IMG/VR virus record: IMGVR_UViG_3300006033_000011
Location: 1-39,565 of that record
DNA: 39,565 nt
Direction: 5' to 3' (one strand)
Source of the DNA: a virus
The notes under the pieces were generated by a model. That model did not search any database. It was not told where the DNA came from and saw nothing but the letters and a program-made list of their open reading frames with translations. Shown one piece after another: positions 1 to 39,565 of this stretch. A program made the translations under genes and the position numbers. How positions within the stretch are numbered: position 1 is the first letter of the stretch; each line of letters opens with the position of its first letter.

Positions 1-120
1 ACAAATTGGCGGCACTGGATCATCCGGCAATGCGGGCTACACCCAAGGCCAGAACCCCTATCTGTACCAGATGGGCGATGCCTTGGTGCAGCAGAACACG
101 CAGAACTTCAACCGGAATGT
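1..120. repeat. Terminal redundancy, left copy
   Basis: These 120 bases are identical to the last 120 bases of the window (39446-39565). One reading frame passes through both copies without a break, so the window is a circular map opened at an arbitrary point. The repeat falls inside a virion gene rather than near the terminase. It is therefore more likely an assembly overlap than a true virion end. Confidence 0.95.
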
Positions 121-772
121 GATGCCGCGCATTGGTTCGGCGGCGATGGCGACCAATGGCTACGGTGGATCGCGCCAGGGTGTTGTTGAGGCAAACGCCA
201 TCAACGACCTGAACACCACCAACGCCAACGCGCTGGCAAGCCTCTACGGCAACGGTTTCAACACCGCCCTGCAATACGACCTGGGCCGACGCAACAACGA
301 TCTGGGTTACTTCGGCGCGGCGAACTCCTACAACCTGGGCATGGGCAATCTGGGGTTGGGCTATGCCGGTTTGGATCGACAAATCGCCAACGACAACATG
401 AGCTGGGGCCAGCAGGGCTACAACAACAACATGGGGTTGTGGGGCCAGTTGATGAACAACAACCAGACCGGCATCGGCGCAGGAACCAACATCCAGAACA
501 CCCCGCAGGGCTACTGGCAGCAGTTCGGCAACCAGTACAACTCCATAGGCCAAGGCTACGGAACGCAGACGTCAAACGGCGGCGGTGGCAATCCGATCAT
601 GGGGGCGCTGGGTGGTGCGCAGTTGGGCAGCCAAGTTGCCAACTGGTGGAATGGCGGCGGCAGTGGGACTGGCATGACTGGTTCAAACGCTCCGGCATCG
701 AGCTACAACATTGGCAGCTTTGACTACGGCATTGGCGGTGGCGGTGGTGGCGGGCTGGGGTTGAAGTTCTGA
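1..772 (+). CDS. Gly/Asn-rich virion protein, C-terminal part (starts at 39186)
   Basis: This is the second part of a 343-residue protein that begins at 39186 and crosses the join; 260 bases lie before the join and 772 after it, together 344 codons. The part here is rich in Gly, Asn, Gln and Tyr, has a stretch near the C terminus that is almost all glycine, and ends in hydrophobic/basic residues. It has no Cys and no recognisable enzyme motif. It sits between the nozzle-like protein gene and the internal-protein genes, and its TGA overlaps the next ATG (772). By position it is probably a virion protein that is ejected or packed in the tail. Short-tailed phages often carry such low-complexity proteins here, but I recognise no family. 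Function is inferred from context only. Confidence 0.75.
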   Translation, partial: QIGGTGSSGNAGYTQGQNPYLYQMGDALVQQNTQNFNRNVMPRIGSAAMATNGYGGSRQGVVEANAINDLNTTNANALASLYGNGFNTALQYDLGRRNNDLGYFGAANSYNLGMGNLGLGYAGLDRQIANDNMSWGQQGYNNNMGLWGQLMNNNQTGIGAGTNIQNTPQGYWQQFGNQYNSIGQGYGTQTSNGGGGNPIMGALGGAQLGSQVANWWNGGGSGTGMTGSNAPASSYNIGSFDYGIGGGGGGGLGLKF

Positions 773-1128
773 TGCACTACCTGCCATCCACCATCCCTTC
801 AGAGGCCGCTGCAGCACTTGCACCGGCCTTTGTTCATTCTGACGTTGCCAACGTCGAGGACTGGATTGAGCGATGCAAAGCAGACCTCGCCCAGCTTTGG
901 CGGCACAACGATTACTGGCTGATTTCAGAGGTGCAGCAAACCAAAAACGGCTTGGCTGTGCACCTCGCGTATTCGGCGGGGGTGTATGAGCCGTGTTTGG
1001 TGGACGAGGTCAACGAGTGGGCTAAGTCCATCGGATGTGTCCGCTCCTACTTCTCCGGGCGTCCCGGTTGCCAGCGTCGCCGCAAGGATTACCGGCTGCG
1101 CTACATCACTATGGAAAAGGATCTTTAA
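772..1128 (+). CDS. Hypothetical 118-residue protein in the internal-protein cluster
   Basis: The ATG overlaps the preceding stop by one base and the stop at 1128 abuts the next ATG at 1129, so the gene is tightly embedded in the late operon. Unlike its Gly-rich neighbours the protein has a normal globular composition: many aromatic and charged residues, a central W-L-I-S-E strand, and a C-terminal segment with S-G-R-P-G followed by a run of Arg and Lys. Small proteins of this shape in podovirus virion operons are sometimes annotated as acetyltransferase-like. I cannot see a convincing acetyl-CoA-binding motif, so I leave the function open. It may be an enzyme or chaperone acting on the neighbouring virion proteins. 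Confidence 0.7.
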   Translation: MHYLPSTIPSEAAAALAPAFVHSDVANVEDWIERCKADLAQLWRHNDYWLISEVQQTKNGLAVHLAYSAGVYEPCLVDEVNEWAKSIGCVRSYFSGRPGCQRRRKDYRLRYITMEKDL

Positions 1129-2031
1129 ATGCCAGAAGCAATTCTCGGGCCGGTGGCCGGTGCAGTCGTGGGCGGGATAATGAGCGATGGTGGCGGTGGT
1201 CAGCAGACCGCTACAAAAGACCCTTGGGGGCCAGCACAGAAGCCGCTGCAAAACAGCCTTGAAACGGGCCAGGGGTTGGAGAACTACTACCAGCAAAACC
1301 CGTTCAATCCACTGCAACAGGCTGGCTACCAGAACCTGTATGCAGACCTGGACAACTTCCGCAACGTCATGGCCCCCCAGGCGATGGCGTTCAACAACCG
1401 GATGATGAACACCAACTACCAGCGCAAACCAGCAGGGGCTGAGCTTGGTGGGGCATTCACTCCGATCAGCGCATCGCAATTCCTGCCTCCTGAAATGCGT
1501 ATGCAGCAGGGGGGCATGGGTTCCTCTGGCGGCGGCGAGGTATTGAGCACTCGACCCACACAGATCGACCCGAGCCAATACTACTCGGGCCTGCCTTCGT
1601 CTGGTGGCGGTGAGGTGGTCAGCACCAAGCCGACGCAAATCGACCCGAGCCAGTATTACTCTGGCGGCGCACAGGGAGGCGGCCTGTCTGGCGTGATGGC
1701 TGGGTTGGGTGGAATGCCCGGCTTGGGAGGCATGGGCGCAGCCAGTGCGCAATTGGGCGGCGGTGAAATCGTCAATACCAAGCCACTCGCGGTGGCAAGC
1801 CCTGGCCTGTTGTCTGGCGGCGGGTACGGCATGTCCGTGGTCGCACCAAACAGCCAAAGCTACGGCCTTCTGAACTGGCAAGAGCTGAACCCATTCACGG
1901 CCACCAACGGCATCCCCAAGCCCGCACCGGCCGACGACCAAAAAACCGTGCAGCAATTGATCCAGGAAGAGATGGACCGCCGCGCAGCCGCGCAGGTTGA
2001 TCCCTATTACGCAGCCAACGGGGGGGCATAA
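1129..2031 (+). CDS. Gly-rich putative internal virion protein with 25-residue repeats
   Basis: This 300-residue protein starts directly after the previous stop. The N-terminal 25 residues contain a Gly/Val hydrophobic patch that could interact with membrane. The middle holds two tandem 25-residue units (about residues 133-182) with the core GGGEVxSTxPTQIDPSQYY, followed by a degenerate third unit near residue 207. The C-terminal 60 residues are charged and probably helical. There are no Cys residues and no enzyme motifs. It lies between the tail genes and the large 826-residue protein, the place of DNA-ejection proteins in P22- and T7-like phages. I call it a candidate ejection protein on position and composition, not on a family match. 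Confidence 0.7.
   Translation: MPEAILGPVAGAVVGGIMSDGGGGQQTATKDPWGPAQKPLQNSLETGQGLENYYQQNPFNPLQQAGYQNLYADLDNFRNVMAPQAMAFNNRMMNTNYQRKPAGAELGGAFTPISASQFLPPEMRMQQGGMGSSGGGEVLSTRPTQIDPSQYYSGLPSSGGGEVVSTKPTQIDPSQYYSGGAQGGGLSGVMAGLGGMPGLGGMGAASAQLGGGEIVNTKPLAVASPGLLSGGGYGMSVVAPNSQSYGLLNWQELNPFTATNGIPKPAPADDQKTVQQLIQEEMDRRAAAQVDPYYAANGGA
1526..1675 (+). repeat. Tandem 75-bp coding repeat
   Basis: Two head-to-tail copies of 75 bp (1526-1600 and 1601-1675) encode two near-identical 25-residue units. Substitutions between the copies are mostly synonymous or conservative (for example L/V and R/K), which suggests that the repeat is kept at protein level. A decayed third unit lies downstream around 1750-1790. 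Confidence 0.8.
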
Positions 2032-2034
2032 GAC

Positions 2035-3288
2035 ATGGGACTGCTCGATTTTATGAACACCCAAGAGGGCCGCATGGGGTTGGGGCTGCTGGCATTGGGT
2101 CAGGCGCCACGCTCACAGGCTATGCCTGGGTTGTTGAGCCTCATGAACTCGATGGACGTTGCAGAGCAGCGCAAAGCCGAGTCGGCATGGGCCAACACCC
2201 AGCGGGATCGGCAGCAGAAGGAGTGGGCTGCAAAAGATGCGGCAGCGCAGCGCGATGCGGAAATTCAAGCGGCCATTCCGAGCCTTTTTGGTTTCACATC
2301 ACAGGGCAGCGTATCCATCCCCGAGATGGGTGGCGTTCCGTTCGTGTCACAAGGCGTTCAGGTTGACCAGCCAAGCATTCGATCCAATACCGGATTTGAT
2401 GTGCAGCGGGCCTTGCAACGGGGCATGTCGCCTGAGCAGATCCAAAAATACGCCGAGCTGTCCAATATTGGCCGCCAGGAAGTGGTGCGCACTGTCTCGG
2501 GTCAGGATGACCAAGGCAGGCCGGTCACGTACCAGTTCGACAAGTTTGGCGCTCCTGTTGGCAAACCTGTGGCTGAGTGGAAGGCTCCCGTTAGTGTCAA
2601 CCAAGGCGACCGCACGACATTTGTGGACGCGGTGACATTGCAGCCTCGTTCATCCTTTGGGGTGAATATGAGCGCGGCAGAGCGTGATGCGTCTGCTCGT
2701 GGCTGGGCAAGCAACAGCCTTGCCCGCCAAAGGCTGGATTTCGACATGGGTGGCGGTGCAGAAGCCGGAAAGCCTCAGTACAAAGATGGCAACTGGGTCA
2801 TGCCTCCTCGCGGCCTACAGCCAGGGCAATCGGTTCCTGCGATGCCCTCTGCTGGCGTCAAAGATGCCAACGAGGCTCTGGCGCTGATCGACCAAGCCAA
2901 GAAGCTGATTCCCAACGCGACGGGCAGTTACCTTGGCAGCGCAATGGACACCGTGGCACGCGCCTTCGGCAAGTCAACCTCTGGAGACATTGCCACCGGC
3001 CAACTGCAAGCCCTGGAGGGTGCGCTGGTTGCCAGGATGCCAAAGATGAGCGGGCCGCAGTCCGACAAAGACGTCATGCTCTACCGCCAGATGGCAGGCG
3101 TGATCGGTGATCCAACGATCCCTACAGAGCGCAAGCTGGCAGCCCTGGCGACGGTGGAGGAAATCCAGCGCCGGTATGCGGGGCCGCAGGCACCGAAGGC
3201 ACCGGCAGCGGGATCGATGGGTAGCGGCTCGTTCAATAGCGCACCACCAGACATCGCCAATTTGCTCACCAAGTACGGAGGCCGCTGA
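2035..3288 (+). CDS. Putative internal/ejection protein, 417 residues
   Basis: The protein begins with a short amphipathic or hydrophobic segment (MGLLDFMNTQEGRMGLGLLA) of the kind seen at the N terminus of phage internal proteins. A highly charged helical region follows (about residues 40-80, rich in Ala, Gln, Arg and Glu), then a long polar body, and a C-terminal helical domain (about residues 280-390). The stop shares a base with the next start at 3288. It belongs to the run of four or five consecutive genes of low-complexity proteins that would exit the capsid with the DNA. No catalytic motif, such as a lytic transglycosylase glutamate, is evident. The role is inferred from genome position. 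Confidence 0.7.
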   Translation: MGLLDFMNTQEGRMGLGLLALGQAPRSQAMPGLLSLMNSMDVAEQRKAESAWANTQRDRQQKEWAAKDAAAQRDAEIQAAIPSLFGFTSQGSVSIPEMGGVPFVSQGVQVDQPSIRSNTGFDVQRALQRGMSPEQIQKYAELSNIGRQEVVRTVSGQDDQGRPVTYQFDKFGAPVGKPVAEWKAPVSVNQGDRTTFVDAVTLQPRSSFGVNMSAAERDASARGWASNSLARQRLDFDMGGGAEAGKPQYKDGNWVMPPRGLQPGQSVPAMPSAGVKDANEALALIDQAKKLIPNATGSYLGSAMDTVARAFGKSTSGDIATGQLQALEGALVARMPKMSGPQSDKDVMLYRQMAGVIGDPTIPTERKLAALATVEEIQRRYAGPQAPKAPAAGSMGSGSFNSAPPDIANLLTKYGGR

Positions 3289-5768
3289 TGGCAGACAGAG
3301 AGCAGCTTTACAACGCGCTGCGCAATGCAGACGCTGCGGGCGACGTGGAAGCGGCAACCAAACTGGCGGCATACATCCAGTCCCTGCCGCAACAGGCCGC
3401 GCCCGCCCAGGCGCAGCAGGCCGCGCCGAAGTCGCGCGGCTTTATGCAGACTGCTGGTGACGCCTTGGCCGGTGCTGTGCGCGGGGCCGGTTCGATTGGT
3501 GCAACCTTGCTTGCTCCGGTGGACATTGCCAGCGATGCACTCGCGGGCAAAGGCTTCTCACTGGAGTCCAACCGCCAACGCCGCGCCGATATGGATGCGG
3601 CGCTGTCTACGCTTGGCGCAGACACCGACTCCCTGGCGTTCAAGGGCGGCAAGCTGGCTGGAGAGATTGCCGGAACGGCTGGGGCCGGTGGCGCGGTGGC
3701 GAACGTGGCAGGCCGTGGTATTGGTGCTGTAGCACCCTCCCTGCTGCCCAAGGCTCAACCGCTGCTGGCTGCGATCCAATCTGGCGGGATGACTGCTGGC
3801 GGCGCTGGCATGGGTACGCGCATGGCGGGTGGCGCCATTGCGGGCGGTGTGCAAGCTGCCATGGTGGACCCTTCGGAGACGGTCACGGGCGCTGCCATTG
3901 GTGGCGCTGCGCCTGGCGTATTCAAGCTGGCTGGGAAATTGGGTTCAGGAGTCGGGGCCGCGTGGCGCTCGGCCACAGCGCCAGAAAAGGTGAAGATTGC
4001 CCAGCGCATTGCAGCGCAGTCCGGCGCCTCTGTGGATGAGGTGGTGGCCGCACTAAGCCAGCAGGGTCCGGAGATGCTGCCCGGCTACCAACGCACGGTG
4101 CCGCAGATCCTGCAAACGCCGGAACTGAGCCAGTTGCAACGCACGTTGAAAACCGCTGGATCAAATGCGCTGGGTGACGCGGAGCGCGTCCAACAGGAAG
4201 CCTATAGGGCCGCGCTGAACCGCGTGGCCCCTGTGGACCTGACGGTGAACGATGCGGCAGCACGGGCCGGGGATGCAATAAAGGCTTATGCCGTGCCTGC
4301 GCGAGAAGCAGCGGGGGAAAAGGTGCGGGCTGCCTTCGAGGCGGTTGACCCATTTAACGAATCTGCATTGCTCCTGCCGTTGGATGATATGCAAAGAGCT
4401 TCTGCGAAGTATCTGGGGGAGGGCACATTCGGAACGGGTAGTCGGGCCGCACAGGCCCTTGACACCGCGCGGCAGGTTGGCACGCAGGAGCTTCCGGCAG
4501 TGCGCGCCACCACGCAGGCCGCCGCAGGACGGGGCCAGACGCTGGAGCAGGCTGTGCGCAGCGCCGGAGGCATTAAGGGGCGCACGGGGGAGTTGCGTGA
4601 CCTTGGAATCCGCCAGTCCGGGACTACCGGTCTGATCAACAACAAAACCGGGCAATCCGTGGATTTACTGGCCGAAGAAATGTACCGGCGAGGGTTCATT
4701 GCCGAAGCTGATCCAGACTTGTTGATCGACACACTGCGCAATGGCGGAGGGCGAAACGTGTTCGCGGCCGACTTGCCGGACTCGGTGTTTGCCCGCCAGT
4801 TTGAGCAGGCCATGGGAGATCTTCCCGGCGTAGAAACCATTCAAAAGACCGTTCCGTTTCAGACGGTACAGAATCTTCGTTCGTCCATTGGTGAAGCGGC
4901 TGAGCAAGCTTCAGCCAAGGGGGCCAACAAGGAAGCCGCAGCACTGCGCCAGATGGTTGATTCGATTGATCAGCGAGTGAACCGTGCTGCAGGCGGGATG
5001 GCTGACCCGAGTGAATACTTCCCGCGAGATATGGGTGAGCAATACCGCGCTGCGCTGCGAATGCACGCCGACAAAATGCGAAAGTTTGAGACCGGACCGC
5101 AAATCGGCATGTTCAGAAAAGGCGCTGATGGTCAGGCTGCGATTCAGGGCGCGGAGATTCCTGGAAAGTTCTTCAGCGGGCGGGCTTCGCAGGTTGAGGA
5201 CATGCAGGCATTCAAGCGCCTGGCAGGCGATGTGCCAAATCTCATGCAGGAGATGAAGCGTTTTGCTATCACCGAAGGCGCAAACACCAGCAACGCGAGC
5301 GGAGAACTGACCCAGAAGTTCATTGACTGGGCCAAGTCGCGGTCTGGCGCATCCCGCGAGCTGTTCAGCCCTAGCGAGCTGGCGACAGTGAGGGAGGTAG
5401 GGAAGGCGGTTGAGCGGGCTATTAAGACCGAGGGACTGGGGCGCGTCACAGGTTCTGACACTGCTCAGAAGCTGGCGTCGCTGCAGAGCCTTGGCCTACT
5501 GGATAACCGTGTGGTGGATGTGCTGGCGAACCGTATCCCTGTGGTTGGCACTTTCACCGGCCCCGCTCTGTCTAGCCTGCGCAATGCGGCAGCACAAAAG
5601 CGAAACACCCTCATGGCTGGTTTGCTGGCCAACCCGGAAGAAATGGCCGCCGCCTTGCGTGCAGCACAGCGGCCAACTGGTGGACTGCTGGATGCGGCAT
5701 TGGAGCGCGCTATGCCACTTACTTATCGCGCCGCTCCTGTCGGCCTTCTTGGTTTTCACGGCCAGTAG
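3288..5768 (+). CDS. Large internal virion (DNA-ejection) protein, 826 residues
   Basis: This is the largest protein in the genome and the last of the late structural block. It opens with a short helical module (residues 4-27, L-Y-N-A-L-R..A-A-G-D..A-A-x-K-L-A) that I associate with the N termini of large phage internal proteins. A Gln/Ala-rich linker comes next. Residues about 110-235 form a long Gly/Ala-rich, weakly hydrophobic region that could insert in the host envelope. The rest is mostly helical and charged. The combination fits an ejected protein that helps DNA cross the cell wall and inner membrane. The last 50 bases overlap a small ORF on the opposite strand (5719-5847). A rho-independent terminator follows the stop. 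Confidence 0.8.
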   Translation: MADREQLYNALRNADAAGDVEAATKLAAYIQSLPQQAAPAQAQQAAPKSRGFMQTAGDALAGAVRGAGSIGATLLAPVDIASDALAGKGFSLESNRQRRADMDAALSTLGADTDSLAFKGGKLAGEIAGTAGAGGAVANVAGRGIGAVAPSLLPKAQPLLAAIQSGGMTAGGAGMGTRMAGGAIAGGVQAAMVDPSETVTGAAIGGAAPGVFKLAGKLGSGVGAAWRSATAPEKVKIAQRIAAQSGASVDEVVAALSQQGPEMLPGYQRTVPQILQTPELSQLQRTLKTAGSNALGDAERVQQEAYRAALNRVAPVDLTVNDAAARAGDAIKAYAVPAREAAGEKVRAAFEAVDPFNESALLLPLDDMQRASAKYLGEGTFGTGSRAAQALDTARQVGTQELPAVRATTQAAAGRGQTLEQAVRSAGGIKGRTGELRDLGIRQSGTTGLINNKTGQSVDLLAEEMYRRGFIAEADPDLLIDTLRNGGGRNVFAADLPDSVFARQFEQAMGDLPGVETIQKTVPFQTVQNLRSSIGEAAEQASAKGANKEAAALRQMVDSIDQRVNRAAGGMADPSEYFPRDMGEQYRAALRMHADKMRKFETGPQIGMFRKGADGQAAIQGAEIPGKFFSGRASQVEDMQAFKRLAGDVPNLMQEMKRFAITEGANTSNASGELTQKFIDWAKSRSGASRELFSPSELATVREVGKAVERAIKTEGLGRVTGSDTAQKLASLQSLGLLDNRVVDVLANRIPVVGTFTGPALSSLRNAAAQKRNTLMAGLLANPEEMAAALRAAQRPTGGLLDAALERAMPLTYRAAPVGLLGFHGQ

Positions 5769-5847
5769 CGGCCCGCCAGAAGTTATATAGGAACGCGATG
5801 AGCGCCAAACCGCCCAATTTCCACAGCATCCAGTCAATAAAGTCCAT
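5719..5847 (-). CDS. Reverse-strand 42-residue membrane protein
   Basis: Reading leftward from the ATG at 5847 gives a 42-residue product. It has an acidic/aromatic N terminus (MDFIDWMLWK), one strong hydrophobic segment (about residues 11-26), then W-R-A and a very charged tail (R-E-N-Q-E-G-R-Q-E-R-R-D-K). This is the pattern of a one-pass membrane peptide with a basic cytoplasmic end. An ideal ribosome site, AAGGAG, stands five bases before the ATG. On the reverse-strand RNA that site lies in the loop of the hairpin that serves as the plus-strand terminator. It is the only reverse-strand gene within the late block and overlaps the 3' end of the 826-residue gene. No clear promoter is visible, only a GATAAT hexamer at 5886-5891. 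It could be a lysogeny-expressed peptide or chance. Confidence 0.55.
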   Translation of the reverse strand: MDFIDWMLWKLGGLALIAFLYNFWRAATGRENQEGRQERRDK

Positions 5848-5876
5848 GCCCGCTCCTTGCGGGCTTTTCTTTGCCC
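5848..5876 (+). terminator. Intrinsic terminator after the virion genes
   Basis: The stem GCCCGC/GCGGGC (5849-5854 and 5860-5865) has a five-base loop and is followed by TTTTCTTT. It lies downstream of the 826-residue gene and upstream of the lysis region. Its reverse strand carries a Shine-Dalgarno sequence in the loop. Confidence 0.85.
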
Positions 5877-5893
5877 GTGTCTGTCATTATCAA

Positions 5894-6538
5894 ATGAACC
5901 TCCTAAAGTACCTACAGGCCGCTGGCGTCCCCGAGACGCTGCAAGCCCAAGCTCTGGAGAGCCTGGAGCAAGCAAGGGAGAAGGCCCGCAAAGTCTCCCC
6001 CTACAAATGGTCGGCCCCGCTAGTGATGGCCTGGGTAGTTCCACGCTTGGCATGGGAAGCGGAAAACCTGCCCGCCCGCTACGCGAAGTGGGACAACGAC
6101 ATATCCATCAATGGCGACCCCTGGGGATGGGCGCAGCGTGAGGATGGATCGTGGTATCGACCTGCCCCCCTGGAAGACACACCCGAAGCGCGGGCGAAGT
6201 GCTACTGGGCCAAAGGTCATCACCCTCGCAGCCGCTGGGCCAGATACGTCTGGCTGGGCTGGCGAAACCGGGCCAGCAAACTTGCACACGATCTAGGGGC
6301 ACCAGCGAGTGCCCCGATTGCTTTCTGGGGCGACGAAAAGATTGGCCGCTCGAAAGCTGGGGTCTGCGTGTACCGCATGGGCGATTGCTGGCAAATCATG
6401 GCCGTGGAGAAAAAAGGCCCGGTCATTGTCCGGCGCAATGTGGGCTGGAAGATCAACAACGTGCTGCACAACCAGCACACCACGGCGAATGTGACATGGA
6501 TCACCTGGAGCCTGTTGCGATGGAAGGGGGAGGAATGA
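5894..6538 (+). CDS. DUF7338-like phage protein of unknown function
   Basis: The product is 214 residues if translation starts at the ATG at 5894, just after the terminator. A start at 5798 has a better ribosome site (AGGA five bases upstream), but it would force the terminator hairpin to be coding, giving an odd peptide (P-A-P-C-G-L-F-F), so I prefer 5894. The protein is rich in Trp and has a central segment L-P-x-x-x-x-K-W-D-N-D followed by G-D and later W-L-G-W-R-N-R-A. That pattern matches a widespread family of phage lysis-region proteins that I know as DUF7338. A hydrophobic stretch (about residues 42-54) precedes it. The stop overlaps the next ATG in ATGA. The family has no known activity. 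Confidence 0.7.
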   Translation: MNLLKYLQAAGVPETLQAQALESLEQAREKARKVSPYKWSAPLVMAWVVPRLAWEAENLPARYAKWDNDISINGDPWGWAQREDGSWYRPAPLEDTPEARAKCYWAKGHHPRSRWARYVWLGWRNRASKLAHDLGAPASAPIAFWGDEKIGRSKAGVCVYRMGDCWQIMAVEKKGPVIVRRNVGWKINNVLHNQHTTANVTWITWSLLRWKGEE

Positions 6539-6855
6539 GCGATGTATTTGAACAAGACGTTGCCCGCGCCCTAGACCAAGGAGACAAGCGCATGAACTCC
6601 CTCGCCGACGAAATCACCGCCGTGAAGCTGGAGCAAGCCGAGTTCCGGAACCTGCTCAAAGAAAACACCGCCGCCACCAACGCAATCAAAGCCGACACCG
6701 CCGAGCTGCTGGAAGCCTTCCGCAGTTTCAAAGGGGCCATGAAAGTGCTGGAGTGGATCGGCAAGGCCGCAAAGCCAATAGGCTACATCGCGGGCTTTTG
6801 CGCCTCGATGTATGCCTTCTGGACTTCTGTGAAAAGCGGAGTGACACCAAAATGA
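6535..6855 (+). CDS. Small coiled-coil plus one-TM protein, possible holin or antiholin
   Basis: This 106-residue protein overlaps both neighbours by ATGA and has a strong GGGGGAGGA ribosome site. Residues about 10-70 are charged and predicted coiled coil (heptad-like leucines, many Glu and Lys). Residues about 75-97 form one hydrophobic segment ending in a short Lys-containing tail. This architecture, a cytoplasmic coiled coil followed by a single membrane helix, is that of XhlA-like haemolysin/holin-associated proteins. Immediately downstream are the endolysin and a three-helix holin, so it is part of the lysis cassette. It may act as an accessory holin, antiholin or spanin-like factor. No lipoprotein signal and no Rz/Rz1 pair are visible. 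Confidence 0.7.
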   Translation: MSDVFEQDVARALDQGDKRMNSLADEITAVKLEQAEFRNLLKENTAATNAIKADTAELLEAFRSFKGAMKVLEWIGKAAKPIGYIAGFCASMYAFWTSVKSGVTPK

Positions 6856-7358
6856 GTGACTTTCTCCAAGCCTACGAACGCATGATCGTCAACGAAGGCG
6901 GGTACAAGCTGCACACCGTGGCGAACGATAAGGGCGGGACGACCTACGCGGGCATTGCCCGCAACCGCTGGCCCAACTGGCCTGGGTGGTCATATCTGGA
7001 CGCAGGCGACACGCCACCCGCTGAAATGGTGCGCGGGTTCTACCGCTCCAACTTCTGGACGCCGCTACAGCTGGAAGAAGTGCAGAGCCAGGACGTGGCC
7101 CGCACGCTGTTCGATTTCGCAGTGAATGCTGGTACGGGCACGGCGGCAAAGCTGGCCCAGATCGTGGTGGGCACTACCCCAGACGGGAAGATAGGCCCGA
7201 AGACCCTTACGGCCCTGAACAACTACGACCCCGATCTGTTTCTGGCCCGCTACGCCCTGGCGAAGTTGGCCCGGTACGAACAGATCATCACACGCGACAG
7301 CTCGCAGCGCGGCTTCTTACTCGGATGGCTTCGCCGCACATTGAAAGAAGCATCATGA
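6852..7358 (+). CDS. Endolysin, GH108-type N-acetylmuramidase
   Basis: The product has 168 residues, the usual length for this family. It carries the hallmark N-E-G-G-Y near the N terminus, in which Glu15 is the expected catalytic acid, followed by D-K-G-G-x-T-x-x-G-I. The C-terminal half contains D-G-x-x-G-P-x-T-L, the signature of the peptidoglycan-binding domain that goes with glycoside hydrolase 108. It would cut the glycan backbone of peptidoglycan at the end of the lytic cycle. There is no signal peptide, so it depends on a holin; the three-helix holin follows, overlapping by ATGA. Annotation is confident from motifs and context. Confidence 0.92.
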   Translation: MSDFLQAYERMIVNEGGYKLHTVANDKGGTTYAGIARNRWPNWPGWSYLDAGDTPPAEMVRGFYRSNFWTPLQLEEVQSQDVARTLFDFAVNAGTGTAAKLAQIVVGTTPDGKIGPKTLTALNNYDPDLFLARYALAKLARYEQIITRDSSQRGFLLGWLRRTLKEAS

Positions 7359-7777
7359 ACCCTCTGGCAGTCTCCGCCGTGGGCGGAATCATCGGCACCA
7401 TCGGCAATGTGATCGACGACTTGGTCACAACCGACAAAGAGCGCATGGACGCCCAGATCGAGCTTGCCAAGATTGACGCCAGCTTGCTCACGGCACAGAT
7501 GGAGGTGAACAAGGCGGAAGCTGGGCACACCTCCATATGGGTGGCCGGGTGGCGGCCAGCTTGCGGCTGGGTTGGTGCGGCTGCGATGGCTTATCAGTTC
7601 CTGCTTTACCCATTCATGGTGTGGGCGTGGGCGCTCATGCAGGCAAAGGGGTGGATTCCCACCAGTTTGGCTCATCCGCCCATGTTGGACACGGATGCTC
7701 TTTGGGTCATCCTGACAGGCATGCTCGGCATTGCCGGGGCGCGTACCTTTGAGAAGGTGAAGGGCGTCAGCAAGTGA
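7355..7777 (+). CDS. Holin with about three membrane segments (gene-transfer-agent type)
   Basis: This 140-residue protein has a Gly/Ile-rich N-terminal segment, a charged helix with regular Lys and Glu (residues 28-57), then a W-R-P motif (G-W-R-P-A) at about residue 67. Two clear membrane helices follow (about 73-93 and 112-128). The W-R-P preceding the paired helices is characteristic of the three-TM holin family described for phages and gene-transfer agents. It would oligomerise in the inner membrane and release the muramidase encoded just upstream. It ends the rightward late operon; after its stop comes the attachment-site region. Confidence 0.88.
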   Translation: MNPLAVSAVGGIIGTIGNVIDDLVTTDKERMDAQIELAKIDASLLTAQMEVNKAEAGHTSIWVAGWRPACGWVGAAAMAYQFLLYPFMVWAWALMQAKGWIPTSLAHPPMLDTDALWVILTGMLGIAGARTFEKVKGVSK

Positions 7778-7803
7778 TGCGCTGGGCGTGGCCGAAGTAG
7801 CGA

Positions 7804-7990
7804 ATTCTTCCCTGATTCTTCCCTGGCGCAATGCTCGGGAGGGTATTTTCATAGGGAGATAGTTGGCCTGCCCGGAGGGACTCGAACCCGCACGATAGAG
7901 CAACACAGCGCAACATGGAGCAAGTTTGCCTATAAGGCGATGCTCTGCGATGTTCTGCAATCGTCAGATTCTTCCCCGGATTGTTCCCTG
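7804..7990. other. attP: Putative attP: tRNA 3'-end core flanked by paired arm-type repeats
   Basis: The region separates the holin gene from the 3' end of the integrase gene. Its centre (about 7868-7892), read on the reverse strand, contains GGGTTCGAGTCCC followed by an acceptor-like sequence and GGCCA. That is the T-arm and 3' end of a tRNA, the usual chromosomal target of tyrosine integrases. Arm-type direct repeats flank it: ATTCTTCCCTG twice in tandem at 7804-7814 and 7815-7825, and two variants at 7968-7978 and 7980-7990. Between core and right arm are 10-bp tandem repeats (7937-7956, GCGATGyTCT). The 5' side of the T-stem does not pair properly, so this is only the shared core, not a tRNA gene. 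Which tRNA is targeted cannot be told. Confidence 0.82.
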
Positions 7991-7991
7991 G

Positions 7992-9152
7992 CTACCGGGT
8001 GGCGGTCGCCTTGGCAGGCCCTGCCAGCATGGTTTCGAGCTTGTCCATCTCCAGAGCGTTCTGCCCGCCGTCGATCCACTTGGAGTAGGTGCGCAAAAAC
8101 ATCTCCACAGAGTGCCCAAGCTGCCGCGCGCCGTAGGCCGGGGCAACTCCCGCCATCAGCAGCATGGTCGCGTAGGTGTGGCGCGTTTCATACGGGCTGC
8201 GGTAGCGGATGCCCAGCTTCTTTAGCAGCGGTCGCCAGTACATCTCACGCGGCGGCTCGTCGTCTGTCCAGATTTTCCCCGTGCGCGGGTCTGGGAATAC
8301 CAGCCCATGCGGCTGCATGAATGTGTGGGCCTTCTGAGCTTTCAGGTACTCCAGCGCGCGCGAATTCAGTTGAACCACGCGGGCTGTGTTTGTCTTGGTG
8401 CTGCCGGTCGCCACCCCAAGTACCAGCGCATCAGACACAAGCATCTGCTCTCTGCGCCAGTCGATGGACTCCCACCGCACGATCAAGCTCTCCGAAGTCC
8501 GCAGGCCGGTGAAGAACTTGAACCCGAAATAGTTGGCGATCTGGTCGTTGTACCTGGCGGCCATACCCGCAATGATCGCTTCGGCTTCATCCCTAGAAAA
8601 CGGGTCAGGCGGTGGGCGCTGGTGCGTCGCCGGTTCGAGTCCCTCAATAGGACTCGAATTGATTGCGCCGTCGCGCAGGGCCAGGGCCAATGCCTGCCGC
8701 AGCACGCTGGCTTTGTTGTTACGTGTCTTCCCTGTCCACTTGGGCTCACTGGCCAGGGCTAAGAGAATGTCGCTGTGCTTGAGCGACTTGAGGGGCTTTG
8801 TGCCGACCTTGCCTTTCCACCACTCCACGGCCACGCCGTATCCCTTGAGGGTGCTGCGCGCCTTGTCGGTCTGGGTGCTGAGCCATAGGCCCAACTGCTC
8901 ACCGACCGTGACCGCGCGCCCGCTGGTGGCGTTCTGGCTGGCTGGGAAGTAGTCTGCATAGTTGAAGGCCCCGCAGCGGATGCGGTCGCGGATCTCGGCA
9001 GCCAGGCGGCGGGCGTACTTCACATTCGCCGGGGTTGGTGCCATTGGCGTCCCGTCTGTCTTGAGCGTTTCCCGGCACGCCTTGCCATCCAAGGTAAAGG
9101 ACAGCCGAATGGACTTGTCCCGGACTTCTACGCCGTCCCCGACTCTGCCCAT
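7992..9152 (-). CDS. int: Tyrosine-recombinase integrase
   Basis: This 386-residue site-specific recombinase would insert the phage at a tRNA gene and, with Xis, excise it. The N-terminal about 30 residues form a small arm-binding domain of the type that recognises attP arm repeats; a core-binding domain follows (about 80-170). The catalytic domain has Arg218 in G-L-R-T-S-E, Lys253, then Tyr321-x-x-Arg324-His325 (the usual first His of HxxR is Tyr, as in many phage integrases), His347 in L-G-H-S and the nucleophile Tyr356. The 3' end abuts the attP region, as in lambda. The start overlaps the excisionase gene by 25 bases, so the two are probably translated together. Confidence 0.95.
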   Translation of the reverse strand: MGRVGDGVEVRDKSIRLSFTLDGKACRETLKTDGTPMAPTPANVKYARRLAAEIRDRIRCGAFNYADYFPASQNATSGRAVTVGEQLGLWLSTQTDKARSTLKGYGVAVEWWKGKVGTKPLKSLKHSDILLALASEPKWTGKTRNNKASVLRQALALALRDGAINSSPIEGLEPATHQRPPPDPFSRDEAEAIIAGMAARYNDQIANYFGFKFFTGLRTSESLIVRWESIDWRREQMLVSDALVLGVATGSTKTNTARVVQLNSRALEYLKAQKAHTFMQPHGLVFPDPRTGKIWTDDEPPREMYWRPLLKKLGIRYRSPYETRHTYATMLLMAGVAPAYGARQLGHSVEMFLRTYSKWIDGGQNALEMDKLETMLAGPAKATATR

Positions 9153-9373
9153 TTTTCATACTCCTTCATGTCGATCAACACGCGGCCTTCGCGCTTGATC
9201 CATTGGCGATCTTCCAGCCACACGCCCTTGTTGATCTTCGCGCGAATCGCGGCTGGGGAGAACCCCGTCATCACTGAGGCCAGTTCAATCGTAACAAACC
9301 GGGCGCTCACCACGTTTACCGTGGGCGGTGCAGGGGGCTGATACTGTGCGCCCAAGGGCAATACTGCTCCCAT
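9128..9373 (-). CDS. xis: Excisionase
   Basis: This 81-residue protein has a disordered Pro-rich N terminus (residues 8-20) followed by a winged-helix/MerR-like DNA-binding fold: V-T-I-E-L-A-S-V-M-T-G-F at 27-38, a basic A-A-I-R-A-K-I-N-K-G helix, then G-V-W and R-x-W-I-K-R-E-G-R, and I-D-M-K-E-Y-E-K-W at the end. This is the pattern of phage excisionases that bend attP and direct Int to excision. It lies upstream of int and overlaps it. A good ribosome site (GGAGG, six bases spacing) is present, and a terminator lies just upstream of it. Confidence 0.88.
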   Translation of the reverse strand: MGAVLPLGAQYQPPAPPTVNVVSARFVTIELASVMTGFSPAAIRAKINKGVWLEDRQWIKREGRVLIDMKEYEKWAESGTA

Positions 9374-9384
9374 GGTCTACCTCC

Positions 9385-9410
9385 AAAAAGAAAAGCCGCT
9401 TACTGGCGGC
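9385..9410 (-). terminator. Intrinsic terminator upstream of xis
   Basis: On the reverse strand the stem GCCGC/GCGGC (from 9410 down) with a six-base loop is followed by TTTTCTTTTT. It overlaps the stop of the small gene at 9400-9555 and leaves xis/int on a transcript that needs antitermination or a separate promoter. Confidence 0.8.
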
Positions 9411-9555
9411 CTATGTGAAACGTGTTTGCGGGCGGTGGATCGTCGTCGTCACGCTCGGGTAGCTCGTCGTCGTCGTTGTCCCGCTCATCGCGCCAGTCGG
9501 GCTGGAAGTCCCAGCGTTCGCGCTTGTCTCCGCGCGCTCTAGCTCGGCGGCTCAT
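9400..9555 (-). CDS. Small very charged protein, 51 residues
   Basis: A leftward ORF of 51 residues starts with basic MSRRARARGDKRERW, continues with F-Q-P-D-W-R-D-E-R-D and two Asp/Glu clusters, and ends P-P-P-A-N-T-F-H-I-G-R-Q. Its ATG overlaps the stop of the upstream gene (ATGA at 9552-9555) and it has a GGGAG ribosome site, so it is probably expressed. The charge pattern suggests a disordered nucleic-acid- or protein-binding peptide. No family recognised. Confidence 0.65.
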   Translation of the reverse strand: MSRRARARGDKRERWDFQPDWRDERDNDDDELPERDDDDPPPANTFHIGRQ

Positions 9556-9803
9556 GTCTTCTCTCCCAGCCTTGCTCGGGCTGCAACTACTGCGTCGTGT
9601 AGCTTAGGGTGGTAGCTGTTGCACTCCCATGTGTCAGACGTTTCTGCTTCAATAGCCTCCACCAGTTGCTGAATCAGCGCATCGTCCTTCTTGCGGACTT
9701 CAGCTTCAACTTGCTCAATCAGCTTGATGGCACGAGCTACAGCCCACTCGTCAGAAAACCAGTCGGTGGCAATATCCTCAATCTGCTCAGGTGTCAGTGC
9801 CAT
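9552..9803 (-). CDS. Hypothetical 83-residue helical protein
   Basis: This leftward gene in the accessory operon encodes a largely helical, acidic protein with repeated E-x-x-x-K/R patterns (residues 20-55) and a C-terminal H-P-K-L-H-D-A-V-V-A-A-R-A-R-L. The stop overlaps the next gene in ATGA and the start lies 17 bases inside the upstream gene. No catalytic or metal-binding motif is visible. It is likely one of the many small host-takeover proteins of the pL operon, with unknown role. Confidence 0.7.
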   Translation of the reverse strand: MALTPEQIEDIATDWFSDEWAVARAIKLIEQVEAEVRKKDDALIQQLVEAIEAETSDTWECNSYHPKLHDAVVAARARLGEKT

Positions 9804-10122
9804 GCCGGCCTCCTTTGATGCGCAACGTCTTGCCGCAGCAGTGGCAAAAGTTCATGTTGTTTTCCTTCGGGCCACCATCGTCAAACCTCCACGCTTTACC
9901 GCAAGAGGTGTCCCAGTAGCCGTCAGCGGCGTTGTGCGTCCACTCGCATGTCAGCGGCTCCCGCACAACTGGCTGTGGTGAGCCCCACTTTGCAAGGGCT
10001 GCGCGGGCGATCATCCGGGCTGTTTCATTCGTTTCTTTGTCGAGTGCCGCGTAGCCCAGAACATCTAGCGTCACTTCGTCAATCTCTGCATCGCTCGGCG
10101 CTGCGCTTGTGGTGTCATTCAT
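9787..10122 (-). CDS. Hypothetical 111-residue protein with C-terminal zinc-binding cysteines
   Basis: I start the gene at the ATG at 10122 because an AAGGAG ribosome site lies seven bases upstream; longer extensions give an unnatural sequence. The N-terminal 45 residues are acidic and helical. The C-terminal half has Cys and aromatic residues in the order C-E-W-T-H, G-Y-W-D-T-S-C-G-K-A-W, then N-F-C-H-C-C-G-K, a zinc-ribbon-like arrangement often found at the end of phage accessory proteins. The overlap with the downstream gene is 17 bases. Function unknown; the cysteines suggest a metal-stabilised module for protein or nucleic-acid contact. Confidence 0.7.
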   Translation of the reverse strand: MNDTTSAAPSDAEIDEVTLDVLGYAALDKETNETARMIARAALAKWGSPQPVVREPLTCEWTHNAADGYWDTSCGKAWRFDDGGPKENNMNFCHCCGKTLRIKGGRHGTDT

Positions 10123-10291
10123 GGGTAGGCTCCTTCGGCCAAACTGTCCTGTACTCGGGCCATATCTCTTTGATGGCGTCCTCTGAGACAAGCTCGGGGT
10201 GCACATCTTCATATTCATCCGGGCGCTTCAGTGCCACCAGAACCTCATCGTCTTCGACTTCGACTTCAATGGTGATGACTCGCTTACTCAT
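10115..10291 (-). CDS. Small acidic protein, 58 residues
   Basis: The start at 10291 (MSKRVITIEVEVEDDE) overlaps the previous gene by eight bases. The N-terminal alternating Val/Ile/Glu pattern is a clear beta strand, and the remainder is Glu/Asp/Pro-rich and ends W-P-K-E-P-T-H-E. The strongly negative charge could mimic DNA, as some phage anti-restriction or anti-nuclease peptides do, but no family is recognised and this is speculation. It overlaps the downstream gene by eight bases. Confidence 0.6.
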   Translation of the reverse strand: MSKRVITIEVEVEDDEVLVALKRPDEYEDVHPELVSEDAIKEIWPEYRTVWPKEPTHE

Positions 10292-11717
10292 GGATCGCCC
10301 CTTCCTTGGCCTGGGCGCGGGCGCGGGCGGCGTCATGCCGGAGGAATGCAGCCAGCACGGCGCTTTTCAGGTCGCGCCGAAGGATGCGGATGCACTCCGG
10401 ATCGTCCTCGTCGGCGGGCTCGGTTTCGCACGCCTCTTGCACTACCAGCCATGCGAAGTCCTCGCGTGGAAGCGCATCTCCCTGCGCTGCTGGCGCTGGC
10501 TGGGGTGCTGCGTAGAGCGGTCGCACATCAGCTTGTAGAGGCTTGGTGTAGTAAAGATCGGTCTGATCGTGTACGCATTGCCACGCCACAGGCTCCTGCG
10601 CCTCCTGCTTGGGTGCTGTGTAGAGCGGCGTCCAATCGGTGGTGAATGGCGCTTCGCAAAACTCTCGTTCTTCTCCAAACCGCTGCCGCGTCCAAAACGC
10701 AGGCTCCTGTTGGGGTGCTGCTTCAGCCTCCAGCAATGCCTTCTTGAGCAGCGCAATCTCTGCCTCGCGGGATGTCAGCACACCGTGCATAGCAAGCAGT
10801 GTTGCGCTCAGGGCTGCCTTCTCATCGTGTGCCCAGCGGGATGTTGCAACAAACTTACGCACAGCTTCGTCGCTGACGGTCTTGCCGTTCAGAAAATCTG
10901 CGGCAGTCTGGTGGTCAAAGCCACTATTCCCCACCCCTAGCGCTGCCTTGGGGGCGGCTTGCTGCTCTGCTGGCGCAGCCACGTCGTCTGGCGGAGATGG
11001 CAACGGCATCCAATGAGTCAGGTATTTCAGTTCGCTAGTCTCGTTCCAATCGGACGCCTCCATCCAGCAGCCTCGGAACCATTGCGCAACGCATGTGTGC
11101 CGAACTTCACCGTAAAGCCCGTAGTTGTGCCCCGTCGCCACAAAACGCGATCCGTCTTTAGGGGCGGTGGATATATCTCTCCACACATGGAAGCCTCCCG
11201 ACGTTTCCTTTGTGGCTTGCTGCTCTGCTGGGGGTGTGGGTGATGCTGCGGGGGCGGCGCGCCTACGTCCAGCCGCATGGCCTGACTTAAAACCCGCGAT
11301 GTATCGTGGGTGCAACGGGTCGTTCACATCACCAGGATCGATGTCTAAAGTTTTGCGCAACCGTTGTGCGGCTTCCTCTTGTTCGACTGGCGCTGCCTTG
11401 GGGGCGGCTTGATACAGCTCCAGCTTTTCTATGATCGGCGCCAAAAGGCCATCTGCGATGCGCTTGGCTTGCGCAGTGTCTCGGACACCTCCGTTTTTCA
11501 GGTTTGCGTACAGGTGGCGCAGTTTTGCGATGTCGGCTTGCGCTGCGCTGAGTGCCTGCACCCCGCTCAATGCCTCGCGCAGGTCTTCAATCACAGCCTT
11601 GCGCGCAGCCTCTGTCTTGGCGTTGTAAACACCGCCGCAGCGGTGACGTGTCTCTGCGTAGGCGTCGATCAGATCAATTAACGCCTCGGGCACTTGCCCG
11701 TGTTGGTTGTTTGTCAT
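10284..11717 (-). CDS. Modular accessory protein with DUF551-like module, 477 residues
   Basis: A mosaic protein built from short modules separated by Ala/Pro/Gln linkers. Residues 1-110 are helical. About 180-250 is a DUF551-like unit (W-R-D-I-S-T-A-P-K-D-G ... H-W-M-P-L-P-S-P-P). About 330-420 holds two copies of an EPxxW ... PLYxAP unit, a motif also present in the protein at 12202-12783. The last 60 residues are acidic and helical. A 22-bp DNA repeat in the linkers (10940-10961 and 11390-11411) suggests module shuffling by recombination. Proteins of this kind are common in betaproteobacterial and enteric prophages, and their role is unknown. The stop overlaps the next gene and the start overlaps the methyltransferase gene in ATGA. 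Confidence 0.75.
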   Translation of the reverse strand: MTNNQHGQVPEALIDLIDAYAETRHRCGGVYNAKTEAARKAVIEDLREALSGVQALSAAQADIAKLRHLYANLKNGGVRDTAQAKRIADGLLAPIIEKLELYQAAPKAAPVEQEEAAQRLRKTLDIDPGDVNDPLHPRYIAGFKSGHAAGRRRAAPAASPTPPAEQQATKETSGGFHVWRDISTAPKDGSRFVATGHNYGLYGEVRHTCVAQWFRGCWMEASDWNETSELKYLTHWMPLPSPPDDVAAPAEQQAAPKAALGVGNSGFDHQTAADFLNGKTVSDEAVRKFVATSRWAHDEKAALSATLLAMHGVLTSREAEIALLKKALLEAEAAPQQEPAFWTRQRFGEEREFCEAPFTTDWTPLYTAPKQEAQEPVAWQCVHDQTDLYYTKPLQADVRPLYAAPQPAPAAQGDALPREDFAWLVVQEACETEPADEDDPECIRILRRDLKSAVLAAFLRHDAARARAQAKEGAIHE

Positions 11718-12205
11718 GATGGGTCTTTCGAGTTGACGACATGCCCAAGCCCGGAAGCCCGCAGCACGTCAGCGTTGTGTTTTCCGTAGGCGATGAGGCA
11801 GATCGGGGCGCCACTGTTGAAAGCGGCCCGCTCGCCAGATGGGTGGTGAAAGTGAGGGCGCCCCTTGATGAACAGGACCGCATCAGCCGCGCCCCACACG
11901 CAGGTGTAGAACATGGCGGTTTCTGTCCTGGCGGGGACCAGTGCGATGCCGTTGCCGTGCTGCACCATGCGGTTGAGCCACTTCACAGCCTCACGCCCGA
12001 ACGGTGGGTTACACCACACGCGGCCATGCCATGGCTGGCTCAGGCCATCGTCGTTGACGTTCAGGTGCTTCGCCGCCGTATCCCACGGGCGCATGATTGG
12101 CGCACATGGGTCCAGGTCGAACGCTCCTAGTGGGCGCAGGATCTCTGGCGGTGTCAGCCATTCATCGTGCTTCATGGCAGCCGACTGGTGGGCGGATAGG
12201 CTCAA
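11714..12205 (-). CDS. Phage DNA N6-adenine methyltransferase (Dam-type)
   Basis: This 163-residue protein matches the compact phage Dam family. D-E-W-L-T-P-P-E-I-L near the N terminus is followed by F-D-L-D-P-C-A-P (the S-adenosylmethionine/acidic motif), then G-R-V-W-C-N-P-P-F-G-R, in which N-P-P-F is the catalytic motif IV of amino-methyltransferases. Further blocks G-I-A-L-V-P-A-R-T-E-T and F-I-K-G-R-P-H-F are also typical. It would methylate adenine in phage DNA, probably as protection from host restriction. It lies in the leftward operon, ATGA-coupled on both sides, about 2 kb downstream of the cytosine methyltransferase. Confidence 0.9.
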   Translation of the reverse strand: MSLSAHQSAAMKHDEWLTPPEILRPLGAFDLDPCAPIMRPWDTAAKHLNVNDDGLSQPWHGRVWCNPPFGREAVKWLNRMVQHGNGIALVPARTETAMFYTCVWGAADAVLFIKGRPHFHHPSGERAAFNSGAPICLIAYGKHNADVLRASGLGHVVNSKDPS

Positions 12206-12783
12206 GGCTCCACCCCCTCGGCTGATGTGGGAGGGGTGTACAGTCGCGCAATCCCGCGTGCAAAGTCCATCAATTCATGCGCCGTCCAGCCGCACGAAAT
12301 CTGGTGCTGCTGGGTGCGGCTTTGGAAGCACAGCCGTAGGGCGTCGTGGCTGGTGCTTGACCGGCAATACGCAGCCACAGCGCAATCAAACACTTCGTCC
12401 CATTCAAGTGCGGGCGGCCTCCACCCTTCCGCTTGTGCTGTAGGTGGGGCGGCGTAGAGTGGGCGCACTTCCCATCTGTCGGGATGTGCCGCGCGCTGTT
12501 CCGCGCGTTCCTTGCTGCACTCAAACCACACCCCTCCAACGTCGGGAAGGCTGCGGTATTGCCACGCCACTGGCTCCCCTGCATTTGCTGAGAGGGGCAC
12601 GCGGCCCATCAGCGGGCCGCTCCCCCCGCCTGCGCCGATGGCTTCCAGTTTAGACTCAAGCTCTGCAATGCGGGCGCGCTGTTCTCGCAGTAGCGCAGCG
12701 CAGCGTTTTGCACTCGGGCCGCCGCCGACAGCTTCCAGCCAGTCGGCAAGGTCCATCGCCTCGGGTTGTGTGTTGTCTGTCAT
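12202..12783 (-). CDS. Accessory protein with EPVAWQ...PLYAAP module, 193 residues
   Basis: The N-terminal 50 residues include a helical coiled segment (A-L-L-R-E-Q-R-A-R-I-A-E-L-E-S-K-L). Residues about 69-115 form the module E-P-V-A-W-Q ... R-P-L-Y-A-A-P shared with the 477-residue protein nearby. The C-terminal part carries a helical unit (F-D-C-A-V-A-A-Y, D-A-L-R-L-C-F). Such linkers occur in many phage accessory proteins of unknown function. The ATG lies shortly after a 17-codon ORF (12785-12838) and behind a GGGAG ribosome site. The stop overlaps the adenine methyltransferase gene by ATGA. Confidence 0.7.
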   Translation of the reverse strand: MTDNTQPEAMDLADWLEAVGGGPSAKRCAALLREQRARIAELESKLEAIGAGGGSGPLMGRVPLSANAGEPVAWQYRSLPDVGGVWFECSKERAEQRAAHPDRWEVRPLYAAPPTAQAEGWRPPALEWDEVFDCAVAAYCRSSTSHDALRLCFQSRTQQHQISCGWTAHELMDFARGIARLYTPPTSAEGVEP

Positions 12784-12784
12784 T

Positions 12785-12838
12785 TCAAAATCTCCCGCTC
12801 AATAGCCGCATAAGGCGGATTAGCTCAGGTTTTGTCAT
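12785..12838 (-). CDS. Possible 17-residue coupled peptide
   Basis: The ORF starts in an ATGA overlap with the 175-residue gene upstream, has an AAGGA ribosome site, and stops two bases before the next ATG. The product (MTKPELIRLMRLLSGRF) looks like the start of a helical protein and may be the remnant of a longer gene or a translational bridge. Too short to judge from composition. Confidence 0.35.
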   Translation of the reverse strand: MTKPELIRLMRLLSGRF

Positions 12839-13362
12839 TGGTTTTCCTTGCTTGATGCCAGCAGCGCTCCGGCTGCGTCATGTAAATCCCACCCGGCGCT
12901 GCGTAGCTCGGCATCGCCGGTCGATTTCGCCTGCCGCAGCATCGCGCTGCCTACGGTGTCCATTTCCGTCGCCAGCCACTTCACGCGGTGGGCAAGCTCT
13001 TCCGGTGTCATGTCGCATGGCTGTGCTGGCGGTTGCTCGCCAGCCCACAGTGCGCGCACCTTTTCCCACTCTCTTCGGTCGCAGTCCCAGCCCAGCGCCT
13101 TGAGGCTGGCGCCGGTTGCGCGGTCTTCGTCGTCTTGCGCGAAGGCACGGTCCAGTTCTGTGCGAATCAGTGCCCGCGAGTGCGGTGGTAGCTCCGGCCA
13201 CTTGTCCACCAGCCAATCGGCGCAGACGCCAACTATGTAGGTCATGCGCCCAAGGCAGTAGCGGAAAGCGGCGATGACCATCAGGTCTTCCCAGCCCCAG
13301 GCGCCTTGCTCGGATAGGGTGGTGGGCACGTAGCGGGTGCCGCGCTTGGTGTAGATGGTCAT
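12835..13362 (-). CDS. Hypothetical 175-residue protein
   Basis: This leftward accessory gene encodes a helical protein with a Trp/aromatic-rich first third (G-W-E-D-L-M-V-I-A-A-F-R-Y-C-L-G-R-M at about 23-40) that I associate with a small phage family of unknown role. A central L-P-P-H-S-R-A-L-I-R-T-E-L segment and a charged C-terminal part follow. The ATG lies just after the stop of the frameshifted gene upstream (three bases apart in the corrected frame). No catalytic motif can be assigned. Confidence 0.7.
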   Translation of the reverse strand: MTIYTKRGTRYVPTTLSEQGAWGWEDLMVIAAFRYCLGRMTYIVGVCADWLVDKWPELPPHSRALIRTELDRAFAQDDEDRATGASLKALGWDCDRREWEKVRALWAGEQPPAQPCDMTPEELAHRVKWLATEMDTVGSAMLRQAKSTGDAELRSAGWDLHDAAGALLASSKENQ

Positions 13363-13365
13363 GGC

Positions 13366-13823
13366 TCAATCCTCAAATGTGGGCACCTTGCACCAGTGGG
13401 TTTCCCACACCGGACCGGTGCCCAAGATTCCGTATGTCGCCACCCCACTCGGGCGGTGAATGAGTTGCAGTTTCTGGCCGCGCGGGGTGTTCTCGTCAAT
13501 CGGCTGCCAGTGGTAAGGCTCAGGTGTTCCTCCGTACCCTTCCCGCTGAGCAGGGCATGCTGCTGCTCACGCATGAATAGGGTGCCTGATATGTCCTGGC
13601 GGGCCTTGTAAGAGGCATGCTCGTTGATTGCCCTGGTGGTGGCTTGGATGCGAGAAAGCTCCTGCATCACTTTGCGCGTGAATCCGCCCAGCTTGGACTT
13701 CGTGAATGCCCGGTAGCAGGACTGTTTCACCGCCGCGCGGGCGGCCTGGTTGCCTGGGCTCACGCGCCAGAAGTACAGGCGCAGCTTGCAGGCAGAGTGC
13801 AGCTGCAAGAAGTGGCCTCTCAT
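13366..13823 (-). pseudogene. Accessory gene with apparent -1 base frameshift (about 152 residues if corrected)
   Basis: From the ATG at 13823 (ATGA overlap with the upstream gene) the frame reads as a normal basic, helical protein (M-R-G-H-F-L-Q-L-H-S-A-C ... A-A-R-A-A-V-K-Q-S-C-Y-R-A-F-T-K-S-K-L-G-G-F) down to about 13545, ending in L-L-S-G-K-G. Beyond that the same frame turns to nonsense. The neighbouring frame, open from 13566 to 13366, gives a clear module: E-P-Y-H-W-Q-P-I-D-E-N-T-P-R-G-Q-K-L-Q-L-I and W-E-T-H-W-C-K-V-P-T-F-E-D then stop. That second frame has no start codon of its own. Adding one G to the GGG at about 13550 would join the two. Either a real mutation or a sequence error. 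Confidence 0.6.
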
Positions 13824-14174
13824 ACCCGCCCCCGGTAGCTCAATTCGCGTGGCACATAGGGGGCACGCTGGGCTGCATTGCACACGCGGCCGTAATCTGT
13901 GGGCAGTTCTATGCGTGTGACGGTGGCCTGACTGGCGTCCACTGGTGCATCGGCTTTCAGCGTCACCCCTTTTTTTCTTGCGGTTGGCCATCGACACGCT
14001 GGCGGGCTTCGCAGGCGCTGACGACTTGCGTTTCAGCACCACGGTCATGATGCGGTGCACCGTTGACTTGGGCCTTTCCAGCTTTCGGGCAATGGCGCTC
14101 AGGCCAAGCCCTTGTTCTGCCAGTGCTCTGATTTGCTCGATGACCTCGGGCGGGGTGACGTATCCATATGTCAT
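13820..14174 (-). CDS. HTH protein with apparent +1 base frameshift at an A7 tract
   Basis: From the ATG at 14174 the first 68 residues read M-T-Y-G-Y-V-T-P-P-E-V-I-E-Q-I, then a helix-turn-helix (G-L-G-L-S-A-I-A-R-K-L, R-P-K-S-T-V-H-R-I-M) and a Lys/Arg-rich linker, the design of a small resolvase-like or transcription-factor HTH. At AAAAAAAGGGG (about 13967-13977) the frame runs on as junk into the next gene. The +1 frame gives V-T-L-K-A-D-A-P-V-D-A ... I-E-L-P-T-D-Y-G-R-V and stops in an ATGA overlap with the next gene, as expected for this operon. Six A instead of seven would restore a protein of about 116 residues. A GTG start at 13966 for a separate 48-residue protein is the alternative. 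Confidence 0.6.
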
Positions 14175-14183
14175 GGGGTGGGC

Positions 14184-14210
14184 AATAAAAAAGCCCGCGC
14201 TGGGCGGGCT
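14184..14210 (-). terminator. Intrinsic terminator after the cytosine methyltransferase gene
   Basis: On the reverse strand the stem AGCCCGC/GCGGGCT (14204-14210 and 14192-14198) with a five-base loop is followed by TTTTTATT. It begins seven bases after the methyltransferase stop and precedes the HTH gene, so expression of all downstream accessory genes must pass it. Confidence 0.88.
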
Positions 14211-14216
14211 GGTTGG

Positions 14217-15272
14217 TTATGGGGTGCAGTCCATCAAGCACTCGATGAAGACTTGCGCCGCTTTCGCGTTGATGGCATTGCCGTAGGCGCGCAGTCGTCC
14301 CACTCGGGCGGAAGCCCCATGAGCCAGCGGGAATGTGCCGGGTTCAACTGGCCTCCACTTTCCATCCCGGCAGTAGAGCCAGTCAGCATCTGTCCAGTAG
14401 CCGTTAGTCGGGCCGGTTGTGGGTTGTCGCGGAATGCCTCGAATGCCACACCCGGAAGGCTCACCGTCGCCTTGCTTCCATCCGGCCTGCGGCCAGTCAT
14501 AGATCCCTGCGGCATGCGCTGCCCTCCGTCCCCGTTGGATTTCGTTGGAGAAGGCCACCCCGCCAAATGCACTGCTATGTCCGCCGTGCTGATCTGCGGG
14601 TCGGACGGCTTCCGATTCCCGATGATTGGTGGGCGCGGCTTCGCATCCACGATAGTGCTGTTCGGTGTCGGCCACCCCGCCAGATAAGCCTGGCGTGGAA
14701 GTTGATCCACTCGATGCTTGCCATCGCGCTGGGCCACCATTCCAGGCGTGTCCTTCCAGTCCCGTGCTGCTGGTGTGACCCACCCAGTAGAGCCGGTCAC
14801 GGATGTGCGGCGCACCGATGCCCGCAGACGGGAACGGGACCGCCCCGAAGGCGTAACCCATGGCTTCCATGTCATGGCATACAAGGTCGATCCAAGGGTC
14901 TGCGTCTTTGCTCGCAACCTGCTCTCCAAGGACGATTGCAGGTCGGCACTCTTTGATGAGGTGATGGAAGTGGGGCCAGAGGTGCCGCTCGTCATCAAAC
15001 CCAGCTCCTTGGCCTGCCGCGCTGAAAGGTTGGCACGGACAGGAACCAGTCCAAACAGGTCGGTCGTCACTCCATCCGGCAGACCGGAGGGCATGGGACC
15101 AGACGCCAATGCCTGCGAAGAAATGGCACTGCGTGAAGCCGCGTAAGTCGCTGGGGTAAACATCTTCGATGCTCCTTTCGTCCACGATGCCGGGCGCGAT
15201 ATGCCCGGCGGTAATGAGATTGCGCAGCCATTTGGCCGCGTACTTGTCAATTTCGTTGTAGTAGGCGGTCAT
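14217..15272 (-). CDS. DNA (cytosine-5) methyltransferase
   Basis: This 351-residue enzyme carries the ordered motifs of C5 methyltransferases: motif [10 protein letters not shown] at 50-58 for S-adenosylmethionine; motif [11 protein letters not shown] with nucleophile Cys80; motif VI as L-G-E-Q-V (E-Q-V instead of E-N-V); motif [15 protein letters not shown]; and motif [11 protein letters not shown] near the end. The target-recognition region between VIII and X is low-complexity. It probably protects phage DNA from restriction. The start codon follows directly on the U-tract of a terminator and has no ribosome site, which is odd. Nearly the whole gene is also open in another frame of the same strand (14234-15250). 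Confidence 0.93.
14234..15250 (-). CDS. Overlapping alternative-frame ORF inside the methyltransferase gene
   Basis: A same-strand frame stays open for 338 codons; a likely start is the ATG at 15163 ([10 protein letters not shown]...), giving 309 residues. The product is Ser/Thr/Pro-rich with repeated G-W-x-T/S-P units ([25 protein letters not shown]), a segment [11 protein letters not shown] ... [10 protein letters not shown], and near the end [18 protein letters not shown]. From memory, phage and prophage proteins with exactly these segments are widespread beside or over cytosine methyltransferase genes, often annotated as hypothetical or methyltransferase. Its ordered, motif-like sequence is unlike a random shadow frame. 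Whether it is translated is unknown. Confidence 0.45.
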
Positions 15273-15275
15273 AAA

Positions 15276-15300
15276 AAAGCCACCTCGGCGGGTGGCTTGG
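15276..15300 (-). terminator. Intrinsic terminator between exonuclease and cytosine methyltransferase genes
   Basis: On the reverse strand the stem AAGCCACC/GGTGGCTT with a six-base loop is followed by T residues that run straight into the ATG of the methyltransferase gene. It lies 20 bases after the stop of the exonuclease gene. Confidence 0.88.
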
Positions 15301-15320
15301 GTTGCTAGGGTGGGGCGGGG

Positions 15321-17177
15321 TCAGGCTGCAACCACAGCCAGATCCCGCAGGAACTGCGCCTTGGCTGCCAGGGCCTGGGCGGCGATGGCTTCGCAGATGG
15401 CCGGGAAGTCATCCTCGTGGTACAGCGGCGCAGCGCGTTCGCGGCCAGCGGGTTCAAAGCCCAGGGCGCGCAGGTCTTCGGCCGTCACGCTCATGTGCTG
15501 CAGGCGCTCTTTGATGGTGCCGATGCGCAGGGTGGGCACGCTGGTGCGTACCTTTGGCGCGAACATCGCGGCTTGGTAGCCAGCGCTGACCTCCGCGCAG
15601 TCGTCACATGCCTTGTCAACAAGGCCCTGCTGCTCGCCCTTCTCGCAGCAGTAGCTGGTGCGGGCTGCAGGTGCGGGAGGGCTGGCAATCCGCAGCCCTG
15701 CATTGACCACGCCAACCTCGCCACGAATGAGCGGGACATTGGCGGCGTTCTCTGCAGGCCTAGCGCATTCTTCAGCCATGGTGCTTTTGGGCTCCACGAT
15801 CAGCACCGCCTGCTGCTCGGCTTCCAGCTTCGCCCGTGCTTCGCGGTCGGCGCGGGCTGCTTCCTCCTGGCGGATGCGCTCGCGCTCGGCTTCCAGGCGC
15901 TGCTGCTCGGCGGCCTTGCGGGGGGCGATGATGGCGGCCAGGTCGTCGGGTGCTTTCAGCACCAGGGTTGCGGCATCGGGCACCACCAGGCCGCTGGCTT
16001 CCAGCGTCTTCACGTTGGCATGGATGCGGGCTGCGATGTTGCTGGCCTCGATCTTGGCCCGTGCCAGTTCGTCGTTCACCGCGCTGCGCAGGCTGTCTAC
16101 GGTGCGCTTGCCTTTGATGGCCCCGGCGAAGTCGGCTGGCACCTGGGGCATGTACGGCGCGGGCATGGCCGCATTCAGCCCAGCGATGTGTTCGCGCAGC
16201 GCCGTGATGCCCCCGGCCACGATCTCGCCGCGGATCTGGTCTTTCTTTAGGGAGACCAGCTTCTCGCGTTGCAGTCGTGTGGTGCGAGCCAATTCCCGGT
16301 ATTCCTTCATGAGCTGGCGTACAACATTCACATCAGAGAACTGCGCAAGGGCATGCTCTTCTGCAGACTCCAGTTCGTCCTCGACGCGCTTCAGTCGTTT
16401 GCACGCAGCCTCAGTGTCTGCGAACTCTTGGTCGGTGCTAGGTTCTGCGGGGATGCGCTCGACAAATTCACGCAGAAGTGCGCCATAGGCTGGCAAGTTG
16501 GAAACGATGGCAATTTGCCCATCCACCCGCAAACTGACGGCTGGCAGCGTTTCCATGGGTGAGGCAACCACGGGCGCGGGCGCAGCCTCGGGTGGAACCC
16601 AGGCGGCCAGGTCGGCAGCAAACTGCTTCCAGCCTGCAATCAGCTGGGCGCGGCGCTCGGGCTTGGATTCGTACCAAAGCGGGTGCGTGCCACCCGGCGT
16701 CCCGTCGCTGGTGGTGAACAGTGCGCGGCTTGCCCCGCTGACCAGCAATTGGTGCTCCAGCTGCAGCCAATAGTGCGGCTCCAGGTCGCTGGCCTGCACC
16801 TGTTGCAGCAGGGACTGGTTCAGCAGCTTGTTTTCCCAGATCAGATCGTCCAGCAGGTCGATTCCGTCAAAGCTGGCCAGGAGTGGCAGGCCGTCCACCT
16901 CGCGCGTGGCCACCACGGGGAAGAACTCCGTACCGGCAATGCCCTCGGCAATGGGGCGGGCCAGTGCCTCGGCTTCGTGCCCGGCATCGAAGATGCGCTG
17001 TTTGGCTGGGCTGACTTCTTCGGTCAGGCCGGTTGCCTTCTGGCGCAGCAGTTCGTCGCGGGTGGTGTACTTGGACAGGCCCAGCGCTGCGGCGGCTTCA
17101 CTCGCGCAAAAATGTTTTGAACGTGCGGCCAGCCAGGCTGCGGAACCTTGGGGGGCGTTTTCAAGTGGGGTGTACAT
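15321..17177 (-). CDS. YqaJ-type recombination exonuclease with long coiled-coil C-terminal region
   Basis: The first about 200 residues match the YqaJ/lambda-exonuclease-like nuclease fold: R-S-K-H-F-C-A-S-E-A-A-A-A-L-G near the start, G-H-E-A-E-A-L-A-R-P at about 70, then S-F-D-G-I-D and W-E-N-K, the D-(E-x-K) metal site. It would resect double-stranded ends to make single strands for RecT, encoded just upstream. The protein is 618 residues, about twice the normal length. Residues about 245-340 and 430-480 are coiled coil (runs of E-A-E-R-E-R-I-R-Q-E-E), followed by a Cys-containing segment and a C-terminal helical domain. It could be a fusion with one or two other recombination-region proteins. 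The ATG has an AGGA ribosome site. A host-type palindromic repeat lies just upstream. Confidence 0.85.
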   Translation of the reverse strand: MYTPLENAPQGSAAWLAARSKHFCASEAAAALGLSKYTTRDELLRQKATGLTEEVSPAKQRIFDAGHEAEALARPIAEGIAGTEFFPVVATREVDGLPLLASFDGIDLLDDLIWENKLLNQSLLQQVQASDLEPHYWLQLEHQLLVSGASRALFTTSDGTPGGTHPLWYESKPERRAQLIAGWKQFAADLAAWVPPEAAPAPVVASPMETLPAVSLRVDGQIAIVSNLPAYGALLREFVERIPAEPSTDQEFADTEAACKRLKRVEDELESAEEHALAQFSDVNVVRQLMKEYRELARTTRLQREKLVSLKKDQIRGEIVAGGITALREHIAGLNAAMPAPYMPQVPADFAGAIKGKRTVDSLRSAVNDELARAKIEASNIAARIHANVKTLEASGLVVPDAATLVLKAPDDLAAIIAPRKAAEQQRLEAERERIRQEEAARADREARAKLEAEQQAVLIVEPKSTMAEECARPAENAANVPLIRGEVGVVNAGLRIASPPAPAARTSYCCEKGEQQGLVDKACDDCAEVSAGYQAAMFAPKVRTSVPTLRIGTIKERLQHMSVTAEDLRALGFEPAGRERAAPLYHEDDFPAICEAIAAQALAAKAQFLRDLAVVAA

Positions 17178-17194
17178 GGTATGTCCTGAGAATT

Positions 17195-17242
17195 GGCCGC
17201 TGGCGCTTTGCTAATAAGCGCTAGCAGCTATTAAATTGATAG
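17195..17242 (+). repeat. Comamonadaceae-like intergenic palindromic repeat, copy 1
   Basis: The 48 bp hold two adjacent hairpins: GCGCTT/AAGCGC with a seven-base loop, and AGCTAT/GATAGT. A second copy with the same layout and orientation is at 19093-19139. The sequence resembles a dispersed intergenic repeat that I remember from Acidovorax-related chromosomes. It sits between recT and the exonuclease gene. Confidence 0.7.
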
Positions 17243-17246
17243 TGGT

Positions 17247-18344
17247 TTAGGCCGATTCCAGCGCGAACTGGCGTTCTTCAAACACGGCCGTCAGTGCGGC
17301 GCGCTGCTCGGGCTCTGGCACTTCACCAATCAGGTCTGCCACGGTGTAGAGCGTGTCCAGGTCGGCAGCGGCGCGCAGGCGCTGCTCCAGCTCTTGGGCG
17401 GGGGGTGCCGGTGGCGCTACCAGGAAGTCCTCGCCTTTTGGCTGCACGTCGGTGACCTGCTTGGCGGCGGGCTTGGCCGCTGCCTTCTCGACATCAGTGA
17501 GTGGCGCGCGAATGGCGGCCTCCTGCTCGGCTGTCACCGTCCCCTTGGTTTTGATCTTGCCCACCACGCTGTCTGCCGTGGCCTTGCCTGCGGCGATGGC
17601 TTTGCGCCAGCTGGGCAGCAGATCCGCAAACTGCTCGGGGGTGTAGGCGGGCTTGGGGGCTTCGGGGGGTGTCAGATCCTCGGCCATGCCCATGAACTTC
17701 TCGCCGGGTTCTGCCAGCTCGTCAGGGGTATAGACGCCAAGAATCACGTCCGGGGCATACAAGCGTGCCCACTTCTTCTGTGCCAGGTACGCCAGCTGCT
17801 GCTTCGGGTCATCCGCCCACTGGGTGGAGTTGCGCACGCGCGCCTGGGCCAGCAGAAGATCCAGAACACGGGGTTCTGCTTCGCCTTTCAAAGTGGCCCA
17901 GACACGGATGCCGCACCCTTCTTCGTCGCTCATTCCCCAACCAGGAACGCGGTACTCGCCCTTTTCGCCTCGCTTGATGATGAACTTCCCGATTACCTTC
18001 TCCCAGGGGCCGTACCACTCAAAGTGAAAACGATCTTTCACGGCCTTGGATGCGTTGACCACAGCAGCCACAAGCTGCCCCTCGTAGCCCAGAGTGCCGT
18101 TCACAAGGTGGGTTTTTTGGGCCACTGCGATAGGGTTCATGCCCCATTGCATGGACTGGAGCACCACGGCAAAGCAGTCGCCCTTTGAGCCACGCAAGTG
18201 CTGGGGGATTGTGGTTTTGCCGCTGGCCATCAGGTCTGCAATTCGCTCCAGGCGCTCCAGGCTGTTGTTGTCCATGAGCAGGGCATAGCTGCTGGCGCTG
18301 CTGGTGGCCAGGGCTGTGTTTTCGGTCTGTGTCAGTGCATTCAT
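17247..18344 (-). CDS. RecT-family single-strand annealing protein
   Basis: This 365-residue protein follows the RecT pattern. N-terminal residues 30-75 have L-A-D-L-M-A-S-G-K-T-T-I-P-x-H-L-R-G and C-F-A-V-V-L-Q-S-M-Q-W-G-M-N-P. A block G-T-L-G-Y-E-G-Q-L follows, and later E-G-C-G-I-R-V-W-A-T. P-K-Q-Q-L-A-Y-L-A-Q-K-K-W-A-R-L-Y-A-P-D-V-I-L-G closes the core. The region after about 215 is a Lys/Ala/Pro-rich tail and a helical C-terminal domain. RecT proteins coat single strands and anneal homologous DNA. Together with the YqaJ nuclease downstream it forms a phage recombination pair. GAGGG serves as ribosome site and the start overlaps the upstream zinc-protein gene in ATGA. Confidence 0.93.
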   Translation of the reverse strand: MNALTQTENTALATSSASSYALLMDNNSLERLERIADLMASGKTTIPQHLRGSKGDCFAVVLQSMQWGMNPIAVAQKTHLVNGTLGYEGQLVAAVVNASKAVKDRFHFEWYGPWEKVIGKFIIKRGEKGEYRVPGWGMSDEEGCGIRVWATLKGEAEPRVLDLLLAQARVRNSTQWADDPKQQLAYLAQKKWARLYAPDVILGVYTPDELAEPGEKFMGMAEDLTPPEAPKPAYTPEQFADLLPSWRKAIAAGKATADSVVGKIKTKGTVTAEQEAAIRAPLTDVEKAAAKPAAKQVTDVQPKGEDFLVAPPAPPAQELEQRLRAAADLDTLYTVADLIGEVPEPEQRAALTAVFEERQFALESA

Positions 18345-18541
18345 AAAACCCTCAATTGGTGGTTGTTTCGGATGGTCTTGAGCGGGCGCTTTGCCCGACT
18401 TGGCGAACCCAGGTGCAGCGCACCGCAGACTGCGCAGCGGTACGTGCTCATGGGCTTGCCATGGCTGTTGCGGGAGCGCTTTCGGGCTTTCTCCGCAATC
18501 TCAAACTTGGTGAATGGGGCTTTGCCCGTTGGGCACTGCAT
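18341..18541 (-). CDS. Small zinc-binding protein, 66 residues
   Basis: The sequence begins M-Q-C-P-T-G-K and has a basic helix (E-I-A-E-K-A-R-K-R-S-R) followed by Y-R-C-A-V-C-G-A-L-H-L-G-S, so one Cys near the N terminus plus C-x-x-C and His could bind one zinc ion. This Y-R-C-x-x-C-x-x-x-H-L-G knuckle is frequent in small phage early proteins. The tail is basic, suggesting nucleic-acid contact. It precedes recT with an ATGA overlap and follows the 28-residue membrane gene. Confidence 0.75.
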   Translation of the reverse strand: MQCPTGKAPFTKFEIAEKARKRSRNSHGKPMSTYRCAVCGALHLGSPSRAKRPLKTIRNNHQLRVL

Positions 18542-18544
18542 GGC

Positions 18545-18631
18545 TCATGCCCCATAAATGCGCAGCATCCAAAAGACAAGGGCCAGGACGACTGTCACGA
18601 ACCACAGCCCGAAGGCGAGAAATGGGTTCAT
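18545..18631 (-). CDS. 28-residue membrane peptide
   Basis: The ORF starts in an ATGA overlap with the upstream gene (18628-18631), has a GAGG ribosome site and ends just before the zinc-protein gene. The product (MNPFLAFGLWFVTVVLALVF then W-M-L-R-I-Y-G-A) is a single hydrophobic helix with almost no soluble part. Such peptides occur in early phage operons, but I know no function for this one. Confidence 0.6.
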   Translation of the reverse strand: MNPFLAFGLWFVTVVLALVFWMLRIYGA

Positions 18632-18876
18632 GGCTGCCTCGCCACGATCTGCGCAGCAACCCGCGCCCGCGCTTTGTGCTCGTCACTCCACAGCTCGGGC
18701 CGCTCTGCCTGGGCCGCCGCGAGCGCATCGTTCAATGCGTCCTGGCGGTTGGCCTCGGTTGCCTGTGCGGACTCGATTTCGCTGGGGCCGTCAAGCAAGT
18801 GGCTGCTGCTCAGAACCAGCGCCACAAGGCCAGCACCTGCCCAGAATTTGAGGTTTTCAATGGGCGGGATCATCAC
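18628..18876 (-). CDS. One-TM protein with charged cytoplasmic or periplasmic tail, 82 residues
   Basis: The N terminus carries one membrane helix (about residues 10-27, F-W-A-G-A-G-L-V-A-L-V-L-S-S-S-H-L-L). A charged helical tail follows (E-I-E-S-A-Q-A-T-E-A-N-R-Q-D-A-L-N-D-A-L-A-A-A-Q-A). The gene is ATGA-coupled to the 28-residue membrane peptide downstream and overlaps the 63-residue gene upstream. Two consecutive membrane proteins next to recT suggest an envelope role during early infection, perhaps superinfection exclusion or protein anchoring; that is inference from topology only. Confidence 0.65.
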   Translation of the reverse strand: MMIPPIENLKFWAGAGLVALVLSSSHLLDGPSEIESAQATEANRQDALNDALAAAQAERPELWSDEHKARARVAAQIVARQP

Positions 18877-19064
18877 AGCACCCCCTGGCTCTGCAAAAAC
18901 TCCTGCTGCTGGCGCAGGGCGCGCAGCATGCGGGGATCTGCGGCTTCGGAGCGCTGCACCTGTTCCCAGGCTTCGGCGCGGGCCTGCTGCAGCTTCTCGT
19001 CGCTGATAGGCGGCGGGGCGAATGGCGCCACAAACTGGCGCAGGGTTGCGTGGATGTTGTCCAT
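18873..19064 (-). CDS. Hypothetical 63-residue helical protein
   Basis: The product starts M-D-N-I-H-A-T-L-R-Q-F-V-A-P-F, followed by a long Ala/Gln/Glu/Arg-rich helix (D-E-K-L-Q-Q-A-R-A-E-A-W-E-Q-V-Q) and R-Q-Q-Q-E-F-L-Q-S-Q-G. It looks like a small coiled-coil or helical-hairpin protein. The stop overlaps the next gene by ATGA. The upstream region contains a palindromic repeat and two terminators, so this gene begins a sub-block with the membrane genes and recT. Confidence 0.65.
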   Translation of the reverse strand: MDNIHATLRQFVAPFAPPPISDEKLQQARAEAWEQVQRSEAADPRMLRALRQQQEFLQSQGVL

Positions 19065-19092
19065 GGTGCTCTCCAGAAAATGAGTGAAATCA

Positions 19093-19139
19093 GGTCGCGG
19101 CGCTTGTGGAATAAGCGCGAGTAGCTATCAATGCGATAG
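19093..19139 (+). repeat. Comamonadaceae-like intergenic palindromic repeat, copy 2
   Basis: It has the same organisation as the copy at 17195-17242: GCGCTT/AAGCGC hairpin followed by a perfect GCTATC/GATAGC hairpin. The two copies lie in the same orientation and bracket a 1.85-kb block containing recT and four small genes. Confidence 0.7.
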
Positions 19140-19150
19140 CGTGACGGGCA

Positions 19151-19176
19151 AGAAAAAGCCCGCTCGGGGCGGGCTG
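19151..19176 (-). terminator. Intrinsic terminator (second of a tandem pair)
   Basis: On the reverse strand the stem AGCCCGC/GCGGGCT with a five-base loop is followed by TTTTCTT. It is immediately downstream, in the reading direction of the pL transcript, of a second terminator at 19183-19208. Confidence 0.88.
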
Positions 19177-19182
19177 GGGTGG

Positions 19183-19208
19183 AATAAAAAAGCCCACGCG
19201 AGGTGGGC
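19183..19208 (-). terminator. Intrinsic terminator (first of a tandem pair)
   Basis: On the reverse strand the stem GCCCAC/GTGGGC with a five-base loop is followed by six T and ATT. Together with the next hairpin it forms a double terminator in the pL operon after three promoter-proximal genes, a likely antitermination checkpoint. Confidence 0.88.
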
Positions 19209-19247
19209 GAACCCCTGCGCATGGCAGGAGGGGAGGGAGAGGGCTTG

Positions 19248-19269
19248 CCCTGTCTATAGGAAGACAGGG
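19248..19269. repeat. 8-bp inverted repeat in the leader of the tandem terminators
   Basis: A perfect CCCTGTCT/AGACAGGG hairpin with a six-base loop has no T-run on either side. It lies between the stop of the 111-residue gene and the tandem terminators, and could be an RNA protein-binding site or RNA-stabilising hairpin. Confidence 0.6.
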
Positions 19270-19291
19270 AGGTGTCTTTCGTCCAATGGCT

Positions 19292-19627
19292 TTACAAGCG
19301 GTCCGGCGCCGGGTTCAGGCCGCTCCGGCGCTGCTCTTGCATCAGTTCGCCAAGCGTTTTTGCGGTAGCCGCGCCGCCAGCCAGCGTCATTCCTTCGCAA
19401 GCCATGTTTGATTTCTCGCGCAACATCGATACGTCGCATGGCGTCCCGTTATGCGCGGCTGCATCGTCCGCAAAGACAAGACCCGCAACATCCATGATTT
19501 CGTACAGAAGCGCGTACTTTTGCAGTTCGCGTGCGCGGCTTACTTGCGGGGCTGCTTGACTCGGGAGGTATCTGCCAATGGCCGCCAACATCCATGCAAC
19601 CTGATCGCAGCTCAGAGGTGTTTTCAT
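19292..19627 (-). CDS. Hypothetical 111-residue protein
   Basis: This early gene of the pL operon encodes a soluble helical protein with a hydrophobic N-terminal part (D-Q-V-A-W-M-L-A-A-I-G-R-Y-L) and a helix A-R-E-L-Q-K-Y-A-L-L-Y-E-I-M-D-V-A-G-L-V-F. A middle H-N-G-T-P-C-D-V and a charged C terminus follow. A good ribosome site (AGGAGA) precedes the ATG. No known family or catalytic residues recognised. Being close to pL, it is transcribed before the double terminator and so probably in highest amount. Confidence 0.68.
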   Translation of the reverse strand: MKTPLSCDQVAWMLAAIGRYLPSQAAPQVSRARELQKYALLYEIMDVAGLVFADDAAAHNGTPCDVSMLREKSNMACEGMTLAGGAATAKTLGELMQEQRRSGLNPAPDRL

Positions 19628-19726
19628 GCTCTTCTCCTAGTTTGTTGAATTGGGGTGGGCTACTTGCCGGGGGGAATCACAGCACCGTCCCGGATGTGTG
19701 AATTGGCTTTTGCCCGTAATGGGTGG

Positions 19727-19915
19727 CTACTCAGGCAAATAAAGCCCGTTGCGCTTGCAGAAGTCGCACACTGCATCGAGTGGTGCGTCATCCAGCACCA
19801 CAGCCCCTGTGCTGTCCTTCACGGTGCGGCGCTGTGAGTTTGGGTAGCGCGGGTCTTTGTGCAGCGTGTAGCCGTGGCGCAGCAAGGCGCCCTTTGGGCT
19901 GTTGGTGTGGGTCAT
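19727..19915 (-). CDS. Hypothetical 62-residue protein
   Basis: The small protein has a compact charged pattern, L-R-H-G-Y-T-L-H-K-D-P-R-Y-P-N-S-Q-R-R, then T-G-A-V-V-L-D-D-A and a C-terminal V-C-D-F-C-K-R-N-G with one C-x-x-C pair. An AAGGAGAG ribosome site and an upstream hairpin (19929-19963) suggest regulated translation. The two cysteines could bind a metal only together with another chain. Function unknown. Confidence 0.65.
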   Translation of the reverse strand: MTHTNSPKGALLRHGYTLHKDPRYPNSQRRTVKDSTGAVVLDDAPLDAVCDFCKRNGLYLPE

Positions 19916-19928
19916 GTCGCTCTCCTTG

Positions 19929-19963
19929 AAAACCTCAACCGCCTGTCACGCGGCTCAGGTTTT
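19929..19963 (-). promoter_or_regulatory. Leader hairpin before the 62-residue gene
   Basis: The inverted repeat AAAACCT (19929-19935) / AGGTTTT (19957-19963) has an inner CCGC/GCGG. On the pL transcript it ends in TTTTC seven bases before the ribosome site AAGGAGAG of the next gene. It could attenuate transcription or hide the ribosome site. The short T-run makes it a weak terminator. Confidence 0.5.
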
Positions 19964-20012
19964 GGCCCGCGTTGGCAGGGCGGTGAATGCTCTTGGAATG
20001 GCGGCAATTCGA

Positions 20013-20270
20013 TCAGAGCGCCTGAATGTGATCTGCATGCGCAACGGTGTTGGTTCCTTCAAGGGCAAGGCACAGGGCTTTAACCTGGCTTTGCAGTGCG
20101 TCCTGCTTATCTATGTAGTCGCGGCGGATGTAGGCATTGCCAATTTCGAAGTTCAAGCCCAGGCGAGCGGTTTCGCGGATCAGTCCCACCAGTTCGGTGT
20201 ACGTCGGCAGGCCAGCTGCGCTCAGGGCTGCATTTGCATTGCATACGGCTTCGGTCTTTTCGGTGTTCAT
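20013..20270 (-). CDS. First gene of the pL operon, hypothetical 85 residues
   Basis: This is the promoter-proximal leftward gene. The product is helical with mixed charge (T-Y-T-E-L-V-G-L-I-R-E-T-A-R-L-G-L, then Y-I-R-R-D-Y-I-D-K-Q-D-A-L-Q-S-Q-V-K-A-L). It is not Arg-rich and does not look like lambda N, so the antiterminator needed for the downstream terminators is not obvious here. About 150 bases of leader separate it from pL. Small helical proteins in this position can be host-takeover factors; no family recognised. Confidence 0.68.
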   Translation of the reverse strand: MNTEKTEAVCNANAALSAAGLPTYTELVGLIRETARLGLNFEIGNAYIRRDYIDKQDALQSQVKALCLALEGTNTVAHADHIQAL

Positions 20271-20399
20271 GTCTATCTCCTGTTGAATGTCGAAGCGCCC
20301 TGACCATCAAGACGCTTTGAAATTCATCTAGGCGTATCCGCTGTCCACTCGCGGTCCTAGGTCTGCCCCGGTTTATCGCCCTGGGTACTTAGTCGGGCC

Positions 20400-20422
20400 A
20401 TCGCTGCTTTGTTTGCTGCGAT
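20400..20422. repeat. Interrupted palindrome in the pL leader
   Basis: ATCGCtGC / GCtGCGAT is separated by TTTGTTT and lies just downstream of the predicted pL start. It could be an RNA hairpin in the leader (nut-like) or a protein site. No boxA-like sequence is clear. Confidence 0.45.
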
Positions 20423-20428
20423 TGGTGT

Positions 20429-20456
20429 ACTTTAGCAGGCTTAAATAAAAGTGCAA
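20429..20456 (-). promoter_or_regulatory. Putative early leftward promoter pL with operator OL1
   Basis: Read on the reverse strand there is TTGCAC, a 16-base spacer and TAAAGT. The pseudo-palindrome TTTAGCAGGCTTAAA (20431-20445) covers the spacer and -10 region, so a repressor bound there would block the promoter. The same half-site, GCTTAAA, occurs in all OR-like operators upstream of cro. Confidence 0.65.
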
Positions 20457-20472
20457 TGGTTTCGCGTGCTTT

Positions 20473-20507
20473 ATTTCAGTAAGCTAAATACGTAGGACAA
20501 TACGTAG
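20473..20507. promoter_or_regulatory. Second OL-like operator and 12-bp-spaced direct repeats
   Basis: ATTTCAGTAAGCTAAAT (20473-20489) is a weaker relative of the operators, lying upstream of pL. It runs into two copies of AATACGTAG at 20487-20495 and 20499-20507, spaced by about one helical turn. The latter may be a site for another regulator. Confidence 0.5.
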
Positions 20508-20518
20508 TCTTCTTGGGC

Positions 20519-20543
20519 GCAAAAAAACCGCCTCAGCGGGCGG
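20519..20543 (-). terminator. Intrinsic terminator of the cI gene
   Basis: On the reverse strand the stem CCGCC/GGCGG with a six-base loop is followed by seven T. It lies 25 bases past the cI stop and separates the cI message from the pL region. Confidence 0.85.
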
Positions 20544-20567
20544 GTGTTTGATGGGCGGGTATGGCGT

Positions 20568-21224
20568 CTACAACTTGCCGCCCATGCGGTACTCAATGAC
20601 GCGGCCAATCACGCGCACTGATGGGTCATCGATCTCAATTGTTGGGTATGTGGGGTTCAGCGGCTTCAGATACCACCGCCCACCGTCGTGTGCCAGGCGC
20701 TTGAAAGTGGCCTGCTGTGTGGCTACATCCTTGGCTACCACGTAGTCCCCCGCGCCGACTGCGCGGCCAGGATCCACGATGATGACCGTGCCATCTGGAA
20801 AAGATAGTTCGCCTGGATATGGGTTAGTCATGCTCTCGCCTCTGACAACTAATGCGAATGCGTTATCTCCAGGTGTTGTACTAAACGCTTCCTCCCAATG
20901 ATCGGCATCGCCTGCGGCAAAGTTGTCTTGCACATCACTCCAACTTCCGGCTTGAACCCAAGAAATCAGAGGCACGCGCCTGGTTGCACGCACTTCGTCT
21001 ACGTTGCTTACGGCGGCCATCTTCGGCCCCTTGCCGGTAGCGATCCATACAGCGCTGAAGCCTGTAACAGCTTGTATGCCTGCGGCAGAGTCTGCCTTGA
21101 TTTCTTTAGTTTCGCCAGATAACCATTGCGATACGGCCGCTGCAGACTTGCCAGCGGCCTTGGCAATGGCGGACTTTTTGTATCCAGCCGCCACTATTTC
21201 CTGAATTCTGTCACTGAGCGCCAT
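20568..21224 (-). CDS. cI: CI-type repressor with LexA-like self-cleavage domain
   Basis: This 218-residue protein has an N-terminal helix-turn-helix (about residues 15-45, K-S-A-I-A-K-A-A-G-K-S-A-A-A-V-S-Q-W) and a C-terminal S24 peptidase domain. The expected cleavage site is Ala92-Gly93 in V-Q-A-G-S-W. The catalytic serine is Ser131 in R-G-E-S-M-T and the lysine is Lys165 in Y-V-V-A-K-D. It should hold the prophage silent by binding the operators at 20431 and 21232-21290, and be inactivated through RecA-stimulated self-cleavage. It is divergent from cro. No ribosome site precedes the ATG and the predicted leader is very short, a trait shared with lambda cI. Confidence 0.95.
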   Translation of the reverse strand: MALSDRIQEIVAAGYKKSAIAKAAGKSAAAVSQWLSGETKEIKADSAAGIQAVTGFSAVWIATGKGPKMAAVSNVDEVRATRRVPLISWVQAGSWSDVQDNFAAGDADHWEEAFSTTPGDNAFALVVRGESMTNPYPGELSFPDGTVIIVDPGRAVGAGDYVVAKDVATQQATFKRLAHDGGRWYLKPLNPTYPTIEIDDPSVRVIGRVIEYRMGGKL

Positions 21225-21231
21225 ATCAAAG

Positions 21232-21290
21232 AATTAAGCCATCTAAATTGTTAAGCGGGCTTGTGCATTCAACTTAAGTGTGCTTAAATA
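21232..21290. promoter_or_regulatory. OR-like operator cluster between cI and cro
   Basis: Three related pseudo-palindromes fill the 75-base divergent region: AATTAAGCCATCTAAATT (21232-21249, nearest cI), TTGTTAAGCGGGCTTGTG (21248-21265) and ACTTAAGTGTGCTTAAAT (21272-21289, nearest cro, the most symmetrical). The shared core is TTAAG(C/T)nnGCTTAA. A possible leftward maintenance promoter (TTGAAT, 17 bases, AATTTA) would start cI from within the cluster. Confidence 0.75.
21261..21289 (+). promoter_or_regulatory. Putative early rightward promoter pR
   Basis: TTGTGC (21261-21266), a 17-base spacer and TTAAAT (21284-21289) fit a sigma-70 promoter. The strongest operator overlaps the spacer and -10 element. 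The expected start point (about 21296) is only a few bases before the cro ATG. Confidence 0.65.
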
Positions 21291-21299
21291 TGGCTCACT

Positions 21300-21482
21300 A
21301 TGAAAAAGCAACAAGCAATCGAACTGGCTGGCAACGCGGCCTCCCTTGCAAGGCTGCTCGGCATCACACCAAGTGCAATCACGCAATGGGGCGATGACGT
21401 CCCAAAGGAGCGCGTTTGGCAAATGCGGCTGCTTAAGCCACGGTGGTTTCGTAAACAAAAGACCAAGGCGGAGGCTGTATGA
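21300..21482 (+). CDS. cro: Cro-type repressor
   Basis: This 60-residue basic protein has a single Cro/DicC-like helix-turn-helix: Q-A-I-E-L-A-G-N-A-A-S-L-A-R-L-L-G-I-T-P-S-A-I-T-Q-W-G spread over residues 5-30, followed by V-P-x-E-R-V-W-Q and a Lys-rich tail. It is divergently transcribed from cI and would bind the same operators to shut off early transcription. No ribosome site lies upstream of the ATG and the promoter -10 element ends only 10 bases before it, so the message may be leaderless or nearly so. The stop overlaps the next ATG in ATGA. Confidence 0.88.
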   Translation: MKKQQAIELAGNAASLARLLGITPSAITQWGDDVPKERVWQMRLLKPRWFRKQKTKAEAV

Positions 21483-22507
21483 CCGGTCGCCGTCAAGAGA
21501 CTCTGGCTAGAGATGCTCGCATGTCTGAAATGGCTGAGCGTGGAATGACTGCGCTGGAGATTGCTGGGGCCGAGAACGTCTCCCGTTGCACCGTCTACAA
21601 CTGGGCGCGGGAATGCGGGAAAGCACTGCAAAAGCACCCAAGCCAAACCAGCAACGCATCCAATCTGCGGGCCGAAAAGATGGCCAGCATGTACCGCCAA
21701 GGCGTGACTTTGCAAAAGATTGCGGATCAGCACGACATCACCCGTGAGCGAGTGCGCCAAATCCTGAAGTCCGTTGGCATCACAGCTCAAGAAGGCGGTG
21801 CCAGCGTCGTATCCGCCGCCAAGTCCGCGGCCCGCGCACAGGCCCGCGAAGCGAAGAGCATGGCTAAGTATGGGCTTCCCTCCGCTGTAGTTCAGCAACT
21901 GCGCAAAGACGGCGTGCTCAGCGCTTACAGATCGCAGCGAGCCCATGCAGCCATTCGTGCCATTGAATGGAATCTCACATTCCAACAATGGTTTGCCATT
22001 TGGCAGTCCAGCGGCAAGTTGCACCTGCGTGGACGGGGCAAAGGCAAATATGTCATGTCGCGTGTCAGCGACTCCGGCTGCTACGAGCTGGGCAACGTCC
22101 ACATTCAACTGGCAACAGAAAACAGCCGCGAAGCCGTCCGAGTATGGATGGGCAAGACCAAGCCCAACAAGGGTGTTTATTGCCTCTACCCAGGCCGCGA
22201 GTTGGCATGGTTCGCCAGGGCCGGCAAGAAACCTTTGGGGTTCTTCGCCACCGAGGCCGAGGCTGTCGCCGCCCGCGTTGCTTTCTTTCAGACCAACCCT
22301 GGCGCCCTGACTCGGAGTACAGGCTGCGGCTATGCACACATCAAGGCTCAGAAAGGCCGCTCTGAGCGCTTTCAGGTCATGGTCGGCAAAAAATACGTTG
22401 GCAGCTACACGACGCCCGAAGCCGCTCTGGCGGCCCGTGCTGCGTATCTCGAAGCCTTTGCCCAGCAAGGCGCGGCTGTCGAGGCCAAGCCCACCCAAGC
22501 GGCCTAA
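21479..22507 (+). CDS. Composite DNA-binding protein: HTH, sigma-4-like, HNH-like and AP2-like modules
   Basis: The 342-residue protein stands where lambda has cII. Residues about 15-45 form a helix-turn-helix (M-T-A-L-E-I-A-G-A-E-N-V-S-R-C-T-V-Y-N-W). Residues about 75-98 look like sigma-70 region 4 (G-V-T-L-Q-K-I-A-D-Q-H-D-I-T-R-E-R-V-R-Q). About 160-215 has the phage endonuclease-like pattern W-x-x-x-W..S-G-K ... K-Y-V-M-S-R ... C-Y-E-L-G-N-V. The C-terminal half holds two AP2-like units (P-L-G-F-F-A-T-E-A-E-A-V-A-A-R and Y-V-G-S-Y-T-T-P-E-A-A-L-A-A-R). It may be a regulator or a domesticated homing endonuclease. It is coupled to cro by ATGA. Confidence 0.7.
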   Translation: MTGRRQETLARDARMSEMAERGMTALEIAGAENVSRCTVYNWARECGKALQKHPSQTSNASNLRAEKMASMYRQGVTLQKIADQHDITRERVRQILKSVGITAQEGGASVVSAAKSAARAQAREAKSMAKYGLPSAVVQQLRKDGVLSAYRSQRAHAAIRAIEWNLTFQQWFAIWQSSGKLHLRGRGKGKYVMSRVSDSGCYELGNVHIQLATENSREAVRVWMGKTKPNKGVYCLYPGRELAWFARAGKKPLGFFATEAEAVAARVAFFQTNPGALTRSTGCGYAHIKAQKGRSERFQVMVGKKYVGSYTTPEAALAARAAYLEAFAQQGAAVEAKPTQAA

Positions 22508-22510
22508 GCC

Positions 22511-22726
22511 ATGGCCGCCGACAAGTCCGAGCTGCGCCAGCTCGCCCCCACCCACTTGCTCCAAGCCTTGGACGCCATCGCCATGGCAAAGGGCATGGAG
22601 CGCCACGCCTACATCGAGGCGGTTTTGACGGCAGAAGCAAAAAAGGTGGCGCATGAGGCCATGGTGCTTTCGCGCTGCCTGCATGGCAATCCGCTGCTGT
22701 CGGAGTCATCAGGAGTCCCCCAATGA
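22511..22726 (+). CDS. Small putative ribbon-helix-helix regulator, 71 residues
   Basis: The protein begins with a possible beta strand (S-E-L-R-Q-L-A-P) and then two helices (H-L-L-Q-A-L-D-A-I-A-M-A-K-G and E-R-H-A-Y-I-E-A-V-L-T-A-E-A-K-K-V), the size and layout of Arc/MetJ-type DNA-binding proteins. As the second gene after cro it could be the delayed early regulator that takes the role of CII, but there is no direct sequence evidence for that. It starts four bases after the previous stop and overlaps the next gene in ATGA. Confidence 0.6.
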   Translation: MAADKSELRQLAPTHLLQALDAIAMAKGMERHAYIEAVLTAEAKKVAHEAMVLSRCLHGNPLLSESSGVPQ

Positions 22727-22962
22727 ACGCATCCACATCCGTGCGCCCGCGTGGCGCTGATACCGACGTGGTGGCAAAGCCCATCGTGCGCAATCAGTCC
22801 AAAGCTCCGTTGGTGGGCAATGTACACCTGCTGCTGGACAGCCGGGGCCGTGCGACTGTGGGCATTGAGCGACGCACCAAGGGCGCAATAACCATTGAGA
22901 ACCGCGAGCAGAGCGCAGCGAGCTTGGCAAAGCGTCAGCGCATCAGTAAGGCGGGAGCGTAG
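22723..22962 (+). CDS. Hypothetical 79-residue basic protein
   Basis: The product is basic with an extended N terminus (S-V-R-P-R-G-A-D-T-D) and a likely beta hairpin (G-N-V-H-L-L-L-D-S-R-G-R-A-T-V-G-I-E-R-R). The C-terminal helix is Arg/Lys-rich (S-L-A-K-R-Q-R-I-S-K). It sits between the putative ribbon-helix-helix gene and the replication initiator gene, with the next start seven bases downstream. The net charge suggests DNA or RNA binding. No family recognised. Confidence 0.62.
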   Translation: MNASTSVRPRGADTDVVAKPIVRNQSKAPLVGNVHLLLDSRGRATVGIERRTKGAITIENREQSAASLAKRQRISKAGA

Positions 22963-22969
22963 TAGCGCG

Positions 22970-23806
22970 ATGAGCTATGAAGCTGTGAGCTGGGCTATGG
23001 CCCAGAACGTCGGGAAGTCATCCACCAAGTTCGTCTTGGTGGCAATGGCTGAGCATGTGAACGGGAAGGACGCAGGAATGCTGTGCTTCCCCTCCGTGCA
23101 GGCGCTTTGCAGCATGACTGAGCAGGATCGCAAAACTGTTATGGACAACCTGCAGCGGCTGCGCGAAATGGGGTTCATTGAGGACACCGGCGCACGTCGC
23201 GGCATCACGGGTCAGGTTCCTGTGTACCGCCTAAAGAGTCCCGAAAACGGCACTGTTAAGGCAGACCAAACTAAGCCATCTACCAAGCCAAACAGTACCG
23301 AAATTCCCACGCCAAACAGTACCGCAAACGGCACCGGTCCCGAAAACGGAACAGTCCCGTTTTTCCCTACTAACAGTACCGAAATTCCCACTGAACAGTC
23401 CCGTTTTTCCCTGGAAACAGTACCAAAAACGGGACCCGGAACCAGGAAAGAACCAGGAAGGAATAAGGAAGGGAACAAGGAACAGAGCGCGTGCGCGTCC
23501 ATCCCCGGTGTTCCTGCCCAACTGTTCTCGGACTACATGGCTGTGCGGAAAGCGAAGAAGGCAGGCCCGCTGACCACCACGGCGATCAATGGGCTGATCC
23601 GCGAGGCGGAGAAGGCTGGGAAGACGATCGAAGAGGCCGTGACGATTTGCTGCGAACGGGGATGGCAGTCCCTGCGGGCAGATTGGCTGATCGACAGGCA
23701 GCCCACGGGACGGGCACACCAAACAGCCGCAAGGCCATCGCGCCACAGCGGATTTGACCAACTCGACTACACAACCGGAGTGCACGCAGATGGAAGCTTT
23801 GCTTGA
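22970..23806 (+). CDS. Lambda O-like replication initiator
   Basis: This 278-residue protein starts with a winged-helix domain (residues 1-92: S-Y-E-A-V-S-W-A, S-S-T-K-F-V-L-V-A-M-A-E-H, C-F-P-S-V-Q-A-L-C-S-M-T, T-V-M-D-N-L-Q-R-L-R-E-M-G-F-I), the standard fold of phage replication initiators. A low-complexity Asn/Thr/Pro/Gly linker (about 93-165) follows; its DNA contains the iteron array. The C-terminal domain (about 178-250, L-F-S-D-Y-M-A-V-R-K-A-K-K-A-G and T-T-A-I-N-G-L-I-R-E-A-E-K-A-G) probably contacts the helicase loader. The gene overlaps the loader gene by 17 bases. Position and architecture correspond to lambda O. Confidence 0.85.
   Translation: MSYEAVSWAMAQNVGKSSTKFVLVAMAEHVNGKDAGMLCFPSVQALCSMTEQDRKTVMDNLQRLREMGFIEDTGARRGITGQVPVYRLKSPENGTVKADQTKPSTKPNSTEIPTPNSTANGTGPENGTVPFFPTNSTEIPTEQSRFSLETVPKTGPGTRKEPGRNKEGNKEQSACASIPGVPAQLFSDYMAVRKAKKAGPLTTTAINGLIREAEKAGKTIEEAVTICCERGWQSLRADWLIDRQPTGRAHQTAARPSRHSGFDQLDYTTGVHADGSFA
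23239..23430 (+). other. ori: Putative replication origin: iterons inside the initiator gene
   Basis: Six direct copies of AACAGTnCCG/A lie at 23291, 23315, 23350, 23372, 23394 and 23417, with spacings of 24, 35, 22, 22 and 23 bases, roughly two helical turns. One inverted copy is at 23248-23257. A 20-bp unit is exactly duplicated (23291-23310 and 23372-23391), as is a 20-bp unit at 23349-23368 and 23393-23412, and GTCCCGAAAACGG occurs twice (23239 and 23338). The array lies in the linker-coding part of the initiator gene, the place of the lambda origin. A purine-rich stretch follows at 23430-23490. Confidence 0.78.
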
Positions 23807-24623
23807 AAAAATGAACACGCGCAGCATCGACTTTGATCGCGTGATGGGCCGCCCAATGTCGGCAATTGGCCGGGTGCAGTTTTCCTGCCCACGTCACGGC
23901 GAATACATGGCAACAGGCACCCGTCTGTCAAGCCGAGATATCTGGACAACCTGTCCAGGTTGCAAGAAGGACCGAGAGGGCCAGGAGGCAGCAGAGAAGC
24001 AAATGGCTGTGGCCCGCAGGCTGGCCCAAGAGAAGGCAGGTCAGCTGCAGCAGGCCGCAATCCCGCAGCGCTTTATCGGCCGCACGCTGGACGCCTTCAA
24101 GGCCACGACGCCAGAGCAGCAGCGTGCGTTTGGCATCGCGGTGGATTTCGCGTCCAACTTCGAGGCGCACTACAAGAAGGGTTCGTGGCTTGTGTTCTCT
24201 GGCCTGCCTGGGACTGGCAAAAGCCATCTTGCCGCTGGAATTTTGCAAGCGATTATGCCCGCCTACGTTGGGCGCTACTTCACCTGCATGGAGGTGATTC
24301 AGCACATCCGATCGACATGGCGCAAGGACTCGGAGGCCAGCGAGGTGGATGTGCTGGCCGAGTTCGCCAACGTCCCTTTGCTGGTAATTGACGAGATCGG
24401 GATGCAGTACGGCACCGAGAGCGAACAGAACCACCTGTTCGACGTTCTGGACCGCCGTTACCGCGACATGATGCCGACCATCCTGCTGACCAACCAGAAC
24501 AAGGATGGCTTCCGGCAGTACGTCGGCGACCGCATCTATGACCGCATGACCGAGTGCGCCCGGTGGGTGCCTTTCCCCTGGGAGAGCTATCGGCCAATCG
24601 CCCGCAAGGAGATTGCCGAATGA
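23790..24623 (+). CDS. DnaC-like helicase loader ATPase
   Basis: This 277-residue protein has an N-terminal zinc-like cluster (C-P-R-H at 33-36 and C-P-G-C at 55-58) and a helical linker. Its AAA+ ATPase domain carries Walker A G-L-P-G-T-G-K-S (138-145), Walker B L-L-V-I-D-E-I-G, and sensor I T-I-L-L-T-N-Q-N. It should load the host DnaB helicase at the phage origin together with the initiator. An upstream ATG at 23754 exists, but the start at 23790 has a GGAG nine bases before it and gives a sequence typical of the family. The last bases overlap the next gene in ATGA. Confidence 0.9.
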   Translation: MEALLEKMNTRSIDFDRVMGRPMSAIGRVQFSCPRHGEYMATGTRLSSRDIWTTCPGCKKDREGQEAAEKQMAVARRLAQEKAGQLQQAAIPQRFIGRTLDAFKATTPEQQRAFGIAVDFASNFEAHYKKGSWLVFSGLPGTGKSHLAAGILQAIMPAYVGRYFTCMEVIQHIRSTWRKDSEASEVDVLAEFANVPLLVIDEIGMQYGTESEQNHLFDVLDRRYRDMMPTILLTNQNKDGFRQYVGDRIYDRMTECARWVPFPWESYRPIARKEIAE

Positions 24624-24751
24624 CCCTGCGCGAAAACCTCACTGCCGAACAGCGCTGGGCTCATGCCGTCCTCGATGACGTGCGCGACGGCCTGGCCCAT
24701 CGCTCCAAAGACGTGCGCGAAGCACTGCGAATCCTGGGGGACTACCTGTGA
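24620..24751 (+). CDS. Hypothetical 43-residue protein
   Basis: A short helical, acidic/basic product (M-T-L-R-E-N-L-T-A-E-Q-R-W-A-H-A-V-L-D-D then V-R-D-G-L-A-H-R-S-K-D-V-R-E-A-L-R-I-L-G). ATGA overlaps on both sides make expression likely. It forms a predicted helical hairpin. No function known. Confidence 0.65.
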   Translation: MTLRENLTAEQRWAHAVLDDVRDGLAHRSKDVREALRILGDYL

Positions 24752-25089
24752 TCCACGAATTCACCGCCGACGCCAGAGAGGCCAACCGCATCGCCAACCA
24801 GCTGCGCGGTGGCAACCGGGCCACCAAGGCGCCCGCACCACGCTGGCCGCACGCGCCTGCAGCTGGTGGCAAGTTGACAGCACTCACGCCAGTGCAGATC
24901 GAGATCCTTGCTTTCATGCGGGAGTACCTGGCCGAGAACGACCAACTGCCGCCTGTGGCGCAAGTCGGGGCCAAGTTCGGCATGCACACCAATGGGGCCC
25001 AGTGGCACCTGGCCGAGATGGGGCGCAAGGGTGCCCTGGAGAAGAACGCTGCAGGGCGCTGGCGCTTTGCGCGAGGGGGCACCAAGTGA
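24748..25089 (+). CDS. Protein with LexA-like winged-helix domain but no peptidase
   Basis: This 113-residue protein has a basic, flexible N-terminal half (residues 1-45) and a C-terminal winged helix: L-T-P-V-Q-I-E-I-L-A-F-M-R-E-Y-L-A-E-N-D-Q spread over 46-66, then L-P-P-V-A-Q-V-G-A-K-F-G, H-L-A-E-M-G-R-K-G-A-L-E, and R-W-R-F-A-R. This is the DNA-binding fold at the N terminus of LexA, standing here alone without the cleavage domain. Such proteins could compete at SOS-type operators or regulate phage genes. The stop overlaps a GTG start for the next gene (25086). Confidence 0.72.
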   Translation: MIHEFTADAREANRIANQLRGGNRATKAPAPRWPHAPAAGGKLTALTPVQIEILAFMREYLAENDQLPPVAQVGAKFGMHTNGAQWHLAEMGRKGALEKNAAGRWRFARGGTK

Positions 25090-25274
25090 AGGTCAACCGC
25101 TGCGCCCGGTGTGGTCGCGCCACTTTCCTGCCTGCGGTGGTCATCGGCACCCAGCCGTTTGGTCGTGTCTGTGCCCGCAAGGCTGGCCTGATCGAGCCCA
25201 AGCGCCGCCGCCGCGCATCTGATGCTGAGCGGGATACGAAAACCATGGATTTGTTTGGAGGAGCGCCCGCATGA
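25086..25274 (+). CDS. Small zinc-ribbon-like basic protein, GTG start
   Basis: I use the GTG at 25086, which overlaps the previous stop (GTGA), because the ORF then begins (M)-K-V-N-R-C-A-R-C-G-R, a natural zinc-knuckle start. A second cysteine block V-C-A-R-K-A-G-L and a strongly basic segment (K-R-R-R-R-A-S-D) follow, ending M-D-L-F-G-G-A-P-A. The 62-residue product probably binds nucleic acid. It belongs to the nin-like group of small genes. Confidence 0.65.
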   Translation: MKVNRCARCGRATFLPAVVIGTQPFGRVCARKAGLIEPKRRRRASDAERDTKTMDLFGGAPA

Positions 25275-25402
25275 AACCCCACTTCCGAAAAGTCCTGGGA
25301 ATCTGGCACTGCGGTATCCGCGGCATCCCGAACAAGCGTATCGGCCTGGGCTACACGCCCAAGGCTGCTTATCTGGACTGGCTGGGGGTGGGGCATGGCT
25401 GA
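25271..25402 (+). CDS. Hypothetical 43-residue protein
   Basis: The ORF begins in ATGA overlap at 25271 behind a GGAGGAGC ribosome site. The product is M-K-P-H-F-R-K-V-L-G-I-W-H-C-G-I-R-G-I followed by P-N-K-R-I-G-L-G-Y-T-P-K-A-A-Y-L-D-W. The G-Y-T-P-x-x-A-Y-x-x-W ending is a pattern I have seen in short phage proteins of nin regions. The stop lies inside the NinB gene (overlap 8 bases). Function unknown. Confidence 0.65.
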   Translation: MKPHFRKVLGIWHCGIRGIPNKRIGLGYTPKAAYLDWLGVGHG

Positions 25403-25829
25403 GCGCATCACCATGAGCCTGTACAACGCCCAGCAGGCACACCAGGCCATCCAAACAGCATGGAAGCACGCCAAGGGCTGGCTGATGGCCTCAGACACCC
25501 GTCTGACGCTGGAAATCCGCCCTGAGAAGCGCAGCGATGCGCAGAACCGCTTATTGCACGCCTGCCTGTCCGAAATCAGCAAGCAAGTGGAATGGGCCGG
25601 GGCAAAGCGCGACGTGGACACATGGAAGCGCCTGCTCACTGCCGCGTGGCTGCGCGCCCGTGGCGAGCCTATCGAAATGCTGCCCGCATTGGATGGGCAT
25701 GGTGTGGACATCGTTTTCAGGCGTACCAGCCAACTCACAAAAGCCGAATGCGCGGAGCTGTCTGAGTTCGTCATGGCATGGGCAGCAGAGCGGGGCATCT
25801 ACATGCCTGCGCCGGAGGGGTGGCAATGA
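25395..25829 (+). CDS. ninB: NinB-type recombination protein
   Basis: This 144-residue protein fits the NinB/Orf family: a basic helix A-I-Q-T-A-W-K-H-A-K, then L-T-L-E-I-R-P-E-K-R-S-D-A-Q-N-R-L-L-H-A, W-A-G-A-K-R-D-V-D-T-W-K-R-L-L-T-A-A-W and T-S-Q-L-T-K-A-E-C-A-E-L-S-E-F. In lambda the NinB (Orf) protein binds single-stranded DNA and helps RecBCD/RecF-type recombination and the phage recombinase. Here it would cooperate with RecT, YqaJ and NinG. It lies in the lambda-like nin position between replication and late antitermination genes. Confidence 0.88.
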   Translation: MAERITMSLYNAQQAHQAIQTAWKHAKGWLMASDTRLTLEIRPEKRSDAQNRLLHACLSEISKQVEWAGAKRDVDTWKRLLTAAWLRARGEPIEMLPALDGHGVDIVFRRTSQLTKAECAELSEFVMAWAAERGIYMPAPEGWQ

Positions 25830-25957
25830 AGAAATCGGACGTTCTGTTTCTGATGGCCGCGATCTACCTAGCGCAAGTGGTTTCCAAAGATGCCGCGTTG
25901 GCACTGGGTGCGGGATGCCTGTGTTTCGCCTTCATTTTGAAGATGCGGGGGCATTGA
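25826..25957 (+). CDS. Small two-helix membrane protein, 43 residues
   Basis: The ORF is bracketed by NinB (ATGA overlap) and NinG (stop directly before its ATG) and has a GGAGGGG ribosome site. The product M-K-K-S-D-V-L-F-L-M-A-A-I-Y-L-A-Q-V-V continues with S-K-D-A-A-L-A-L-G-A-G-C-L-C-F-A-F-I-L-K. It has two hydrophobic segments separated by K-D and ends in basic residues. Probable inner-membrane peptide of unknown role. Confidence 0.65.
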   Translation: MKKSDVLFLMAAIYLAQVVSKDAALALGAGCLCFAFILKMRGH

Positions 25958-26533
25958 ATGCTGACCTACAAAAACCCCAAGGCCAAGCCATGCGGAGTGT
26001 GTGAGCGACTGTTTGTGCCGGTGCGCCCAATGATGGTTGTCTGTTCTCCAGCCTGCGCCATGAAGAAGGTGCGGCAGGCCAAGGTAGAGGAGCGCGCCAA
26101 GGTTCGCACCCGCAAGGAAGCCATCAAGCCGCGCGCGAAGTGGCTGGCCGAGTGCCAAGCAATTGTTAACCGCTATGTGCGGATTCTGGCGCTATCGCGC
26201 GGGGAGGGTTGCTACACCTGCGGCGCGACGCCTACGCAGAAGTTCGGTGGCACCTATGACGCCGGGCACTTCCGCTCGGTTGGCAGCGCCCCGCACCTGC
26301 GCTATTGGATCCCGCAGATCAAGTTGCAGTGCATTCCTTGCAACCGCCACAAAGGCGGCATGGCGCTGGCTTTCCGTGAACGGCTTGTGCGCGACCACGG
26401 GGAGGATTGGGTTGCCCGGCTGGAGGCCATGCAGCACATCGCGAAGTTCGATGTGGATTACCTCAAGCGCCTAAAGGCCGTGATGACTAAAAAGGTTCGT
26501 AGATTGGAGAAGCGATATGAAATGCTGCGTTGA
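25958..26533 (+). CDS. ninG: NinG/Rap-type recombination endonuclease
   Basis: This 191-residue protein starts with a zinc-type element (C-G-V-C ... C-S-P-A-C), then a basic helix with E-E-R-A-K-V-R-T-R-K-E. The core has C-Y-T-C-G, D-A-G-H-F-R-S-V-G, L-R-Y-W-I-P-Q-I-K-L-Q-C-I-P-C-N-R-H-K-G-G, the HNH-like cysteine/histidine arrangement of NinG. In lambda this protein (Rap) cuts recombination intermediates such as Holliday or D-loop structures. The C-terminal end overlaps the next gene by 17 bases. Family match is clear. Confidence 0.92.
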   Translation: MLTYKNPKAKPCGVCERLFVPVRPMMVVCSPACAMKKVRQAKVEERAKVRTRKEAIKPRAKWLAECQAIVNRYVRILALSRGEGCYTCGATPTQKFGGTYDAGHFRSVGSAPHLRYWIPQIKLQCIPCNRHKGGMALAFRERLVRDHGEDWVARLEAMQHIAKFDVDYLKRLKAVMTKKVRRLEKRYEMLR

Positions 26534-26843
26534 AGGTTGCGAGCGCGATGCGCACTACAAGGCTGCGCAACTGTGCCAAATGCACTATTTCCGCCAACGC
26601 TGGTACGGCACAACCGAGACAGTGAAGCGCGGCAAGGCGAAGCCCAAGCCCTACGAGCCAAAGACGCACGCCAAGCACGAGCGGTCTAACTCAGTGGCAA
26701 TCACCTGCAACGGGAAGACGCTTACCGCTGCGGAATGGGTGCGAGAGCCTGGTGTAACTGTCAGCCGCGCGGGCTTGATTTGGCGTCTTCGCCAAGGATG
26801 GGAGACAAGCCGTGCGCTGTTTCAACAAGGGCGGTTCGCATGA
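26517..26843 (+). CDS. Zinc-knuckle protein with homing-endonuclease-type DNA-binding tail
   Basis: The N-terminal 30 residues (M-K-C-C-V-E-G-C-E-R-D-A-H-Y-K, C-Q-M-H-Y-F-R-Q-R-W) form a small Cys/His knuckle, followed by a Lys/Pro-rich linker. The C-terminal 45 residues (I-T-C-N-G-K-T-L-T-A-A-E-W, V-S-R-A-G-L-I-W-R-L-R-Q-G-W) match the short repeat that ends many phage HNH and GIY-YIG endonucleases as a DNA-recognition module. The catalytic His-Asn-His is missing, so it is likely a DNA-binding remnant or regulator of 108 residues. It overlaps NinG by 17 bases with a GGAG ribosome site. Confidence 0.7.
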   Translation: MKCCVEGCERDAHYKAAQLCQMHYFRQRWYGTTETVKRGKAKPKPYEPKTHAKHERSNSVAITCNGKTLTAAEWVREPGVTVSRAGLIWRLRQGWETSRALFQQGRFA

Positions 26844-26887
26844 CTCGAAACACCTACAAGAAAAAGCTGAAGGAACTGAAAGCATGA
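26840..26887 (+). CDS. 15-residue bridging peptide
   Basis: The ORF begins in an ATGA overlap with the previous gene and ends in an ATGA overlap with the next. The product is MTRNTYKKKLKELKA, a basic amphipathic helix. The AAGGA ribosome site of the following gene lies within it. It may serve mainly to carry ribosomes across the gap. Confidence 0.4.
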   Translation: MTRNTYKKKLKELKA

Positions 26888-27189
26888 GAGTAGGCGTCCA
26901 AATCAAAGAGCTATGCGCCGCACTGGAAGGCATGGGCTCAGCAACAGCGGCAGAAATCCACCAGGCCGCTTTCCCCGAGCTGGATGTGAACTCTGTTCGC
27001 ACGTATTGCAGCAGGGCTGTGGGCCTGGGGTTCGCCACGGTGGACAGAAGCACCTATCCCATGCGGTTTTCCATTGCCGAGGTTTGGGCGAAGTTCAATG
27101 CCCAGAAGCCAGCGCCAGCAAAGCAGCCCAGGCCCGTCTATGTGCGGCCATCCAATCCACTGTTCACCGCCTGGAGCCATGCCGCATGA
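26884..27189 (+). CDS. Hypothetical 101-residue protein with winged-helix-like region
   Basis: The start at 26884 has AAGGA ten bases upstream. The first 65 residues (I-K-E-L-C-A-A-L-E-G-M-G-S-A-T-A-A-E-I-H-Q, V-N-S-V-R-T-Y-C-S-R-A-V-G-L-G-F-A, then R-F-S-I-A) look like a small winged-helix DNA-binding domain of the sort in replication-linked or antitermination-linked proteins. A Pro/Ala/Lys-rich tail follows. It directly precedes the Q-like gene in ATGA overlap, so it could take part in late-gene control, but that is inference. Confidence 0.62.
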   Translation: MRVGVQIKELCAALEGMGSATAAEIHQAAFPELDVNSVRTYCSRAVGLGFATVDRSTYPMRFSIAEVWAKFNAQKPAPAKQPRPVYVRPSNPLFTAWSHAA

Positions 27190-27575
27190 AGCGCGAAAAC
27201 ATTGATCTGAGCGTGACACCCCCAGACCTGCGCGAAGCCGAGGAGTTACTGATTCGTTACGGCCTGTGGGCACAAGACCGCTACAAAAAGCGCCGCTGCG
27301 CCAGTGCCGAAGGCCAGTACAGGGCACCACCCACACCAGGCGAGGAACCCATGCCCGTGCTCATGGCCGATTTCGCCGCGATGGATGTGCAGCGGGCTTT
27401 GCAGGTGGTTCCCAGGCAGTACAGCCGCGTACTGGCAGCGGTGTACATCCCCAAAGCAGAGAGTGAGCTATCCGCACGCCTTCGCATGGGCATCAAGCGC
27501 AGGCTGTGGCATGACTCCAGAGTGCAAGGGCTGAGATTATTTTGGGGGCATTACTTGCGCCGGTTGACAAAGTAG
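27186..27575 (+). CDS. Q-like late antiterminator
   Basis: The 129-residue protein matches the short phage antiterminator Q type. M-K-R-E-N-I-D-L-S-V-T-P-P-D-L-R-E-A is followed by L-L-I-R-Y-G-L-W-A-Q-D-R-Y-K-K, then A-M-D-V-Q-R-A-L-Q-V-V-P-R-Q-Y and R-L-R-M-G-I-K-R-R-L-W. It would act on RNA polymerase at the late promoter and let it pass the leader terminator at 27649. The predicted late promoter begins inside its 3' end and the structured leader follows directly, exactly the lambda Q/pR'/tR' arrangement. Start is in ATGA overlap with the preceding gene. Confidence 0.82.
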   Translation: MKRENIDLSVTPPDLREAEELLIRYGLWAQDRYKKRRCASAEGQYRAPPTPGEEPMPVLMADFAAMDVQRALQVVPRQYSRVLAAVYIPKAESELSARLRMGIKRRLWHDSRVQGLRLFWGHYLRRLTK

Positions 27576-27583
27576 TGCATAAT
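27555..27583 (+). promoter_or_regulatory. Putative late promoter pR'
   Basis: TTGCGC (27555-27560), a 17-base spacer and CATAAT (27578-27583) form a sigma-70-like promoter overlapping the end of the Q-like gene. A TTGACA at 27564 is closer to consensus, but its spacing to CATAAT is only eight bases. A Q-binding sequence would be expected in the spacer. Confidence 0.6.
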
Positions 27584-27590
27584 CGCGCCC

Positions 27591-27681
27591 AAATCCGCGA
27601 CACTGTGTCGTTCATCGCTTGCCCAACGGCAGGCGATGGTGTCTCCAGAGCCTCGAAGCAGCAATGCCTCGGGGCTTTTTG
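27591..27681 (+). ncRNA. Structured late leader RNA (6S-like of lambda)
   Basis: From the expected start (about 27591) to the terminator the RNA would be about 90 bases. It contains a palindrome CGACACTGTGTCG (27598-27610), then an 11-bp stem CATCGCTTGCC/GGCAGGCGATG with a CAAC loop (27613-27638), then the terminator stem. In lambda the pR' transcript without Q ends as a similar short leader RNA. Existence is predicted from sequence only. Confidence 0.55.
27649..27681 (+). terminator. Putative tR'-like terminator
   Basis: The stem AGCCTCGA (27649-27656) pairs with TCGGGGCT (27669-27676) with one G-U pair, followed by TTTT. It sits some 60 bases after the predicted late start and before the first late gene, so late expression should need antitermination. 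Confidence 0.75.
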
Positions 27682-27748
27682 CTTTGCGGGCCGCTTCTCT
27701 CCCATGAACTGGCTTTGTCCAACTGGAAGCGCGCCCGCTCCTCAACGC

Positions 27749-27874
27749 ATGAACCCTGAAACCACACCCGAGCAAGACAAGCCCGATCCATTCGCGCTTG
27801 ACCTGAACGACGACACGCCTTTGCCCGTCATCTGCGAACTGAGCGAAGACGGGACATGTGAGGCGTGCCAGTAA
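27749..27874 (+). CDS. Small acidic protein with C-terminal CEACQ, 41 residues
   Basis: The product is acidic and Pro-rich (N-P-E-T-T-P-E-Q-D-K-P-D-P-F-A-L-D-L-N-D-D) and ends L-P-V-I-C-E-L-S-E-D-G-T-C-E-A-C-Q. Three cysteines near the C terminus could bind metal. Short proteins ending this way occur upstream of terminase genes in related prophages, as far as I recall. An in-frame ATG at 27704 would add 15 residues; neither start has a clear ribosome site. Confidence 0.6.
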   Translation: MNPETTPEQDKPDPFALDLNDDTPLPVICELSEDGTCEACQ

Positions 27875-27906
27875 CGCCACCCGAGAACACCCAGAACCCG
27901 GATGGG

Positions 27907-27953
27907 CCAGCACACGGGCAAATGTGCTGGTGATTTCTGCGGCTGCACAGCCG
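27907..27953. repeat. Paired hairpins upstream of the small terminase gene
   Basis: CCAGCACA/TGTGCTGG (27907-27930, eight-base loop) is followed by CGGCTG/CAGCCG (27940-27953, two-base loop). The 164-base stretch 27875-28038 has no other gene. Position just before the small terminase gene makes it a candidate for the packaging (cos or pac) region or a leader element. Confidence 0.5.
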
Positions 27954-28038
27954 TGACCGGGGGAGATGCGACACGGTACGCCCAGGCACTCGCTAAACAC
28001 CGATGGGCGCATTCGGACAATCCAAACAGGAACCCGAA

Positions 28039-28392
28039 ATGATTGAAAACATTCAAACCAAATCAAATGGACGAGGTGGAGCGAGAAAAGGTGCAGGCCG
28101 TAAAAAGGGTGTTGCAACCACCAAGACACGCGAGGTAGCCGATAAGGCTGCTGCCGAGGGAATTACCCCGCTGGAATACATGCTCCAGGTGATGCGCAGT
28201 GAGCCGCCAGAGGGCCTTAAGGGGCCGCAGCTTCTCAGCGCGCACATGATGCGATTTGAGGCGGCCAAGGCTGCTGCGCCCTACATTCACCCCAAGCTGT
28301 CTGCTGTGGAGCACACAGGAAAGGACGGCGGGCCGATGGAAACGGTGACTCGCATCGAACTGGTGGACATGGATGGCGACGGCGAGGATTAA
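28039..28392 (+). CDS. Small terminase subunit
   Basis: The 117-residue protein has a Gly/Arg/Lys-rich N-terminal DNA-binding segment (G-R-G-G-A-R-K-G-A-G-R-K-K-G) often seen in small terminases, then helices with T-P-L-E-Y-M-L-Q-V-M-R-S and M-M-R-F-E-A-A-K-A-A-A-P-Y-I-H-P-K, and an acidic C terminus. The P-Y-x-H-P-K-L segment is a recurrent feature of the family. It would recognise the packaging site and recruit the large subunit, whose gene overlaps it by 20 bases. The start at 28039 has AGGA nine bases upstream. Confidence 0.85.
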   Translation: MIENIQTKSNGRGGARKGAGRKKGVATTKTREVADKAAAEGITPLEYMLQVMRSEPPEGLKGPQLLSAHMMRFEAAKAAAPYIHPKLSAVEHTGKDGGPMETVTRIELVDMDGDGED

Positions 28393-29683
28393 GCTGCCCA
28401 AGAAGCTGCGCCCTGTTTTCTCTGGACGTGCTGACGTTCGCTGGGCTTGTGGTGGCCGTGGATCGGCAAAGACCCGCTCATTTGCAAAGATGGCTGCTGT
28501 GCGTGGCTACATGTTTGGAATGCAGGGTATCAGCGGGATCATCCTGTGCGCCCGCCAGTTCATGAACTCGCTGGAAGACTCCAGCCTGGAAGAAGTCAAA
28601 CGGGCCATTGATGACGAGCCTTGGCTGAAAAGCTACTACGAGATTGGCGAGAAGTTCATTCGTTCCCGTGATGGCAGGATCAGCTTCACCTTTGCTGGTT
28701 TGGATCGCAACATCGCATCCATCAAGTCCAAAGGACGTTTGCTGTTGTGCTGGGTGGATGAAGCCGAACCAGTGACGGAAGAGGCGTGGACAACGCTGAT
28801 CCCAACCCTCCGAGAAGAGGGGACGGACTGGAACGCGGAGTTATGGGTGACATGGAACCCCAAGCGCAAGACGGCCCCGGTTGAGGGCCGTTTTCGTTTC
28901 ACGACCGACACGAATACAAAAGGCTGCGTCATCAACTGGCGCGACAACCCGAAGTTCCCCGAGAAACTGGAGCGCGACCGACAGAAGGATTTGCGCGAAC
29001 GACCAGAGCAGTACGACCACATCTGGGAAGGCGGCTACATGGTTGTCAACGAAGGCGCGTACTGGGCGAAAGATTTGGTGCTGGCGAAAGAGCAAGGACG
29101 CATTGGCCGCGTAGCTCCTGATCCGCTGATGACCATTCGCCTGTTTTGCGACATTGGTGGCACAGGTGCAAGGGCTGATGCCTTCACGATATGGGCGGCG
29201 CAGTTCATAGGCAAGGAAATCCGCATCCTGAATCACTATGAGCAAGTGGGCCAGCCTGCGGCTACTCATTTGGCGTGGCTCAGGTCTAACGGCTATACGC
29301 CAGACCGTGCGCAAATCTGGCTCCCGCATGACGGTGACACGCAGGACAAGGTGTTTGACACCTCCTACAAGACGTTCTTTGAGCAGGCAGGTTACTCGGT
29401 CACCGTGGTGCCCAATCAGGGCAAAGGCGCGGCCAAGATGCGCGTGGAGGCTGCGCGGAGGCTGTTCCCTTCGATGTGGTTCAACGAAGCAACCACAGAA
29501 GGGGGGCGTGATGCGCTGGGCTGGTATCACGAAAAGCGCGACGAGCAGCGCGGTATCGGCCTGGGGCCTGAGCATGACTGGTCAAGCCACAGCGCTGACA
29601 GCTTCGGCCTGATGTGTGTGGCCTATGAAGAGCCGCACGGCAAGCCGCAACCCATTGTTTACAAGCGAAAGATGCTCGCATGA
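28373..29683 (+). CDS. terL: Large terminase subunit (Terminase_3/PBSX type)
   Basis: This 436-residue packaging motor has an N-terminal ATPase with Walker A G-G-R-G-S-A-K-T (27-34) and Walker B L-L-L-C-W-V-D-E-A-E (about 122-131), followed by the coupling residues around L-W-V-T-W-N-P. The C-terminal nuclease domain shows the first acidic residue in C-D-I-G-G-T-G-A-R-A-D-A-F and later H-D-W-S-S-H-S-A-D-S-F, where the His/Asp cluster binds metal. It cuts concatemeric DNA and pumps it into the prohead through the portal encoded downstream. A 20-base overlap with the small subunit gene suggests coupling. Confidence 0.95.
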   Translation: MATARIKLPKKLRPVFSGRADVRWACGGRGSAKTRSFAKMAAVRGYMFGMQGISGIILCARQFMNSLEDSSLEEVKRAIDDEPWLKSYYEIGEKFIRSRDGRISFTFAGLDRNIASIKSKGRLLLCWVDEAEPVTEEAWTTLIPTLREEGTDWNAELWVTWNPKRKTAPVEGRFRFTTDTNTKGCVINWRDNPKFPEKLERDRQKDLRERPEQYDHIWEGGYMVVNEGAYWAKDLVLAKEQGRIGRVAPDPLMTIRLFCDIGGTGARADAFTIWAAQFIGKEIRILNHYEQVGQPAATHLAWLRSNGYTPDRAQIWLPHDGDTQDKVFDTSYKTFFEQAGYSVTVVPNQGKGAAKMRVEAARRLFPSMWFNEATTEGGRDALGWYHEKRDEQRGIGLGPEHDWSSHSADSFGLMCVAYEEPHGKPQPIVYKRKMLA

Positions 29684-29832
29684 ACGAGACCAAGACTTAC
29701 CCAGATGGATCGCAGCGTGTCGGCTGCCCGCCATTCCCTGAACTCTCCCCACTGGAAGAAGCCCAGGGCAAGAAACCTCCTGAACCTGAACCCGCAAAGC
29801 GCGGGCGCAAACCCCAACCCAAGGACGAATGA
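29680..29832 (+). CDS. Hypothetical 50-residue Pro-rich protein
   Basis: An ORF coupled by ATGA to the large terminase gene and overlapping the portal gene. The product is polar and Pro/Glu/Lys-rich: G-C-P-P-F-P-E-L-S-P-L-E-E-A-Q-G-K-K-P-P, ending R-G-R-K-P-Q-P-K-D-E. It looks disordered. It could be a small head accessory peptide. Confidence 0.6.
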   Translation: MNETKTYPDGSQRVGCPPFPELSPLEEAQGKKPPEPEPAKRGRKPQPKDE

Positions 29833-32009
29833 TGGCAAAGATGACCGACGACGCGCTGCTGAAACACCTGCAATCCAATGAGGATGATGCTGCGCAGTAT
29901 GTCGGCCAGGTGGGCGAGCAGCGGCTTGCCTCGATGCGCGAGTACTACCGCGAGCCATATCCTGGCGACGAGGAATTGGACGGCTGGTCGCAGATCGTCA
30001 CCTCCGAAGTGCAGGACACGGTGGAGTGGATTCTTCCCGAGCTGCTGGACGTGTTCACATCGTCCGATCAAGCGGTATCGTTTGAGCCTGTCACGCAAGA
30101 AGATGTGAAGGGTGCCGCCCAGGCCACGGATGCGTGCAACTACGTGTTCTACAAGCAGAACAACGGGTTCCTCACGCTGTACACGGCATTTAAGGATGCG
30201 CTGATTTCGCAGAACTGCGCTGTGATGTGGCGCACGGTCACCGAGACTGTCCGCGATGTGCAGGAAGTGCAGGGCGCTCCTGCTGAAGTCCTGGCGATGC
30301 TGGAGGATCAGGGATACGAGATTGAGGCGGCTTCGCCAGTCATGGGCGCTGTGGTCCCGCTGTTCAACGCCAAGGTGGCGAAGAAGGTGGAAAAGAAGAG
30401 GGTGAACGTCGAGGCGTTCCCTCCTGAACAACTCATCATCAAGCGTGGATGGACTTCTCCGCTCTTGCACGACTGCCCCTATGTCGCACGGGTGATGCCT
30501 GTCACGCTGTCTGAACTCAAGCAGATGGGGTTCAAGGTAGATGCAAGTGATCTGCGCGCATCTCAGGACGTATTCAGCGAAAGCAACACAGAGGAATACC
30601 GCCTGACCCGCACGGATGGCAGCTACACGCACGAAGACGACAACGTCGATTCCGAGGATGACAGCCTAGCCACGGGTTATCTGCGCATTGAGTATGTGCT
30701 GGTGGACTATGACGGCGACGGCCTTGCAGAGCGCCGCCTGATCCATCGCCTGGAAGGTCGCATTCTCTCTAACGAGGAAACAGACCACGTACAGATCGCC
30801 ACCACTAGCCCGGTGTTGAATCCCCATCGCTGGGACGGCATGAGCATTGCCGAGGCAGTGGCTGATATTCAGCGGCTCAAGACTGACCTGACCCGAAGCG
30901 TGGTCAATGCCGCCAATCTGTCGAATAACCCGCGCAAGACGGTTCTGACCGACACCAACGGCAATCCGCTGGTGAACGTGGATGACCTGCTGGACTTCCG
31001 CATTGGCGGCATCGTTCGCCAGTCTCGCGCCGATGCTTTGGGCATGGAGCCTGTGCCGTTCAACGGTCAGGCCATGCTGCCTGTTCTCGCGTATGTGGAT
31101 GAGATGGCCGAGAAGCGCACAGGCGTTTCAAAGCAGCAGCAGGGCCTGGACTCCAACGCACTGCGCACGGATCGCACGGCGGCAGAGGTCATGATGACCG
31201 CCAACGCAGCAAAACAGCGCGTGAAGCTGATCGCCCGCATCTTTGCCGAGACGCTGGTGAAACCGGTCTTCCAGGGCATCCTCAAGCTGTTGACAGCCGG
31301 GGAAATGGAGCCGCTGGCCTTCCGCTTGCGTGGTGATTTCGTGCGGTACGACCCCAACGAGTGGCGCGACCAGTACGACATGACCACGAACGTGGGTCTT
31401 GGCACTGGCGACAAGCAGCAGCAGATTGCGTTCTTCCAGAACCTGATGCAGATGCAGATGGGCCTGTCTCAATCGCCGTTTGGACAGTTGATGATCGACC
31501 CGCAGAAGATCTACAACACCGTGGCGAAGATGGTGGAGCTGGGCGGGCAGAAGAACGTTGGGGACTTCATTGGCGACCCACAAGGCAAGCCATTGCCCCA
31601 GAGTGGCCCACCGCCTCAACTGGCGATTGAACAGGCCAAGATGCAGCAACAGGGCCAGCTCAAGCAGATGGACTTGCAATACAAGGCCCAGGCCGATGAC
31701 TTGCAGCGCCGCCAACAGGCAGAGCTTGAACTGATCCGCCAGCAGGCCCAGCAGCAGACCGACGCCAACCGGCAGGCGATGGCAGCGCAAATGCACCGCA
31801 TGAAGCTGGAGCAAGAAGCGCAGCTAGACGCCTTGCGGGCGCAGTACGAAGACCAGCGCCATGTGCATGAGATGGAGTTCCAGCGATGGAAGGCCGAACT
31901 CGACGCATCGGTGAAGGTGACGACTGCCAACATGGCGCGGCAGATGCCGATGGTTGACCCGGCCACGATGACCGCTCAGAACGAAATCAGCCGGGAGGTG
32001 CAGCCATGA
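29832..32009 (+). CDS. P22-like portal protein
   Basis: The 725-residue protein corresponds in size and sequence pattern to the portal of P22-type podoviruses: Y-Y-R-E-P-Y-P-G-D-E near residue 38, S-E-V-Q-D-T-V-E-W-I-L-P-E-L-L, then P-P-E-Q-L-I-I-K-R-G-W, and V-L-V-D-Y-D-G-D-G-L-A-E-R-R. The wing/stem core R-T-D-R-T-A-A-E-V-M-M-T-A-N-A-A-K-Q-R follows. Residues about 590-690 are a very Gln/Ala-rich helix, probably the C-terminal barrel that extends into the capsid. It forms the dodecameric ring for packaging and ejection. I choose the second ATG (29832) because AAGGA is six bases upstream. Confidence 0.93.
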   Translation: MAKMTDDALLKHLQSNEDDAAQYVGQVGEQRLASMREYYREPYPGDEELDGWSQIVTSEVQDTVEWILPELLDVFTSSDQAVSFEPVTQEDVKGAAQATDACNYVFYKQNNGFLTLYTAFKDALISQNCAVMWRTVTETVRDVQEVQGAPAEVLAMLEDQGYEIEAASPVMGAVVPLFNAKVAKKVEKKRVNVEAFPPEQLIIKRGWTSPLLHDCPYVARVMPVTLSELKQMGFKVDASDLRASQDVFSESNTEEYRLTRTDGSYTHEDDNVDSEDDSLATGYLRIEYVLVDYDGDGLAERRLIHRLEGRILSNEETDHVQIATTSPVLNPHRWDGMSIAEAVADIQRLKTDLTRSVVNAANLSNNPRKTVLTDTNGNPLVNVDDLLDFRIGGIVRQSRADALGMEPVPFNGQAMLPVLAYVDEMAEKRTGVSKQQQGLDSNALRTDRTAAEVMMTANAAKQRVKLIARIFAETLVKPVFQGILKLLTAGEMEPLAFRLRGDFVRYDPNEWRDQYDMTTNVGLGTGDKQQQIAFFQNLMQMQMGLSQSPFGQLMIDPQKIYNTVAKMVELGGQKNVGDFIGDPQGKPLPQSGPPPQLAIEQAKMQQQGQLKQMDLQYKAQADDLQRRQQAELELIRQQAQQQTDANRQAMAAQMHRMKLEQEAQLDALRAQYEDQRHVHEMEFQRWKAELDASVKVTTANMARQMPMVDPATMTAQNEISREVQP

Positions 32010-32203
32010 CAGCGGTACAGGCCGACGATAAAACCATGCTTGCACGGCTTATCTCGAAAGAGTGCTCTAGGGCTGGATGGACTTATGAAAAGGTGCGTTT
32101 GATTTGCACTGGAGCTGCATCAACAGGCCTTTGCGCCGAGTATGCGCTACACAAAGCCAGAGCAAAGCAAGTGTTGGACAACATGAGGCGTGCCAAGCAA
32201 TGA
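32006..32203 (+). CDS. Hypothetical 65-residue protein
   Basis: An ATGA overlap with portal and with the next gene places it firmly in the head operon. The product is a helical basic protein: M-L-A-R-L-I-S-K-E-C-S-R-A-G-W-T-Y-E-K-V, then C-T-G-A-A-S-T-G-L-C and H-K-A-R-A-K-Q-V-L-D-N-M-R-R-A. No known head-protein family recognised. It could be a head-assembly accessory factor. Confidence 0.65.
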   Translation: MTAVQADDKTMLARLISKECSRAGWTYEKVRLICTGAASTGLCAEYALHKARAKQVLDNMRRAKQ

Positions 32204-32493
32204 ACGACGCAGAAATTGCCCGCATGGGTGAATACGCCCGCCAAGCGCTGGACAACCCGGCACTGAGTGAAGCCCTCAAGCGCTTGCATGAACTGGCCTT
32301 GGAGCAATTCAAACGCACAGACATTCGGGACGCTGAGGGCTTGAAGCTGGCCCGCCAATTCGCCGCCGTGACGGATGACTTTGAAACCATCCTCAAGCGC
32401 ATGGTGGAAGGCGGCAAGCTGGCGCAACTCAACCTGGACAAGCACCGGGACGAAGGCGCAGCCCGCAGGGTTGTGCGCAAGGTTTTACGGTAG
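32200..32493 (+). CDS. Hypothetical 97-residue helical head-operon protein
   Basis: The ATG at 32200 overlaps the previous stop (ATGA). The protein is all-helical with many charged residues (M-N-D-A-E-I-A-R-M-G-E-Y-A-R-Q-A-L-D-N, L-H-E-L-A-L-E-Q-F-K-R-T-D, K-L-A-R-Q-F-A-A-V-T-D-D-F-E-T-I-L-K-R-M). It ends basic. Small proteins of this type lie between portal and scaffold in several podoviruses. No function recognised. Confidence 0.68.
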   Translation: MNDAEIARMGEYARQALDNPALSEALKRLHELALEQFKRTDIRDAEGLKLARQFAAVTDDFETILKRMVEGGKLAQLNLDKHRDEGAARRVVRKVLR

Positions 32494-32581
32494 TCACCTA
32501 CCTTTTTGGGCCTCCGCAGTGATGCGCGCCCGTAGCCCTCTCTGGTGACATGAGAGTGGGTTCAGACCATAGGAGCATCCA

Positions 32582-33556
32582 ATGGACGGACAAGCCGAAT
32601 TGGCCCCGATTTCCACTGATGAACTGGCTCAGTTCTTGATCGACAACCCCGAATCTGATGGGGCCGATGAAACCGAGGACACCAACGAGCCAACCGACGC
32701 AGCCCCCTCCAACGAGGACACGGAAGCGACGGAAACCGAAGACGACAGCCCGGATGATGAATCGGAGGAAGACTCCGACGAAGACAAGCCCGATCCGACA
32801 AGCGGTCGAAAATTCAAAGTCACCGTCAAGGGCGAAGACGGCGCAGACCTCGAAACAGAGGTTGACGAACAAGAACTCGTAGCAGGCTACCAACGTCAAG
32901 CGGACTACACCCGCAAGACGCAAGAGCTTGCGCGGCGAGAGGAGCAGGCGACAGAGATTGTCCGGGCCAAGGTTACCGAGGCTCAGACGCACTTTGTCCA
33001 ACGAGCGCAAATGGCACAAGCGGTTGTGGCTCGGCTCGCCGGATTGCGGACTCCCGAGGAAATGCTGGAGCTGTCCCGCGTTGACCCTGCCGGATACGTG
33101 GCCGAACAGGCCCGCCAGCAGCAGGTGCACAGCGTGATTGCCGGGTTGGAAAACCAATGGCAGCAGGAACAGTTCCGCCTGCAGCAAGAGCAGCAACAAG
33201 CCCTGCAACAGAGCTTTGCACGCTGCTGGGGTGTGCTTGGGCAGAAGGGCATCGATAAGCCCAAGCTGCAACACATCTTTGAAACCGTCGCCAAGGACTA
33301 CGGCATTTCACAGGATCGCTTTGCGATGCTGAACGATCCCGCTGTGGTGATGGTGATGCGTGACGCTGTGGCTTATCGGGAGCTGCAGAAAAAGACAACT
33401 GAGGTCAAGAAGAAGGCCGAGAGCGCACCTCGCCTGCCTCAGAAGCAATCAGTGCCCCGCAACGAGCCGACAGAAAAACGGCGCGTAGAGCGGCTTCGCA
33501 GTGGTCGTGGGTCGCGTGACGACCTGGCCGCTTTCATCGCACAACACAATTTGTAA
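32582..33556 (+). CDS. Capsid scaffolding protein
   Basis: This 324-residue protein directly precedes the major capsid gene, the usual place of the scaffold. Residues about 22-80 are extremely acidic (runs of Asp/Glu such as D-D-E-S-E-E-D-S-D-E-D). Long helical segments follow (R-Q-A-D-Y-T-R-K-T-Q-E-L-A-R-R-E-E-Q and Q-W-Q-Q-E-Q-F-R-L-Q-Q-E-Q-Q-Q). The C-terminal tail is basic (K-R-R-V-E-R-L-R-S-G-R-G-S-R), fitted to bind capsid subunits. An AGGAG ribosome site precedes the ATG. It would guide prohead assembly and leave before or during packaging. Confidence 0.88.
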   Translation: MDGQAELAPISTDELAQFLIDNPESDGADETEDTNEPTDAAPSNEDTEATETEDDSPDDESEEDSDEDKPDPTSGRKFKVTVKGEDGADLETEVDEQELVAGYQRQADYTRKTQELARREEQATEIVRAKVTEAQTHFVQRAQMAQAVVARLAGLRTPEEMLELSRVDPAGYVAEQARQQQVHSVIAGLENQWQQEQFRLQQEQQQALQQSFARCWGVLGQKGIDKPKLQHIFETVAKDYGISQDRFAMLNDPAVVMVMRDAVAYRELQKKTTEVKKKAESAPRLPQKQSVPRNEPTEKRRVERLRSGRGSRDDLAAFIAQHNL

Positions 33557-33568
33557 GGAGGTCTGCAA

Positions 33569-34540
33569 ATGGCAGTCCCAACCAATACCTATACCCGCTA
33601 CACAGCCAGCACCAACGTCCGTGAAGACCTGGCCGACTTCATCGCCAGCAAAGATCCTGAGAAGACGCCGATCATCTCCAGCGCTGGCCGTGGCAAAGCT
33701 GCCCAAACGCTGCACGAATGGAATCGTGACGCTTTGCGCGCCCCCAATGCGGACAACGCCGCGATTGACGGCGATGACGCCACCGCATCGGCCAAGACTC
33801 CACCAAACCGCATCGGCAACTACTGCCAAATTTTCACCGACACGGTGCAGGTTTCGGGCCGTGCCGAGAAGGTGGACAAGGCTGGCATGAAGTCCGTCCT
33901 GGCCTACCAAAAGGCCAAGATGTACAAGGAGCTGATGCGCGACATGGAGAAGGCCACTGTGTCGTCTAACGTGGCTGTGCTGGGTTCCGGTGCTGCTGCC
34001 GCCAAGATGGCTGGCCTGGGTGTGCTGCTGTACACCAACGCCAACCACGGCGTAGGCGGCTCTACTGTGGCGCATACCTCTGGCGTGGCGACAACTGCCC
34101 CCACTGCAGGCACTGCCCGCGCTCTGACCGAGGCCATCTACAAGAGCACTTTGCAGACCACGTACACCAACGCTGGGGACGTTCCTAACGCTGTGTACTT
34201 CTCGCCTGCCCATAAGGTGGTAGCTTCGGGCTTCACTGGCATCGCCGGTATCCGCGCGGAAGTGAAGGGCCAGAACCAGGCAACCATCGTTGGCGCGGCT
34301 GATGTGTACGTGTCCGACTTCGGCGCTCTGACCCATGTGCCTCACTACATGATGGCCGGTGGTACGAACGTGTACGGCCTCGACCTGTCCGAAATCAAGG
34401 TGGCGTACCTGCGCCCCTTCCAGTCCACGCCTCTGGCAAAGACTGGCGACAGCATGAAGGAGCAGCTTCTGGTTGACGCCACTTTGGTGGTGGAAGCCGA
34501 GAAGGCCTGCTTCAAGATTAGCGACCTGTCTGGCGGCTGA
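33569..34540 (+). CDS. Major capsid protein, SU10/DUF5309 type
   Basis: The 323-residue protein begins T-Y-T-R-Y-T-A-S-T-N-V-R-E-D-L-A-D-F-I, followed by K-T-P-I-I-S-S-A-G-R-G-K-A-A and H-E-W-N-R-D-A-L. Q-I-F-T-D-T-V-Q-V-S-G-R-A-E-K-V-D-K-A-G comes next, and then the E-L-M-R-D-M-E-K-A helix. This is the pattern of the SU10-type capsid family (DUF5309) with HK97 fold. The C-terminal domain includes V-Y-V-S-D-F-G-A-L and L-V-D-A-T-L-V-V-E. A very strong ribosome site (AAGGAGG) fits a highly expressed gene. A terminator follows at 34563. Confidence 0.93.
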   Translation: MAVPTNTYTRYTASTNVREDLADFIASKDPEKTPIISSAGRGKAAQTLHEWNRDALRAPNADNAAIDGDDATASAKTPPNRIGNYCQIFTDTVQVSGRAEKVDKAGMKSVLAYQKAKMYKELMRDMEKATVSSNVAVLGSGAAAAKMAGLGVLLYTNANHGVGGSTVAHTSGVATTAPTAGTARALTEAIYKSTLQTTYTNAGDVPNAVYFSPAHKVVASGFTGIAGIRAEVKGQNQATIVGAADVYVSDFGALTHVPHYMMAGGTNVYGLDLSEIKVAYLRPFQSTPLAKTGDSMKEQLLVDATLVVEAEKACFKISDLSGG

Positions 34541-34562
34541 TCGACTGCTGACTGAGAACCAA

Positions 34563-34590
34563 GAGGGCCCTTCGAGGCCCTTTTTCTTTG
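34563..34590 (+). terminator. Terminator after the major capsid gene
   Basis: The stem AGGGCC (34564-34569) / GGCCCT (34576-34581) with a six-base loop is followed by TTTTCTTT. It would limit readthrough from the strong capsid message into the tail genes unless the Q-modified polymerase passes it. Confidence 0.82.
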
Positions 34591-34598
34591 GGGGCCAC

Positions 34599-34913
34599 AT
34601 GGACTTCGGACGTTTTTCTATTGACGAGGGCGTTGACCCCCACACAGGTGTGCGCACTCAGATCCATTTTGAGAATGAGCAGGTCGTCATCAAGAAGACC
34701 TACGACGCAGAACCCTACTTGCAGCGTGTCGCAGAGATGCGCGCCCGCAATGAAGGCAAGCGCTGGGGCGATGGCAAAGAGGTTGGGGTCTTGCCTCCGT
34801 GGGTGCACCACGAAATCAACATGATCCGTGACGACAAAGAGCGCGAGAAGGCCATGAAAGCCTTTTTCCGTTCCAACCCAGCATTCCTGGCGTATGACGC
34901 CTTCATCAAATGA
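34599..34913 (+). CDS. Hypothetical 104-residue protein between capsid and adaptor genes
   Basis: The start at 34599 follows the terminator closely. The product has a beta-rich N-terminal half (F-G-R-F-S-I-D-E-G-V, V-R-T-Q-I-H-F-E-N-E-Q-V-V-I-K-K-T-Y) and a charged helical C-terminal half (I-R-D-D-K-E-R-E-K-A-M-K-A-F-F-R). It is ATGA-coupled to the adaptor gene. A W-G-D-G-K ... P-P-W-V pattern is notable but I recognise no family. It may be a small head-decoration or completion protein. Confidence 0.68.
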   Translation: MDFGRFSIDEGVDPHTGVRTQIHFENEQVVIKKTYDAEPYLQRVAEMRARNEGKRWGDGKEVGVLPPWVHHEINMIRDDKEREKAMKAFFRSNPAFLAYDAFIK

Positions 34914-35485
34914 ACTGGGGCGAAATCAAAGCAGCGGTGGTCGCAATGAGCCACCGTACAGACATCGATGCGCTGTTCCCTGTCATCCTGAAACTGGCAG
35001 AGCAGCGGATTTACTTCGGTGAGATGAACGCGCCAAAGGTGCGATGCGCGGCCATGCGCCAATCGGCCACACTGGCAGGCGGCACCCAGCCAGCCGGGTA
35101 CTTGGAAGCCATCAAGATCACGCCCAGCGGTAAGCCTGAATGGCCGCTGACATATCGCCCGCTGGAGCAGATGCCCGACGCATCGGCCTCCTTTACCTGG
35201 GATGGTCAAACCTTGGTGCTGTCCACCGATCAAGCCTTTCCGGTTGACCTCACCTACTACGGCAAGCTGCCCAGCCCGGTACTGGACACCGACGAGAACT
35301 GGATCATGGCCCACGCGCCAAACATCTACGTTTCCTCTCTGTTGGTAGAGGTGGGCCGCCGCAACCTCGATGACGCTTTTGCAGCGCGTGAGGCCGCCAA
35401 TTACGCATCCTCTGTGAATGCGCTCACCAGCTACGACAAGGCCGCATCTCTGAGCGGTTCGCGTCTTGTGATGAAAGGTCGATAA
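34910..35485 (+). CDS. Head-tail adaptor (SU10/P22 gp4-like)
   Basis: This 191-residue protein stands just after the capsid genes and has the look of podovirus adaptor proteins: W-G-E-I-K-A-A-V-V-A-M-S-H-R at the start, I-L-K-L-A-E-Q-R-I-Y near residue 30, then strands F-T-W-D-G-Q-T-L-V-L-S and F-P-V-D-L-T-Y-Y-G-K-L. The helix N-I-Y-V-S-S-L-L-V-E-V-G-R-R comes late. E-Q-R-I-Y-F-x-E-M is the feature I use to place it in the adaptor family. It would dock under the portal and connect it to the tail nozzle. The end abuts the next gene directly. Confidence 0.78.
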   Translation: MNWGEIKAAVVAMSHRTDIDALFPVILKLAEQRIYFGEMNAPKVRCAAMRQSATLAGGTQPAGYLEAIKITPSGKPEWPLTYRPLEQMPDASASFTWDGQTLVLSTDQAFPVDLTYYGKLPSPVLDTDENWIMAHAPNIYVSSLLVEVGRRNLDDAFAAREAANYASSVNALTSYDKAASLSGSRLVMKGR

Positions 35486-36331
35486 ATGGCCGTCGAAACC
35501 GCTCTCTATCCCAGCCAGCTTAATACTGCGCTCCCTGCCTCGTCTGACTTCGTATCTGAGGGTGACGACCATCTGCGGCTGCTCAAGACGGTGGTGAAAA
35601 CCACGTTCCCCAATCTTGGCGGCGCATGGAACGCCACACAGACAGAGGCCAACTACATCGTCGGTGTGACCTCTGGAATCCAGGGCCAGCTTGACAGCAA
35701 AGCACCAAAAGACAGCCCGGTCTTTACTACTGCCGCAACCCTTCCAGCAGCGACAACGATTGGAACGGTGACGACGGCCGAGCTGCTCACTCTGTCGGGT
35801 GTGACCTCCAGTATTCAGACTCAGATCAACGGCAAAGGCGCTATCACTGGGCAAGCGTGGACGGGCTCGCACAGTTTTACTGGTGGGTCGATCACTGTTC
35901 CAACTCTTACACCGGGTTCAACTGGTAATGGCGCGGCAAGTGTTGATTTTGTGAACTCTGCGGCGTTTGCATCTACTCTTCCAGGACAGAACGCAGCAAC
36001 TGCAGGAAAGTTCACTACCTCTAACGGTTCTTCTGCGTCTTGGGCGTTCCCATTTCTTCCGGAAGTCCCCGTATTAGGAACGACCGTAGCAGCCGCTGTT
36101 GGCTCTCTTTACCGTTTGCACAACGTAGCCGCGACGACCGTCACGTTGCCTGCCAGCCCTTCGGATGGTGATTGCATTGCAGTGTTCGCCGCCAATCGAC
36201 TTACCACCAACGTCATCGCCGGGAATGGCAACAACCTCTGCGGTCTTGCAGAGGACATGACGATTGACAACCCTTATTTGCCAGTGCAACTCAAGTTCCG
36301 CGCAGGGCTTGGATGGGATTTGATCTTATGA
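35486..36331 (+). CDS. Tail fibre-like protein, 281 residues
   Basis: The N terminus (Y-P-S-Q-L-N-T-A-L-P-A-S-S-D-F-V-S-E-G-D spread over residues 8-27) is followed by D-H-L-R-L-L-K-T-V-V-K-T-T-F-P-N. That is a segment I know from the N terminus of phage tail fibre and spike proteins, where it attaches the fibre to the tail. The rest is Thr/Ser/Gly-rich with repeated short beta strands, and contains L-P-A-A-T-T-I-G-T-V-T-T-A-E-L and V-T-L-P-A-S-P-S-D-G-D near the end. It probably makes a trimeric receptor-binding fibre or its base. The stop overlaps the next ATG in ATGA. Confidence 0.75.
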   Translation: MAVETALYPSQLNTALPASSDFVSEGDDHLRLLKTVVKTTFPNLGGAWNATQTEANYIVGVTSGIQGQLDSKAPKDSPVFTTAATLPAATTIGTVTTAELLTLSGVTSSIQTQINGKGAITGQAWTGSHSFTGGSITVPTLTPGSTGNGAASVDFVNSAAFASTLPGQNAATAGKFTTSNGSSASWAFPFLPEVPVLGTTVAAAVGSLYRLHNVAATTVTLPASPSDGDCIAVFAANRLTTNVIAGNGNNLCGLAEDMTIDNPYLPVQLKFRAGLGWDLIL

Positions 36332-36978
36332 GTAATTTCAGCCAATTCTTCGGTGGCGGCTCTATCAAGCCGTGGAATAGCGGCGAGACAGTCTCGCAAT
36401 GGGACTATCGCCGCAGCCCGCTAGATGGCGAGATTTACCAGCGAAAGACGGCAGCGGGCAGCGGAACTACTGACCCAGCCGACGATGTGGCCAACTATGT
36501 GGCGGTGAGTTACAACAGGCCTGCTGCCATCGTTAACGAATTCAGCGCAGGTGGTAGTCCGCAAGGAGGCGCGACCCTGGCTGCCCCGAATCAAAAAGGC
36601 CTGTCTGTTGCCCCTGTCGCTAACACTCGCACACTCATAACGTCGGTCACCGGCAAGGGGCGGATTCAGAACCTCGCCTTCCGTTACGGTGGTGCGGCAG
36701 GCCGCCCGGACAACGGCACTGCCCGCATTGAATTGGTGCTTGATGGGCGCACGCTGTTCAACGCATTGTTCAACACAGGTTCGGCAGCTAACTCATTAGC
36801 GGTCGCGGTGGTGGGTGACTTGGTTTATGACCCAGGGACGTCCTCCGGGGCTTACTACGGCATTGCAGATAACCCTATCGAATTTGCGCGCAGTTTCCAA
36901 ATTTTCGTAACCAACAGTTGGACTTACTCAATCCCATCCGCGCTTGTGATGGCTCTGAACTACCAAGGACGGACATGA
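36328..36978 (+). CDS. Putative tail fibre/receptor-binding protein, 216 residues
   Basis: I start at the ATG at 36328 (ATGA overlap); an ATG five codons upstream is also open. The N-terminal segment has W-N-S-G-E-T-V-S-Q-W-D-Y-R-R-S-P-L-D-G-E-I-Y, a beta-rich unit often seen in tail appendage proteins (the G-E-x-Y...R-K-T repeat). A beta-sandwich-like C-terminal part follows (T-A-R-I-E-L-V-L-D-G-R-T-L-F-N-A-L-F). No enzymatic motif is visible. With the gene before and after it forms a fibre gene group, so it may be the distal receptor-binding part. Confidence 0.65.
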   Translation: MSNFSQFFGGGSIKPWNSGETVSQWDYRRSPLDGEIYQRKTAAGSGTTDPADDVANYVAVSYNRPAAIVNEFSAGGSPQGGATLAAPNQKGLSVAPVANTRTLITSVTGKGRIQNLAFRYGGAAGRPDNGTARIELVLDGRTLFNALFNTGSAANSLAVAVVGDLVYDPGTSSGAYYGIADNPIEFARSFQIFVTNSWTYSIPSALVMALNYQGRT

Positions 36979-37370
36979 TGACCGCACAGATTACAACCCC
37001 GGAAGGCATGGAAACCGTAGTCATTGACGGTTTGACCATTACGCGCTGGCCTGCTCAGGAACCATCCCAACCCACGGTATTGCGACGCATCACCAAGCTG
37101 GCCTTCCGCAACCGTTTCACCAAAGCGGAAAAAGCCGGGATCGAGTTTGCAGCCTTGGACGACCCAACAGCGCCCATCGCACAGCGCCAGCAAGCAGCCG
37201 CGCTGCGGGCCGACCTGAAAGACCAAGAGCAGGCCACCTATATCGACCTGGACGACGAAGACACCCGCACTGGCGTCCTGACTCTGGAGGCAGCTGGCCT
37301 GATCGCCGCTGGCCGTGCTGTCGAAATCCTCGACGCACCGGTGCAGGACAAGGAACGTCACACAGGCTGA
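36975..37370 (+). CDS. Hypothetical 131-residue protein of the fibre cluster
   Basis: The gene overlaps the fibre gene by ATGA. The product has an N-terminal strand V-V-I-D-G-L-T-I-T-R-W-P-A, then a basic helix L-R-R-I-T-K-L-A-F-R-N-R-F-T-K-A-E-K-A, a helical Ala/Gln region (Q-R-Q-Q-A-A-A-L-R-A-D-L-K-D-Q-E-Q-A), and V-L-T-L-E-A-A-G-L-I-A-A-G-R-A. The F-R-N-R-F-T-x-A-E-K/R pattern occurs in small proteins encoded directly after phage fibre genes, and a fibre-assembly chaperone is a reasonable guess. Not certain. Confidence 0.65.
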   Translation: MMTAQITTPEGMETVVIDGLTITRWPAQEPSQPTVLRRITKLAFRNRFTKAEKAGIEFAALDDPTAPIAQRQQAAALRADLKDQEQATYIDLDDEDTRTGVLTLEAAGLIAAGRAVEILDAPVQDKERHTG

Positions 37371-37389
37371 TGCATCACGCAGACAACCA

Positions 37390-38931
37390 ATGATGAAAAC
37401 TATCCAGCTTCTCGGGCAGTACGGCATCAACAAAGACACCCAATCCCAAGAACTGCCGGACAACGCATGGTCGGACGGTGCAAACGTGCGGTTTCGTAAT
37501 GGGGCACTGGAGCGGATGAAAGGCGACCAGCGTGTCTTTGACGCGCCGGTGAGTGCTCCGTATTGGCTCCAGCCCTACAACACCGCAACTGCCCAGTATT
37601 GGGTACATGCGTGCCTCAACGCTGTCTATGCAGATGACGGAACGACCCGCACCAACATAACGCCCTCAACCGCTCCAACAGGTGGAGTAGATGACCGATG
37701 GACAGGCGGCGTGCTGAATGGTGTCTTAGTCATGAACAACGGCAAAGATGTGCCGTGGTATTGGGACAGAACACCAGCGGTCAATAAGCTGGTTCCATTG
37801 CCAGGATGGGACGCGAATTGGCGTGCACGATCCATCAGGCCATTCAAGAATGTGCTGGTGGCCGTGGGTTTGACCAAGGGGACGGACTTTTTCCCTCACA
37901 TGGTCATGTGGTCGGATGTGGCCGTTCCCGGTGCTGTGCCGACTTCATGGAACGTCGCTGACCTGACCAAGCTTGCCGGTGATCTTGATCTTGCCGAAGA
38001 CCCTAGCCTAATGGTCGATCAGATGGTTATGGGTGATGTGAACGTCATCTACAAACAAAACGCCATGTACGCCATGCGGGCGAGTGGCGGGACGGATGTT
38101 TTCAGCTTCCAGCGCCTGCCAGGGCGTCAGGGGTTGCTGACTGTTGGAGCGGTGGCAGATACCCCGGTTGGGCATGTGCTGCTTACCAATGGTGATGTAG
38201 TGATTCACGCTGGGCAGGGTGCGCAATCCATCATTGATGGTGTGCTGCGGCGTACGCTGTTCCGCACTATTGACGCCACCACCCGCCGGAGGGCTTTTGT
38301 CACGACCAACCCTGCCGCATCAGAAGTGTGGATCTGTTACCCAGAGCTGGGAAAACAGGCCTGCACGAAGGCCATGGTGTGGAACTGGCGCGAAAAGACA
38401 TGGAGCCTCCGCACCCTGGATAACGTGACCTATGGCGCGACCGGGCAACTTGCCAAAGGCGCAACACAGGCATGGAGCGCTCAGGCGTATTCATGGGCAG
38501 ATGCCACGTTCGCATGGGATGAAGATGAGCTATCGCCAGCGCAAGAGCGGCTGTTGCTTTGCTCTGCCTCTGCAATCTCTGCGGCTGATGTGACCGGAAC
38601 CCGCAACGGCGCGGCTTACACCAGCTATGCCGAGCGCCTGGGGCTGTGGTTTGGAGAAGCCGCCAGGGCGAAGACAGTGCGCGGGTTGACTGTACGGGTC
38701 GAGGGGGCCATCGGTGCCAAGGTGCAGTTTGAGGTTGGCGGCACGATGAACCCAGAGCAGGACGTTGAATGGTCTGCTCCCGTGACCTACACGGTTGGAC
38801 AGACGGCCAACAACGAGCTGAACCTCTTTGCAACGGGCCGGTATATCGCCCTGCGCATCACCTCGCTGGACAACCAGCCTTGGCGCATCACATCGCTCGA
38901 TGTTGATTTTGTGATGGCAGGGAGGTATTGA
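37390..38931 (+). CDS. Tail nozzle-like structural protein, 513 residues
   Basis: The start at 37390 precedes MMKTIQLLGQYGINKDT, and the protein is a beta-rich structure with repeated G-x-W/Y-x-W blades: P-W-Y-W-D-R-T-P-A-V-N-K-L at about 125, then V-W-N-W-R-E-K-T-W-S-L-R-T-L, and Y-S-W-A-D-A-T-F-A-W-D. P22 gp10 and SU10-like nozzle proteins are beta-propeller-like proteins of this size at this position, after the adaptor. It would seal the tail tube and open during DNA ejection. The C-terminal domain (about 430-510) resembles a beta sandwich. Assignment rests on position and strand pattern. Confidence 0.75.
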   Translation: MMKTIQLLGQYGINKDTQSQELPDNAWSDGANVRFRNGALERMKGDQRVFDAPVSAPYWLQPYNTATAQYWVHACLNAVYADDGTTRTNITPSTAPTGGVDDRWTGGVLNGVLVMNNGKDVPWYWDRTPAVNKLVPLPGWDANWRARSIRPFKNVLVAVGLTKGTDFFPHMVMWSDVAVPGAVPTSWNVADLTKLAGDLDLAEDPSLMVDQMVMGDVNVIYKQNAMYAMRASGGTDVFSFQRLPGRQGLLTVGAVADTPVGHVLLTNGDVVIHAGQGAQSIIDGVLRRTLFRTIDATTRRRAFVTTNPAASEVWICYPELGKQACTKAMVWNWREKTWSLRTLDNVTYGATGQLAKGATQAWSAQAYSWADATFAWDEDELSPAQERLLLCSASAISAADVTGTRNGAAYTSYAERLGLWFGEAARAKTVRGLTVRVEGAIGAKVQFEVGGTMNPEQDVEWSAPVTYTVGQTANNELNLFATGRYIALRITSLDNQPWRITSLDVDFVMAGRY

Positions 38932-39176
38932 TGTACCGCAAGCGCAACGTGCCGGGGAGTGCAGAGAGCCTCCCGGCATTTTTAGACCAAGAACTATCCA
39001 ACATCGAGCAGGCCCAATACGGGCCTTTTCCTTTTGTGCGGCTGGAAGTCGTGCACACACCGCCGGGCAAGGTCTTCGACGGGATGGTGGTCTTGGCGGA
39101 CGGCACCGACTGGAACCCCGGTTCTGGTGGCGGTGTGTATTGCTATCGCGCCGGAGCTTGGCGCTTTTTGGGTTAA
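38931..39176 (+). CDS. Hypothetical 81-residue protein of the tail cluster
   Basis: The ATG at 38931 directly follows the previous stop with GGGAGG in front. The product has a polar N terminus (M-Y-R-K-R-N-V-P-G-S-A-E-S-L-P-A-F-L-D-Q), a helix (Q-E-L-S-N-I-E-Q-A-Q), then two or three strands (F-V-R-L-E-V-V-H-T and M-V-V-L-A-D-G-T-D-W-N-P-G-S). V-Y-C-Y-R-A-G-A-W-R-F-L-G closes it. The D-G-T-x-W-N-P-G...W-R-F-L/G ending is typical of small phage tail-tip or fibre-cap proteins in podoviruses; exact role unknown. Confidence 0.68.
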   Translation: MYRKRNVPGSAESLPAFLDQELSNIEQAQYGPFPFVRLEVVHTPPGKVFDGMVVLADGTDWNPGSGGGVYCYRAGAWRFLG

Positions 39177-39185
39177 GGGGAAATC

Positions 39186-39565
39186 ATGGCCTGGACATAT
39201 CAATATGCAGACGGCACCACTGGCGACACGCCTTGGAAAATGGGGGCCGATGGTCAATACGACATCAGCCAAGAGGGCACGGTCCAATACAACACGCCCG
39301 GCTCCACTGGGTACTCTGGATCACAAATCGCGGGCATGATGGGTTACGACTCACCGCAAACAGGTGGCCCCAGCTATGCAGGCGGTGCAACGTTTGGCGG
39401 CGGCGTGACCGGTGGTGGGGCGACGACCAACTACATGAAGCCGGAACAAATTGGCGGCACTGGATCATCCGGCAATGCGGGCTACACCCAAGGCCAGAAC
39501 CCCTATCTGTACCAGATGGGCGATGCCTTGGTGCAGCAGAACACGCAGAACTTCAACCGGAATGT
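39186..39565 (+). CDS. Gly/Asn-rich virion protein, N-terminal part (continues at base 1)
   Basis: Here the 343-residue protein begins, MAWTYQYADGTTGDTPWKMG, with a short beta-like segment (Q-Y-D-I-S-Q-E-G-T-V-Q-Y) followed by a Gly/Thr/Ser-rich stretch. Frame and sequence continue without change at base 1 once the 120-base duplication is removed. An AGGGGAAATC sequence eight bases before the ATG is a weak ribosome site. The body is described in the entry for bases 1-772. Only the window ends cut it; the gene is intact on the circular map. Confidence 0.8.
   Translation, partial: MAWTYQYADGTTGDTPWKMGADGQYDISQEGTVQYNTPGSTGYSGSQIAGMMGYDSPQTGGPSYAGGATFGGGVTGGGATTNYMKPEQIGGTGSSGNAGYTQGQNPYLYQMGDALVQQNTQNFNRN
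39446..39565. repeat. Terminal redundancy, right copy
   Basis: Identical to bases 1-120. Removing one copy leaves a 39,445-base circle with an unbroken gene across the join. Confidence 0.95.

Follow-up and report, generated by a model that had tools for sequence, protein, structure and literature searches.

A conserved +1-frame gene nested in a phage C5 cytosine methyltransferase gene most likely encodes the motif IX half of the same enzyme

In C5 cytosine methyltransferases, motif IX separates the recognition domain from motif X. M.EcoHK31I, reported by Lee, Kam and Shaw in 1995, is a YGGCCR methyltransferase composed of alpha and beta polypeptides; its beta polypeptide, of 176 amino acids, is reportedly read from a different, overlapping frame of the alpha gene. 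The larger polypeptide of this enzyme carries motifs I–VIII and X and the smaller one motif IX, the recognition domain being assigned, by prediction, to the larger subunit (PMC3404938). M.AquI (CYCGRG) is another C5 methyltransferase split in two, and its smaller subunit holds part of the variable region (PMC3404938). The split-enzyme principle is already known from these two systems.

Here, we analyzed a 39,565-nucleotide stretch of virus DNA (hereafter the window; IMG/VR record IMGVR_UViG_3300006033_000011, positions 1 to 39,565), in which a C5 methyltransferase gene, alpha, occupies frame 1 at positions 14217–15272 of the minus strand, the strand of all features of the two frames and their signals given below. 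Its 351-residue product matches Pfam PF00145 (1.3e-14) and phrog_363 (9.5e-90), and alignment to PF00145 and M.HhaI places it among the C5 methyltransferases by its motif IV PCQ and its motifs VI, VIII and X, with the motif IV catalytic loop PCQPFS at 15021–15038 and motif X, RAYGNAIN, at 14268–14291. An initial annotation, made from the letters alone, had credited this protein with all catalytic motifs; motifs I–VIII and X are indeed present, but frame 1 contains no motif IX before GNAIN and alpha lacks the full motif set of a single-chain C5 enzyme. The same annotation had noticed a second frame of the same strand, open for 338 codons over nearly the same DNA, and this frame exists as described: shifted by one base, it runs from a TTG over 14234–15250, and its product carries the reported G-W-x-T/S-P units, 11-residue block and 16-residue block. 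Within it lies beta (14234–15163), a nested, +1-shifted gene of 309 codons from an internal ATG, whose product, with a predicted pI of 11.0 and a mass of 32.7 kDa, contains W-x-TP modules and a motif IX-like block. The neighbors of the locus include a RecE-like exonuclease (15321–17177) and a RecT-like annealing protein (17247–18344), which place the gene in a phage recombination region. An ORF at 13359–14174 of the minus strand has a helix-turn-helix-like N-terminus (weak match to phrog_5536) and C-terminal two thirds of odd composition, and is possibly a wrongly joined or frameshifted gene.

Compared by description, M.EcoHK31I and the window share the division of motifs I–VIII and X from motif IX, and in the window, as reportedly in M.EcoHK31I, the small polypeptide is read from another frame within the large gene. 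The two differ in that the recognition domain is placed in the larger subunit of M.EcoHK31I, whereas modules at the recognition position lie in beta here, although this placement may not define the M.EcoHK31I type, the assignment being itself a prediction. They also differ in context, a type II restriction system there and a phage gene beside RecE/RecT-type recombination genes here, and in the size of beta, with 309 residues here against a reported 176 in M.EcoHK31I. In M.AquI the smaller subunit has motifs IX and X, whereas the window keeps motif X in alpha. The single-chain enzymes E. coli Dcm and M.HhaI have the same catalytic motifs I–VIII and X as alpha, but carry motif IX in the same chain (LTPRECARLMGF in Dcm); Dcm has no long second-frame ORF. 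As far as checked, what is new here is the breadth of the arrangement across phages, the evidence of selection, the internal start and the presence of probable recognition modules in the nested subunit. A search of openly licensed papers, with partial coverage, returned no account of beta genes nested within methyltransferase genes of phages, although curators of REBASE may be aware of them.

Loci were drawn from phage records, viral contigs and genomes, their methyltransferase proteins were aligned, and 75 relatives less than 85% identical were kept. As a null, synonymous codons were shuffled within each gene, which holds both the methyltransferase protein and its codon usage exactly. Over methyltransferase residues 39–333 of the 75 relatives, frame 2 contains four stops in 21,609 codons, against 226.8 ± 12.5 expected. 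The viral-contig set leans towards loci found via frame 2, and the unbiased subset agrees: the 16 loci obtained without frame 2 as a query, window included, have two frame-2 stops where 47 are expected. Single frame-2 stops were found among the relatives at alpha residues 55 and 64. The remaining shadow frames have stops near or above the null, frame +3 having slightly more. In the reciprocal shuffle, which keeps the beta residues, the module region contains no alpha-frame stop against 140 ± 10 expected, so alpha must also remain open across this region.

Mismatch rates at frame-1 codon positions 1, 2 and 3 show how the coding load is distributed along the overlap. Upstream of the beta start they are 0.160, 0.121 and 0.466, which is ordinary frame-1 coding, and over residues 39–175 they are 0.176, 0.140 and 0.322, with reduced freedom at the third position. 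Over residues 176–295, the module region, they become 0.338, 0.213 and 0.144, the pattern of a frame-2 gene, and over residues 296–334, where motifs IX and X overlap, every position is constrained (0.138, 0.104 and 0.154). The initial annotation had called the methyltransferase low-complexity between motifs VIII and X, and this is accounted for by the frame-2 codon pattern: alpha is low-complexity there because it is the shadow frame. Purifying selection acts on both frames, as in overlapping genes; frame 2 is a genuine gene. The large-scale dual coding claimed in the initial annotation is supported by the stop, similarity and codon-position tests, and the checks it had proposed (frame-2 stops among relatives, constraint at codon sites and protein-level homology of the frame-2 product) all came out in its favor.

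Frame-2 stops are enriched on both sides of the overlap, with 116 observed against 74.5 expected before residue 37 and 66 against 33 after residue 335 in the relatives. At residues 37–38, a frame-2 ATG is present in 62 of the 75 relatives, where synonymous shuffling yields 26.7 ± 3.8; in the window it lies within alpha codons D37–V38, at 15161–15163. It is preceded, at a spacing of 8 nt, by the Shine-Dalgarno sequence AAAGGAG (15172–15178), formed by the alpha codons Arg33 (AGG) and Ser34 (AGC). A Shine-Dalgarno match of at least 5 nt occurs in 28 of the 75 relatives (2.7 ± 1.6 expected), and the rare AGG encodes Arg33 in 32 of 75, compared with 104 of 2,236 elsewhere. Because stops are in excess upstream and the ATG and Shine-Dalgarno sequence are conserved, beta most likely starts at ATG 15163–15161 to give the 309-residue product. 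The TTG at 15250, 29 codons further upstream, which had been taken as the start, was rejected on the same grounds, and the extension between the two (15164–15250), with its enriched stops and frame-1-only codon pattern, is probably untranslated. In 13 of the 75 relatives the aligned start codon is not ATG but, in most cases, ACG or ATA, so some betas must start elsewhere.

The methyltransferase ATG had been said to have no ribosome site; a Shine-Dalgarno-like GAGGTG (15281–15286) is in fact found 8 nt before it, in the 3' arm of a terminator-like hairpin (15298–15277; -13 kcal/mol) directly upstream. This hairpin, by enclosing GAGGTG, may hold down alpha translation. A further terminator-like hairpin with a T tract (14192–14210) lies downstream of both stops; terminator matches around both hairpins are no more frequent than in shuffles. 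Both frames are likely to be translated.

The motif IX-like block of beta (14300–14347, 16 residues) sits at the place corresponding to motif IX, with LNPTWVEWLMGFPIGWTDL in other families. Because a simple motif IX HMM scores beta weakly (best 8.5 bits, against 2.3 in 535 shuffles), profile–profile comparison was used: hhalign matched the beta block to canonical motif IX over about 28 columns with a probability of 90.5 and a score of 24.4, whereas the maximum in 60 column-shuffled controls was 11.2. Upstream of this block, the beta module region (14426–14785), with alpha as its shadow, holds the G-W-x-T/S-P units. The number of W-x-TP modules per beta varies from one to five, mostly three or four, and these modules are probably the target-recognition part. 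The beta family has no match in Pfam or NCBIfam. AlphaFold prediction of beta alone gave a low-confidence model (mean pLDDT 56, pTM 0.25), with which a PDB fold search found no match, and a PDB profile search with beta returned a single, implausible hit at 0.05.

We compared the presence of an in-frame motif IX with that of a second ORF. The 37 listed loci of a cellular genome sample and E. coli Dcm, one enzyme being counted twice, have motif IX in frame 1, and none has the beta block. By pattern, 14 loci lack motif IX, and seven of them were left out as unclear: L181, probably not a C5 enzyme; L193, which has LTAREMLRLQGFP but no matched motif X; L206; L219, which ends at a contig end; and L222–L224, long proteins of another layout. 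In each of the other seven, which are complete methyltransferases, a long ORF in the second frame closes with a motif IX-like block; the open-frame lengths of L216 and L221 are not significant alone (P 0.08 and 0.15). Among the sequences compared, the second ORF tracks with the absence of an in-frame motif IX.

Some relatives carry the same parts in other layouts. In mycobacteriophage AbbysRanger the two halves are neighboring genes, an M.AquI-like arrangement: gp76 contains motifs I–VIII and falls in phrog_363, as does alpha of the window, and gp75 unites the TP modules known from beta with motifs IX and X in a single frame. The match of gp75 is both to phrog_1008, to which beta of the window also belongs, and to the C-terminal part of the methyltransferase family phrog_116. 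An hhalign comparison of beta with AbbysRanger gp75 gave 84%. A plasmid enzyme of Ca. Megaera combines LNPDWVEWLMGYPISWTDG and SLGNAVVP within a single chain. L236 and L238 carry parts of the C-terminal half in the alpha frame, which indicates that frame changes have happened in evolution. In L238, the gp84 of Arthrobacter phage MidnightRain (335–1789), the TP modules sit in the +1 frame and frame 1 holds motifs IX and X; a frameshift, or some third arrangement, would have to underlie such a mixed layout.

From these sequence comparisons, we consider it highly probable that a single C5 methyltransferase is built from alpha and beta as its two subunits, and that beta contributes motif IX and probably target recognition. 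Alpha would supply the AdoMet-binding and catalytic core with motifs I–VIII and, beyond the shadow stretch, motif X; beta, initiated independently at the internal ATG with its own Shine-Dalgarno sequence, would supply the W-x-TP modules and motif IX. One mRNA would yield two proteins that assemble into one active enzyme, presumably a heterodimer, which would most likely methylate the phage's own DNA against host restriction. As to origin, paired frame changes in an ancestral single-chain enzyme may have moved the recognition part and motif IX to the other frame, internal initiation rescuing the displaced part; the AbbysRanger, Megaera and MidnightRain (L238) layouts could represent other solutions to the same rearrangement.

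Other explanations of the second frame fare less well. It might be a passive shadow, open and alike among relatives only through conservation of the methyltransferase protein and its GC-rich codons. In conserved genes, shadow frames are indeed similar to one another, and the other shadow frames also exceed the shuffle null in similarity; the excess is nevertheless largest for frame 2, and the near absence of stops, the conservation of the internal Shine-Dalgarno sequence and ATG, and a module region in which frame-1 third positions vary least, a pattern that no shadow accounts for, leave this reading a negligible probability. Taken together, the synonymous-shuffle, reciprocal-shuffle and codon-position tests rule out a passive shadow ORF. 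It is also very improbable that programmed frameshifting or slippage joins both frames into one long methyltransferase, as the C-terminal parts found in the alpha frame of L236 and L238 could suggest: the internal start signals are conserved, beta is conserved across nearly the whole overlap and not only past a shift site, and motif X is back in frame 1, which would require two shifts.

That beta is a genuine overprinted gene of unrelated function, for example an anti-restriction or DNA-binding protein, would fit its real coding, its very basic product, its want of Pfam and NCBIfam relatives, and the long N-terminal part over motifs IV–VIII, which is conserved in its own right. We nonetheless judge this unlikely, as the motif IX-like block falls exactly where alpha is without motif IX, the second ORF tracks with the missing in-frame motif, and the PHROG of beta also takes in AbbysRanger gp75, a protein with motifs IX and X at its end. 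Most likely, the second protein is not an unrelated overprint but the missing motif IX and target-recognition half of the same enzyme.

A tblastn search with the frame-2 product found a relative in 211 phage records, 97 of them over at least 80% of its length. Nested frames were also recovered with frame-1 queries only: in a second, divergent phage enzyme family the nested ORF is longer than the null in all 24 members (P of about 0.01 at most), and the same holds for seven of eight members of a mycobacteriophage family at P 0.02 or less. The nested frame also occurs in N15 gp58, epsilon15, BcepC6B and Rhodobacter, Erythrobacter, Klebsiella and Salmonella phages, and the hosts seen include proteobacteria, mycobacteria and Paenibacillus, together with gut phages and others. 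The statement in the initial annotation that similar proteins recur in prophages was right, the family being phrog_1008. Its members, such as the 'putative Mte8-like protein' of K1 phages, Paenibacillus phage Honeybear gp56, PMG1 gp57 and Tunturi_1 gp50, are frame-2 proteins like beta but are annotated phage by phage, as DNA methyltransferase or Mte8-like, and nothing in the phrog_1008-type records examined marks them as the second subunit of an overlapped enzyme. Annotation is equally inconsistent at the level of genes: alpha alone is called in some genomes, beta alone in PMG1 and Tunturi_1, both in K1ind3, Honeybear and PhiXhv-28, and neither in SAP012. In Salmonella phage SAP012 (L120, 1564–2556) both frames look intact. 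In Pseudomonas phage PMG1 (L003, 1400–2300) beta, the only gene called in GenBank, is intact and alpha shifts frame near the beta start, with its N-terminal 'DERSI' in one frame and the rest in the next; this frame change may be a sequencing error, a broken alpha or a real difference.

We lean, with some reserve, towards a broader view, in which a large share of the phage C5 methyltransferases listed as complete would be only the alpha halves of obligate nested heterodimers, and beta cassettes would be modular and exchangeable, specificity evolving largely apart from the catalytic subunit despite the shared DNA. If so, few conserved overlapping genes of double-stranded DNA phages would match beta in length and spread, and the existence of beta would explain phage methyltransferases that have no motif IX and a low-complexity stretch before motif X, as well as recurrent 'hypothetical' or mislabelled proteins. 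One-frame gene callers choose different halves in different genomes, and cloning or annotating the called ORF alone may yield an inactive enzyme. These loci also form a large natural data set on the co-evolution of two frames in one DNA and on how recognition modules are exchanged while the catalytic core stays fixed.

Motif VI of alpha, VLGEQVAS (residues about 115–122), reads E-Q-V in this subfamily instead of E-N-V; the codon concerned also sets beta residues in the conserved SLESRLRA block, and the overlap might be the cause, but other nested families retain ENV. A second, different nested +1 product was observed in another C5 lineage, one that keeps the canonical motif IX (L234, 850–1713; L235, 757–1890; L237, 626–1825; L239, 565–1404), in which 'CSLSDILE..V..KYFLS.KA.QGIL.RA.KRGK.LP..L' recurs whole or in part. 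Its carriers are a mycobacteriophage, a phage of Streptococcus, a virus of Methanobacterium and a virus from an enrichment culture; GenBank annotates one of these products (PQE85_gp51), and the open-frame lengths exceed the synonymous null.
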